From Golubevia sp. BC0850 (lineage: Eukaryota > Basidiomycota > Exobasidiomycetes > Golubeviales > Golubeviaceae), in contig JAAVVG010000013.1 in assembly GCA_012976225.1 (NCBI GenBank), positions 186,001-250,000 on the forward strand: DNA of 64,000 nucleotides, written 5' to 3'. Below are positions 1-64,000 of the stretch, piece by piece. Within the stretch, counting starts at the first letter, position 1. Each line of letters opens with the position of its first letter. The position numbers and the translations under genes were made by a program. The notes beneath the pieces are model-generated. The model saw only the letters and a list, made by a program, of their open reading frames with translations. It made no database searches and had not been told where the DNA came from.

Positions 1-231
1 ACTTCTATCTAAGGGTTGAGGTTTTAGTTCATTCATCAGTTCTTGAGCTCTTACTCTTGTCATTACAGGTTGAGATGGGCCAGCTGCTGCTCTGTTTCTG
101 TTGCTGTTGCTTCTACCAGATTGATCTAGATCTTGCATCTCTTGATCTGAATCTTGGTTCTGCTCTTGGTCTTGCTCTTGATCTGAATCAGAGTTGGCTC
201 TGACTTGACGACGTCCCGTTGCTCTGGGCAT
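1..231 (-). CDS. 5' end of an unrecognised gene, truncated by the window edge
   Basis: An open frame of 77 codons starts at the ATG complementary to 229-231 and runs off the window without a stop. The visible N-terminus is polar and low in complexity: a basic start (MPRATGRRQVR), an acidic Asp/Gln/Glu stretch, then a Ser/Asn/Arg stretch. It ends in a less repetitive part containing VMTRVRAQELMNELKPQP. It is divergent from CTP synthase, with only 191 bp between the two starts and a shared MCB-type element at 304-309. No family can be named from this fragment. The start codon is the only ATG near the 5' end of the frame, and codon use resembles that of the neighbours. Confidence 0.55.
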   Translation of the reverse strand, partial: MPRATGRRQVRANSDSDQEQDQEQNQDSDQEMQDLDQSGRSNSNRNRAAAGPSQPVMTRVRAQELMNELKPQPLDRS

Positions 232-303
232 GATTCAAATGGATTTAAAGGTAAGGAGGAAGGAAAGACAGAATGAGATAGATCATAGAGTACTGCAGAC
301 TCG

Positions 304-311
304 ACGCGTCA
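304..311 (+). promoter_or_regulatory. MCB-type element ACGCGTCA between the two divergent starts
   Basis: ACGCGTCA lies in the 191-bp intergenic region between the minus-strand gene and CTP synthase. ACGCGTNA is the known core recognised by the MBF (Swi6/Mbp1 or Res) cell-cycle factor in fungi. Whether it is used here is inference. The same octamer occurs upstream of RAD5 and of the Dia2-like gene. Confidence 0.45.
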
Positions 312-422
312 AAGCTGAAATTTCGGTGGAATTCGCGTAATTCCAGCAACAGAAGAAAAAAAGTTGTGACCTTTCCTCCCCTCCCTCCCTACCCATCTCC
401 CTCTCTTTATCCATCTATCGTC

Positions 423-3315
423 ATGAAATACATCGTAGTCAGTGGAGGAGTAATTTCTGGAATTGGGAAGGGTGTAATTGGTCAGTAAAGGTGACCTTCT
501 AATCTCGCAGCAATCTCAGCCTTCTGATCTTACTCTCCCCTTCTCCTTCTCCTTTTTAGCCTCTTCAACCGGTCTACTTCTCAAAACTCTAGGTCTGAAA
601 GTGACTGCCATCAAGATTGATCCTTACATGAACATCGATGCAGGTACCATGGCTCCAACTGAGCATGGTGAAGTTTTCGTTTTGAATGATGGCGGTGAAG
701 CTGATTTGGATCTGGGGAATTATGAGAGATATTTGGATGTCACTTTGAGAAGGGACAACAATATCACTACTGGAAAGATCTACAAGCAGGTTATCGAGAA
801 AGAAGTGAGTTAACGAGGAGGGGTGAGAAGAAGGGAAGTCAGAGATGGAGAGGAAAGAGGGCCATCGCGTTGGAGTTGCCCTCTTGAAATGTAGAAAGCT
901 GGTTCTCTATTGACTGAAAATGGAAATTTCGAGCTCAAGAGATCGCGAGTAGAGCTGGAGCAGATGGAGGAAAATGAAAAAGGATTGGGTAGGACCAGCC
1001 TCTCCTCTGACTCGTCGAGATGCTCAAAGCGCAGTAGGCAAAGCCTTGATTCCAAAATGGCAATCTCTGCAGGGTACCTAATAGATGGTCTCATGTCAGG
1101 GGGCTGGAGACAAAAGAAGGCGATCTGGGCACTTTGCTATAAACACCTCCCATCTTTTTTTCTGACCTTCTTAACCCTCCTCTCTCTCCCCCTCCAGCGT
1201 CGAGGAGATTACCTAGGAAAGACAGTTCAAATCGTTCCCCACTTAACCACAGCGATTCAAGATTGGATTGAGAAAGTAGCTCGTCTTCCAGTCGATGAGA
1301 CAGCTTCTGAACCAGATGTCTGCATCATTGAACTGGGGGGTACAGTAGGAGACATCGAATCAGCTCCTTTCGTCGAAGCAATGAGGCAATTCCAATTCAG
1401 AGTTGGACACGAGAATTTTGCTTTGATTCATGTCTCGTTAGTCCCTGTGATTGGAGGAGAACAGAAAACCAAACCTACTCAAGCCGCTATTAGAGATTTG
1501 AGAGGATTAGGATTAGTCCCTGACATGGTGAGACCTAGAGAAGATTGATGGGATAAATTTTTCTTTTTCTATCGAAGTCGGAAACTGACCTTCTGACAAT
1601 CACTTCACTTCATTGATGTAGATCGCAGCTCGTTGCTCGGAACCTCTAGAACGTTCAGTCATCAATAAGCTGTCTATGTTCTGTCATGTTGGCCCTGAAC
1701 AGGTCATGGCTGTTCACGATGTCTCTTCAACCTATCACGTTCCGATCCTACTTGAACAACAGGGAATGGTATCTTTCTTTGAGAAGAGGTTGAACATCGA
1801 TGTCAAGAATGGAATTCCAAAGGCAATGCAGGAGAAGGGAAAGTTGCTGCGAGTGAGGTGGAGGGAGTTGACTATGGGGTGAGTATCGAAGGGCTCAGAG
1901 AAGGAACAGATCTGAGCTTCGAACGGACTTGTTCCTCTGACCTTCTTTTCGATGTTAATATCTTCCTCCTTCAGTCACGACCGAATGTTGGATAAGGTCG
2001 AAATCGTTCTAGTAGGAAAGTACACCTCTCTTCAAGATTCTTACATGTCAGTCATCAAGTCTCTAGAACATTCAGCTCTCAAATGCCAACGGAAATTAGT
2101 CCTCAAATGGGTTGAGGCTTCAGATTTGGAATCCAAGACTGAGAATGAGAATCCAGTCAAGTATCATGAAGCTTGGCATAAAGTTTGTTCAGCAAAAGGA
2201 ATTCTGATTCCAGGTGGATTTGGAACCAGAGGTACTGAAGGAATGATGTTTGCTGCTAGTTGGGCTAGAGCCAAGAAAATTCCTTACCTTGGAATCTGTC
2301 TTGGTTTCCAAGTTATGGTAATTGAGTTTGCCAGAAGTGTTTGTGGAATTGAAGGTGAGTTGGGACATGCATCGAGCTAGGAGGAGACGTTTGGCGAGAA
2401 GACGGAATTTGACAAGAAGGAGAGAATTCAAAGCTGACTTCTTTCTTCCCTTTCCCACTTCTTCTTCTTCTCAGACGCCAACTCGTCAGAACTAGCCCCA
2501 AAGTGCAAGAACCCAGTCGTCATTTTCATGCCAGAGATCTCCAAGACCCATCTAGGAGGAACCATGAGACTAGGTCTACGACCTTCGATCTTCACCAAAG
2601 GATCTGAATCTTGGTCCAAGATTCGTAAGCTTTATGGAAATGAACCAATGGTCTGGGAACGTCATCGTCATAGATATGAGATCAACCCTGAATACATCGA
2701 GAAGATCGAAAGAGGAAATCCAAACTCTCCTGAAGAGAAGTTCGCAGATCTTGGAATCAATGGAGGTGACAATGATAGACCAATCACGCCTCCACCTTCA
2801 ACAATCAAAAGACAAGCTCCTACAACTCCTAACTTGACTGGATGGGATAAAGATCCGATTGAAACTGCTAAGGTCAACTCTAAGAGTGAGAATGACCAGT
2901 TGCGTTTTGTTGGAAAGGATGAGAAGGGAGAGAGAATGCAGATTGCTGAGTTGATTGGTGAGTGACTTGATCATTTCTTTCACGAGGAGTGAGGCCCTGA
3001 TCCGAAAGCTGACTTAAACCTTCTCTCCTCTCTCCAGACCATCCATACTACGTCGGAATGCAAGCCCATCCAGAGTTCGCTTCTCGTCCTCTCAACCCTT
3101 CTCCACCATTCTTGGGATTCATCTCGGCTTCTTGCGGGATGTTGGACGAACAGATGGAAGGACAGAAGAACTTCGTTCCACCTCATCCTAAGGAGCTGAT
3201 GGTCTTGGAGAGCGAGGCTCAGGGAATGGAAGGTCGAATTGAGAAGCCAGCTGGAACACCTCCTGGAAGTGGAACTCCTGTTAGAGGCAGGAGTCCGGGA
3301 GCAGAAGCAAACTAA
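423..3315 (+). CDS. URA7: CTP synthase (glutamine-hydrolysing)
   Basis: CTP synthase makes CTP from UTP, ATP and glutamine in the cytosol. Exons are 423-480, 560-804, 1198-1527, 1622-1878, 1975-2354, 2475-2957 and 3038-3315. They close in frame and give 676 residues. The N-terminus [18 protein letters not shown] is the classic synthase start with its P-loop, followed by [13 protein letters not shown] and [12 protein letters not shown]. The class I glutamine amidotransferase domain shows [15 protein letters not shown] (nucleophile near Cys405) and HPEF. Fungal CTP synthases are usually around 580 residues. The extra length is mainly a Pro/Thr/Ser-rich insertion of about 60 residues in the amidotransferase domain (about 2700-2900) and a polar tail. 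Intron 2 (805-1197, 393 bp) is unusually long. URA8 would be the alternative symbol, since the yeast paralogs cannot be told apart here. Confidence 0.96.
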
Positions 3316-3659
3316 GAGATGGAAGTCGCTGTATTTATCTTTATAGACTCGTAACAATTTTGATACTTCTTAGAACTGAACTTTTACAGTCCCTCTAAAG
3401 AATCGAATGCTAAATTGCAATCAGATTTGAAATGAATCGAGCTGATCCAAAAGGAGATCCTCCGCATCAAAACTCTCTCAATCTTTGATTGATGGATCTT
3501 GGCTTCTGTCTTCAGAGAAAGGCAAGTCTACATTTTCCAGTCTGATCATGTCTCTAGTCAGGAGCTCTGAGTGTGATCATTCTCTCCAGAATTGTCATTT
3601 GAGCGCTGTGGGAGCAACTTTCCCGAAAGACCCCTCGTCTAACGGGTGGGAAACACAGG

Positions 3660-3678
3660 CTTCCGCAGTTTGCGGAAG
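3660..3678. repeat. Perfect inverted repeat, 8-bp arms with a 3-nt loop
   Basis: CTTCCGCA and TGCGGAAG flank GTT. The arms contain CCG and CGG spaced by 7 nt, a geometry that could suit a Zn2Cys6 dimer site. It lies about 900 bp upstream of lipase 1, so a regulatory role is only a guess. Confidence 0.4.
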
Positions 3679-4355
3679 TGACATTGCGCTTTCTCAAAGA
3701 TTGTGGATTTGAAAAAAGGTCATTCGAGACTTCGTTCGTAAGGTCTGGAGATGAATATGAGAATTCATGGTGACGACGCGTTGTGTCAAGGAATCTCTCT
3801 TTCGATTTCGATGAGCGCCGGCGTGTCTCTCGTACAGTGGTCTATCGGACCCTTTTAACTCTTCAAACCAGGTTGTTGCAAGAGAGGCAGGAAGTGATGG
3901 AAGGGGTCGTCAGACTTTGCCCCCTTGGCTGGTTTGCCAAAGTCTTGGGCGTTCGATCAATTGATTACGGGCGAGGAATGAGACAAAGGAAGGAGGTGTT
4001 GAATGAGTGAATGCAGCAGATGAGTGCCGAGTGAAAGAAATGTAACCGATAGAGTTCAATAGGTTCAATGCGCAAAAAAGATAACAAATGTGTGCGGACG
4101 CATCTTTCCCTCAGTAAGTTCGAACGGTCCAATCTGCGGTTCGGTTATAAAGACTAGCCTTCGATTTGTTTGAGGGAACAAAGACCTTTTTTTCAACCTC
4201 TACAGTAATTGTGGGGAAAGGCTCGAGTCTACACCGACAGAAGACCGTTTGTCCTGGACAAACGCCCATCCCTGAAAATAGAGGGAATGTTCTGTTTTTC
4301 GCCTGCCCTGAACGGAACTCAATAAGGAATGAGGGATTCCAGTTAGGATCGAAAA

Positions 4356-4366
4356 GATATTTAAAG
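4356..4366 (+). promoter_or_regulatory. TATA-like box of lipase 1
   Basis: GATATTTAAAG lies about 200 bp upstream of the lipase 1 ATG and is followed by a CT-rich leader, as expected for a strongly expressed secreted-protein gene. Confidence 0.4.
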
Positions 4367-4561
4367 GGGAAAGGTTTTTCTTCTTCTTCTTCCCCATTCT
4401 CCATTCTCTCTTTCCCTCTCTCGTCCTCCCTTCCCCCCTTCTCTCCTTCTGTCCCGCCTTTTCTTCCTCTTCTCTCCTCTTCTGTCTTCCACCTCTCTAC
4501 ACAAACTCACTCTCTCTTATCTTTCACAGTCCCAAGTCCTGCTCTCCATCCGCTCTTCAAG

Positions 4562-5852
4562 ATGAAATTTGCCTTCGCCTCTCTTCTCTTCACTCCAGTC
4601 GTACTAGGAGCTATCCTGACCCCTCGTCAGACCGCCATCTCTGGAGACACTTCTTCCTACACCAGCGCCGCCAAATATGCTCAAGCAGCTTACTGCACAA
4701 AGGCGTCTGGAGGGACTGTCAATGGAGCCACCGTTTCTAAGGTCTTTGGAAATGGAGCCAGTGTTCCTTACGCTTACGTCGCTTACAATCCGACCTCAAA
4801 TCAAATCATCGTTTCTCATCAAGGGTGAGTTCCCCATTCTGACCCCTTCCTTCTAAGAACTGTAGCTGACTATCTCTTATTCCACCCATTCCAGAACTGA
4901 TCCAACCGAAATCGAAGCAGTTGCTGTCGACGCCGACCTTCGTTTGACTTCAGTCAACTCCCGCCTATCCTCTTGTGGATTCGCCTCTGGCTCGAAGGTC
5001 CACAACGGATTCCAAAATGCCTGGTCCTCTACTGCTGACGGAATTTTGGCTGAAGTCAACGTCCAACGCGCTGCTCACTCGTCAGCTCAGGTCCTCGTCA
5101 CTGGTCACTCGTGAGTCTAGAAGTTTCGTCCAATACTCGGCTTTCACTGACTGGAATTTTCCTTTGAACTCCCAAATCATCAGTCTCGGAGCTGCCATTG
5201 CTACCCTGGACATCGCTTGGCTTAAGTGCAAGGGGGTCTCTAACGTCAAAGGATTGACCTACGCCTCTCCAAGAGTCGGTAATGCCGCTTTCGCCAACTC
5301 CATCCCAAGCTTCAACAATGGTGAGTTCTTCTTTAGAGATTCAACTGTCTCACTTGGCTCTCGAAGACGACGTCGACCTCAATCTCACGCCACTTTTCAC
5401 TTCTGACAAAATCCAATTCGATAGTCATTAATGGAAGGGATATCGTTCCAGCTTTGCCCACACCAGTCAGTATGCAAGTTTCTGATTAGCTAGTCGACTT
5501 GATTCTCGTATCTGACTCTAAAACTACTCTGCTTCTCCCTTCTAAGGAATTCGGATACGCTCACAGCGCTGGCGAAGTCTGGATTAACCCAGCTAACGGA
5601 AATAAGTACTTCTCTTGCTCTGGAGTGAGTTCCCCTACTTCGGAAGCTCCTTTCCTCGTCTCTCTCTATCTCCCCAGTCTCCTCTATCCTTTCTGACCTC
5701 CCCTTTTCTTCGTCTCCCTCTCCCCTCCCCTCTTCTTTCCCCAGGCTGAGAACCCAAATTGCTCCAGAGGAGTCGCTGCTACCAACAAGAGCGTCGCCGA
5801 TCATCTAGGAGTCTATTTTGGAGTCAGAATCAATGGGTCTTTAGGATGTTAG
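4562..5852 (+). CDS. Secreted class 3 lipase, copy 1
   Basis: This is a secreted triacylglycerol lipase-type alpha/beta hydrolase (lipase class 3 family, related to Rhizomucor lipase). Six exons, 4562-4824, 4895-5110, 5184-5320, 5425-5465, 5547-5624 and 5745-5852, give 280 residues. A signal peptide (MKFAFASLLFTPVVLGA) is followed by a possible Kex2-like site (PRQ). The nucleophile elbow GHSLGAA has Ser160 split by the exon 2/3 junction. Asp211 (GRDIVPALP) and His265 (ADHLGVYFG) complete the expected triad, and FGYAHSAGEVWI is the usual conserved block. Exon 4 is only 41 nt. A paralog with two fewer introns lies at 24.1 kb. An HsbA-like gene follows directly on the same strand. Natural substrate is unknown. 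Confidence 0.93.
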
Positions 5853-6505
5853 TAGCAGGGCTACCAATCGCTATCGTTCTTCTCCTATGTCACCTAGAAC
5901 CATCTCATCATCTAAGAAGTCCTTTCAAGACTGCCATCTACAATGAATCGGTCCTGTTTTCTGTGTATTTTAGTGTAATAGCCGATAAATAGAAGTGGCT
6001 ATGCACTGGTTGAAGTTATTGCCGTTTGAACGCTCGACAGTGGGCGGGAGTTCCTTTCCTGCTCACCTTTCGCATATCTAAGGCTTAGAAATCAAAGCAA
6101 AATAATACCAAGGGAGGAAAGGAGAGCCAATGGTAGCGATTTACTTAACCCGTCCCCTCTTTCTGATGCAGTTCGACCCCTTGTTGAGTGTCGATCCACC
6201 CCATCCCCTTCAAGCCCCGTTGACAGGTCCTAAAATGGCTGTCTCAGCTCACTTCTGACATTTCGTGGTTGGAGGGATGAGAGATTTTAAAACTTTCAGT
6301 CCCGTCTTGTGGAACTGAAAGACTGGAATGGCGAACCGGAGACTTCCACGCCAAACATGCTACCCCTTGTTTTGAAGCTCAAAAGATATAAGAGCACCAA
6401 GTTCTTACACTTTTTCTCTCTTCTGCATCAACTCAACTTTCTCTTTCTTTCTCCCTCTCTCTCTTCTTCTTCGTCTACCACCACTCTCTTTTCAAGTCCA
6501 ACGTC
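5853..6505. other. Intergenic region holding the HsbA-like copy 1 promoter
   Basis: From about 6166 this region is almost the same as the reverse complement of 26480-26923, the promoter of the second HsbA-like gene. A weak TATA-like stretch (AGATATAAGAG, about 6383) and a CT-rich leader precede the coding part. I see no gene here. Confidence 0.6.
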
Positions 6506-6600
6506 ATGCGTTTCTCCTCCATCCTCATCGCCCCCTCTCTCTCTTCGCCTTGACTTCCACCACTCTGGTCAAAGTCCCTCAAGCTCACTCTCAACTGATT
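6166..6600 (+). repeat. Left arm of an inverted duplication (HsbA-like promoter and 5' end)
   Basis: This arm matches the reverse complement of 26480-26923. By eye, roughly nine of ten bases agree from the start through the leader, including a run of about 80 bp with almost no difference around 6224-6305. The arms are in opposite orientation about 20 kb apart. Similarity falls sharply once the mature coding region begins. Confidence 0.85.
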
Positions 6601-7328
6601 GCTCGTGCCGCCTCTGGAGACCAATTTGTCAAGTCTAGCGAAGCTCTTACCCAAGAGTCTCGTGCTATCGACCCTCTAGCCTCCTCCATCGAGTCAGGTG
6701 GTCTCGCCTTGCTTAGACCAACCTCATTCTCTCCTGTGATTGCGGCCTTGAGTAACTTTGTCAGATCTGTATCTAGACAAGTCAACGAGGCTAACAATAA
6801 GGTGAGTGTCGGAGGTGGTCTGCTGCTCTTTTCCTGTCTTCCTTGACGGTCTTGTTGACAATCTATCCTATCTCTCTTCCTTTCTTCAGGCACCTCAAAC
6901 TTACACCAATGCTGGACAAGCCAAGATCTGCCAGGCCTACAAGAAGTTCGCTGAACAACACGAAACTCTGATGGACATCCTAATCACGAAAGCCAACGTT
7001 GTTGGGAGCCTTATTGCAGGACCGTTTCGTTACTCATTGCAGCAAGACGAGAAAATTTTGGATAATTTCATTTTTCAAGTCATCGATGCTGTACCAAGCT
7101 GCGCTATCGAGGTCATTCCTTTCACATCAACAACAGTGTCGTTTCAGCTCCCCTCCCTCTCTGACTCATGTGCCTTGCCTTTTCTTCTTTCCTTTCCCCC
7201 TTTCCCAGGCCAAAAAAGATCGTAGTCTTCTGGAGAAAAAGCTCACCAAAGCAATTTGCGCCTACACTCCTCCTGGAACCATCCCTGGTCCCAGCACCCT
7301 AGTTTGCGAAGCCGCCACCGGACTATAA
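6506..7328 (+). CDS. HsbA-like secreted helical protein, copy 1 (start unresolved)
   Basis: The mature region is a small helical protein in three exons (to 6801, 6890-7111, 7209-7328). It begins around TLVKVPQAHSQLIARA and ends with KAICAYTPPG and a short tail. Its length, all-alpha look and closing A-x-AY motif recall HsbA (hydrophobic surface binding protein A), which in Aspergillus oryzae coats hydrophobic polymers and recruits esterases. That assignment rests on memory of the family. The position right after a secreted lipase fits it. The best start, ATG at 6506, encodes a signal-peptide-like MRFSSILIA but lies in a different frame from the mature region. The two frames meet in a CT-rich run at about 6532-6546. 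The donor at 7112 (GTCATT) is weak. The paralog is at 25658-26583. Confidence 0.5.
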
Positions 7329-7679
7329 ATTGGACGGTGGAATTTTGTCTGTTCAAATTGGTACAACTTCGTCAATTTTCTTTGTCTATTCTGTTGTATT
7401 CTTTTCTTATTTCTTGCTAATTTTCCTCGCATGTCACTTCCAATTTTGCCATATATCCCTCGAATTTTCATCGCAATCTTGTACTGAAAAGTTGGTGATC
7501 GACAAAAGGGCTGAATCCATCTAGAGATTTCCGGAATGTTGGAGACTCTCAAGCTGTCAACAGTATGGATTTGATCCTTTTTTGAAAGAGCTCGGTGCTC
7601 TTAAGCCGGGCGCGAAGAACAAGACTGAGGGCAAGTGGAGATTTTTGCTCTTGCTTTCAAACCACTATCATTTCTCATC
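7329..7679. other. Intergenic region, no gene seen
   Basis: AT-rich 3' flank of the HsbA-like gene and upstream region of the F-box-like gene. No open frame here has recognisable content. Confidence 0.5.
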
Positions 7680-9490
7680 ATGTCATCTCAAAAGAAGGCT
7701 GTCTCCATAGACAAGGTCCCTGTCGAAGTAGCTCAAGTCATAGCTGCAAAGATCTTCGAATGGGCTGAGTCTCAACCAACGATGTTCAGAAATAGAGTTC
7801 AGGAGAGGGAGAAGACTCGGATGGAAGAAGGTGAGTCAAAGCGAAAGCGAAAGTTGAGTCAGCTCGACATCCTTATGTACCATTGGCCAAAGATTGCTAC
7901 TCTTTCATCAATCCTTATTTCACTAATTCAATTGCCTCTTCACCTTCGATGACAGAGCTCGCGACTTCACCTTGAACTCTTTGACCCTCCTCTCTCGTCA
8001 ATGTTCTGCTATCTGGATACCATTTCTCCTCAAAAACGTCAGACTACCACTCAGAGGTCTCGCTTCTTTCCTAACTCTTTTGGACAGAAATCCTGACTTG
8101 AGAAAGTACGTCCAACATCTCGTCATGTTAGCAACTCCAGCTTATGACGAAGAAGGAGATAAGAGAATGGACAGAAATGATGGATAAGCTGCTAGCCGAA
8201 AGGGGGATTCCATCAGAACAAGCGTTTAGAACCATGCCACTGGAGGAGCGTCTACGTCAAAGTCGAGCAACATTGTCTCTCGAAATAGCTCAAATCGTCA
8301 GCGAGGAGATCAAAGTGTTTGGGAAAGAGAAGCGTATTCTAAAGGTTATCGATGGCTCACCAAATCAACAAGATCTAGCAGAAAAAGTCAATGAAAAGGT
8401 TAGAGTAATGATCCTAAGACAGCTACCAAATCTGCAATCACTATCGATCAATGGCAAGAATGTCTCTTTTCCTTTCTGTTTCAAGATCGGAAAAGAAGCC
8501 AAACCTGCTTCTGGCTTACTAAACCCCTTGAAGATCATCATCTTTAGAGGAACACATGGGCCTCAACTCTCAACTACCAACATCTTCTGGCTGCTCAGTC
8601 TTCCTAACGTCTTCCAAGCAAGTCTTCTCGGTCTTTTAGATGATCAAGATGCCAACTTTCTCAAAAGCAAATTCAGTGAGGAAGGTTCAACTAATTTCAA
8701 GGTTAAGCATTTAGAGCTTGTACTGAGAAGTATAGTCACTGAAGCCGAACAAGATCCATAACTTTTGGCAGATGCCTCAGTTGCAATTGGTCATCTGCTA
8801 TCCTTCACCGAAAATCTAGAAAGTCTGACTCTCCAGTGCAATAAGAATCAACCGATGTTCGATCACCTAGTGGACCAGTCGCTTCTTCAACGTCTACAAT
8901 CTTCGTTCTCTTCTCTCAAGCACCTCAAACTCGAGTGTTCAATGTCATTTCCTTCAGACCCTCCCAGAGGGAACTACCGGCTAGCTTCCTTTACCAACCT
9001 TATAGATCTCTCTTCAACAAGTTCCACTTTCGATTCTATCAGAATTTTATTGGAGAGCTACAGAAGAAAGGGGCACGGAGAATGCAAGATTCTTCCAGTT
9101 GGTTTAAAGGATCTCTATCTAATTTTCAACGTGACCGTATCAGATCTATATCTGCGTGCCGCTATGCCAGCTATTGTAGGTTCTCTAGATCATCCAGAAG
9201 CAGAAGTCGCTAATTTCTTGAGTGCTCTTCCTGATGCTCATTCTATCAAAAAAGTTTTCACTTCACAATGTCCTCTCGGAATCAATGGAGGTCTGAATGC
9301 TCCTATCTTTCAAAGTACTCAGTGGAAAGAGGTAGAGAAGGGATGGTCGGAAAGCAGAAAACATCCCGTCAGCCAGTGTCTAGCTTCTAAACTCGAGTTG
9401 GTTTTGCTGAACCCAGAAACCTGTCAACGTGAGTCGAGACGTGACCAACGATCTGATGAACAATGTCCTCTTCGATCGTGTCTAGATTAG
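7680..9490 (+). pseudogene. F-box/LRR-like gene with a broken reading frame
   Basis: Exon 1 is 7680-7830 and the second exon starts at 7958 (acceptor ACAGAG). The joined N-terminus (IDKVPVEVAQVIAAKIFEWA, then ARDFTLNSLTLLSRQCSAIW) has the look of a fungal F-box. Leucine-rich, repeat-like segments follow (LPNLQSLSING, NLESLTLQCN). The frame shifts by one base between about 8130 and 8190 with no credible intron to explain it. An in-frame TAA stands at 8759-8761, after which the same frame continues for about 240 codons. F-box proteins bring substrates to SCF ubiquitin ligases, but this copy looks decayed or carries sequence errors. Two further disrupted F-box genes lie at 50.6-54.5 kb. Confidence 0.6.
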
Positions 9491-10152
9491 CAGATGCTTT
9501 CTCTTGGGCAGCACTTGCTCGACCTTGATCCATGGAAGGAGGAATGGCTGAAAGAGAAATTCAAGAAGGGAAGGGAAGAGGAAGAAGAAGAAAGGAAGGT
9601 CGAAAAACTGAAGAAACATCGCTCTGTTCGCGCTCCAACGATCGCATTCTGTACAGTACTGTACATGCCTCGTGTGCTCAGATGCGGCAAGAGGGTCAGA
9701 GGGGAGGTTCGACCAAAAGATCAGACTCTTGAAATCGCTACTGGCTGAATTTATGGTCTTCTGATAGGCCATGAAGACGAAGTCGGAACTTTTCCGAACC
9801 TCGCACCTACATGGACCTTTCATCACACACTTTCACTGAGCATCGTAAGCCTTCTTTGACGTGATTAACTTAGATCCTTCGGTCTTCTGTCAGAACGTTA
9901 TCGAGAACCCATTAGGCTTTTGTCTTTGAGGCGCACGACTAGCAGGTCTTTACGATTTTTATCAAGGCGTTTGCTGATTCAATTTCTTGTCCTTTCTTCT
10001 AAGACAGAAAAGCAAAACCAAAGATGGATTATTGAATATTGAGGAGAGACGAGTGTGAGAGAGAACAGAATAAAAGGGTGTTACAAGAAGGGAAAAGAGA
10101 GCAAGGAAAAGAACAGCGAAGGAGAGCAGCAGAATAGCAGTGTTTGAATCTA
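9491..10152. other. Intergenic region between the F-box-like gene and RRB1
   Basis: No gene is supported. It holds a perfect 16-bp palindrome at 9650-9665 (TGTACAGTACTGTACA) and serves as the 3' flank of two converging genes. Confidence 0.5.
9650..9665. repeat. 16-bp perfect palindrome TGTACAGTACTGTACA
   Basis: The sequence equals its own reverse complement over 16 bp. It lies between converging 3' ends, so it could help form a 3'-end hairpin or be a protein site. No function is established. Confidence 0.4.
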
Positions 10153-10225
10153 TTAGACACTGATAGTCTTGAAGAGATGGAAACCATCTGCCGAAGTTGA
10201 AACGAGCATACCAGCTGAGAAGCAC

Positions 10226-10277
<52 letters not shown>

Positions 10278-12509
10278 GAGAGAGAGAGAGAGAGAGAAGA
10301 AGAAGAAGAAGAAGAAGAAGAAAGAAAAGAAACGCAAAAAATCAGTATCCAAATTGGGTCGGTCAGTCAACTGAAATTGATTCCCTTTTGCCCAAAACTC
10401 ACGAATTTGTTTATGCCAGTGAACTTCCTTAACTTCACTAGCTCCTTGATGACAAAACAACAATTGATCAGGAACGTTTTCTTGTTTCTGACCATCTTCT
10501 TCTTCATCGTTTTCGACACTCAAATCCCAGAGAGTGACCTGATCATCTCTACCACTAGCAGCGAAAACGGATTCCTCATTAGGGTTCCATTCCACACTTG
10601 AAATAGGACCTTTATGCCATTGAAATTCAGCCACAGGTTTTGGATCTCCCTTAGTAGATTTATTAGTAGATCTAACCGATCTTAAATCCCAAACATTTAA
10701 TCCTCCTTCTTCACCACCTGAAAGTAATAAATAATCAGTAGTTTTGTTCCAATCTATAACATTGATATCATCTGGATGAGCTCCTTCTAATGCTAAAGCT
10801 GATTTTCGGGATTTCATCCTAACGTCCCAAATTCTAATACTTCTATCTGCAGAACAACTTGCAAAAACAGTTTGTTCAGAAGGAGACCATTGTAAATCTT
10901 CAATAGAACTTGTATGACTTAAGAATGGAGTTTCATTAGTTACAAAACCACTTTGAGTTGAAGTAGTCAAGAAAATCTTAGAAGCAACATCTCCACTTAA
11001 AAGTCTCAAACTTGAAGCTCTATTTCCAGCACTTGAAGTTCCGGCCCAATCTAAAGCATAACCTTCAATTCCTCGATGTTGTTCAATCGTATAAATCGGT
11101 TTGGTGTTCTTGGCTTGGAAACCAGCACCGGATGAAGCTGATGAAAGAGAATTGAGTAGAGGTCGTACATCCCAGATTGAGACGTGTCCTAACTCTGACC
11201 AGGTTGCTACGGGATAAGAATCTAAACATGGTTCTAAGGAAGAGGTTGGAGTTGAAGTTGGTGAAGCTCGAACTCGATTGATCCCTCCTAAATGTGGAAT
11301 TGATCGATATTCTAGAACTGCATCGTCGTCTGCTCCATCATCTGATTCGTCGTCTGAGTCAGAGAGGTCTGAATAACGGGGAAAAAAGAGTAAGGTCAGT
11401 CATCTGGAGTCTTTCGAAAAGATACACCTTTCGAATAGAAAATTTCTCATCGATTCTACCTTCCAATCAACCTTCTCAGCTTTTCACCCCTTCCCTTCTA
11501 ACTCATTTCTCTCACTCTCTAGATTCTTTCAGTAGGTCTTTAAAATTTAGGTAGCGAGATGTTGTCGGCATCGAACCGGTTTTCAAAAAGCCATGTTACG
11601 CATGGCGTAGACTTTTCGAAAAGAACGGCTCATACAGCCAAATGCCTCGGAGCATCATGAGAAAAAAGAGTTAAGTGAGAGAGAAATGAGGAAGCTTGAT
11701 CTCTCGAAGAAAGCTTCCAACTTAGGTCCAGCAACTTTGCACCATCTCACTTCTTCCCAAAAAGAACCTCCTTTCTTCCCTTTCCCATCTGAAGTCCCCT
11801 CCTTATTCGTATGACTCACCTCCATCCTTCCCAGTCCCCCACATAGAGCTAGCCTTCATAATCATCAATTCATTCTCCTTTGCATTCCCATCGCCAGCAT
11901 TAGTTCCAGCGACCAAAAAAGCTTCATGAGGGAATTGATTTCTCTCACTACCTAAATGATCTTGTAGTATATCAAAAGATAAACAAGGCCATCTAACATT
12001 TAATCGATGTAACATTTCATAGGCAGATTGATCTGGTTCTAAAACTTGACCTTCTGTTAAAGGTTGAGAGGAATTTGGAAGATAAACTTGAGGTTCTGGT
12101 AGATTTGAATCTTCTTCATCTTCTTCGTCTAGACGTGTGATTTTACCGTCTACTTTTACACCTGAATAGTTAAAGGAGAGATGAAAGGAGGTCAGGGAGA
12201 GGGGCAAGAAGGAGGGAAGGGGTTGAGAGAATACTTACCATCTACTTCCATTGCATCTTCATCATCACCCTCATCATCTTCTGAATCATTATGGTAAATG
12301 ACTTCACCACCATCATCACCATCTTGTTCTAATTCATCCTCAAACGGATCTTCGAATTCGCCCATTCCTTCGTCTGAATCATCTTGATTGGTTGAAGTGT
12401 TTGGATTATGTGGATTGGAATCTTGCTCTTCTGCTTGCCTTTTCAGGTTTGGACTGCCAGTTGGTGGGCCATCCTGCCGCGTGGAAGGAGAAGAAGGTCT
12501 CTTTGGCAT
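10153..12509 (-). CDS. RRB1: Ribosome assembly WD40 protein (Rrb1/GRWD1)
   Basis: Rrb1/GRWD1 is a nuclear chaperone-type WD40 protein that escorts ribosomal protein L3 in 60S assembly. Exons on the minus strand are 12509-12239, 12161-11820, 11368-10403 and 10214-10153, which give 546 residues. The N-terminus is strongly acidic (runs of Asp/Glu in EDDEGDDEDAMEVDG), as in Rrb1. Next comes the conserved CAF1C/RBBP4-type entry block (QSAYEMLHRLNVRWPCLSFD) and WD repeats with SADRSIRIWDVR, GGEEGGLNVWDLR and GRDDQVTLWDLS. The protein ends in SADGFHLFKTISV. The last 20 codons sit on a separate exon behind an intron carrying a GA/GAA microsatellite. Intron 2 (11369-11819) is long and contains a hairpin. 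The gene is divergent from the transporter at 12.7 kb. Confidence 0.94.
10225..10322. repeat. GA/GAA microsatellite inside the last RRB1 intron
   Basis: About 75 bp of mostly (GA)n passes into about nine GAA units. On the coding strand it forms the polypyrimidine tract immediately upstream of the acceptor at 10215-10216, so length changes could affect splicing of the last exon. Confidence 0.9.
11590..11645. repeat. Imperfect hairpin inside RRB1 intron 2
   Basis: Nested complementary parts occur. GCCATG and CATGGC are separated by TTACG, and an outer pair (CCGGTTTTCAAAAAG against CTTTTCGAAAAGAACGG) is mostly complementary. The fold would exist in either strand's RNA. It may be an intronic structured RNA or the remnant of a small hairpin element. 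Confidence 0.4.
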
Positions 12510-12695
12510 TCTTGGTCGATGCAGAAAAAGAGAGAGAGGGGGGGGGGAGTGATCTAGAGTGAATAAATAGCGAATGCGATACAACGTCAGAAGAAAATTT
12601 CATCTTGGAACTTTTTGTTGGAAGCTTCCGATCGAGATCGACCTTCTCTCTCTCCTCTTCTCTCTTTCTCTCTGCCTGTCCTTTCTTATTCTGAA
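12510..12695. promoter_or_regulatory. Divergent promoter of RRB1 and the VBA-type transporter
   Basis: Only 186 bp separate the two start codons. The region is mostly CT-rich on the plus strand, with a 9-10 bp G run at 12540-12549. No clear TATA box is visible for either gene. Confidence 0.5.
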
Positions 12696-14719
12696 ATGAG
12701 TCAGCTCAATTCGGTCTCTCATTCCGATCCTCGAGAATCCTCAACAGCAACAGAGCGAACCCCTTTACTGCCTCCCACCTCCTCTTCTTCTTCATCCTTA
12801 TCTTCCCCTTCCCCTCCATCTTCCCCTCCATCTCAAGCACCACTCACAACTCCACCTCTCCGATACCTAATCCCAATCCTCTTCTCAATCTGGGTTCCAG
12901 TTTTCGTAGCCTCATTAGATGGTACAATCGTAGCAACTCTCCTTTCATCAATCTCTTCATCTTTCGACGCATCAAATGAATCTGCATGGTTAGGTTCAGC
13001 CTATCTTTTAAGCGTTTGTTGTTTCACTCCAGTCATTAGTAGAATGACTGACATTTTAGGTAGGAAACAGAGCATGCTCTTCAGTTTGAGCTGCTTTACC
13101 TTAGGTACTTTAGGATGTGGTACTGCAAAGAGTATGAATTGGTTGATAGCTAGTAGAGCTGTAGCTGGGATGGGAGGTGGTGGTATGACGTGAGTATTAA
13201 AGATGAGTGGATGGTAACAGACAGCAGAAGAGAGAGAGAGAGAGTTGCAAGGTGGAGAGAGGGGTGCTTTACGACTCAGAGATAAGGAATGGTGATTATC
13301 CCGCCACCCTCGTCCCTCTCTTCTTGTCTTTCAGAATGACTGACTAAATTGACTTATCCTTTTTTCTACTTTCACCCTTTTTTCTCTTCCAATTTCTCTT
13401 CCCTTGCACTCTCCTTCAGCACCGTAACCTCAGTAATCATGTCCGACCTAGTCCCTTTAAAAAACCGAGGTTTACTTCAAGGACTAACAAACATAGTTTT
13501 CGGTCTAGGTTCCGGATTAGGTGGACCAGTAGGAGGACTTCTAAACGACACGATAGGATGGAGAATGGCTTTCCTAGTTCAACTTCCAGCCCTAGCCTTA
13601 GCTTTTGTTTTAATCATCATTTTCGTAAACGTCCCATCTCCAACTTCAACCTTTTCAACTTCAGAAAAGATTTCTAGAATCGATTTCGCAGGATCTTTCT
13701 CTTTAGTAATTGGGATTTCAACGATTTTATTGTCCTTATCATTCATGTCTGCTGAAGATAAAGATCCTACAGATCCTTTAGTTTGGGGTCTTGGTTTAAT
13801 TGGATTAACAAGTTTAATAAGTTTCTTTTGGTTTGAAAAAAGAGCCATTCAACCTGTATTACCTTTGAAATTGTTAAGTGATAGAACCACTTTAGCAACT
13901 GGTTTATCAAACTTCTTTTTATCAATGACTTCTTTTGCAATCTTATATAACTTTCCATTATATTTTCAAGCTGTCAAACTTCAAAAAGCAGGAGAAGCAG
14001 GTTTACACTTGATACCAAATAGCATAGCATTAAGTTGTGGAAGTTTGTTAGCAGGTCTTTGGATGAGACAAACTGGTAGATATTTTAAATATAACCTTTT
14101 CAATTCAATCTTAATGGTTCTTTCAGGTCTCTCTTTGGTTTTCTTCCTAAGCCCTAAACTTCCAGAATGGTTGACTTATTTAATGATAGCTCCAAGTGGA
14201 TTTGGTATCTCTGGAGTTTTAACTTGTACTTTGATTGCCATTATCAATTCAGTTGAAAGAGATGAAGTCGCCATTGCTACTGGAATGTCTTATATGTTTA
14301 GATATTCTGGTCAAGTAGTCGGAGTTAGTTTGGCTGGTGTCATTCTTCAAGGAACTTTGAAAAATGAGTTGAGAAGAAGAATTGCTGGAGAAGGCAGTGA
14401 GGAGGTGAGGTTTTTCCCTTTGTCTTATTGTTTTGTTTCTTTTTCACTTTTCTTACCTTTTTTTTCTTCTCCCATTCACTTTTTCCTTCTTCAGCTCATC
14501 TCAAAAATTCGTCATCAATCTTCAATCATTTCAACTTTACCCTCAAAACTGGCTAAAGAAGCTATTCAATCGTATGAGAAAGCTTTATTCTATGTCTTTA
14601 TTTTCTGTGCTGCTATGTCGATAGCTACTATGCTTTGTTGTCTTTGTATAGAAGATCAAGTCCTACCGGACTTTGAGATGAAGAAAGTTGACGAGGAGGA
14701 GGGGGAGGGAAATGATTGA
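12696..14719 (+). CDS. Vacuolar basic amino acid transporter-like MFS protein (VBA/Fnx1 type)
   Basis: This is a major facilitator of the 14-helix drug:proton antiporter (DHA2) group. Exons are 12696-13189, 13420-14404 and 14495-14719, giving 567 residues. The polar N-terminus contains TERTPLLPP, a dileucine-type signal common in vacuolar Vba/Fnx1 proteins that import lysine, histidine or arginine into the vacuole. The first membrane span is followed by LDGTIVATLL, and then DILGRKQSML, the MFS motif between helices 2 and 3. RAVAGMGGGGM and GLGSGLGGPVGG correspond to the motifs of helices 4 and 5. The C-terminus is short and acidic. The start is the first ATG in the frame after a CT-rich leader. 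A multidrug efflux role is the alternative, because substrate cannot be read from sequence. Confidence 0.85.
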
Positions 14720-15604
14720 AAGGTTTGATGAGAAATCACTTTCCTTTTTGGTTCTTACATCTCATTTTGCTTATATTCTTTACATCTCAATCATCGATAT
14801 ACCTGCCTTCAGTCTTTGTGTTTGAGCTTGAATTGGACCTCAGAACCATTGTCAAGATCCAAGTTCGCGTGTCGAGCTCGCATGGACTGAAGTGAAAGCC
14901 CGGCAACTCGACGCGTTGAACAGTCGAACAAAGAAAAGCTGTCTTTTTTAACTTCCTCTTGAACTGCTCTGGGAGACTAGAGGCAAGGGAATGCGAACAG
15001 AGCAGCGCAAAAGTCGCAGAAATGATGTCGACGAACGCGATGGATCTCGATTCTTCCGATTCAAAGTCCCACTTCGGAACGATCTCAGCCACTGATATCA
15101 GATTCGGCGATATTACTTGACATCGTCTGGTCCTCAGATCAAGAGTTTGAGGGGCCTTTGCTGTTCACCCGCACACACGTCTCGAGTCGATATTCAAAGA
15201 GGTGACTGGAGGAGGTTTTTTTTTCCTTTTTTGTTTGCTCACTAGGGACTTCGTGTACTTAGAAACAGGGCTGAGTGAATGTAGTTGAAGAAACAAGTGG
15301 GGGTTTCGAAGCGGCGGACGAGGTGAGAAGACGAAGGATTGAGTGAACCTGTCAGAATAGGGCGATCCATTTGAAAATAGGGGATTTCCGATCTCTTAAC
15401 TAATAGAAGAAGACTGGATCTCAGGTTTTGGATGTTAAAAAAGGAGGACTAGAATAGCCAAGAAAAGAATCAGGTGGAAGGCTGAAAGAGAGGGCGCGAG
15501 AATTCATGAGGGGGTATAAGAGTTCGAACCCGTCCTCAAGGAACTAGAAATTCTTGCAAGAGATTCTAAACATTTCACTCACGGGGCGTTGATTGGATTC
15601 CGCC
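14720..15604. other. Intergenic region, no gene seen
   Basis: About 0.9 kb lies between the transporter stop and the end of the minus-strand gene. It contains an ACGCGT hexamer (14911-14916, flanked differently from the ACGCGTCA sites) and a T-rich tract near 15218. Short open frames have no recognisable content. Confidence 0.5.
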
Positions 15605-17584
15605 TCACTTTCTCTTGACGAGATACTCCAATTCCTTGAGCTTCTTTACAATTGAGTTCCTCTCTACAGAGGAATAAGTGGGGCTGCTGTTAAGAACCGG
15701 GGTGAATTCCTTTTTGAAAGCTTCAAACGAATCGACAGGACTCTTGCCTTTGATTGCTGGGTTCGTTTTTTGAACTAGCTCCATTGCTCCTCCCTGGAAA
15801 CGTGTTTCTGGACTCCTTTCCGATTGCTTCTTGCTAGCTGGACTAGATTCTGATTCGATCAATCCCAAAGTTCCATTTCATTTGAAGAGCCCTGGATGCC
15901 TTGTTCGACTTTGAAAGCTTGAACGTCTTTAGAACTTGAACGAGATTGCTGGACTCTTGCTTCGTCTGTACTCGCTTGAGGTAAGGAATCTGAACGGGTC
16001 ACCTGAATTCCTTCCATTTCTTCAGCATGAGATTCTGCTCTGCTGCTGTTTCCGTTCCCATCTCCAGCTGAGAGTCCGGTCGGGACTGCTTGAGTTAACT
16101 CTTGAACATCTTGACTTCTAGTAGCTTCACTCTCATCTTGATCTTCGACTCCAGCTTTTCCATTTCCCAACACTGCAATCGGTTGATTTCTTTCTTCTAC
16201 AGCTTCAATTTCCATGCTCTCTCTATCTCTATCATCCAGTTTCCTCTTCTTTCTGGAATGTCTGGGAGGCGGTACTCCTTTGAGTAGACCTTCTCCTAAT
16301 CCTAATTGAGATTGAGATCTCGAAGTTCTTCCGAGATGAAGAGGGATTACCGGCGAAGAAGTTGAAGCTTCAGCCCTTGAGGATCTAGTTGTGGAGATGG
16401 AATGGATTAAGACTTGAGGTTGGAGAGAAGGCTCCGGTTCCTTCATCTCAGTATCTTCCTCTGTCTGATCTTCTGATAGCGTTATCTCCAATTGTGGCTG
16501 ATCCTCGCTTTCATCTTCAAGTTCGGAAAGCTCAGAACCAGAGTCGAATGCAGCTAAGTTCTGATTCGGATTCTCTGAGGGATGGAATTAAGACGATCTC
16601 GGACATCAGGAGTAACTTGAATTCTCTCATGATTCGCTCCGTTACTTGCTTGATTCGGCGTAGGCAGCATGTTCGATGAAGGGGCAGGAGGAGTATACCT
16701 TGAACTTGATGTAAAGTCGCTAGAGTTGCTGCTTTGTCCGTTGAGGGATGAAAATTGATATTCTGGATGGTCCGAAATCCGAGATGGGTTGGGAGAAGAC
16801 GCTTCAGACCTGTGATGGGAATGGGTTGAGAGTGCTTCTTGGTGAGGAGTCATATCAGAGGAAGACAACGCATCCCTCTTAAATTAAGAGCAGAGATCGT
16901 TTATGCGAACAAAGGTTCTGAATTGCTGTTAGTGAATTGTCACTCTTGCCCTCTGACGTCCTCTTTCTAGTGAGACTCTCCAACACTTTCTCTCTCCTAC
17001 CTCGAAACCCTGCAATTTGGCCAACACACAGTGATGGTGTTTCCTTCTCCTTTTCCTTCTCCTTTTCTATTTCTGTTTCCCTTTCCCTTTCCTCTACTCG
17101 GACGTTTCCTCTTGCCCCTTCCCATCGATCGGTTCGTTGTATCCTGCTCTCTCCGCTGTTTGAAGTCTAGAACGAGCCGTCTCTGAGATGGGGACATATC
17201 ATCACATAGGTAGGCTTCAATTAGCATGGTGTGATCGAATTCCGAGGGATGTGGTATATCCAGCAGCATTTCCACGTTCGCTAAATCCACAGCATAGGTG
17301 CTGTCGAGCAGAAGATTTTTGCTGAGATTGTCAAAGTGGAAAGGTTGAGGCACAAAGCGATGATTTTGCTGGAGCCTTTTGAGATTCGCTCTCCGTTGGG
17401 CCTGGATTTGTAGGTGATGGAAGAAGGCCATCTTGGAGCTAGGAGTTGTAGCGCTGAGTGGTGGTCTGGAAATGGGTGGGAAGAGGCTTCGAGTCTTCAA
17501 AGTGAAACTCTCCGACGTCTCTCCTCCTCCACCTTCATCTTCCTGATTGAGGATGTCGTCAATTGCCATCTGCTCTCTGAACAT
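15605..17584 (-). CDS. Unrecognised polar, low-complexity protein (3' end uncertain)
   Basis: A three-exon model on the minus strand (17584-17001, 16875-16646, 16574-15859) joins in frame and gives about 510 residues. Donors GTAGGA and GTAACG are non-ideal. The first third is the best ordered part (MAIDDILNQEDEGGGG, then LQIQAQRRANLKRLQQNHRF and YAVDLANVEMLLDIPHP). The rest is Ser/Glu/Gln-rich with a basic patch (RHSRKKRKLDDRDRE) that could be a nuclear localisation signal. The stop at 15859 is overlapped by a second frame running to 15605 with similar polar character and a coiled-coil-like end (SIVKKLKELEYLVKRK). Either the gene continues through an unseen intron or a one-base shift separates the two parts. 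No family is recognised. A long pyrimidine-rich leader (about 18.2-18.9 kb) lies upstream. Confidence 0.5.
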
Positions 17585-19037
17585 GACTCGTCAATCCATG
17601 CCCCACTCTTGGTAGGAAGTCACTATTCGAAAGGTACTTCGTCTGTGTCAAGCACCGAGGAAGTTCACTCATCGTTCAAGAACGACTTCTGTTGCGAGCA
17701 GGCAATGAAACGACATATCTTTTGGGGTTGTTGTAGTTCCAGATCAAACACACTGAAGGGAAGTGAAGACTGGGAATGCGGATCACAAATGGAGAGAGGA
17801 AGCAGCGTTACGACAGTCGCTAATGTTCGTTGAATCTAGGCATTGCAAATTTGCAAAAGGAATTACATCGACTTATATGCCTCGAAAGAGCATTCCACCT
17901 GCAACTTATAACGTGCTTTTACATCCTCGGCAGACTTGAAAAGAGAGGAAGGTGTTACAGCTGAGAAGAAAGAAAGAACGAAGCGACTTATCAAGTATCA
18001 ACTGCTGCAATATCTGCCTATCGTTCATCTCCCATTCAAAGAAATTTGTGTATCAATGATTTTCACCTTTTTACTCAAAGTGCCTGCTACTCATACTTCG
18101 CTGGAATAGTGGCTGAAACAGGTCGACATTCTCGATAATCACGAACGCATCTTCTGATGTGTTCAAGAGACTTTTTGATTCGTATAAATTCTTTGACAAG
18201 AGAAAGAGGCAGTAAGATCTGAGTTTTGTGGAGAAAAAAAAGGTAAGAGCGAGTCAAGGGTTAGAGAAAGAATTGGTAAAAGGGTGGAGAAGACAAAGAC
18301 TGTAGGATAATGATACCGAGAGGCGAAAAAATTTGGACTAAAAGAAAGAGAGAGAAAAGAAGAAGAAGAAGATAGAGACAATGGACAATGACTTTGGACA
18401 TAAAAAGAGAAGGGGGGAGGGAGGATCGAAAGAAAGGAGAAGAGACCTTGATGGAGAAAGATTTGACGGACGGAAAGCAAGGAATGAGAGAATTTTTGCT
18501 TTGATTGGATGAAGAAGATCTAACGGGTGGATCATGATGAAGAAAGAGAGTCGCGGTAGGGAGAGTGACGAGAGACTTTCTCGAGTGGACGTTACCAAAA
18601 TGGAGAAAGAATGGACAACTTGAAGTCTCTCAAAGACGATAATAGAAAAAAGAATAGAATCTGGTCTGAAAGAGGCTTGAGAAAGTCCTTGAAGAACGAA
18701 AGAAGGCTTTGCAGATTTTGCGGGTTTGCGAAAGGGAGAAGGTCGAAAGGAGTCGAGATGAATCTGGATCCCTCCCTTCCACAATGTTGAAGATATGAAA
18801 GAGGAGTGAACGAAAGAGTAGAGATAGGATGAAGGAAAAAGTCTGCACTACTTTGAGGGTATAATGTTATGCATGGCTTGAGAAAGAAGAGAAAGCTCTG
18901 GCTAGCGAATGTTGATGAAAGGTGCTTATTGGTTTGTCATAGATCGGAAAGTTTGAAATCAAAGAAGAAGTAGAAGGGAAAGAACTGAAGTGACTTGAGA
19001 TGGTAGAGGAACGTAACTTGTGTCTCTTGAAGTTTTC
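17585..19037. other. Upstream region of the polar gene, no gene seen
   Basis: The minus strand is very rich in C and T between about 18.2 and 18.9 kb. This produces long but compositionally biased open frames that I do not take as genes. It is most likely promoter and leader of the minus-strand gene at 17.6 kb plus the 3' flank of the G-beta gene. Confidence 0.5.
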
Positions 19038-20852
19038 TTAAGCCCAAACCAATAATCTAGCGTCCCAACTTCCAGTACAAAGAGCCATTCCATCAGTACT
19101 AACTCCCAAACAACTGACTCTGTTCTCGTGAGCAGCTAAAACTCCAACTCTTTCTCCCTTCAAGGTATCCCAAACGTTACAAGTGTAATCGTCGTAACCT
19201 CCAAATAGAATTCTTCCGGAAGCAGAGAATGCGATTGAGGTGATTCCGCAGAGAATGTTGTCGTGGGTGTATTGATTGAGTTCTCTGTCGGCTCTCATGT
19301 CAAAGAGTCTACAGGAAGCATCATCTGAACCAGTGGCAAAGGCGTCTCCGTTGGGGAAGAATCTGAGAAGGGAGGAGAGGGGAGGGGAGGAAGGGGGGTA
19401 GCATACAGTCAGCATTTGAGCTTATTCCTAGACCAGTCTTGCGTCCTCAAGTTGCAGATCAAATAGCTCTGTCTATTTCCAGCTATCGTCTGCCTCTGCT
19501 TCCCGTCGCTACATCCCGATTCCATCAATCTCTAGCTACTCACTGAACTGCATTGATATCGCTCTCATGTCCAGCGAAAGTCTGAACGGCCTTTCCTGAA
19601 CGGATATCCCAAACCTTAGCCATAGCATCACAAGCTCCAGAGACGAAGAGATTTGGGTTTGGTCCGAGTGAAAGACTAGAGGGAGAGGAGGAGGGGGGGG
19701 GGAAGGTGAGCTCCTGGAATCGAGGAATGTGGCTGCTCCTGAACCCGACTCTTTCTAAGCAGAAAAAAACGTTTCCCAAAAGCGTCGATGATCCCACGTT
19801 CATGTAGAGATACCCCTATGTCCTTCGATCATCCCCTATCTCTCCTGCTCGCAACTCACCTCATAACATCCCCAGTGTGATCATTGAACTCCATAATTCT
19901 GACACCAGCATCGATATCCCAAAGCATACAAGTCATATCACCACTAGAAGTTAAAATCTGTCTGTCATTTAAGAACCTACAACAACTCAGGTAACCAGTG
20001 TGAGCGCTCAATTCTCTAGCAACCTTGACGTTTCCACCCCCACTTGAATCTTTAGATCTCAAATTATAAATCGAACAAATGTTATCTAAACCACCACAAG
20101 CTACCCAATTTCCAGATGGAGCATAAGCACAAGTCATAACCCAAGAAGATCTTAAAGGAATGGCATGAACTTTATTCGTAGTGTAGGCGTCCCAAACTAT
20201 TAATTTCCCATCTTGAGAAGCTGAAACTAGATGCCTCTTGTCATTGGCCCAATGCATTGCGTAAATCTTTGCTAGATGTCCTTTTAATGTTCGTCGAGGT
20301 TTCATGACGATACGTGGGAGTGGTTCGATCTCTGCTGCCATCGCACGCACTGAGATGAGAAGGAGGAAGGGCGTGAGACAAAGGGGGAGATGGTGAGATT
20401 AGCTCGGAATCGGATGGAGGAGCATAGCAGGAAGGGAATGATCTAGACCTAAACTAGTAAGAATCTCTCCACTCTCAGTAAGAGTGGAATTGGGATAAGA
20501 AGGCAGAACATCCTGAAAGGGTATCCCTGAACCACTGACCTCCTCCTCCTTCTACCCGACTAGTGAGCGAACCAGCTCACTCTCAACCTCTACGAACAGC
20601 TGCTTTCGTTATCATCTAGTGGCCCGTGGAACTCCAGAAACAATTTGAACAGCCCACTCATCGGCGATCTAGGATGGTGGTTGTATTGAGGATAGCGCAG
20701 GAGATCTGAACAACCATCATCTCATGATTCTACTCACGACTAGTATCAGCCATCTGATCTCTCCTTGCTCTAATTCTCTCTTTCAGACCATCTGCTTCTC
20801 TTCTGGCTGCTGCTATTTTCTCTTGAAGTTCACCACTGGCGGCTGTCGACAT
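19038..20852 (-). CDS. GPB1: Heterotrimeric G protein beta subunit
   Basis: This is the beta subunit that, with G-gamma, transmits pheromone or nutrient receptor signals at the plasma membrane. Minus-strand exons 20852-20738, 20349-19860, 19675-19544 and 19362-19038 give 353 residues, the usual length. The N-terminal helix ([19 protein letters not shown]) would form the coiled coil with G-gamma. Seven WD repeats follow, with hallmark segments [76 protein letters not shown] and [11 protein letters not shown]. It ends in [12 protein letters not shown]. The sequence is very close to what I recall of basidiomycete Gpb1 proteins. Intron 1 (20350-20737) is long. Most fungi have one such gene. Confidence 0.96.
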
Positions 20853-21474
20853 GGTGATCTAGGTTTTGAGGTTGAATGGGGCGACGAGGTGGTGCTCAAG
20901 AGAGTCGATGAGGGAAGGTCTTGAAGATTGAAGGGTGGACGTGGATGTGGATTGAAGGTTGTATTGTTTGATGGATAAAAGTTGCTGAGAGTTTCAATTT
21001 GACAATAAATATTCAACGATAGGATGAGGTTGAGAAAGAAGAGGATAGGAGAGAGCGACGGGAGAGAGAACACAGAGTTAGCGCCGAGTGGGTTCCAGAT
21101 CTCCCAAAGCGGTAAATTCGCCTATTTCTTTGCCTTTCTTTGAGAATTGGTTCGGAGAAATCGATTCAGGATTGCTATTGGAGCAGAAAATGAGTGGGTG
21201 ACAAGAAGAGGAGTGCAGTAGGAGAGGAGAGGGGAGGGGGGTTCTTCCTTTTCTCTCCTTCTGCATTCGTCTAACTATAGAACCTTTTGTTTTCTTGTAC
21301 ATACATATGAGAATTTGGGGAACACACGATTCATTTGAACATCCAATCTCAGCTTTGAAAAGTTCAAGCTGTCAAGCAGTTGACAGATCGAGGCGAGGCG
21401 ATAAGGTGCGTTTGAGAAGGACTCCAATCACCAAATTCTCTACTTTATCTACTTTCATATTTCACAATTGGAAG
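20853..21474. promoter_or_regulatory. Divergent intergenic region of GPB1 and the glyoxalase-like gene
   Basis: About 620 bp between two start codons facing away from each other. It is GA-rich near 21210-21260. No TATA box or recognisable site is obvious, and no gene is supported inside. Confidence 0.5.
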
Positions 21475-23061
21475 ATGTCGAATCCATATCGAGAGACTGC
21501 TGGATATGGAATGCATTCAGTAGCATTGCAAGTCAAAGACTTACGGGTCTCTCTAGCTTGGTATCAACATGTTCTGGGTAAGTTTGTCCACTGCACCAAT
21601 CTCACCTTCAAAGTTTGTCCTTTACCCCCTCTCCCTTGGCTCAAGTGTGCAATGGCAAGCTCAAATTCTAGCCATCCCAATATTTCAATCTAAATTTCAA
21701 TGGAATCGCTGGACCGTTTGAGCTGACGACTTCTCTCTTGAACGCAGGAATGGAAATAGTGAAAGAGACCGTGACTTCTGGAGTACAGATGACTTTCATT
21801 GGTTACAGTAGAAATATGGTTCCTGGAACTGAGTTCGGTGCTAGACAGGCTTTAATTCAGCTCATATATGTAGAGTGAGTTGAAGGGTGAGAGGAGAGGG
21901 GAGGAGAGGAGAGAGAGAGCTGAGAGAAGAGTGGAGGAGGTGGAGATGTGGGAGAACAGCTCTGGCTTTAGTTGGTGGCTTCTGGCTTCTTTCGAATATC
22001 GGATTTAGCCAATAGTCGGCTGAGAAGATACTGGCATCGCCCACAAGAGGTCCAGAGCTCTTGGGAGGCGTAGAGAAGTTACTTTAGTTTTCAGGATTCG
22101 CGCCGTGGCCCAGGAAACGGTTTATCATCGCCAAAGGTTAGCACTAGGGTGATGTCAATGGTAGCTTCAAGACACTCTTTTGTACTCAGGAGTGCTTTCT
22201 GGTCTTTCTTTGAAGCCTGTCTCGTCTTACCATCGAGGACGAGCTGCTCTCTCTCGACTTCTGACCTTGTGCTCATAAACATTCGCCTCCTTCCTACTTT
22301 CGCCCCAACCTCTCTAACCTCAAACAGCGGAAGTGAAAACGATCCGACGTTCAAGATCAACCGAAAAACTAATGTAAGTATCATGAGTCAAGTTCGAAGA
22401 TTTTGAGCTCAGAGCTCACTGTGTTGCTTGCTTGCTATTCTTCGCCCCTTTTTCGTTTCTAGGGATTCTGTCACATCTCAATCAGTGTTCCTGATATTGA
22501 AGTAGCGCGGAATCGAGCTAAATCCTTAGACGTGGAGATAGTTGAGGAAGGTTCGAATTCAAAGTAAGTTCTCTTCGCGACCTTTTGATCCTTGCTTTGT
22601 TTTTCTCTGATTCCATGATCCCGTTCCTTCCAATCAGAGGTTTCGCAGTCCTAGCAGATCCAGATGGCTATCACATCCAACTTTTATCGAATCAAATCCA
22701 CGAAAAGTTAGAACTCGAGAAAGCATGTGAGAGCATCCTATCGTTGGACGGATTCCAGCTCAAACATTTAGATGGAGATTTCAAAGAAGGTTTCAGTGTT
22801 GATCCTAGAGTTGCAGCTCGAGGTGGATCTCCAGAACTAAGTCACGCTTATTGGGGTTACAACAAGAGTGGTGGTCCTATCAGTCCGATTAACTCTAGTT
22901 TTGGTGAAAGTATGGATCGAGGACAGAAGTCTGGAGCAAGTCCCAGAGGGAATGGAAATGGAAGAGCCAGTGGGAGTGGGAGTGGGAGTGGTAATAGTAG
23001 TGCTAAGACTTCAAGTGGGGAAGGGAAAGGCAGAATCGATACTCCAAGTCAAGATCGCTGA
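21475..23061 (+). CDS. Glyoxalase I-like protein of the VOC superfamily
   Basis: Five exons (21475-21577, 21748-21874, 22328-22373, 22463-22563, 22638-23061) give 266 residues. Residues 10-145 form one vicinal oxygen chelate unit pair: GYGMHSVALQVKDLRVSLAWY, GMEIVKETVTSG, GFCHISISVPDIEVAR and LADPDGYHIQLL. This matches lactoylglutathione lyase, which converts the methylglyoxal-glutathione adduct. The remaining 120 residues are a polar Gly/Ser tail. The four expected metal positions appear as His14, Gln72, His96 and Gln140. Known glyoxalase I enzymes have Glu at the second and fourth, so catalysis or metal use may differ. Yeast GLO1 has two domains, this one has a single domain. Exon 3 is only 46 nt and intron 2 is 453 bp. 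I leave the symbol blank because of the changed ligands. Confidence 0.8.
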
Positions 23062-24098
23062 AACATAAACAAACGACCTAGGCGACCCTCTCTCAAGTGT
23101 CAAGCCTTTCGTATACGAGTCTCCCTCAGTCAAATCTCAATAAAAGCATCTACAAATCTCATTTTCTCTCTAGAGCTGGTATCTAATCTCATGGACTTTC
23201 TTCTCCCGATCTCTGTTTCTATCTCTTCTCACAATATGCTAGCATCACTCAAGTCCCTCAAATCATTCAATCTTTCTATCTCTTCTCATTCACTGTAAAT
23301 ATATCGAGCTACCTCTGTTTTTTGATGAGAGGTCTCTCTACTCACTCTCAAACCCCAAATTCTTGCCACTTCGACTTCATCGAAATTCGACCTTTTCTTT
23401 CCCGGTCTCTTCGTATTTCCTGCATCGTTCAAGCTTCGTCATCCAAATAGAAATCATCTAAGTCCACCTGATCAACCCACATGAGCGTGTGACCATTCTT
23501 CTCGGTCAGAACAAAACATCGAAGCAGTCCTCGCGGATCTCTTTGCCGAGGAAGGGGTTCTCCTGCCACATCGAAGTGCTTTACCCAAAATGGGGTATAC
23601 CGATACTATCCCGTTCGTTTACAGAATCGTTCGAACACTCCGTGACTTTGCAGGAACTTGGAATATGTATTGGAATCCCCCGCACTTTTTCCCGCTCGCT
23701 TCGCTGCCAAGGGGGCTTCGCTTCCAAAGTTCGAGACGAACGACGAGCGAGTTCACAGCTTCTCTAACTTCTTCATAGTTTCATCGAGCCTTTTAAATTT
23801 ATAACATGGCTAAAGCCTACTTGATTGCATACCAATTGAAGTTGTTGAACGATCAATGAGAAAGGACATCCGGTGAACAGCCGTCGAGGGTATAAATAGG
23901 GAGAATCCGTCTCTACTATTTCTCTGTTCCCTATCTCTCCCCCCTCTCCTTCTTCTCCTTTTCTATTCCTCTCTTTCTCATCCCTCTTTCTTTCTCTTCG
24001 TCTAAACCCTCTCCATTTGCACGTCAAGGTCCCCCATCCCCTCTTCTCACGTCTCTCTATCTCTCTCTCATTTTTTAATTTTTTCGCCGAACCTCAAG
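23062..24098. other. Intergenic region with the lipase 2 promoter
   Basis: About 1 kb without a supported gene. The distal part is CT-rich. A clear TATA box (TATAAATA, 23891-23898) and a CT-rich leader precede the lipase 2 ATG. Confidence 0.55.
23891..23898 (+). promoter_or_regulatory. TATA box of lipase 2
   Basis: TATAAATA stands about 200 bp upstream of the lipase 2 start, the same distance as the TATA-like box of lipase 1. Confidence 0.55.
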
Positions 24099-25272
24099 AT
24101 GCAATACCTTCTTCCGACTCTTCTCTTGGTTCCAGCTGTCTTAGGAGCTACAGTCAATCCTCGTCAATCCACTGAAGCTCCAATTTCCCTTCAAGGTGAC
24201 ACCTCTTCATTTACCAACGCAGCTAAGTACGCTCAAGCTTCTTACTGCACTGAATCAGCTGGAGGGTTCATTAACGGAGCTGCAGTCTCGAAAGTCTGGG
24301 GAAATGGAGACTCCGTTCCTTTCTGCTATGTCGCTTACAACCCGAATTCAAACCAAATCATCGTGGCCCACGAAGGGTGAGTTTCCAAGCTCTTGTTCGA
24401 GTCTACTGGCACATCGCTCATCTCCTTCTACTTCTTTTGCTTCAGAACTGATCCTACTGAGATCGAGTCACTCAAGGTCGATGCCGATCTGTTTTTGGAT
24501 CCAATGGATTCTCGATTCTCTTCATGTGGATTCAAATCTGGCTCCGAAGTTCATGGAGGGTTTCAGAAAGCTTGGGCCTCTACTGCCGATGACATCTTAG
24601 CTGAAGTGAATTCGCAACTTGCAAGTCACTCCGGAGCTTCAGTTCTCGTCACTGGTCATTCGTAAGTGAAGTCGAGTGGGGTCGTCCTACCCATTCTTAA
24701 CGTCAAGTTGACCCTCCCTGACTTCATCGCTTTCCCTCTCTTTCAGACTTGGAGCTGCGATTGCTACTCTAGATGTCGCTTACCTGAAATGTAAAATCCC
24801 GGGGGTGAATCTACAAGGACTGACTTTCGCCTCTCCAAGAGCTGGAACCAAGGAGTTCGCAGAGTCTATTCCATCTTTCACCAATGTGATCAATGGTCAA
24901 GATTTGATTCCAGATGTTCCCCCAAAGTCTTTTGGATACTATCACAGTGCTGGAGAGGTGTGGATTAACCCAGCTAACTCCGACACCGTTTTCAACTGTC
25001 CTGGAGTGAGTAGCGAGTAACCACGTCCTCCACTCACTTTTTGAGGGAACGCTATCGTCTGTACGCCAAGACTTAGCTGTGAGGCGAGACTTGTATTCAG
25101 TCCAATGTAATTTCTCCTGCGTCCTCTGCAACCCCTTGTTGACACTTCTCCCTTTCCTTCACAGGCCGAGAATGTCAACTGCGCTGACGGTGTCGCTACT
25201 TTTGATCACAATATTCTCAATCATTTGGGAAAGTACTTTGGAGTTGTAATCAACGGCTCTCTCGGGTGTTAA
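24099..25272 (+). CDS. Secreted class 3 lipase, copy 2
   Basis: Four exons (24099-24376, 24446-24661, 24747-25005, 25165-25272) give 286 residues. The signal peptide (MQYLLPTLLLVPAVLGA) is followed by VNPRQS. Ser165 in GHSLGAA, Asp217 (GQDLIPDVP) and His271 (LNHLGKYFG) form the expected lipase triad. It is clearly paralogous to the lipase at 4.6 kb along its whole length. It shares three intron positions with that copy and lacks the other two, so the 41-nt exon of copy 1 is here part of a larger exon. It faces the second HsbA-like gene tail to tail, with 385 bp between stops. It is probably an extracellular esterase acting on lipids or polyesters. Specificity cannot be read from the sequence. 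Confidence 0.93.
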
Positions 25273-25657
25273 GCGGAAGAGAATCTCATCTGTATTTTTT
25301 CTCATCGTTCACGAACCCCCTCAAAATGTAACAGCACGTCACAAGAAAGAAGCTCCACTATCTGTCACTATGTACTGTACGCTCCAATCAAACTGATCAC
25401 CAAAACCCAACTTCGACTTGAGATCTGGATTCGTTCGCCAGGCTCAAACGCATTTTGCCACTGGGCTGAGTCACAGGCGGAATCACAATACACAAGACAG
25501 AACGAAGAACGAAGAAGGAAAGTAGGTGCCGCAATTTTTGTTTGACTAGACGAAAAGAGTATATGGGAGGATTCAGGTATCAAGTTAGAGAAGATGGTGA
25601 AGTTAGAGGGAACAAGAATGAGAGAAGACAGAGACCGAGTACAGAAGAGACGTTGAA
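25273..25657. other. Convergent 3' region of lipase 2 and HsbA-like copy 2
   Basis: About 385 bp between two stop codons, without a supported gene. No strong terminator-like structure is visible. Confidence 0.5.
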
Positions 25658-26583
25658 TCATTCAATTTTCTTGAATTCTCCAATCACCCCGTTCTCTCCA
25701 AGCTCAGGGATAAGCTCAACGGGCTCTTCGAAAGCCTCCACCGACCCCTCTTTTCCAACACCTCCACAGAGATGACGATTGAAAGCTGAGGAAAGATCTC
25801 CAAGTGGAGTGTAAGCACAGACAGCTTTGAGTTGCTTGTTTTTCAAAGCTTTTCGGTCGTTGTTGGCCTGGGAAAGAGGAGCAAATGAAGGCAAGGAAGC
25901 TTTCGTCAGAAACAACTAGCACCAAATTTGGCATCAGGCATCGTTGGGAACTTACCTGAGCAGAACAATTTGGCACGACGGCTACGAAATGGTAACCGAG
26001 AGTGGCAACATGTTCCTCGTGGCGAGCCAAAGAGTCGTGAACAGATTGCCCTTCTGGACCATGTCCAAGATCTTGAAGTACCCCAGCTTTGGAGATGAGA
26101 ATGTCCATTAAGGCTCCATACTCCTTGGTGAACGCTTCATAAGCTGAACAGATACGAGTTTGACCAGCTGCGGTGTACTTCTGAGAGAAGGAAGCAAAAG
26201 AGAAGAGGGCGGGTTAGTCGAAAAGAACAAAGCGATGACAGGCGACGACCAGAGAAGAAATGGCGACATCTACACTTACTTTGCGTTGTCCGGTAACACT
26301 AGCTTCCTTCTTGACATCAGCGGCGAAGTGATTAAGCGCTTTGACTACTGGCGAGAATTGTTGAGGGTTGAGAGCAGCGACAGCACCTGCCTTGATGCGC
26401 TTTGCGATAGGATCATTCGCACGACTCTCCTTAGTAAGAGTATGGATGATGTTGACTAGATGTTCACCGGTGCTTGCACGAGCAACTACTTGAGAGTGAG
26501 CTTGAGGGACTTTGACCAGAGTGGCAGAAGTCAAGGCGAAGAGAGAGAGAGGGGGAGGCGATGAGGACGGATGAGAAACGCAT
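25658..26583 (-). CDS. HsbA-like secreted helical protein, copy 2 (start unresolved)
   Basis: Three minus-strand exons (from about 26583 to 26280, then 26180-25956 and 25867-25658) encode a relative of the 6.5 kb gene. Both share VKVPQAHSQ, ESRA-DP, FSPV, AGQ-x-x-IC-AY, LMDILI-KA and an ending with KAVCAYTP. The C-terminal tail here is longer and acidic (about 50 residues with Glu/Gly). The protein resembles HsbA-type surface-binding proteins that assist secreted esterases, and it sits beside a lipase. As in copy 1, the signal-peptide ATG (26583, MRFSSVLIA) is out of frame with the mature region across a CT-repeat tract, and by a different amount. Overall identity to copy 1 looks like 40-55 percent in the first exon. 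Confidence 0.5.
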
Positions 26584-26923
26584 GACGTTGGACTTGAAAA
26601 GAGAGTGGTGGTGGGAGAAGAAGAAGAAGAAGAAGAGGGGAGGGAAAGAGAAAGATGAGTTGATGGAGAGAAGAAGAAGAAGCTGGAATCTTCCTGCTTT
26701 TGAACCTTTTGAGCCCCGAAACCAGGGGTAGCATGTTTGGCGTGGGAGTCTCTGGTTCGTCGTTCCAGTCTTTCGGTTCCGTAGACGGGACTGAAAGTTT
26801 TAAAATCTCTCATCCCTCCAACCACGAAATGTCAGAAGTGAGCTGAGACAGCCATTTTAGGACCTGTCAACGGGACTTGAAGGGGATAGAGTGGATCGAC
26901 ACTCAACAAGGGGTCGACCTGCA
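26480..26923 (-). repeat. Right arm of the inverted duplication (HsbA-like promoter and 5' end)
   Basis: Its reverse complement matches 6166-6600 at roughly nine bases in ten by eye through promoter and leader. The two arms therefore lie head-out around the 20 kb between them. Confidence 0.85.
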
Positions 26924-27573
26924 GTGGGACGAGTCAGAAGAGGGGAGGGATCAGGTAAGTCGCTTGATTTGGGGCTTCTTTGAGACTCGTTCGAATCTGA
27001 ACAGGCTACGCAAACCTCAAAGGTTGAGGGTGTATCAAGCTGAACGGTATACAATTCGGAGAGCTGAAACGGAAGAGCACTAAATACAAGTAGGCAGTCA
27101 TGCTTGCCCAGTTTCGAATCTCGAACCAGCTGAAGATCAAAGAAATAGTGGATTCGACCACTTTGAAAATCTCTATCCACCTTGGCGGAGAAGCTTTGCT
27201 GGACTCGACTTCACCCTTCGATCTTTAGTTCGCATTTCTTGAGAATCTGTAAACAATAGTGCTTCCCTTTTACCTCTGTTTCTTCTTCGCTTTTCAACTA
27301 GGTTTTTGCATTTGCATGTTCTGATGGGCTGCACAACCCAATGCTGGGTGGCAAATCGAAGAGATCAGAGATGCAAACAAGGAAGCGTGGAGTTGCAGCA
27401 CCCAAGTTAACCCAAATCTTCCATGAGATTCAACTCCAAGAGTAGTCTTCTTCAGTCATCCTCTCTGATAGGATTCAATTTACAAGAGAGAGGTTTCCAC
27501 GACTCAACGCGTCAGCGCCATTTTATAACGCGCTGCCTCTTTCTTCCCCTCTTTTTTTCTACCCCAAACCCCA
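26924..27573. promoter_or_regulatory. Upstream region of RAD5
   Basis: The region separates the divergent HsbA-like copy 2 and RAD5. It contains an MCB octamer at 27507-27514, 60 bp upstream of the RAD5 start, followed by a second AACGCG. I see no gene inside. Confidence 0.5.
27507..27514 (+). promoter_or_regulatory. MCB-type element ACGCGTCA upstream of RAD5
   Basis: The octamer matches the MBF consensus ACGCGTNA and lies about 60 bp upstream of the RAD5 ATG. MBF drives G1/S expression of replication and repair genes in other fungi, so the pairing is biologically reasonable. Confidence 0.55.
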
Positions 27574-30500
27574 ATGCAAAGCGAAGTAGCTTCTTCCTCA
27601 GACGCAGAAATGACGTCACAAGAAGATAAAGACTTCTTTGCCTCTTCTCCTCCAGACTCAAAGAACATCAAGAGCAGTCCAAGCGCTTTCTCTCCACTCT
27701 CTTCACCACCTCAACACAGACGCGACTCTCATAGCCCATCTCCTCAATCCTCTAAAGCAGCAAACGCCCTAAAGAATGGTGAAAACTCAGATGAGTACAT
27801 GAAATCCAAGGGGAAGGAGAACAATCGCGTCAATGGAAAGAGAGAGAGGTCTCAAGAGGAGGAGGAGGAAGAGGACGTGAAGCCAAAGATCAGAGATGGT
27901 CCTTTGTTCCTCTCAAACGGAAACGATGAAGTAGATGAAGTCGAAGAAGAACCAGAAGGTCAAGATGAAATGGATCACGATGTCAAGCCAGATCTCTCGT
28001 CAAGAGCTAGTGGTTCCAGAGACAAGCCTCCTTCCAAACGTACCAAAGTCTCTTCTCCTTATCCTTCACCCGCCTCACACCAATACGATAGTGAATATCG
28101 TCAACCTCAAGCTCCAATCCAAGAGGATCCGGAACTAGACAGTTGGGAGTCCAGGTTCTTGGGAAGCTTTATCATCGAAGCCTACTCTGCCTCAAAGAAG
28201 CTGAGAAGTGGACAGGTGGTTAAAGTAGAACACAACAAGCCTGAGGATCTAAAGGCTCGTAACTCGGTGAATAATGTGCTGATGAAGAAGAAGAAGAAGG
28301 TCACTGATGACAACATTGTTAGAATGTCTACCAATGGTGAGTTCCATTTCTGAAAGAACGGGCGGGGTCACTTTCGAGAAGATGGACAAGCAGTGGTTGA
28401 TCATTGAATGACAGAGCTTCAATTTCAGATGCATTATCTGATGAGAGGCGAGGAACTCTCTGGAGGAAGAATGCTTCGAAAGTGGGAATCAAAAGCTGTA
28501 CAGCTACTGCGCTCCAACTTCTTGTTGACATGCTCTACCCTGCCCCCTCTCTTCACTTGCTGATTCAGGATTTGAGGTAGCTCGTACTAGTATCGAGGAT
28601 GGGAAGTGGATCACCAAACTTCTAGATTACGGTCTCGCTGATTTACAAGGAATCGTTGTAGATTGTGATCTGGGCTCTCCTTTCATGACCCCAATCATCG
28701 TAGAGATCAAAGTGAGTGATAATACTAATTTTGGCTCAACTTGCTAGCTCTATCGCACGAGAGTTTCGACAATGGAATCAGAAGTTGACTTCCAAAGCAT
28801 CTTTTCTCTAAACAGGCTTACCTCAAACGCGATCCTTTCAGAAACACTCTCACTACGGAGGGTTTCCAAGAAGGCGTCAAAACAGGTTTTAGAGCTGAAA
28901 GTGCCGAAACCGCTGCCGAGAAGATGCTTCGTGGTCGTAAAGGTTCTCTACTCAAGCTTCTTCGCTTGTGCTCGGTTAGACCAGTCGTGTCTAACGCGGC
29001 CGTGGAAGCTCACAAAGCGCAGGACGAAATCAAGGCTGAAGACATGGTCGATCACTTCTCTGAAGAAGTGCGAAATGCAACTCAAGGAATCTCTTCAGCT
29101 CCTATCGCTTCTGGTTCCAGACCAAGATCTTCACCGACAGGTCCTGGTAGCGAATCTTCTCAGCCCATCATGATCGACGATGAAGAAGAAGATGTCAAAC
29201 CAAAGATCAAGAAGGAGGAGTTCAAAGTTCCAGACGACAACGAAGGTCCAGATGTCAAGGAGGATCAATTAGCTGAAGTTTACAGCAAGACTTCTCACAT
29301 TCTCTCTCTTCCTGAAGTCGACCCTCCGGAAACCTTCAACATGGATCTGAGAACCTATCAAAAGCAAGCTCTTGGTTGGATGTTAGAGCAGGAAAAGAGC
29401 AAAGCTGAGAAAGAGGAGGATGAGAAGGTGGAAGAACATTTACATCCTCTCTGGGAGAAGTGAGTATCTGAAGAAGCCAGTGGACCTCTGCAGGAGCATG
29501 GGCTGATGCTAACTATTCATCTTTTCCTCTTTCTTGCTTACAGATACACCTTCCCTCCAGATTTGACCGATCCAGCGTCTCTCACGGAACTAGCCGACGC
29601 TCGCTCCAGAGACTTCTACTTCAATCCGTACACTGGTGATCTCAGTCTTAGATTCCAAGCCGCTTCTAGAGGATCTCGAGGAGGTATTTTAGCCGACGAG
29701 ATGGGCTTGGGGAAGACCATTCAGATCGCTGCTCTCATCCACGCCAATCGTCCAGACGAGGAAGGTGCTTCTTCGCAGAAGAGCTCAGACACAGAGGAAG
29801 ACGTCAAGCCCTCTCGCTCTGAGCTGCAGAAGGGATCTGGAAAGCTTGGATTTGGCAGCAAGAAGAAAGCTCGTCGTGGAGCTCCTGTCCCAAATCAAGC
29901 CACCTTGGTCGTAGCTCCGATGAGTTTGATCGCTCAATGGAGAGACGAGTTAGTGAGAGCTTCGAAGAAGAACACACTCTCAGTCGAGCTCTTCTACGGT
30001 TCTGCTGCTGGAAGAGGAAACGTCATGGAGGCCGTCGAGGACGGAGAAGTTGACGTCGTCATCACCTCTTACGGAACTTTGGTTGGAGAATTCAAGAATT
30101 TCAACAAGAATGGGTCCAAAGGTCTCTTTGGTACCAAGTGGTTTCGCGTCGTCTTGGACGAAGCTCATCAGATTCGTTCTCGAAATACCCAGTCTGCTAA
30201 GGCTGCCTTCCAGCTGGAAGCAAGACGCAGGTGGTGTCTTACTGGATCCCCCATTATCAACAGAGTCGTTGATCTCTTTTCTCTTCTTCACTTCTTGAGA
30301 GTCGAGCCTTGGTGAGTGATCTAGCTAGGCTTTCAAAGCCATCCAACTCTTTGACTGATGCTCTTCTCTTCTGCCATTCCATAGGGGTGACTTCGGCTTC
30401 TTCAACAGCTTCATTGCTAATCCCTTCGCCAACAAGAACCCAAAAGCTCTTCAGATCATTCAAGTCGTCTTGGAGTCAGTGCTTCTTCGTCGTGAGAAGA

Positions 30501-32345
30501 GGATGAAGGACAAATACGGTCACCCAATCGTTCCTCTTCCTCCAAAGATCGTGAGTGCTTCTAGGGAGAAAACTCATTCGAGATACGTCGATTTGTCGAA
30601 AAGAAGAATGATTTCATTTCATAGCTCTCTGTTCCCCAACTGACATTTCCTCTTTCCCTTTCTCTCCACTCTCTTAGTACGACATTCGCCACTTGGACTT
30701 CTCTGACGCCGAACGCGAGATCTACGACTCGGTCTACGTGATTGCTAAGAATCAGTACAATCGTCTCAGAGCCGATGGGACAGTCACTAGGAATCTTGGA
30801 GCCGTCTTCGCGATCCTGATGCGTCTCAGGCAGGCCGTCTGCCATCCTCTGCTTCTACTCAACGTCACCAAAGCTGCATCTGATGGCCAGACTGGATCTA
30901 TTCAAGCTTCAAGCAATCAACACATCAGAAAACTGATCTCTCAATTCCATGGTGGCCAAGGAGCGACGGACTCAGACGACGAGGACATGGACGGAGCAGG
31001 TTCTGCACCTTTGAGAGGAAAGGGAGCTTCAGACGTCGATAGCGTGGCTAAGCTCCAGAAGCTGTTGATGGAAAGGGAGGCCGATGATCCTTCTTCTTCT
31101 CAAGATGAGGCTTGTCCTCTCTGTTTCGAAGAGGACAAGGCCGAGGAATGCTACATGGCTTGTGGTCACTCTGGATGCAAGCAATGTCTAATTGAATACC
31201 TTCAAGGATGTGAAAACGAAGATAGAGAAGCTACCTGTCCAACCTGTAGAGAAGGACCAGTTTACGAACAAGATTTGGTCGAGAAGGTCAAGACCAGACA
31301 AAGGAAGAACAAGTTCGCTGCTGCCATCAATGGAGAAGAGGAGGAAGCTTCGGATCAAATTTCTCAATCACAAGGTTCTACTCACTCTCAGCCAGCTGAA
31401 TTCTTCCAGAAGAATGACTTCAGGTCTAGCTCGAAGCTTGAAACTCTTGTTTCAGATCTCAACCAATTGAGATACGACGAACCTGGTTTCAAAGGTGTCA
31501 TTTTTTCTCAATTCACTAGCTTCTTGGATTTGGTCGAGGTGAGTCTCATTTAGGTTGATTCTCTCTTTAGCCTGTTCGATCTTGACTGACCAGTCTGTTT
31601 CTGTCATCGCCACTTAGGTCGTTCTCACTCGAAACAGACATCCGTTCGTAAGATTAGATGGTACCATCTCTCAGAAGCATAGAGAACGAGTTCTTTCAGA
31701 ATTCAAAGGCTCTTCGAAGAGTATCGTCATCTTGATCTCTCTCAAAGCTGGAGGAGTGGGGTTGAATCGTGAGTAACGTGTTGTTTGACCGAGAGTGCCC
31801 ACTTCAAACGACTGACTCTTTCCTCCTCGGCTTTTCTCATCCCAATCCTTCCTTTTGTAGTCACTGTGAGTGCTTCACTGTCAAGAAGCAGGGAAATAGA
31901 GAAAAGAGGGCGTCTTTGACTGAAGGACCTCTTTTCTCGAGCGCTGATTGATCCTTTTCTTCATCTATTCCCTTCTTATCTCCATCCCTCCTCGCAGGCC
32001 GCTAATCATGTCTGGCTACTAGATGCTTGGTGGGCCGCTGCTATTGAAGAGCAAGCCATCGATCGTGTTCATCGTTTAGGAGCAACAAAGGTTAGTGGAG
32101 TGTTCTGAAGAGACAGAGACGCTCTCTCTCACCCACTTCTTGAGCTCAAACTTTTCTCCGTTCATCATTTCCTTGTTCTGCTCTTTCAGCCCGTCACAGT
32201 GCACAGATATTTGATCAGCAACTCCATCGAGGACAGGATTATGGAGATCCAAAAGCGCAAGACAGCTCTGGTTCAAGGCGCTCTTAGCGGCAGCAAGAAC
32301 GACTCAAATGCTGTTCAGAACCTCAATATTCTTTTCGCGGATTGA
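27574..32345 (+). CDS. RAD5: DNA repair helicase/ubiquitin ligase Rad5 (HLTF type)
   Basis: Rad5 polyubiquitinates PCNA and remodels stalled forks in error-free damage tolerance in the nucleus. Exons are 27574-28336, 28569-28711, 28816-29459, 29544-30311, 30385-30550, 30678-31538, 31618-31768, 31861-31865, 31998-32090 and 32190-32345. All are in frame, 1249 residues in total. The N-terminus is acidic and Ser-rich. A HIRAN domain starts near 188 ([15 protein letters not shown]). The SNF2 ATPase has DEMGLGKT near 568 and DEAH near 720. A C3HC4 RING lies inside the helicase at about 972-1015 ([17 protein letters not shown]). The C-terminal helicase motifs HRLGATK and [14 protein letters not shown] follow. 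Exon 8 is just 5 nt (TCACT). It completes LNLTAANHVW, so it must be included for a functional motif. Confidence 0.97.
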
Positions 32346-32649
32346 TCTGCTGGATTTCCGAACGCTTCATACTCTTGTCCTATACATTGTTCTTCCGTCT
32401 CGTCCTGCACCTTCACTCTGTTGTCCTTCATAAGTTTCAAACCTTCGAACCGCAAAATCAATTTCCCTAAACGTCTCTTAGTTTTCTTGTTCTTTTTCTG
32501 ATCTCCGATGAACCTCGAGAATTGAGATGTTCGAAGAGCTTACAAATCTCGATGTTTTATCTCCTCGGCTCATTCTCAGCGAGACGTTCTACCATACCAC
32601 CAACTCCATCCATCCAGATTCTGTATCACAGGCATAGAATAGGTTCAAG
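32346..32649. other. Intergenic region between RAD5 and the kinase
   Basis: About 300 bp with no supported gene. No TATA box or other recognisable site stands out. Confidence 0.5.
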
Positions 32650-35613
32650 ATGGCCAATATGCTAAAGGGCTTTTGGCCGAATGGTCCACAGGATCAGGTG
32701 AGTTCTCAAATACTCGTCAAAGATGAAGGTGAAGCAGGAATGAGGTAAAGGGCCAAAGCTCAAGACGGAGGAAAGCATCGTGCTGTCCCATCCTTCCTCT
32801 GGCCTTGAGCTAGTCAGTGCTGGGCTTCGTCGAAGCTTTCATAAAGGAATTCTCAAATCTATCAGGAGAGAATCACTGTTCTGAGCTTGAGGTGCTGAGT
32901 CTTGAGATGTTAGCTCTGCTGGACAGCAGCAGCTCTCCCTCTCCGTCTTCCTATCTCTCTTCTATCCTCAGCCATGAACCGCTTTGGCTTGACAGAATAC
33001 ACACATTCAACTTCAATGAATCTCTTTTCCTAATGTCTCGTCCCCTGTGCCTCCCGTCTCCGCTCGCAGACAACGCCCAAAGCCTCCTCCTCAACCAGAT
33101 CTGAGGAATCCAATCCTTTCGATACCTTCTCCGTCTCTTCGGCTTTGCCTTCCACTTCAAACTCCAATTCTAGCTCTGGAGGTCTAGGTCAACCTCCTGG
33201 AAGAATGGGTTCCTCCTCCAACCTGAATCTCAATCTTAACTTGAGCCAACCTTCAGCAGCCAGATCGGACTCTCACTCCAGAGGCAACAGCATTCCAAGC
33301 ATTCAAGATGGGTTGAAAACTCCAGGCGGTGTCACAAGTCAAGCTAGCATCCCCACAACTTCAGTATCTACCTCAGGTGAGTTTTCGAGATCGAGAGAGG
33401 TCGCGAAGAAGGGTGGAGATAGGGAGGACAGATGCAGTGGGCAAGGCCACATACTTTTCCTGACATCAGCGTCTCCTTTCTCTGCTTTACATTCACTCAA
33501 TCAGCTCCGGACTTCACTATGAAGCTACCTCCAACGAAGAACAAGCCGGAGCCTCCTGCCACCACTACCTCTTCCTCCTCCACTCGTAACACAACTTCCT
33601 CTAGAGGTCATTTGACTATCAAGGTCGTCGAAGCTAGGAACCTACCTATCTCTTCTAACACTTCTAGACCATATGCGGTGGTTCAATTCGACAAGAACGA
33701 ATTCATTGGCAGAGAGCCGATCGATGGAACAGACGAGGACGCCAAAGGGACTGCAGTCCCAAGAGGAGGAGATAATGGAGATGTCAATCGCGCCAGAGCT
33801 CGGACGGTGACTCCTGCTCTATCTTCAGCTGCAGGCGGAGGACAGACAGGTCTGAGACACAATCCGGTCTGGAAGCATGAGGTCACTTTCGACGTCACCC
33901 ACGAGAACTGTCCAATCTACATTTCAGTCTACGATCGAGAAGGTGAAGAAGAAGGGTTCGTTGGGATGAGGGAAATCAGACCCAGATTGGTTCACAAGCT
34001 CAAATCTGATCAATGGTATCCTCTAGTATCAAGAGAATTCAACATCAACGAATCAGAGGACGAGAGCAGCAACGCCAACTCTAATCTCTCGAGTTTAAAC
34101 GAAGATAAGGGAGAAGTTAGAATTGAAATGAGATATGAGAAATTAGCTCAGAAGAAATTGACACCTAGAGATTTCGAGTATTTGAAATTGATCGGAAGAG
34201 GTACCTTTGGCAAGGTCTTCCAGGTTAGGAAGAAAGACACGAGGAGGATTTATGCTATGAAGGTCTTATCAAAGAGAGAAATTGCTTTGAAGAAAGAAGT
34301 CACTCATACTATGGGAGAGAGACGAATCTTGGAGAAGTCTCTCGATTGTCCATTTTTGGTTGGATTGAAATTCTCCTTCCAATCTGAGTTAGAGTTGTTC
34401 TTCGTGACAGATTACAAGTCTGGAGGAGAGCTGTTCTGGCATTTACAGAGAGAAGGAAGGTTTACAGAAGAGAGAGCTAGGTTCTACATAGCCGAATTAG
34501 TCTTAGCGTTGGAGCATTTACACAAATATGATATCGTCTATAGAGATTTGAAACCGGAGAATATCTTGTTAGATGCTACTGGACACGTCGCTCTTTGCGA
34601 TTTTGGTTTATCCAAACCTGATCTAGGTCAAGGTCAATTAACGAATACTTTCTGCGGAACTACGGAGTATCTAGCTCCAGAGGTCTTACTGGATGAATCT
34701 GGTTATTCCAAGCTGGTGGACTTCTGGTCTCTAGGAGTGTGAGTAACTTTCTAATGAAGAGATCGAATGCATGCCATGATTTCTCTTACTGACCTCTCGG
34801 TTGTTCCTTCCTTCGAACTTTCTTTAGTCTTCTGTTCGAGATGTGCTGTGGTTGGTCTCCATTCTATGCGGAGGACACTCAGCAGATGTACAGGAACATC
34901 TGTTTCGGAAAGATCAAATTCCCACGAGGTGCGATTGGTGATGATGGAAAACAATTCGTCAAAGGCGTGAGTATCGAAAAGTGTTTTCCTCTTTTCTTCA
35001 GCACAGTCTGGGCAGCCACTGAATTTCAACCCCTTACTTCCTTTCTCCTCAGCTACTCAATCGTAATCCAAAGCATCGTCTAGGAGCTCAGCGAGACGCG
35101 CTCGATCTCAAGGAACATGCCTTCTTCAAAGATGTCGACTTCACAGCTCTAGCTCAAAAGCAATTGACTCCTCCTTTCAAGCCCCTTGTCGAATCCGATG
35201 AATCAGTGGCCAACTTCGATCCTGAATTCACCGAGACCGACCTTCAAGACGTAGCCTTCATTCAAGGATTCGATGGCCAAGATGGATTCTCGGTTGACGG
35301 AATGGATTCAAGTCTCATCGATGCACCCACACTAGGAAGCTCTCTGACCAACGGAAATGGAAACACTGGAGTGGCCATCAAGAAGGATAAGAGAGATGCT
35401 AAGGAGGATGGCGAAGATGGAGCTTTGACGAGATCTGTTCAAGACAAGTTCAGAGGCTTCTCCTACTCCGGGACGTATGAGGGAAGTCTGGCTGGAAGCT
35501 TCGGTGGTAGAAGAGGTAGTGGCGGAATGGGAATGGGATTAGGTGGAGCAGGACTTGGAATGAGCAAGATGGATAAAGATGAGGAAAAGAGCGACGTTGA
35601 GATGGAGGACTGA
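32650..35613 (+). CDS. C2-domain AGC protein kinase (Ypk1/Gad8 type)
   Basis: Probable TORC2-activated serine/threonine kinase acting at the plasma membrane. Exons 32650-32697, 33070-33376, 33505-34738, 34828-34966 and 35053-35613 give 762 residues. Order: a Ser/Asn-rich N-terminus, and a C2-like domain (about 150-290) that begins GHLTIKVVEARNLP and contains an insertion rich in Gly, Asp and Arg. The kinase follows from about 340 (IGRGTFGKVFQV, YRDLKPENILLD, CDFGLSKPD, activation loop TNTFCGTTEYLAPE). An AGC tail carries the hydrophobic motif FRGFSY near 709. S. pombe Gad8 has the same C2-kinase-tail order. The first exon encodes only 16 residues and is followed by a 372-bp intron. The protein continues about 50 Gly/Met/acid-rich residues past the hydrophobic motif, which is longer than usual. 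PKC and Sch9 are less likely because C1 domains are lacking. Confidence 0.9.
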
Positions 35614-35974
35614 GGAAGCATTTCCTTTCTTTTCTCTCCATTCTCGTTTTGGCTCTCAGAATTCATTTCAAACCCATCTAATTACCTTTCATTTCATTTC
35701 GTCAAGTTCAGCTCGTCTCTAGAAAGTGGCATCCCGTCAAGCAACAACACAAACATTAGTACACATGGACATATTCCTCTTTGATATGAATTCTTGGTCT
35801 TTTTCTTTCTTTCTCTTTCTCTCGTTCTTCTGATCCTTTGTATCATCTTTGAGTATCTCTTCTCGTTTTTCTTTCTTCCCCCTTCCGTCCTTTCAGACAA
35901 ACGATCCTTTCGTCCTCGATGCTGTGTATATAGGGAGAGGTAGATCTCGAATTCATTAGCACAGATCCACCAGA
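35614..35974. promoter_or_regulatory. Intergenic region with a TATATA box
   Basis: Pyrimidine-rich 3' flank of the kinase gene, ending in TATATA (35927-35932), 43 bp upstream of a small ORF. No other feature is seen. Confidence 0.45.
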
Positions 35975-36316
35975 ATGATGATTGAACGTAACTGTTTTGA
36001 CAACGAAACCGAGGCTTGTATCAATCTTGTGCGAGGGGTGATGTCCCTTGCTACTCGCCCCACTCCTCTCGAAGTCTCGAACCCAACATTCATTGACTCT
36101 TCTCTCTCTCCTGTCCTCCTGGATACTTGGATTGGAACAAGAAAACTACTCAATCGCCTACTCAAGCTCAAAGAACGCAACTCATCCATCCTCTGGGTTT
36201 CTTCATTCTCTTCAACTTCTTCAAACTCCAACACTCATCCATCCATCGTTCAAGTCTCTTCTGAGATCCGCGATTCTGCTAGCTTACCGTCTAGACCTTT
36301 AGTCACATTTGACTAG
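35975..36316 (+). CDS. Small unrecognised ORF, 113 residues
   Basis: The ORF starts at 35975, just after TATATA (35927), and ends 41 bp before the start of the RNase H-like gene. The product (MMIERNCFDNETEACINLV...) has no signal peptide, membrane segment or motif I recognise and is Ser/Thr-rich towards the end. It may be a real small gene, or an upstream ORF on the leader of the next gene. Codon use is not distinctive. Confidence 0.3.
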   Translation: MMIERNCFDNETEACINLVRGVMSLATRPTPLEVSNPTFIDSSLSPVLLDTWIGTRKLLNRLLKLKERNSSILWVSSFSSTSSNSNTHPSIVQVSSEIRDSASLPSRPLVTFD

Positions 36317-36357
36317 AACAATAGACTTGGCTCCTTGTCCTTGAAGACAAGTCGGCC

Positions 36358-38027
36358 ATGGTCAATCAAACACCAAAGGGAAAGACGAATCCCAAGGTCA
36401 GTATCCTCTCTCTCTCTTTTTCTCTCTCTCCACTGCAGGATATAAAATCTCGGGAATTATTGCTCAAAGCACATCAGCAACGCTCCTAATTCGTCCTACT
36501 CAACATCTATATCCCTCACACTCAGAGAAAGAAACTATCCAATTCTTCGCAACTCAATCCTCTCCGGCGAACCAAAGTCGCAGTCCCAAGTAGAAATTCA
36601 TCAACTTGGAAAACTTCAGGAATCGGAACTGCAAGTAGCAACCATCCTCTTCTCTTCCAAAGAGCAGCCGCGAAGGCTCTCGAGTCAGTGACTGCTGCTC
36701 TTAACTCGTCGAGAATCACAGCCAGACTGCTTCGCAAAGTCCAAGTCAAGCTGTCTTTTCTAGTTGAGAAGCACGAAAGAGCCAGTCAGATCGGAATTCA
36801 ACCATTCAGTGATCATCTTAAAAAGATTGGAAAGGGATCTCGGCAAGCCATTCCTCTGCCACTAGAAGTTCGTCGTTCCCTAGAAGATTGGGGCTCTTTC
36901 CTCAGAAGTAATCCCTCAGTCCTTCATCAGAAAGCTCCCATTACTGAGAAGCATATTCTGTTGGGAGACTTCACTTGTGACGCTTCCTCGACGGGAGTTG
37001 GGATAGTCTATGATTCAGGTTCGTATTTTCTCTCCTCCTACTTTCTCCATCTGCCCAAAATCTATTTCTTCAACTAGGCCTTTCAAATTTGCTCCAAACG
37101 TTCACTGACATAACATCTCATGCCTTTCTCATTGCAGAGTACTATGGATTCTGGACGGTTCCTCCAGATGTCTGGCTCTCTATCGGAAGAAATATCGACG
37201 TTATGGAAATGATCGGAGTGGAGATGCTGGTCAGAGCAATCGTTTCGATGGGACAAAGAAATCTTGCTCTTTGCTGTACCTGTGATAACACCTCTGTCTG
37301 TGACATCTTGACGGGAGATCGTGTCCCAAGCGGCAGTCCCGTCCTCATGGCCTCTCTTCAACGTATTCGTGAGCTACTCTCTGCCAATTTCATCGAGCTG
37401 AACTGTACCTGGGTTCCAACAGAGGTGAGAACAAAAAGAAACAGTTGATTCGATTCTGAGAATCTTGCCGCACGCTCTCTAACATATCTCTCTTTTCTCG
37501 TCCTTCTTTCTCCTCAGAAAAATCTTGCGGACCACATCTCTCGTGGCAGAGAAACCAATCTCAAGAGACTACCAACATATCTGAGTCTTCAAGTTCCGAA
37601 TGGTCTGCTACAAGCTGGATTTCTGGGAAAAGAGGAAAGGAAGAAAAATCAGCTAGATAGGTTGAAGGAAATCAAGCTTCAAAGAGAGATGCAAGCCTCC
37701 AGATCGCCTTCCAGGGCAAGATATGGAGCTTTAGGTGGTGCTAAAAGAGGGGGTGTCTTGGAAAGGATTCAGAGAGGATTCTCGAACAGAAGTGGGGAAA
37801 AAGTCCTGGTCGACTTGACACTGGATTCTGACGACGAGCCGAGCAGACAGGGAAATGAGAGTCAGCCAGTCGACTTGACAGTTTCAGACGAAGAAGAAGA
37901 GAAATCTCGGAACTCTCGTGAAAAGGGGAAGGGAAAAGCAAAGGATTTGGGAAAGATTTCGAAGGGGGTGGTGGATTTAACGACTGAATCTCAAACCGAC
38001 GATGAAGTCGACCTTTTCTTAGCGTAA
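36358..38027 (+). CDS. RNase H-like protein with three C-terminal SUMO-interacting-type motifs
   Basis: Four exons (36358-36396, 36526-37018, 37138-37424, 37518-38027) close in frame to 442 residues. The basic N-terminus (KGKTNPKRKK) may be nuclear-targeting. Residues about 158-282 have the pattern of the retroelement-type RNase H domain seen in DIRS and Ty3-like elements. All four acidic positions are present: Asp165 (CDAS), Glu201 (DVMEMIG), Asp227 (CDNTS) and Asp278 (LADHISRG). No reverse transcriptase, recombinase or terminal repeat is seen next to it. The C-terminus carries VLVDLTLDSDDE (369-380), PVDLTVSDEEEE (390-401) and VVDLTTESQTDDE (424-436), each a hydrophobic core followed by acid, like SUMO-binding motifs. 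It looks like an intact host gene that adopted an element-derived domain. Function is unknown. Confidence 0.7.
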
Positions 38028-38435
38028 TCAGATCCAGCGGCAGAACAATTTCAACAAAACCAAACAAAATCAATTCTCGAGTCGAACTTCTTTCAATCTT
38101 CCTTCCCGCTCTCATCCGACACACAATTATCTCTGTAACCCTTCTCAGCATGTAATACGCATTCTTCTCCAAGACCCTTTAATCTTACAATAGCCACCAA
38201 AGATTAAGTTCATCGATTTCATTTGTGATCAAAACCCCTAGTTTCACACTCGTTTCCACCCACTCGTCTCAAAAAATTGGTCCATTTCGTAAAGAGGTAG
38301 TGAGATCGATTTCACTTTTTGTTTGGTTAATGAGGTAATGTAAGTAAACATAAACAAAAACAGCATGTACTGAACATGGAAGTAATACAAAAGAAAAGGA
38401 AAGGGTAATTAATTAAGCAGTTTGAAAGAACTTTC
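38028..38435. other. Convergent 3' region of the RNase H-like gene and CCT7
   Basis: About 400 bp, AT-rich between 38320 and 38420, with no supported gene. Confidence 0.5.
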
Positions 38436-40991
38436 CTATCTCCTTGGCATTCCACGTCCTCTACCTCTGATAGCTCTATTCATGGCTCCAGGAGGAGCTC
38501 TTGGACCAGGCTGGGACTGAAAGAGAAATGAAAAGAAAGAGAGTAGACGAGGAAAGGGGAATTAGTTCGATCCTTTGTCTTCTTGTCGCCGAAAATGTCG
38601 CTCGCAATGAGTCACTCACCTTTTCACTCGTTTCGTTCTTGATAGTCTCATCTACACTCAAGATCAAACAAGCAGCTTCAGCAGCTGAGTTCAAAGCATT
38701 GATCTTGACGATAGAAGGCTCCCAGACGAACCTCTCCATGTTGTCTGCCACCGATTCGGTCTCGATGTCGATTCCATCCCATGTGTGACCTTGAGCATGT
38801 CTCATTCTGAGCTTGTTGAGAAGATCAGTTGCATCGAAACCAGCGTTGTCAGCCAGTTGACGTGGGATGCACTCCAAGGCTTTAGCGAAGGAGGCTATGA
38901 TTAACTGCTGCTTTCCGTGAATTGTACGAGCGTAAGAGCGTAGGTAGGCTGAAAGTTCCATCTGGAAAAGCCGAAGAAGGGCGAAAGAGAGAAAGTAGCT
39001 AGTTAGAAAGAGTTTGGCAGAGATCTTCAAATTTCTTCTTCACTCACATCGATAGCTCCTCCACCAGCTACAACGTTGTTATTTTTGATAGCTCTCTTGA
39101 CAATCATGATACTGTCATGAAGAGATCTCTCAACTTCTTCAATGAACTGCTGAGCTCCACCTCTCAAGATCATAGTGCAAGTCTTGGCCTGTGGACAGTC
39201 TTCCAACAAATTGAACCTTTCTCCACCAATTTGCTTCTCCTCGAATCTACCACAAGTTCCCAGATGTTTCTCTCCAATATCCGAGCACGTCGACTGAACA
39301 GCTCCGCCCACAGCTTGAACTACTCTCTTGAGATCATCAGCTGGGACTCTTCCAGCACAGAAGATATCTCTGTCAGCGAAGTATTGTGTTGCTAGATCTC
39401 CAATAGGTAGCTTTGATAGAACGACCTTAGCTCCGGTTGCAACGATAGCTTCTAGTTTGGCATAGATGATGTTCCATTCGGCATCTACGATAGCTTGATA
39501 TTCTGAGACTTGTCCAATTCTGACCTCTGCGTTGTCCTTCTCCGCCTTCAATTCCAATTCGACGTTGAGACAAAGAACTTTTGGGTTGACGAAAGATTTT
39601 GGCTGCTGTTCAAATCCGGCGTAGGCGAAAGTCTTCTTGAAAGCTACTCCACGAACCAAGAGTGAATCCTGTGTAAAGATGGAAAGGGTGAGGGGAAGAA
39701 GATTAGAGAAGAGGGGCAAATGAAGGCACACTCTCGGAGGCTCAACCCACCTGCATAGCTCCTCCTGGAATCTTCTTGACTCCAATGAGACTTTCATCCA
39801 AATCATCTTGATCCAAACATGTGACAGCATCGACTACCATCTCGCAGAAGAAAGGTCTCTGAGAAACGATGAGCTTCGATGACATTGAGGTACCAGCACA
39901 CTTGATAAGCAGAGAGCGGAAGGCACTGATAGTTTCAAGAGAAGATGGAAAAGATTACTTTGATCAGAAAGGCGCCATGAGCTTAGGCAGAGCTGATCAG
40001 AGGCTTGACGTGAAGTTCGAAGTTTATTTCAGGAATGCGACTTGTACGCTTGCTTCTGCTTCACTCCCACTTAAGTTCTACCCTTTAGCAGATCAAGAGC
40101 TTTCAAGAGCTTGTCAAAATCCTGCCCCCTTCTACTCGTCGATCTCCTTGCTGAGATCACTCGCTCCCAGCTCGCCTGCTTCCTTCTTCAGAAGTTCATA
40201 AGAGATACTCACACAGGATCGGACTTGTCGATATTGACAGCTAGCTCGTTAATCTTTGCAACAGCCTGGATGAAAAAGGTTGAAGGAAAAGGTCAGAATT
40301 GTGAAGGGAAGAAGTCAGAGCTAGAGATAGGAAGACAGCCTGGGAGCAGGTGGTGGCTCTGCTCCCTAGCTTCCATCTGCTATCACAGAATCATTCGAGA
40401 TAGATCAAAACCAAAGTCAATCAATCTGCTTCTTCTACACAGATCCAAAGCCTGAGAAAGACAGTTTCTGCCACTTGTTCCCAGATGTTCTCTATCCTTC
40501 CATTCCTTCCACTTGAACCTAAGAGCTTCCAAGCGCTCCTTCTCATAACAGACAGCTAAATCTCTTCTACTCACCAGCTGAGCAGCTTTCCTATAACCTT
40601 TGATGATAGTTTGAGGGTTTACACCTTCCTCGATGAAACTCTTGCTCTCCTTTAACATTTCACCAGCCAACAAAACGACTGAAGTAGTTCCATCTCCAAC
40701 TTCAGCATCTTGAGCTCTAGCGATGTCAACCAAAGTTCTAGCAGCAGGATGAACGATTTCTAACAATTTAAGAATAGTAGCACCATCATTTGAGATTGTT
40801 GCTTGACCTCTTGAGTTGACAATCAATTTGTCCATTCCTCTTGGACCTAAAGTTGAAGCTACGCAAGAAACGATTGAAGCGCAAGCTCCAATGTTTGATA
40901 AAAGTTGAGGAACACCTTGAGATGAATCTGTACCTTCTTTTAGTACAATCACTTGAGGTTGCATCATTCCTAATCTGTTACCTTGAGACAT
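38436..40991 (-). CDS. CCT7: T-complex chaperonin subunit eta
   Basis: This is one of eight subunits of the cytosolic CCT/TRiC chaperonin that folds actin, tubulin and WD40 proteins. Minus-strand exons 40991-40575, 40265-40213, 39925-39751, 39668-39048, 38961-38620 and 38516-38436 give 562 residues. Group II chaperonin signatures are clear: [36 protein letters not shown] and [11 protein letters not shown]. Eta-specific stretches [20 protein letters not shown] and [19 protein letters not shown] match what I recall of CCT7. The C-terminus ends in an RGRG-type tail ([12 protein letters not shown]), as in animal eta subunits. Introns 1 and 2 are about 300 bp, longer than most here. The 53-nt exon 2 spans residues 140-156. 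No key residue is missing. Confidence 0.97.
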
Positions 40992-41370
40992 GACGGGCTA
41001 CAGGTAGAGGTGGTGAGTGGGAGGAAGAAGTAGTAGCGACTGAAAACCGAGGGAGGTTGGTCTCGAGGAAAGAAACGTGAACCGAGTCTGTTGAGTTTAA
41101 AGATGAATCTAACTTGAAATTCTTGAGTGGGGCGAAGTTTCGAAGAAGAAGTTATGGGTTGAGGAAGAAGGTTGGTGGGAGGGCCAATGATTCTTCCAGC
41201 TTGGAGCCGACGTTGGGAGCAGACAGCGTGGATTAGGAAACTTCACATCGGTGCAAGAAGAAGCAAACAAAGCTATTCGTTATCTTTTCAAGTACATCGA
41301 GTGAGCACAAATAAATACAAAGGTGGAGTGCGAGCAAACAAAGCTCTACAGATCGATTCTTCCGATCTTC
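40992..41370. other. Intergenic region between CCT7 and the Dal5-type transporter
   Basis: About 380 bp: promoter of CCT7 and 3' flank of the transporter, both transcribed leftward. No gene or clear element is seen. Confidence 0.5.
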
Positions 41371-43387
41371 TCAGAGGATAAGGTCAAAGTCTGGGTGTTG
41401 ATCTCCACTGATAGGGGCAAGAATGAGAAACATGAAAAAGAAGAAGTGCAATGTTAGTTCGAATCAACATCAGAGTCCTCGAAAGTGAGTCAACTCACAG
41501 GTAACCTCGAATCTTGGCTTCACTCCAACCCAACTTCCTAAGCTCTTCAACTCGATAGTTGTATTTTCCTTCTTTCCTTCCTTTCCTCTGCCAAAGCAAG
41601 TAAAGCTCTAACAAAATCAAGATGAAAATCGAAACGCTCGAGAGAATAAGATTCACCAGATATCCTTTAGAAGTCCCATTTTGCCACAACCAAGTACTCA
41701 AGATTCCTCCCGAATTAGTAAACATAATAGCTAAACCAGTAATAGTTGCTCTCTTATAGTGAGGACTAGAAAGATTAGAAATCCAAGAGAGTAAAACGGG
41801 AGCCAAAGAGTAGGTGCCCATCGACAAAAGAACCACTCCTCCGTACCTCACTGACCCGATACTACTTCCATAAGCCATAGCGAATCCAATTACAATTAGG
41901 AGGTAACATAACATAGCCCAAGGAAATCTCCACCTAAACCTGTCTGAGAAGAAAGCTATGCAGACTGAGAAGACGAACGCAGCTGCGAATGGAGGACAAG
42001 TTAAAAGTTGAGCTTGAACAGTGGTGTAATTTCCCAGAGAAGCAATGATTTGAGGACTGAATAATGAGACTGAGTAAAGGGAGGTTGCATTCGTGAAGAA
42101 ACATGGCAGGAAGAATAATGTTATTGGATCTCCTAATCCCCTTTTTACGTCTAGCCAGCGGAATTCATTAGCTACTGCTCTTTCCTCTTTCATTTCTTCT
42201 ATTGTAAGTTGAGTTCGATCTTCCTCGTTTGTACTTGAGTTGACTGAGATTGCTCCGGTGCTAGATCCCAAGAAAGTTGAAGGTCTTAACAATCTTTCTT
42301 CTGCGAAATCCTTCTCGGCTTGATTGGTCCACCATAAATCTTGAACTGTGTTAGGTAGAAGAAAGAAGCATACCACTCCAAAGAGAACAGTGAAGATTCC
42401 TTCTAGGATAAATATCCAGCTCCATCCTCGAAGACCTGCTTGTCCATCTAGTTTTGCGATTGCAGTGGCTAGCAGTCCTGAGAAAGCTCCTGAAAGAGAA
42501 GCTCCTGAGAAGTAGAGAGCTTGACGTAAATGCAGTTCTTCTGGGCGATACATGGTCGAGATGTAAAGAGCGATCCCTGGTAAGATTCCAGCTTCAGCTG
42601 CTCCAAGGAAAGCTCTGGCAACGTAGAGGCCTGTCCGGGTTGTCACAATACCTTGTAATGTAGACACGATACCCCAGCCTACTAGTAGAAGTGGAATCCA
42701 ATTTGAAGGACCGACTTTCTTGATGAGTAGGTTGCTTGGAATCTCAAGAGCACTGGCAGGATGGAAAGCAAAACAAGGTTGGGTCAGAATATCGTAGTCT
42801 TCTCAGAGTCTGACGGTCAGTGAAGATCTCAGCGATCGTGACTTCATCCTTACACATATGGAACATAGAGAACTGCAGAAGAGTAAAAGAGCATCAAGCG
42901 TCAGAAGAGGAGACAACCTGATTGAGTGGTTTCAAAGAAGAAAACTCACCGGTCAAAGCCACAAAGTAATCATGAGGAGTGAGATGGAGTTGTTCGACAA
43001 GGCCATTGTTCCTTTCATCGACAAAGAAGGTTTAATCAGAGAGAAAGAAAGAGGGGAGGACGTTAGACAAGATGCGTTTTCCAGTTTCAATATCAGATTC
43101 TGGATCGACTTTTACCTTGCAAAGGCAATGTTCGTTCGGTCAATGAAAGACAATAGATAGGTGATCAAGCAAAGAGAAACAACCTGAAGATCGATTTTCA
43201 ATCTGGATTTGAGGGAGAAAAGATGAAGCGGATGAAGATCAGCTTTGGGTTCGGAAGTCTCTCTCGAAGTGAAGTCTCCCTCGCCCACTCACAGCAAACT
43301 CTTCTCGTTAACCTGAACCGATTCTGACGACTCCTTTCGATCTGAAATCGATTCATTTCGAACAGACCCTTCTCGACTCAAAGCCAT
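41371..43387 (-). CDS. Dal5-type MFS transporter (anion:cation symporter family)
   Basis: Plasma-membrane permease of the allantoate/nicotinate/pantothenate group. Six minus-strand exons (43387-43293, 43202-43116, 43011-42950, 42872-42854, 42752-41499, 41407-41371) give 517 residues. The N-terminus carries KSLLLKIDLQVVSLCLITYLLSFIDRTNIAFAR, written here only by its parts: KIDLQ, then YLLSF, then DRTNIAFAR. This is the family signature before helix 2. LEIPSNLLIKKVGPSNW, ARAFLGAAEAGILPG and FILEGIFTVLFG follow. The last exon adds GDQHPDFDLIL, the typical family end (LGDxHPDF). Exon 4 is a 19-nt microexon. Substrate could be a carboxylate, a vitamin or a dipeptide. Confidence 0.9.
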
Positions 43388-43599
43388 GTCTTTTGGATGA
43401 AAGTGTTGAGTTCAAGAAGATTTTTCTCAGTTCTCCATTAGCGCGTCTTCTCGGGTCGTAAAGCTCGAGGGCAAACAGAGACCAACAACCGTTATTGACT
43501 AGCATGTTGGCACTCCATCATGAAACCAATTCAGAACAATGATGAGATTCAATGGAAGAATAAACATAAGAGAGATGAGGGAATAAAAGGTCCTCGTCC

Positions 43600-45048
43600 T
43601 CACCAACCCCCTCCCCCTCCATCCTTCAAAAACTTTTCAGCCTCCCCCAACATTTCCTTTCGATCCCCAATTCTTCCCATCAAATGACCTCTAACGGCTT
43701 CCAATCTCCTAATTGCTTTGGCTCTCCTATCATTCGTTTCCTCAGAATCTTCAGAGGCTTCGATCAAAGTTCTTGAAAGTAAAGGTGGGATTCCATAGAT
43801 CTCCTGAGAGAGGGAGAGAGAGAACAAAGCACGAAGGTGATGCCAAGACCCGATCAGTTATATCCATCCTTTCAAGCCTGAAGCAAAAAAAAGAAGCAGA
43901 ATGGGAGTACTCACATCAATCCAATCCCCTCTAGGAAGATAACTTTTCAACAACTCTCTTTTCTTCTCATCCAAAATCCCATTCTGTTCCTTATTTATTG
44001 TTTCGAATTTCTTCCTTCTATCTTTATCGCCTTCCCAAATAGCCTTGAAAGCTTCCACGGGATCTTGAGCATAAATTCCTTCTGCAAGATGTTCTTCATC
44101 ATCAGCCGGTTTCAAACCTTCAGATTTCCTCATTTCACTATCCTGTAATTCTGAAAGTTGTTTATGTAAGCCGAGTTGTTCTTCCATGATACTTGGGTTT
44201 TGACTCGGAGAAGGAGGTTTCCATTCTGAAGTGATGTTGGGGTGATTCTCAGACCTTTCTTTAATTTCTGATTCGTCTTTAGATAAGAGAGACATGAAAT
44301 CTTCTACTCCTCTTCCTGCCATAGTATCGTGAGATGCACTTGTTCTATTCTGTAAATCATGATCGAAAGTAGGAGCCGGAATACTAGAAGCCCAAGCATC
44401 ATGATAAGCAGGATCCTCTAAATTCAAAAAACCATGATTAATTTGATCTTGGATTTGATTCCAACTGGTTTCTAAATCCTGAGTATCTCTATAAGCTTGT
44501 GCATGAGCATGAAGACCTGGATCCAAATCCATTGCGGATCTAATAGGACCCACTTTATAGGGAGAGAATTCGGCTAGATGAGGGTTTTGAAGATTTGGTC
44601 CAGTAGGTTGTTGAGAGAAGTCTTGATAGGTTGATGATTGAGCGTGAGCATGGTTGGAAGTGGAAGGTTGAGAAGATCGAAAGGTTGTAATTGAATGTGA
44701 TTGAGGTTGAGATTGGCTCAAAGATGAAGATTGGTTTTGAGTGAATTGTTGAGAAGTGGAAATGGATTGGGTAGAAGAGTAAGACGAAGAGTTTGAGGAT
44801 GAAGGAATCGCTTTACCACCTGAAGCTAAGATTGAATTCAAATCTGAAGCAGTTGGTGCGATTCCGTTCAAACTCAATCCTCCAAGTCCAGCCGCTAATC
44901 TTGATCCAATTCCAGTTCCAGTTCCATTAGAGTGGGACGTGGACGAAGAGGCAGAAGAAGTTGAGGCTTCAGTCGAACTCGATTCTTTCTGCTTTCCTTT
45001 ACTTTGATTCGAAGAAGTTATCGGTGGATTTGATTTCCAGTTGGACAT
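43600..45048 (-). CDS. Unrecognised Ser/Gln-rich protein with a charged C-terminal region
   Basis: Two minus-strand exons (45048-43915, 43803-43600) give 445 residues. Residues 1-150 are Ser/Thr/Gln-rich and probably disordered. From about 165 there is more order (AEFSPYKVGPIRSAMDLDPG, ETSWNQIQDQINHGFLNLED). The C-terminal 130 residues are charged and probably helical (EAFKAIWEGDKDRRKKFETI, LSRTLIEASEDSEE, RAKAIRRLEAVRGHL), ending in a Gly run and Trp. No domain is recognised. It is divergent from the thioesterase gene with only 141 bp between starts, so the two may share regulation. Confidence 0.75.
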
Positions 45049-45189
45049 GAATGAAGAAGAACCAAAGAGGGAAGAGGAAAGAGTGAATGAATGGTGAAAG
45101 GAAGAAGCAAGATGCAGATGAATGAATCCCAACTTCTTCTTCTGATAAGCGCCCTCAACAATCTGATCTTACTCTACTTTACCTGAAGA
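45049..45189. promoter_or_regulatory. Short divergent promoter
   Basis: This 141-bp region sits between the Ser/Gln-rich gene and the thioesterase gene. It must carry regulatory sites for both. No TATA box is visible. Confidence 0.5.
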
Positions 45190-46326
45190 ATGCTATCTTC
45201 AATCAGATCTACTCGTTCGAATCTAAGCATCTCTTCAGCTTCCACGTTGACTCGTAGCCTTAGCTTGTCCTTGTCCAATTCCAGTTCCACTTCTTCCACT
45301 CCAATCTCAAGACCTCGTCCTCAATCTTCCAGACCTTTCTCTTCGACACCTTCTATTCTCTCATCTTCAAATTCAAGCTCTCTTTTGGCTCCTAACCTGA
45401 ATCTCTCAACTGCGCTAGAGACCAGGCAAGCGACCGAGGACTACAATCAACAAGTGGCTCAGGCAAAGGATCATCTAGCTACTCTGGGTTTCAATGATAT
45501 CACTTGGGTTCAGCAGATATGTTGGGGAGATCATGATCAGGTAAGTCAATCTATAGTTAAGAAAGATGTGTGTGTGAGAGAGAGAAAGGGACGATCGAGA
45601 CTCTAGAGAGAAGGTTTTGTGGAGATGGAGGTTCTTCTGATTCGGGAGAAGAGGCAGAGTACTAGAGGCAACCTTTTCTTTTGCTTTTGACTCAAATCCA
45701 ATCTAAGCTGGAAAAGCACAGCCAAAGTTAGAAACCGAGGGTCTGTGTATGGAGAAGAGTCCTGTGGGAGACTTTCTTGTGATCTTCCCAGTTCTTCCAC
45801 ATCTCTCGATGCTCTACTGAACTTTTTCATCTTCTTCCCTTGTCCACCAGTTTCAACATGGTAAGCATTCCTAGCCTTTCCTTCATTTCCCTTTTCAATC
45901 CTCCCATAACCTTTCTACCCCTCTCTCTCAGTCAACAATGTCCACTACGTCCGCTTCTTCGAAACCGGTCGTATGAGATTCGCAGAACTCCTAGCTTCAA
46001 ACATGACCCCCGAAAGACAGAAAGAAATCATTAGAGGAACTGGTATCTCAATGATCTTGGCTCAAATCACCGTTCGTTATCGTAGACCTGTGGTTTATCC
46101 AGATACTTTGGTTATAGCTCATGCTCCAATCTTACCCTTGGGTAAAGATAGGTTCACAATTAGAGGTGTGGCTTATTCTATTCAGCAGAAAGCAATAGTT
46201 GCTGTTAGTACGGAGGATTGTGTGGTTTATGATTATAGGAAATTGGGGAAATGTGAGATGCCGGAAGATTTGAGAGGGGAGTTGGAGAAGAGAGGGATTA
46301 AGGAGGATGGGAAGAAGAAGTATTAA
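45190..46326 (+). CDS. Mitochondrial hotdog-fold thioesterase-like protein
   Basis: A 4HBT-type (acyl-CoA) thioesterase-like protein of 251 residues from three exons: 45190-45540, 45851-45860 and 45932-46326. The first 90 residues are Ser/Arg-rich with almost no acid and include RPFSSTPSIL, a good mitochondrial import presequence. The hotdog domain follows: ICWGDHDQFQHVNNVHYVRFFETGRMRF, given by its core HVNNVHYVRFFE, then RGTGISMILAQITVRYRRPV and FTIRGVAYSIQQ. The acidic Asp in the GDHDQ segment and the HVNN motif match fungal mitochondrial ribosome-associated or YbgC-like thioesterases. Exon 2 is a 10-nt microexon encoding the start of FQHV, so skipping it would destroy the active-site loop. 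Substrate is unknown. Confidence 0.87.
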
Positions 46327-47201
46327 GAGCAGTTGCAGGTTTTTGAATAACGTGAAATAGAATGCAGGTTGAGATTTTTCCACCTACCCCTGCTATTGGC
46401 AGCAATTTCTCTTCGATCTTGCTGGGAAACACATCTTGGCTTGATCAAGCGACAGAGAGAAGGCTTCTGCAATTTTCAAATCTTTTAAACGAGTAATACA
46501 TCGATCGGAGTAGATGAACGACTGTAGATTAGGTAGAAAACCATCGATTGCTAGAATCGTCATCAGAGTGGAGAATCATGAGAAAGGGGAAGGAAGTTGA
46601 GAAATGAGGATCAACAGCAAAAAATAAAAAAAGGGGGGGGGGGATTTTCAAGTTTCAGAATGAGAGGGTCTCTTCTTCCAATGATTCGAACCTGGAAAAA
46701 TGAAATAAATCCAGAAATTTGAATTGGCAGAAAATCAGAATGTCCTTGATGCACATTGGATCTCGAGGTTTAAGAGCTGCATCTAACTAACTCTTGCACC
46801 TCTGAGAGGTTCGTCGCCTCTTTTTCCTCTCTCTCTGACACTCCCATTTCCCCATCTGATAGTTTGCATGATTTTGTGAATGGAGAATTCTGAGAGCAGC
46901 TCTGATGTTCTTGGAAGCAGGTTTGTCCTCGTTGGAAGCAAGAGTTGCGAAGCGGATAAAAGCAAAGGATGGCTTTGAGATCATGCTTGGGGATCAGGGT
47001 AGAATAGAGTAGACAAGACTGAAGGATTCAAAAGATAGATCAAAATTGAGTTGTAACTTGTTATGGTGGGGAAGGCAAGAAGAAGTATAACTCGATCAGG
47101 ATTCCCTTCTCTCCCCAACCACCACTCTACTTTGCTCTTTGAAGAAGTCATTGACCTCTGATAAACCTCAAGATCTGGAATAGTCTTCTTGTCTTGGTGT
47201 C
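46327..47201. other. Intergenic region, no gene seen
   Basis: About 875 bp with an 11-base G run (46633-46643) after an A run. Short minus-strand frames at 46783-46984 have no recognisable content. Confidence 0.5.
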
Positions 47202-50200
47202 ATGGCCTCGACATCAAGTTCACCTTCGGTCTACCATGAAGATGTAGTTTTCCTATCATCTCAACCTTCCAACCATTCAGATCCTATCGAATTTGGTCTA
47301 GTCTGCAGAACTTATCATGAAGAGAATGAAGATGAAGAAGTAGATGAATCATTTTTCAAGTATTTCAATTCAGATCCAGATTCGATAGAGAGACCACTGC
47401 GAGAAGGAGAGATTGGAATCTCCATGCACCCTAGCGGTCGTAGGCTTATCATCTCTGAAAGTCAGGTACAAGTCGTCGACAGGTGAGTCAAGGGAAGTAT
47501 GATTTAAGAATTAAAGCTGAGAGAGAGAGCAGCGAGTGATTGGAGATGAGATGAGATGGTGCGCAGCTTACTTCCACCATTCCAATCTCCCATTGAGGAT
47601 GAGCTCGTTCTTGAAGCTTTGAGCTGCTTTGAATCATGAAGTTCAGCTATGGTAGCAGCTTTCAACTTGGGTTCAGACCGGACACTGACACTGCTCTTCT
47701 TCTGTTTCCCTTGCCCCCCCCCCCGGCCCCAAAAATCTTTCCTTCCACAGAGCCTTCCAGATCGGAGATGCAGTCAAAAGATCTCCTACTTCTCCCTCAT
47801 CAGGAATCGTACTCAGTGTAGACACGGAGCTACTTCTTCAGCACATTCCTTCAGGTCGAATCGTTGGTGGAAACGCTCATGCTTCAAGCTCATCATCTTC
47901 ATCTTTAACTCCCCTTCCCTCCATCAAATCCACTCAAGTCGATTATGCCACCAGATTTATGTCAGGAGATCATGTCCTAGCAGGAGATTGGATCGGAGTA
48001 GTGGAAGAAGTCTTTGAGGAAGCTCTCATCAAGATCCAAAACCGAGTTCCAAAAGATCCCAAAGACTCTCTAGTCAGAGTTTGCGATTTCGGAGGTAGTC
48101 TAGTAGTAGGAGAAGAGCCTCCGCCTGGGAATCATAGTGGGAACATACCTTCAAATGACGGTGGTTCTACTTGGTCTTCTTATCTTCGCTCTATCAGTTC
48201 TGCCTTCTCTGCTTCAAACCCTAATCCTGATAGTCAGAAGTCGAATAAGATCATAGATGTAAGGCAAACTGTAGTTTGCATCAATTGGTTGGGGATGAAT
48301 CAAAAGCTGGATATGGCAACTCAAGCTTTCAAGCCTAGACCTAAAAGATATTATACTGGAAAGGAAATTTCCAATTTATTGCTGGTTAGAAATTCTGATG
48401 ATTCTTTTCAGATTGGCGATAGAGTTGTTTCGAGGTTTGCAAATGAAAGAAGCTTATCTAATTTGTTCGGATTTAACAAAACTGAAGAATCAAACGAAGA
48501 AGACACTTTTCAAATCTTAAGAACTTCAAGTAATGTGGAAATCCTGTGGCAGAATGGTTCGAAAAGCACGGAATTCTCAAAGGATCTAATCCCCTATCTC
48601 AACCTAGATGAGTTCGATGTCTGGCCAGGGGATTTCGTTCTTTGGAATTCTGAAGAAGACGAAGAGGATTCCAAGGTTGGAATTGTTCAATCGATGGATC
48701 CAGAAGAACGAACAGCTCTGATTCGGTGGTATGAAACCGAGGAGCAGCCAGTTACTTTACCAGTCATGGAATTAGATCTCAGTGGGAAAGCAATCGAACC
48801 TATTAGCTTTGGAATACGTAGAGGTGATGAGGTTTTAATTTCAAAGACGTCAAATGGTTTGACTTTACCTCAAGTTGGTCGAATTGGTGAGGTTGAAGAT
48901 CTAGATGAAGACGAAATTAGAGAGAATCTAAGTCGCCTTGGAATGAAGTTAGCCAAGGAAAATCAGATAACCACTCCAAGATACTTACCAAAGAGGTTAG
49001 GGTTAGGTGCCAATGATCCGATGGAAGTCGAAGAAGAGAAAGAGATAGATTGGTTTGGAATAGTGTTGGATTTAGATTTGATAGGAAACGTCAAGATCAA
49101 ATTACCTGGAGGAACTCTAATTTGGGAGACGATTGATAAGCTAAGTCTATTGATGGATGGCTTTGAGAATGATTGGTCCTCCGAAGAAGAGGATGACAGT
49201 GATGATGAAGAAGAATATGAGAGTAGCGAATTCGAAACGGATGATGAAGATGATTCTAAAGTCCCCTCCAAGAAGATACAGGAATCGGAGTGGGAAGATG
49301 TTGAAGAAGATTCGATTATGAAGGATATCAAAGTAGCAACTCCAACTTCTACAGACTCGGCTCTACCATCAACCTCTCTGATCCCTTCAATTGTTCCAAC
49401 TCTACCTCCCTCAATTTCAGCTCCAGACTTCCCTACTCCCAATTCAAGGTGGTCGAGTTTCGAGATTCTAGAGACTCTCCCTTCAGATCATCATTTCGCA
49501 ACAACTCCATGCACACCACCTTCCAAAGCTTTCTTCTCAAGAATCTCGAAAGAGTTCAAAGCCTTAAAGTCAAGTCTACCAAGTTCAATTCTGGTTAGAT
49601 CTTTTGAGACAAGATCAGATCTGTTAAGAGTTCTAATCATTGGATCTGCTGGAACTCCTTTCGAGGACGCTCCATTTATGATCGACTTCCACCTAGAAAA
49701 CTATCCTCATTCACCTCCAAAAGCTTTCTTCCACTCTTTCACTAACGGAAACGGACGAGTCTCTCCTAATATGTATGAAGATGGTAAGATTTGCCTTTCA
49801 TTATTGGGAACGTGGAACGGCGATCATCCAAGTGAATCGTGGAATTCTGAAACTTCAACTCTTCTACAAGTCTTTGTTTCAATCTCAAGTCTAGTACTAG
49901 TAGTTGAACCTTATTTCACAGAACCTGCCTTTGAGAAATTCAAAACCACTCCAGAAGGAAGGCTTAACTCACGACTATACTCTGAGAAGTCGTTTGTTCT
50001 TTCCAGAGGATTTATCAGAAGAGCTCTAGAAAAAGGATTGATTGGTTTAGAGGATGAAATCAGGTTCTTTTACTTGGGAAGTGATGGATATGAAGGTAGA
50101 TTGAAGAGGGTCTTGGAAAGATCTGAAGAGTTGATTCAGCAGTGTGAGAGATTGAGAGTCAAGGCGAAGGAGAAGGTAGGGGTTGAGGCGGAAGGGATGG

Positions 50201-50319
50201 AAGTGGATCAAGTCAAGATGATAGATCAACCCATTGAAAGATTGAGTTCTGGTGGAACTATTGTGCTAAGGAGAACACTTACTGCATTGGGAAAGGTGTT
50301 GGAGCAGAAGAAGAGCTGA
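47202..50319 (+). CDS. UBE2O-like large ubiquitin-conjugating enzyme (E2/E3)
   Basis: Two exons (47202-47482, 47751-50319) give 949 residues. A long N-terminal half has SH3-like or tudor-like beta segments (SGDHVLAGDWIGVVEEV, VWPGDFVLWNSEEDEED, RRGDEVLISKTSNG), as in the CR1-CR2 regions of UBE2O. An Asp/Glu-rich stretch at about 570-640 follows. A C-terminal UBC domain starts near 685, with NYPHSPPKAFFHS, the catalytic Cys775 in DGKICLSLLGTW, and SISSLVLVVEPYFTEP. Human UBE2O is a hybrid E2/E3 that recognises orphan and ribosomal proteins. The same substrate class is only inferred here. The intron carries an 11-base C run. The start is the first ATG in frame after an AT-poor leader. Confidence 0.92.
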
Positions 50320-50554
50320 TAGAAATCAAGAGACTGTCTTCACTTGTAAATTTCATCTACCATTTCATTTCGTTTATCTCACATCGTCATTCACTTTTTC
50401 ATTCAACCTGTTGATTTTTTCTTCACCACGCGTCAAAAGATCGATAGGCACGAGGCTCAATCGCTCTGACATCTGAGATCTCAAGACTCGAATCAAATTT
50501 CGTTGGCGATTTTCTTCTCTTCTCTCCCGCCTCATCTTAAATCATTCGTGAAAG
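50320..50554. promoter_or_regulatory. Upstream region of the Dia2-like gene
   Basis: The 235-bp intergenic stretch contains ACGCGTCA at 50428-50435, about 120 bp before the ATG. No TATA box is visible. Confidence 0.45.
50428..50435 (+). promoter_or_regulatory. MCB-type element ACGCGTCA upstream of the Dia2-like gene
   Basis: This is the same octamer as upstream of RAD5 and CTP synthase, matching the MBF consensus ACGCGTNA. Dia2/Pof3 proteins act in S phase, which fits. Confidence 0.45.
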
Positions 50555-52207
50555 ATGTCGCTCTCTCCTTCTCTCAATGAGATCAATGCTTCTCTCAAAA
50601 GGAAAGACTATGAAACCGCCAAAGAGCTATGTGATAAGGTGAGCAATAAAAGTGGAAGAGACTCAAGGTAGATGAGATGGATGCAACTTAAATGACAATC
50701 TTTGCTCGATCGAATCCGCTGTTCTGGCACGCTTGGTTTACTGAATCTGAATTGGAACTCTAAATCTAAAACCTCACTTCTGTAAGGCTCTCATTCAAGT
50801 CGAAGGAAAAGACTCAGCTCCGTTCCTAGTTGCTCGTGTAGAAGCCCTCCTCTTGCAGGGCAACTCCGAGCTCTCTCTTCAAGATGCTAAGCAAGCTGTG
50901 GCTCTCGATTCTTCTAATCCAAAGGTATGTAAGTTCAAACTTCGGTCTTCAAAAGAGGGACATAATCTGACCAGACTTTCGCTTCACCCTTTCATTAGTG
51001 CCATCTCTCACTCGCTCAAGCTTACCAGGCCTTGTCTGCTGAGACCTCTAGAATCGGAAAGGGCTTTGGTCATATCAATGATCACTTCTTCGCCTTGGGA
51101 CGTCTCAACTCTCTGGGAACCGCTTCTTCTAATCTCATGAATCTTTCTACTTTCAACAAGTTCGATCCAGTATTTCTGCCTAAAGAACTGGTCCACTCGA
51201 TCATCAGATCTCTCTCTCCACCCAACAAAGTCAGCTGCTTATGTGTTTGTAAAGGTTGGAAGAAGGAACTCGAGTCTCAATCGCTACTATGGAGAAAGCT
51301 CTCGACCACCGTGAGCTCAAAGGATAACTCAGGTCTCTTTCTTTCAAAAGTAATTTCACTCAAGTCTCAGAATACCATGAACTATGTCGCTGTCACGCTT
51401 TTCAAAGTATATCATGTAAAAGTCAGAAACTGCCTCGAGACATTCAAGGATTCCTTACATTCTATCAAAGGTTTAACTTTCACTGGAGACCTTGAAAACA
51501 CTACCGCTATCGTCAATGTCATCACTTTTGCAAGTAAGTGCACCGATCTAAAACAGCTATTCTATGTCGTCAATGAATGTGTAGTAGTAAAGGAAAGAGG
51601 AGGAGGATATGACTCGGACGATGTTTCATTTCTCGGTTCATCCGAGGGATACTTGCTTGGACTACGACTACGACATGGAAGCTGAAGACAGAAGAGACAT
51701 GCAGACTGTTTGCATTGAACACATGAAGTTAGACGAATTGAAGTTCAAGCGCTTCCCTCAAAAGATTACTTTGACTTGTTCTTCCGTTTCTTCTATCACG
51801 TTGGGTAAATGTCAAATGTTTAAAAATGCAAGAGAGATCAAGTTGGTTTAGTAAACGCTGACAATAGATTTGGCAATCAGCCGACTCAAAAAGATGTTAC
51901 CAAGTTGCTAAAAATTTGTCGCAAAACGTTAAGATCTCTGGTCATCTCACAAGTTTATTACGAAGGGTCTTGGGAATCAGGTGAAATGGATGCTCAAAAT
52001 CAGATGGTAGAGATTCAACTTCCAAAGCTGCGGAGGTTGGAGATTAAAATGTCAAGATACAGGAGTCAGAAGTATAAAGATCCAATTACTATTTCAGCTC
52101 CTCTGTTGAAAGCAGATAACTTTCTTGTCTCTGACGAGAGCTTCGTCTTGAAATCAAACAAGGTTGAGGCTCGGAGGAGAGAATTCAAAGGTGGTCTGAT
52201 TAAGTAG
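50555..52207 (+). pseudogene. TPR/F-box/LRR gene (Dia2/Pof3-like) with a disrupted frame
   Basis: Exons 50555-50638 and 50787-50924, and a third from 50999, encode a TPR-like N-terminus (NASLKRKDYETAKELCDK, PFLVARVEALLLQGNSE, CHLSLAQAYQAL). An F-box follows (FLPKELVHSIIRSLSPPNK, CLCVCKGWKKELESQSLLWRKL) and then LRR-like sequence. This TPR-then-F-box order is that of yeast Dia2 and fission yeast Pof3, SCF subunits acting at replication forks and chromatin. After about residue 300 the frame shifts near 51650 and again near 51850, with no credible intron at either place. The protein sense continues across both (DYDMEAEDRRDMQT, then RKTLRSLVISQVYYE). It may be a decayed gene or an assembly problem. 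Confidence 0.65.
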
Positions 52208-52660
52208 GGAAAGAGATGAGAAATGGAAGAATGAATCAAAATGAATCGAAACCGAAATCAGATCAGAGAAGAAAGAGAACAGAATCGAAGAAGAATTGAG
52301 TGACTCTGTTTTGTCGACACATTAAAGAAGAAGAATCTGTCTTTTGTCTTCAGAGGTTGAAGTGAGCTGCGTGTATCTTCAACGGAAGACTCATATTTCT
52401 AAAATTCTGAACACCCAAAAATGCGAACGAGACTGGAAAATCTCCCTTGACCCCCTCTTCTCACCCTCCTTCTAAGGAGATCTTTCGACTTATCTCAAGA
52501 CTGGTGCAAGGATGACTTTGAAAGATTTGTTCATTTGATTCTGTACTTCATCTATCGAGAGGGACCGAACCTGTCGCGCGCCCACGCGAGAGTGGAACGT
52601 GGAAAGGGGGCTCGAGATATTCCAAATCTTCCGTCTTCCCAATCCTTTCTGAGAATCAAG
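52208..52660. other. Intergenic region between two F-box genes
   Basis: About 450 bp, GA-rich near 52250-52340, with no supported gene. Confidence 0.5.
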
Positions 52661-54511
52661 ATGCTTTCTGCTCACATGGGAAAGAACGTATCTGAACCAA
52701 AGAAGCCCATAAAATCTATCAAAGCCAGTCTTCACACGATCCCTCAAGACGTAGCCATCAACATCTACCGTTCCATTTCAAGGATGGACCCAGATTTCAG
52801 CTGATGACGAAGAAGTAGAGAAGCAAAGGAGGTGAGTCTCACGTCACAACCTGTTCTACCATCCTGATTCTTTCCAACTTAAGATCTGATCTTCTTTTAC
52901 AAAGGCTGAGAGATTCGGCTCTCAGATCAGCCTCTTTGATATCAAAAAACGGTTACACGCTCTACCACTCTGCTCTCCTGGAGAATGTTACTTTCGACCC
53001 TGTTCATTTCAGACCTCTCTTTCAACTTTTAGAGAAAGATCCGCAAGTTGCTAAAATGCATCAAGTTTCTTAGGACAGATAACTCGTCTGAACCTGACAT
53101 TTACTCTGAGCGCTTTGGGCTGCCAACTACAGAGCAAATGACAAGTACGAATACCTTTCTTGCCCTTCTCGAGAAGTACGGTGAATTGGACCACCGAAGT
53201 ACTAGTTTTTCGGAGATGTACCAGTATGCTCAACCGAAGCTGTTGCTCAGCGTGATGAATTTCATCCTAACGAAGTCGGAGAACCTTCACACTTACATTA
53301 ATCGATTTCCCGTGATCTTTCCTCTTCCTCTAGTAGAGAGAATCAGCGGAAGACTCAACCCAACCCCTTTTCTGACAAAATCATTAGTACGTTTGGAGAT
53401 TGGTTCGGCTTTTAGGCTTGAAGTAGGCGTTACGGCCAGAAACGCCACCTGGATTTTGATATTTTGCTCCAATTTACGTCAAGCAGTCCTGACCGTACTC
53501 TTCGGAATCCTAGATTATAAGTTTCTTTCAGAGTCTGTCGAATTGTTTAAGGGATTATCCAACCTCAAGGACTTAGCCGTTAAATTCAGAGAAATCGATG
53601 ATGAGAAAAATTATAAAACGTGGTGGGGCAAGCCTGGCTTTGAAAGGCGAGCATCACTTTTAGGCAGTCGGAAGACCGACTGTGTTGATCATTCTCTTCA
53701 AGTTACAAAGGGATTAACTTCAATAGAGTTGTGGGTCAATAGATTTGTACCAAGGAAGGGAGACAGGGAACTCGTTTATGAGAGAATGATCAATGGTCTA
53801 GCATCCTCCTACATGACTTTGAAACATGTGCGCCTCGCTGGAGCCAGAATCAATCGATCGGACTCAACTCTTGTTGACTACTCTCTCTTCAAGACCTTAA
53901 AGACTGTGACTTTAGATCTCAGCACGCTGAGAAATCTCCATGAAGTACGTCATCGCCAGCTACCGAAGTCTTTGTGAGTTGAGAGGTCTATTGAACACGA
54001 GAGAGGGCTCTATGAGTTGAGAGGAGGAGAAAAGAAAAGGGGGGCGGGGCGGAGGCGTAAGGAACGTCGACATCTTTGATCCTTCCCTGCTTTGCCAATT
54101 TTCCGGCTACTATCTATCTGAATCGACTTTCATAAATCAGGAGCTGAGAGCTGAATCATACTTCTCCACGTCTTGACTTCATTCAGAGAGCTTTTGTGTA
54201 TCGATCACTATGACTACGATCCTGGACACGGATTGGATGACTGCCTAGATGAGGATGAAAACCTAGTCACAATTCTTGCCACAAGAGAGTTTCCAAACCT
54301 CAAGTCTGTTCTAGTTCCTTCTGTTATGATCAATCATATTTATCAAGAAATACACGACCCAACTATCAAGAGAAAGTTCTTGTCCCAAAGAAAGCTTCTC
54401 AAAGAGGCGCAAATCTTCGAGAAAGGTGTCGTGCAATTGAGGTATTCGAAAGCCATGGAAATTCGTGAGTTTGAAAAAAGAATCAACAGATGGACCCTAA
54501 AGCGTTTCTAG
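52661..54511 (+). pseudogene. F-box-like gene with a disrupted frame
   Basis: The model is exon 1 at 52661-52831, exon 2 at 52905-53973 and exon 3 at 54187-54511. An F-box-like start (ASLHTIPQDVAINIYRSISR) is followed by a variable LRR-type region (LVRLEIGSAFRLEV, LKTVTLDLSTLRNLHE) and an acidic C-terminal part (YDYDPGHGLDDCLDEDEN). Splice sites of all three exons fit. Two one-base shifts inside exons break the frame: one near 52797 at a TTT run and one near 53054 at an AAAA run. Both lie in homopolymers, so sequence error competes with decay as an explanation. The gene is adjacent to the other disrupted F-box gene in tandem, which suggests local duplication of this family. No closer assignment is possible. 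Confidence 0.55.
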
Positions 54512-55489
54512 TTCGCGGTCATCTTTTCCTTTTTCCCTCCCTTTCTTGGGACTTTTCAGCTGGAGATCCATCAAAAGGAGAAAGTTGCCTAACTACAGTC
54601 ACTCCAATTCCTCCTTTCTGCAACGAGCTCGCCCTAAATAGGACTTAGATGCCTGAGGAAGGGAGAATGATGGGGGTAAAGAAACTGAAGGTTGATTAAG
54701 GCTTGAAAGGAATTTTCGAAGTATGGGTCTCTTGGATTCAAAAAAGGAGCAAACTTGAGAGCTTAGTTCGTGTTTCATTTTGGGGAGTCGAAAAAGACTG
54801 TTCAAGTCGTTCTGGAAAAAACAGGGAGGTGGCGACTCTCGCAGAACGCCAGATGTGTCTCGGGTCTGGCAAGTAGACCTCTAATTGATCTCTGTCAGAC
54901 CAATCAGTAAGAGTTCCCTACCCTGAAGCCCTGAAATTCCTCTCAGAACCCTCCGGCCAGCGCGGTAGGAGTAAGGAGTGGGAAGGGAAGGAGGAGAAGG
55001 ACAATATCTTCCCTTCCTGCGTCCTGCTTTGCCGCCATCGACGTATCGACGATGATTTCTGCTTTGATAGTCTCAAGTCGAATCTCCAGTGTGAATCTCA
55101 TGGGAGAGTGAGGGAGTGTTACTTTGGGTGGCAAGGGATGATTCTATTTTTACTCGACAGCGAGAAGAGAAACAGAAACTCACATCCTCTTCCAACCCAA
55201 CCTCTACCTCCCACCTTTGTCTATTGAACCCCCCTATTTTAATTCGTGAGTAAATCAGGAAATAGGGCCGGCATGGAAGAGAAAGAGGGGGTTGGCTAGG
55301 ACGGAGAAGGAAAGCAAGATGGAACAGCACTGCTCACGGCAACATCTCTGCCTATCATGATCTGACTGCTGGGAGCTGGGAGCTGGGAGCTGGGATGAGA
55401 TTTCAAACTTTAAATAATTCAGTTTTCGAGCTGGAAAGTCTGTCTTTCCAGATACAACTACTGCCCAAAAACGATTGAACTTAGCTGAA
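54512..55489. other. Intergenic region upstream of the R3HCC1L-like gene
   Basis: Nearly 1 kb with no supported gene. It contains four perfect tandem copies of GCTGGGA (55368-55395), about 95 bp before the next start codon. Confidence 0.5.
55368..55395 (+). repeat. Tandem repeat (GCTGGGA)4
   Basis: Four perfect 7-bp units lie in the probable leader or core promoter of the R3HCC1L-like gene. Copy number could vary between strains. A regulatory effect is only possible, not shown. Confidence 0.85.
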
Positions 55490-57579
55490 ATGCAGACCAC
55501 CTCTCTTACCTCTACCTCCTCTGACCACAATTTATCACCTTCCACTCCAGCTTTCAAGCCCAGTTCAAGTTCAAATCGATTTCATAATTCCAGAAGATCA
55601 CCTTTGTTAGGATCAACTAGAGATAACAATCCGACGACGACCTACTTTGATTCAAATCACGACGCCAGCAGTTGTAATTCATCTTCACCTTTAACCCTAT
55701 ACTCTCACTCCTCATCTACCTCTTCTCTAACCGACGACTCGAACTACAAGCCAGTCCTTTTCGCTCCACTCTCAAAGCAGGACTTTGCACAAAACTCAAA
55801 CTCTCTTTCCTCAAACGACAACCAGCCCTCACAGCAATCTCCTTCCCTTTCATATCAGCATCAGCCTTCTTCTCTATTCTTGATCCCTTCAGCTTTTCAT
55901 CCTAAAGTTTCACAAGCTTTACCTCTCTCTTTAATCTTTCCTCAATCTTCGTTTCCTTCTTTAAATAGGAACCCTTATCCTCTATTCGATAACTACTACT
56001 GCCCCCCTTCAACTATGTCCTCAGCTTTACCTTTACTCTCTCCTCTAGTCACAAAGATCTTGGAATTATCCGGATTTCCTCCTGAGCTAAAGACTAGAGA
56101 CATTCAGGCTGTCTTTCAACAGTGGGAGGAAGATCGTGGTGGATTCAAGATCAAATGGAGAGATGATACTACCGCTCTCATCGTCTTTGCTGATCCAGCC
56201 GTAGGTGAGTCACAAGCCGAAGGATTGCAGACCATTATCAGGTTTGAGTCCAAAAAGAGCATTTGGGAGAGGCTCAGGGTCGGTTTGCAAGAGATGGGAA
56301 GCTCTCGCTGTCTTCCTCATGGACTGAAGATAGGGTCTGATAGCGCATACATTCAATCGATGTTTCTGGGAGCAACAGAGCGTATCAACTTTCAGAACTC
56401 TTACAGCGAATTGTTTCAACTCAACGAAGTCAGCATCGACAGCACCTTCATGTTTGGGAGCCTAACCTTGAATCATCTTCTCTCCCTCCTCTCAGCCAAA
56501 AGAGCCTATCTTCAGACTCTCCTCTCCCCACCTCCTTCTTTAATGACCTCAGCCGGAGTAGCAGCTAAAATCAGACCCTACGATGGAGAGGACGCATCTT
56601 CAGTGATTAGTCAACTTTCATCTCGACCAAGAGGACGCTCTACCACTGGTTCCAGAGATCAAGCAGCTCCAGCTTACGGAGCTTCGAGTCCAAAGGGTGG
56701 TGAAGCCATGTTAGCTTCCGCATCTCAAGGATCCAATTCTGGAGCGGTAGGAGGGCATAGTCCACAGAAGAGCATCTCAAGAGCTTCTCATCTAGGAAAT
56801 GGTTTAGGTCATAGAAGAACCGGATCTGGATCGAATCCTTCTAGTCTACCTCAAAAGCCAGTCGCAGCTGCTTTGTTTGATGCTGCTCAAGGTGGTCCTA
56901 GTCCAGCCACTCACGTTATTAATGGTGAAAGAGAGAGAATGGAAAGAGAAGGTTTGACGGGCGATGTCAGTGGGTTGGGAGCTATCTCAAATGCTCCGGA
57001 TCCTTTGTGAGTAGACTGAGAGTTCCTTCCTTGTCTTTCTATGTTTACGTGAACGAAGAACTGCGATAGGAAAGGCTGAAAGAACGCCCAGAGCTGAATG
57101 TATGCTGATTTCTTCTCTGCCCCTCCCAAATTTTAGAGCGGCAGCCATCGACGCAGCTCGCGTGGGCCACGTCGGAGAAAGCGCAAGATCTGGAAAGGGA
57201 ATGACTTTGGGTGAAGCAAACGCTGCTGCTGAAGCTGTGAGAAAGGAGGAGGATTCCGAGAAGAATGAGAGAGGTCCGAGAATTGGAGATGCGGGAAGGG
57301 TGAGTTCATCATGGTCGCGTAGAATCTTTTCTCCTCAAGGGGAAAGAGCTGACGACGAATCTCTTTGTCTCTTCTCATCGCCACATTCTTTCGCTGTTTC
57401 TCAGCTCTGATCCACGAACACTTCTCTCCTCTGATTTTTGACAGCGTCTGGTCGCGGGAGCTCTTGGAAAACGTCTAGCTAACAAATCAAGTTCAAGTCC
57501 TTCACGCAACTCTTCTACTTCTTCAGAAACTGTGGCTGGAGTCACTCAAAGCTTGAACTCGATGACTGTTGAAGGTTAA
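55490..57579 (+). CDS. R3HCC1L-like protein with an RRM-type fold
   Basis: Four exons (55490-56204, 56496-57006, 57137-57299, 57445-57579) give 507 residues. The first 180 residues are Ser/Pro/Asn-rich. The conserved block ILELSGFPPELKTRDIQAVF, then GGFKIKWRDDTTALIVFADPAV, then AKRAYLQTLL across the exon 1/2 junction is the C-terminal RRM-like domain of R3HCC1L/R3HCC1-type proteins and of many fungal homologs. The domain is only inferred to bind RNA. The tail is disordered with ALGKRLANKSSSSPSRN. Intron 1 (56205-56495) is 291 bp, a multiple of three, and free of stops in the reading frame. Reading through it would insert 97 residues in the middle of the domain. I splice it because the junction restores the family pattern (DPAVAKRAY). 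Confidence 0.82.
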
Positions 57580-58173
57580 ACATGAACCAATCATCTCCCA
57601 TTCAGAACGAAAAACGATCTCTTCTTCAAAAACTCTATTGTCTTCCCCCTATCACTTTTCAGCTCTCAACAAGTCCAAATTCAAAACCAGTCAAATTCTC
57701 ATAAACATCTTTTGTAACTAAAAACCTCTCAACACAAGGTCTCCTGGGTCTTTTCTTTGTAGTTTTCCCCTTTCTTTCTTTCTGCCGACGTAAATATCTT
57801 GGGAAGGATTCTTCGAGGGACATATAATTGAAAAACACAAACGAAATCAAATAAAGTAATATTGTACACTTCCAAGGTCGATCGTCGAAAGTTCAGTTCG
57901 ATCAGCTATTCGAGCTTCAATCTCGCGCGACCTCTCCAAATATCAATTTTCAAAAGTCTTCCTCGATGGTCACCGTTGTTTCAGAGAGCTTGAATCAATC
58001 AGTTTGTGTTTCTCTATGAGATGCAAGCTCAATCCGTGTGAGCATGTAAACAAAGCTCAAGCGACAAAGAGCTCATCTAGATCTTGTCGAGGATCACCGG
58101 GTCAGACAAGACAATTGAACGGAAACAGTGTGTAGATAGGAGTACATGTTGATTCATGATCATACAAATCAGT
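57580..58173. other. Convergent 3' region
   Basis: About 590 bp between the R3HCC1L-like stop and the stop of the secreted-protein gene. No gene is supported. Confidence 0.5.
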
Positions 58174-58916
58174 TTAAGCGAAGTTGTTGATGAATCCAAT
58201 GGTGACACCAGGAGCGTCAGAAGGGAAGTTCACGTTCTGTCCGATGTAGTCGACTTGAATCTTCTTGTGAGCAGTAGCACCGATAGATAGAGCGTAAACC
58301 TCATCAGGAGAGTTAGAGCTATTGTGATTGCCCAAAAAGTTGAAAGTAAGAGAGTTTGGTGATTTGTAGAAGTATTGAGTTAGAAGGTTGTCGTCATCCT
58401 CAGATAGACAAGGCGCAGAGACGAATCTAGCATCCTTGGTTTTGAGATCAGAAACGGTAACACTGACGAGGTAAAAAGAGACAAGGAGTAGGCGAAGTTC
58501 TCAATCAGTCGAAAGTTCTTATATTCGAAATGGAAAAGGAAAATCAAGCATACTCACCAGTGATGCGGAGCATTGGCAGGTCTGAGTTGACCGTAACCTG
58601 ATCCGTTACTTAAGGATCCTTTTGGGTAACCTAAAGAGTCGGCTCCGTCACATCCCCAGAAGTTGAAACCTTGAGGGGCAGCTGGAGATCCATCTGCGGC
58701 GAGAGTAACCATGTTCTGTCTTCCTTGACCGTCTCTTTGTCCGTTGAAAGCTACGTTCCCAACATCTCTGGAGTGTCTGTCTTTCCATTGAAGAGTGTTT
58801 CCTTCAGAGGTACCCCCGTTTTTGCAGCTGATTTGGGAACTTCTAGCGATTGGAGTTGCGGAGGTTAAGACGATCAAAGAACTGATTAGGGAAAGAGATT
58901 TGAGAGAGATGAACAT
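58174..58916 (-). CDS. Small secreted protein of unknown function
   Basis: Two minus-strand exons (58916-58558, 58462-58174) give 215 residues. A strong signal peptide (MFISLKSLSLISSLIVLTSA) is followed by TPIARSS. The mature part has few cysteines (about five: SCKNGG, GCDGAD, HCVTV, APCLSE), several Asn-x-Ser/Thr sites (SNGSG, NHNSSNS) and beta-type segments (NSLTFNFLGN, KIQVDYIGQNVNF). It resembles the general class of Ser/Gly-rich secreted cell-surface proteins of basidiomycetes, but I recognise no family. A good TATA box lies about 90 bp upstream. There are no other genes for some 1.8 kb upstream. Confidence 0.8.
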
Positions 58917-60754
58917 CTTGAAGGTAGTTGAGACTTGGTTTGGTAGTTGAAGTGAAGTGAGAGAAAGGATGTGGATTGAAAAATAACAAAGAGGAAAACT
59001 GGCTTTTTATACCATCGAAGTCCACACGACCCCCATGGATGTCGTCTGAGATCCATGGTCATGGATCCGGGGATGTGAATCGGCGGCTCGCGACCGAAGG
59101 GAATCCTGGAGATTCAGGTTGCGAAACTATGCTGAGTTTCCAGTGAACGTGTATTTCATTCTCGTCGGACTTGGATCTTGTTGTAGGAGAAGAGAGGTAG
59201 GTTCGAAGGAGATAGACTGGGACATGCCCCCTAATCCTCTGCCATCTACTTAGAAGGAGCTTCCTGCATAAGTTTGTGGTATTAAAATGCGATGATTCAG
59301 AGGATGTGCAGTCGATATGCATGAGCTCCTGGGGATAAGCGATCTTGTATGGGAGTTCAGACGTTCAGTCCTTCACTCGTCTCCGTTGCGTAGACTAAAT
59401 TGTAAGTTGTCTATAAACCGGTGGGTAAGGTACGTATCCAGCTTGATTTCATAAGTACTCATGCTAACTCCCGATTGAAATGCGATTTCTAGCAGATCTC
59501 GGTTCTTCATGCCTTTTGAAGGAGGTCGTTTTGCCACAGCAAGCGCAAGAAGAGCCGTCACTGAGCCTTGCTAAGCTGCTAGATTGTTCTCCGTGACGTG
59601 AAACGCATTCTGAAGCATCAAAAATTTCCCTTCAGTCTGCAGTCTGGAGTAGAAAGTGGAAGCACCCGAGTATCGACTTTGAAATCAAAGCCCTCCATTG
59701 TTCTCCGGTCTATCCTACCTTAGCCTTGACTCTTTCACCTCAGCAGCATGGGAAGGTTGACACAGATCTAAGATACTACCAGCTAGAATCAGAAATACAA
59801 GGCAGCAATTAAGATCAAGTTCTCTCGACTGTCGATTCAAGCTTCGTGTCTCCCCCTTTCTCCAACTCTTCAAGTCTTCGATGTTCCCTCACCGCACCAC
59901 CTATCAACATATGCTATTGACCACAGTTTGAATCGCTAAATTCTTCCCAGTACATTTCGCACAGTCTTTTCGCAGGCGTAGAAAGAGTGAAGGAGGCTCC
60001 CTAAAAATAGACAGTGATATTGTTGGGGCTGTGGTTCAAAGAGTTGGAGAACTAGGCGTTTTGAGAATGCAAATAAACATTTCTAACGGAACAGATTGAG
60101 CAAGAACGGGACTCTGTACATAGATTGATGAGAGGGGAGGGGGAGAAGTTGGGAGAGTGGGGTTGGAAGAAAGAGAAAGAGAGCCAACTTTCGTTTTCAG
60201 CTGAGAGTCACTTGGATCTTGGGGACAGAATCAAACAATAACTGTCAATGTAAAGAAGAAGAACGAAGGTTGAGGCTTGAAGATCTTTTGGAGATTCGAC
60301 TCGGTGACGTTAGACCCAAACTCGCTGTCTCCAAGCCGATGAAGAGTGTGAGTTTGGCCCCTCTCTATTCTCCTTGCCTTCACTCCTCTCCTCAAAGTCA
60401 TTCTCCTCCTTTCTCTTTCCCTTTTTCTCTTTCCCTTTCTCTTCAACTTTCAAGACTTGATCCCAGAATCTTCAAAAGGACCTTTGGCCTCAGCGATTCA
60501 TTGAGCAGATCCTTGGACTGCCTTCAACAGTTCAACTCACCAAACTCACCAAACTCTCCAGACCCCTCTACTCTATCTTTTAAATCTTCCATCTAACAAG
60601 ATCATCAAACTCTTCGACTATTAATCCCTACTCATCAACTTAATCAAACCATCAACAGCAAGCCCTCAAGTCGAATCGTCAAGATCCCCACTTGCAGCTC
60701 CAAACACCTCATCCGCACCCCCTCTACTTCCTCCCTCCCTACTCCCTTCACAAC
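58917..60754. other. Long divergent intergenic region
   Basis: About 1.8 kb between the secreted-protein gene and the NRPS-like gene. A TATA box for the former is at 59003-59011. The proximal part before the latter is CT- and CA-rich. The ORF at 60219-60596 is largely CT-rich leader and I do not call it. No other gene is supported. Confidence 0.5.
59003..59011 (-). promoter_or_regulatory. TATA box of the small secreted protein gene
   Basis: TATAAAAAG on the minus strand, about 90 bp upstream of the ATG at 58916, suits a strongly expressed gene. Confidence 0.6.
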
Positions 60755-63700
60755 ATGTCTTCCGAGTTCCCACTTGGATTCATTTACAATCTACCTCAAC
60801 GACCTAATAGTAGATCTTTAGGAGATCATTTAGCCGAACACATTACAGACAATGGTCGAGTTAAAACTTTAATAGACTGCTTATCCTCAACTCCAACTCC
60901 AGCTATCTGGTCTCCAGATTTGAATAGACAACCTTTAACTCATTCAACAGCAAAGCAATTCATTCAATCTTTCAGTTTACCAACTTCTGGGAAGCAAGGT
61001 AAACCTTTAGGTCCAAATGATAGAATCATGATGGCCTTACCAACTGGTCCAGAAAATGCCTTGGCTTTAATGGCAGTTGCATCTTATCATACCTGTGCTC
61101 CCGTTAACGCAAGTTGTACTGCAGGGGAATTAAAAGATGATGCAGTTAGATTGAGAGCTAAAGCTGTGGTGACTACTAAAGATGCAATCGATAGATTGGA
61201 ATTACAACAACTTCACGATGAGGAAGGAATGGAAATCATCTTTATTGAAAACAAGGGTCAAGGGATCGCTGGGTTGTTTGACATGAGCTATTTAACTAGT
61301 GGTGGAAATGTTGTTAGTGCCGCTGGTCAAAGAGGTAGACCTTCTCAGCCTCATGGATTGGAGCATCAAAGTTTGGTACTTCACACTTCAGGTACTTCGG
61401 GAAAGAAGAAGGTCGTCCCTTACTCTTTGAGACATTTGATCGTTGGAACTTGCTGTGTGGTTCAGAGTTGGGATCTCAGACCTCAAAGTGTCAACAGTGA
61501 GTTTACAAGAGCGAAGGATCGCGTTGGAGACGGAAGCGGGGAGGAAGGAGAGAGAGGGGGTCAAAGGCGAGGCGTTGGGCTCGAAGCAGATTTCCCTCTT
61601 CTCGACGCGGTGAAGATGATCTTGATTGAACCAAGGATTATCTTCATTGTTCGTGGTCTTGGGTCTTGTTCAGATGGGAGCATGAAGTCGACTCAGCCTC
61701 CCAATCCGATGCCGACCCCTTTCCTATTTTCGATCAAGCGACTCACCGTTCAGCTTCCCTCCTCCCATTCGACCTATTCTCTTCTCACCATGATCAGTGA
61801 ATATGATGCCCCTCTTCCATGTTGGTGGTATCGTTCGTAACTTGTGGGCTCCTATGTTCTCTGGAGGGAGTGCAATCGTCTGTGCGGGATTCGATGCTAA
61901 CGCTTGGTGGACTGTGGCTAAGCAGCTGGGTGCTTCTTGGTGAGTGACGAGATTGTTCAGAAGTTCAGATGGCACAGGGAAGATTGGGTGGAAAGGTTTT
62001 GGAAGTCGGAGAATGCAAGGAGGAGTTAGCTCCTTCTCAAAGCTTCTCTCTGCTCAGAGCTGAACCATCTACTCCCTCTATCCCCCTTTCTTTATCTAGG
62101 TACTACGCTGCTCCTACTATGCACCACGCCATTCTCGCTTCTAAGCCAGAAGGAGTCGACGCTAGAACAGCTACCAGCATCAAGATGATTGCCAACGCTG
62201 CTGGAGGTTTACTACCTTCTCTAGCCGTCCAGCTCAAAGAGACCTTCGGAGACTGTGCCGTCCTTCCATCTTATGGAATGACTGAATGGTGAGTAGGCTG
62301 AATGCGGCTTTTTGTCTTGATCTCATGAGTTTTGAAGCTGACGGTATGCTCCTCCACTTTCTTCCCCTCCCAGTATGCCCATCGCATCTCCTCCTACCAA
62401 CTACCAGCTAGATAGGCCAGGTTGTTCAGGTGTTGCTTGTGGTCCGGATCTTTCAATCCGTGATCCTTTTGATCGTGAACGTGAGCTCCCAATCGGTCAG
62501 ACTGGAGCTGTCTCCGTCAGAGGTCTTCCAACTTTCTCAGGTTACGAGACTTCCACCGATCCCTTCGAACCTCTAGACACCTCTTCTTTCTCAAGCGAAG
62601 GATGGTTCGACTCTGGAGACATGGGTCACATGGACGCCGACGGATACCTCTTCATCACTGGACGTTCTAAGGAGATCATCAACAAGGGAGGAGAAGTAGT
62701 CTCACCTTTCGAAGTCGAGGAAGCCATCACTCAAGCTTGTTCGGATAGAGTCAAGCAAACCCTAGCGTTCTCCATCGAGCACACTGTGCTTCAAGAGACG
62801 ATCGGAGTAGTCATCGTTCCAGTCCCGAATCAACCTCGTATCGGATTGGCTGAGCTACAGAATCTGCTTCGTTCTCATCTTCATCCTTCCAAGTGGCCTT
62901 TCGCTGCTGTCTATATGGACGATCTACCAAAGAATAACGCAGGAAAGCCTCTTCGTATCAAGCTCGGAACTCGTCTTAACATCGGACCTCTCTCTGACGA
63001 CGTCCCACCTCTTCAGAGACACTTCGAAGCCAAAGCTCCAGACAAGAACGTTCCTCTATCCGAACCCATTCCATGTAACTTGGTCTCGGTCGATGTCAGA
63101 GCTGTGGAGAGAGCCTGTTACCGTATCCCTGGAATCGTAGAGGCCGCTGTCAGACAGCGCAAGGATGGTGCTCCAGAAGCTTTCATTCAAGTCGAGGAGG
63201 ATGCCGATTACGATGCTGCAGATATCGATCGAGCTCTAGCTCAAGTCCTTCACGGATACGTGGTCCCCAACCCTCTCCACGTCTTCCGTCAACCTCTAGC
63301 CAAGATCAATGGAAGAATCGACTTCCAGACCATGGAGGACGAGGTTCGTAGACAGAATGCATCTGCCATGTCTCGTACTGCTCTAGTGGTCAGAGACATC
63401 ATCGCAAGACTTCTGGACACTGAAGCTGGAACCATCACTGCCGAGTCGGACTTCTTCTTGCTAGGAGGCAACTCTCTTCTGCTAGGTCGTCTAGTCCACT
63501 TGATTCGTAAGGAGACTGGAGTCAGTCTGGAGGTCTCGACTCTCTTCAACAACTCTACTGTCGCTGGAATCGCCTCTGTCATCGAAGACGAGCAAGGGGG
63601 AGACGATGATGATGATGATGACATGATGGACGGATTGGAAGAGAAGGCCATGCCAAACTCTTTCGCTGGAGCTCATCGCTACGACGAGGACGATGCGGAT

Positions 63701-64000
63701 CCAGCCTTCGCTTCTCACGGATATCAACCTCGTAGTCAAAGCCATCCTTTCGTCATGCTCGTTCAGATCATTCCTATCCTCTTCTTCTACCCCTGCAAAG
63801 CCGCTTGGACATGGACTGTCATTCTTCATGGATTGGCTTTCTCTGCCTACTACATCGACGACGTCTTCTGGGAACGTGTTGGAGCCCTGTTGGCTTCCAT
63901 CATCGTCGCTAGGTTCACCTCTCGTATCATCTGTCCTATCACTGCTATCGCCTTCAAGTGGATCGTCATTGGTCGCTATCGTCCTGGAAAATATCCGATG
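60755..64000 (+). CDS. NRPS-like adenylation-thiolation-membrane enzyme (Pls/TIGR02353-type C-terminus), partial
   Basis: Exons 60755-61496, 61798-61939, 62100-62288 and 62374 to the window end give 900 residues so far. The adenylation domain shows VLHTSGTSGKKKVVPYS (core A3), MMPLFHVGGIVRN, LPSYGMTEC and GDMGHMDADGYLFITGRSKEII (A7-A8). A carrier domain has its phosphopantetheine serine in FFLLGGNSLLLGRL. An acidic linker (seven Asp in a row) leads to membrane segments (FVMLVQIIPILFFY, WTVILHGLAFSAYYID) and ends at KWIVIGRYRPGKYPM. That end is the hallmark start of the membrane and beta-helix acyltransferase-like tail of bacterial Pls-type synthetases. It probably activates an acid or amino acid and transfers it at a membrane. 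The substrate is unknown. The rest lies outside the window. Confidence 0.85.

Follow-up and report, generated by a model that had tools for sequence, protein, structure and literature searches.

A predicted fungal gene that joins an RNase H-like domain of retroelement type to a putative SUMO-binding tail

Does a gene that joins an RNase H-like domain of retroelement type to a tail of SUMO-binding-type motifs (SIMs) belong to the fungal host or to a mobile element, and what could its product do? This question is raised by positions 36358..38027 of the window, which is the whole 64-kb stretch of DNA that was analysed (bases 186001-250000 of contig C4, in an assembly of 25.77 Mb and 64 contigs). 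Judged from its genes and their short introns, this DNA is eukaryotic and probably fungal. A sequence-only reading had proposed a four-exon host gene at this place. Splicing reproduces a product of 442 residues from four exons and three GT-AG introns, with a single stop at the end and with the acidic residues and tail motifs where that reading had put them. The features are as follows.

36358..36396, + strand: exon 1, MVNQTPKGKTNPK; exon 1 and exon 2 together give the basic stretch PKRKK
36397..36525, + strand: intron 1, 129 nt, GTCAGT...CAG
36526..37018, + strand: exon 2, basic N-terminus, helical region and start of the RNase H-like domain with Asp165 (codon 36979-36981)
37019..37137, + strand: intron 2, 119 nt, missing at the matching site in a decayed copy and in a relative on contig C13
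37138..37424, + strand: exon 3, core of the RNase H-like domain with Glu201 (37206-37208) and Asp227 (37284-37286)
37425..37517, + strand: intron 3, 93 nt, missing at the matching site in the C13 relative; the region has no counterpart in the decayed copy
37518..38027, + strand: exon 4, one uninterrupted frame with the last helix of the RNase H-like domain, Asp278 (37530-37532), a basic linker, three SIM-type motifs and the stop
37809..37820, + strand: SIM-type motif 1, VDLT at residue 371, in KVLVDLTLDSDDE
37869..37880, + strand: SIM-type motif 2, VDLT at residue 391, in SQPVDLTVSDEEEE; its SQPVDLT is common to the decayed copy at 149 kb of contig C4 (G000:C4)
37971..37982, + strand: SIM-type motif 3, VDLT at residue 425, in GVVDLTTESQTDDE

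A branch-like motif begins 33 to 40 nt upstream of the end of each of the three introns. The annotated frame has the top coding score among the three forward frames in all four exons, a score that separates weakly (in exon 2 a reverse-strand frame stands at 0.137 vs 0.120 for the annotated one; a frame of intron 3 comes to 0.12). The 5' end and the start codon are predicted and less sure; an in-frame stop lies 36 bases ahead of the ATG that was chosen. A 113-codon frame (35975-36316, + strand) lies just upstream of the start codon in a different frame; it may represent an upstream frame, a small gene of its own or the first exon of this one. PKRKK is a basic stretch that resembles a nuclear-import signal. 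The join between Asp278 and the SIM-type motifs is independent of the splice prediction, because Asp278 and all three motifs are found in the single open frame of exon 4.

The RNase H-like domain and its predicted fold

Asp165, Glu201, Asp227 and Asp278, the four acids claimed for the domain, are all present in the spliced translation at RNase H positions. The spaced RNase H pattern appeared in 0 of 1,000,000 shuffles, a pattern that was composed with the sequence already known and is therefore not blind. The spacing of the acids is 36/26/51 in the window protein vs 42-43/27/43-44 in two resident Ty3-like elements. The domain ends in AD-x-[IL]-SR, and this ending together with the four-acid pattern is DIRS-like. 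In residues 55-150 a thumb and a connection like those of DIRS-type polymerases may be seen. The histidine by which many RNases H aid the release of product has no evident counterpart ahead of Asp278.

Family searches did not recognize this domain. No RNase H family was found in Pfam up to E 10 with the whole protein or with the domain alone, Pfam recognition being a detection aid and not a defining trait of the type 1 RNase H fold. When the PF00075 profile was run against the whole genome, also up to E 10, the window gene was absent from the matches. NCBIfam and PHROGs gave no meaningful match to the window protein, and the PDB sequence search returned one chance match (E 1.5) for the single sequence and none for a two-sequence profile. 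A canonical RNase H1 is encoded elsewhere in the genome (L025, G000:C64:770809-771279, PF00075 82.8 bits), and its N-terminus, read in an overlapping frame, is presumably hybrid-binding-like. This protein would share the RNase H fold class with the window protein; it matches PF00075, whereas none of the RNase H families recognized the window protein. The window gene is thus additional to the normal RNase H1 of the genome. Three further RNase H pieces have DWVPGHTDIEGNEKADQ in common (L027, G000:C24:934-1026; L029, G000:C10:5487-5576; L030, G000:C46:50719-50808). Two of the three lie within 6 kb of a contig start, and these pieces may come from a LINE family that has an RNase H of its own.

The fold was approached with a single-sequence AlphaFold2 model of residues 52-296 (mean pLDDT 43.5). 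The model contains a hairpin-like strand pair (171-175/178-182), a short third strand (191-193), a helix at 199-214 that holds Glu201 and is the first long helix of the domain, and a strand at 219-225 with Asp227 two residues further on. Its C-terminal part consists of a helix (245-260), a strand (264-270) and a last helix (273-282) holding Asp278. This order agrees with the RNase H topology, the first strand excepted. The first strand, with Asp165, was unformed both in this model and in a smaller one of residues 150-299, which was no better (mean pLDDT 43.5). In the Foldseek comparison with the PDB, ranks 1-7 of 1203 matches were chains of type 1 RNases H that belong to four different proteins (best E 6.8e-4; TM-scores on the query 0.24-0.29; rmsd 5.9-11.6), and one match of the 1203 had E <= 0.001. 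RNases H made up 13 of the best 50 of these 1203 matches, and from rank 8 on STAS-type and other unrelated folds appeared. In the viral library a putative RNase HI came first of 748 (E 2.0e-3; none below 0.001), and ranks 2 and 3 were other than RNases H. The proposed RNase H-like fold gains from the leading ranks of RNases H in the PDB comparison and loses from the pLDDT of 43.5 and the low TM-scores. Because the models are weak, the TM-scores low and the folds unrelated from rank 8, an RNase H fold of the window domain is likely but not firm.

Relatives in the genome, constraint and the host-gene question

Besides the gene itself, protein searches with the domain, the last of them run to E 10, gave at least two other places, a count that is a lower bound with scoring confined to the best candidates. 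A DNA search of the genome found no copy besides the gene itself. This search is informative on close copies alone, since a copy of 70% identity also went undetected.

That copy is decayed and lies 73 kb from the gene on the minus strand (G000:C4, about 149.4-149.6 kb; L017 about 4387-4617). Its alignment with the gene covers 119 nt at 70% identity and passes the intron 2 junction without a break, which shows that the copy has no intron 2. The copy has an in-frame TAG and has lost the middle of the domain, while the first two acids are kept. It resumes in another frame with SQPVDLTMDSDKE and so has an RNase H start and a SQPVDLT tail in the same order as the gene; the tail match scores 80 vs a maximum of 65 in 2000 shuffles. 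Since the decayed copy carries both parts, the join of the RNase H domain to the SUMO-type motif is older than the duplication, and the joined design looks real and old.

The second relative is found on contig C13 (G000:C13, 512341-512796, minus strand; 32-33% identity), inside an open frame of 219 codons. It keeps tryptophan and glycine residues of fold type and the acids matching E201 and D278, and S and G replace D165 and D227. It is without introns 2 and 3, and a VDLT tail was not found for it in the three frames read. The open frame itself extends over G000:C13 512338-512997 (L018 4839-5498, minus strand). Past its stop, from about 4830 to 4430 of L018, there are Glu/Lys/Arg-rich frames with a coiled-coil look.

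Two events would account for the absence of intron 2 from the decayed copy: the copy may have been made from a spliced transcript, as a retrocopy, or the window gene may have gained the intron later. The latter is quite possible because the C13 relative is intronless too, and the missing intron is therefore no proof of expression.

Protein-level constraint was assessed between the gene and the decayed copy. Over 50 codons, the last ten of which prolong the BLAST alignment gap-free, there were 10, 13 and 30 changes at codon positions 1, 2 and 3; pS was 0.828 and pN 0.212, and none of 2000 bootstraps brought pN up to pS. A dN/dS-type comparison over 40 codons of this one pair gave a pS of 0.839 and a pN of 0.150, with dS saturated, which indicates constraint. 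These values, from one short pair of 40-50 codons, are pointing to long protein-level constraint. A copy dead from birth would add many more amino-acid changes, and thus both the gene and the decayed copy probably worked as genes for a long time, as judged from this one short pair.

The C13 relative raises the main rival to an active nuclease, that of a non-catalytic adaptor. In such a protein, the RNase H fold would now do no more than bind nucleic acid or partner proteins, with the SIM tail as a bridge to SUMOylated complexes, while the acids persist through structure or slow decay. A non-catalytic role is possible for the gene family because this relative lost two acids; its frame has stayed open, with the fold residues and the equivalents of E201 and D278 in place. 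The canonical RNase H1 already present in the genome also favours an adaptor. However, the window gene has all four acids, and the first two are still present in the decayed copy; a protein that keeps four acids without catalysis is possible but is not the simplest reading. On balance, an adaptor is rather unlikely, although it survives better than the other rivals.

A further possibility is that the gene is the remnant of a non-autonomous or dying mobile element whose own polymerase bore the SIM tail. The domain is of a type that belongs with retroelements, and both the dispersed decayed copy without intron 2 and the C13 relative, intronless at both places, would suit such an origin. However, the surroundings of the gene showed neither a polymerase core nor an integrase or recombinase. 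The reverse transcriptase profile had at least 11 matches in the genome, read as Ty3-like elements, one LINE and several that are weak or broken, and none of them is on contig C4, in accordance with the earlier claim that no reverse transcriptase stands next to the gene. The tyrosine recombinase profile PF00589 had no genome match, and a diverged recombinase could escape this profile. Many dispersed copies, which the sequence-only reading had named as evidence against itself, were not found: there are the gene and at least two relatives, with no close copy in the DNA search, which also missed the 70% copy. Together with the three introns and the protein-level constraint, these findings make an element remnant improbable. 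Low copy number, introns, no adjoining element parts and constraint (one pair, 40-50 codons) are traits of domesticated genes that the window gene has. The proposed host gene with an element-type nuclease and SIMs is therefore upheld in its several exons, few copies and constraint, and is weakened by the C13 relative without two of the acids.

When five resident Ty3-like RNase H segments were compared by means of a two-sequence profile, which is a weak test, nothing matched within the window domain. No kinship to the resident Ty3-like elements emerged, with 16 aligned columns outside the RNase H core (P 0.17) and best BLAST E values of 5.1 for the window protein and 0.22 for the C13 relative. 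The assignment to a DIRS/Ty3-type RNase H has the four-acid motif pattern on its side and the missing match to the five resident segments, from that weak test, against it, and the window gene appears not to be a close member of any resident family seen. In the accessible part of a survey of 75 ascomycete and 16 basidiomycete species, no well-conserved DIRS1-like copies are reported (PMC3266345), and some Basidiomycota carry Ngaro elements according to excerpts of PMC3783388. Ortholog scans with two peptide patterns gave 17 fitting stretches in viral contigs and 50 in prokaryote contigs, none of them confirmed, these collections being poor places for a fungal gene.

The SIM-type tail

The three VDLT-plus-acid motifs proposed for the C-terminus are found at residues 371, 391 and 425. 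Their cores span 58 residues, with acids after each. In composition shuffles of the 160-residue tail, three VDLT occurred in 0 of 200,000 and two in 1 of 200,000. A looser SIM pattern has four matches in the tail, a number reached by 3 of 200,000 shuffles. The 64-kb window has 188 stop-to-stop frames of 80 aa or more (26,651 residues in all); [VI][DE]LT occurs three times in the frame of the window gene and in none of the remaining 187. In the accessible text of PMC12751080, a SIM is described as a loose motif in which acidic or phosphorylatable residues adjoin a hydrophobic core, and it is argued for RNF4 that clustered SIMs can favour poly-SUMO. The tail has this repeated hydrophobic core with neighbouring acids and looks like a putative SUMO-binding cluster of SIM type. 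That the gene is real and its VDLT-acid repeats serve another partner or form a degenerate charged tail is suggested by the looseness of SIMs and by a core with just V and L as classic hydrophobics, but is hardly probable given three acid-flanked copies in so short a tail, their absence from all other long frames and the retention of one motif with its context in the old duplicate.

A possible SUMO-recruited RNase H and its precedents

The best explanation, a tentative one, is that the window gene is a host gene of retroelement RNase H descent and encodes a SUMO-recruited RNase H. A retroelement, possibly DIRS/Ngaro-like, would have supplied the RNase H part of its polymerase, which was then adopted as a host gene that is presumably expressed. 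The basic N-terminus may allow nuclear entry, and the three clustered SIMs would hold the protein at multiply or poly-SUMOylated groups such as repair foci, stalled forks and RPA-coated R-loops. The RNase H domain would cut the RNA strand of RNA:DNA hybrids, with R-loops as the candidate substrate, by means of two metal ions held by D165, E201, D227 and D278.

Several known systems share a part of this design. DIRS/Ngaro and Ty3-type RNases H are similar to the window protein in the four-acid pattern, in the AD-x-[IL]-SR ending and, as far as the ranking of a weak model goes, in the general RNase H fold; in contrast to these elements, the window gene is without polymerase core, integrase and recombinase, and its acid spacing differs from that of the two Ty3-like elements. 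Excerpts of PMC8986097 describe Yen1 with an N-terminal XPG nuclease part and two functional C-terminal SIMs that serve recruitment. The window protein, known here from its sequence, has the same order of a putative N-terminal nuclease part and C-terminal SIM-type motifs and would likewise be recruited through SUMO, whereas Yen1 differs in its nuclease fold and in its substrate, which is Holliday junctions. NYNRIN/CGIN1 of mammals is a host gene with an RNase H domain taken from a retroelement, as stated in the available text of PMC9888277, and is thus a precedent for the proposed adoption of the window gene. According to the same text, which makes no mention of SIMs, NYNRIN/CGIN1 differs in that it also gained an integrase domain and retains a KHNYN-derived part.

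In yeast, RPA at R-loops is needed for the relocation of R-loops to nuclear pores, and the R-loop-dependent association with the pore drops when either of the SIM proteins Slx5 and Slx8 is lost; the RPA subunit Rfa1 is SUMOylated, as detected in a ulp1 mutant, and more so on heat shock (accessible parts of PMC10511428). These data, together with the recruitment of Yen1 by its SIMs, make SUMO-guided cutting of hybrids plausible. With a canonical RNase H1 already present in the genome, there is no obvious gap for a second RNase H.

The combination of domains had been called unfamiliar in the sequence-only reading. Among the matches listed in a search of openly accessible full texts, at the level of titles and abstract starts, no described protein had the RNase H and SIM pairing, and none among the matches listed in a search aimed at a SUMO-reading, hybrid-cutting enzyme was such an enzyme. 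Since recruitment of a nuclease by C-terminal SIMs is known from Yen1, the novelty would be confined to the pairing of SIMs with this RNase H.

The architecture is well supported. It is possible, though doubtful, that the adopted RNase H and its multi-SIM tail form a SUMO-guided enzyme that clears R-loops or the cDNA:RNA hybrids of invading elements at SUMO-marked chromatin, as a dedicated nuclease branch of the SUMO and R-loop response. With one domain, four acids and three motifs, the protein is compact and testable. If active, it would be a SUMO-reading enzyme with hybrids as its target, and a retroelement's own hybrid-degrading domain would have been turned to the care of the host genome.
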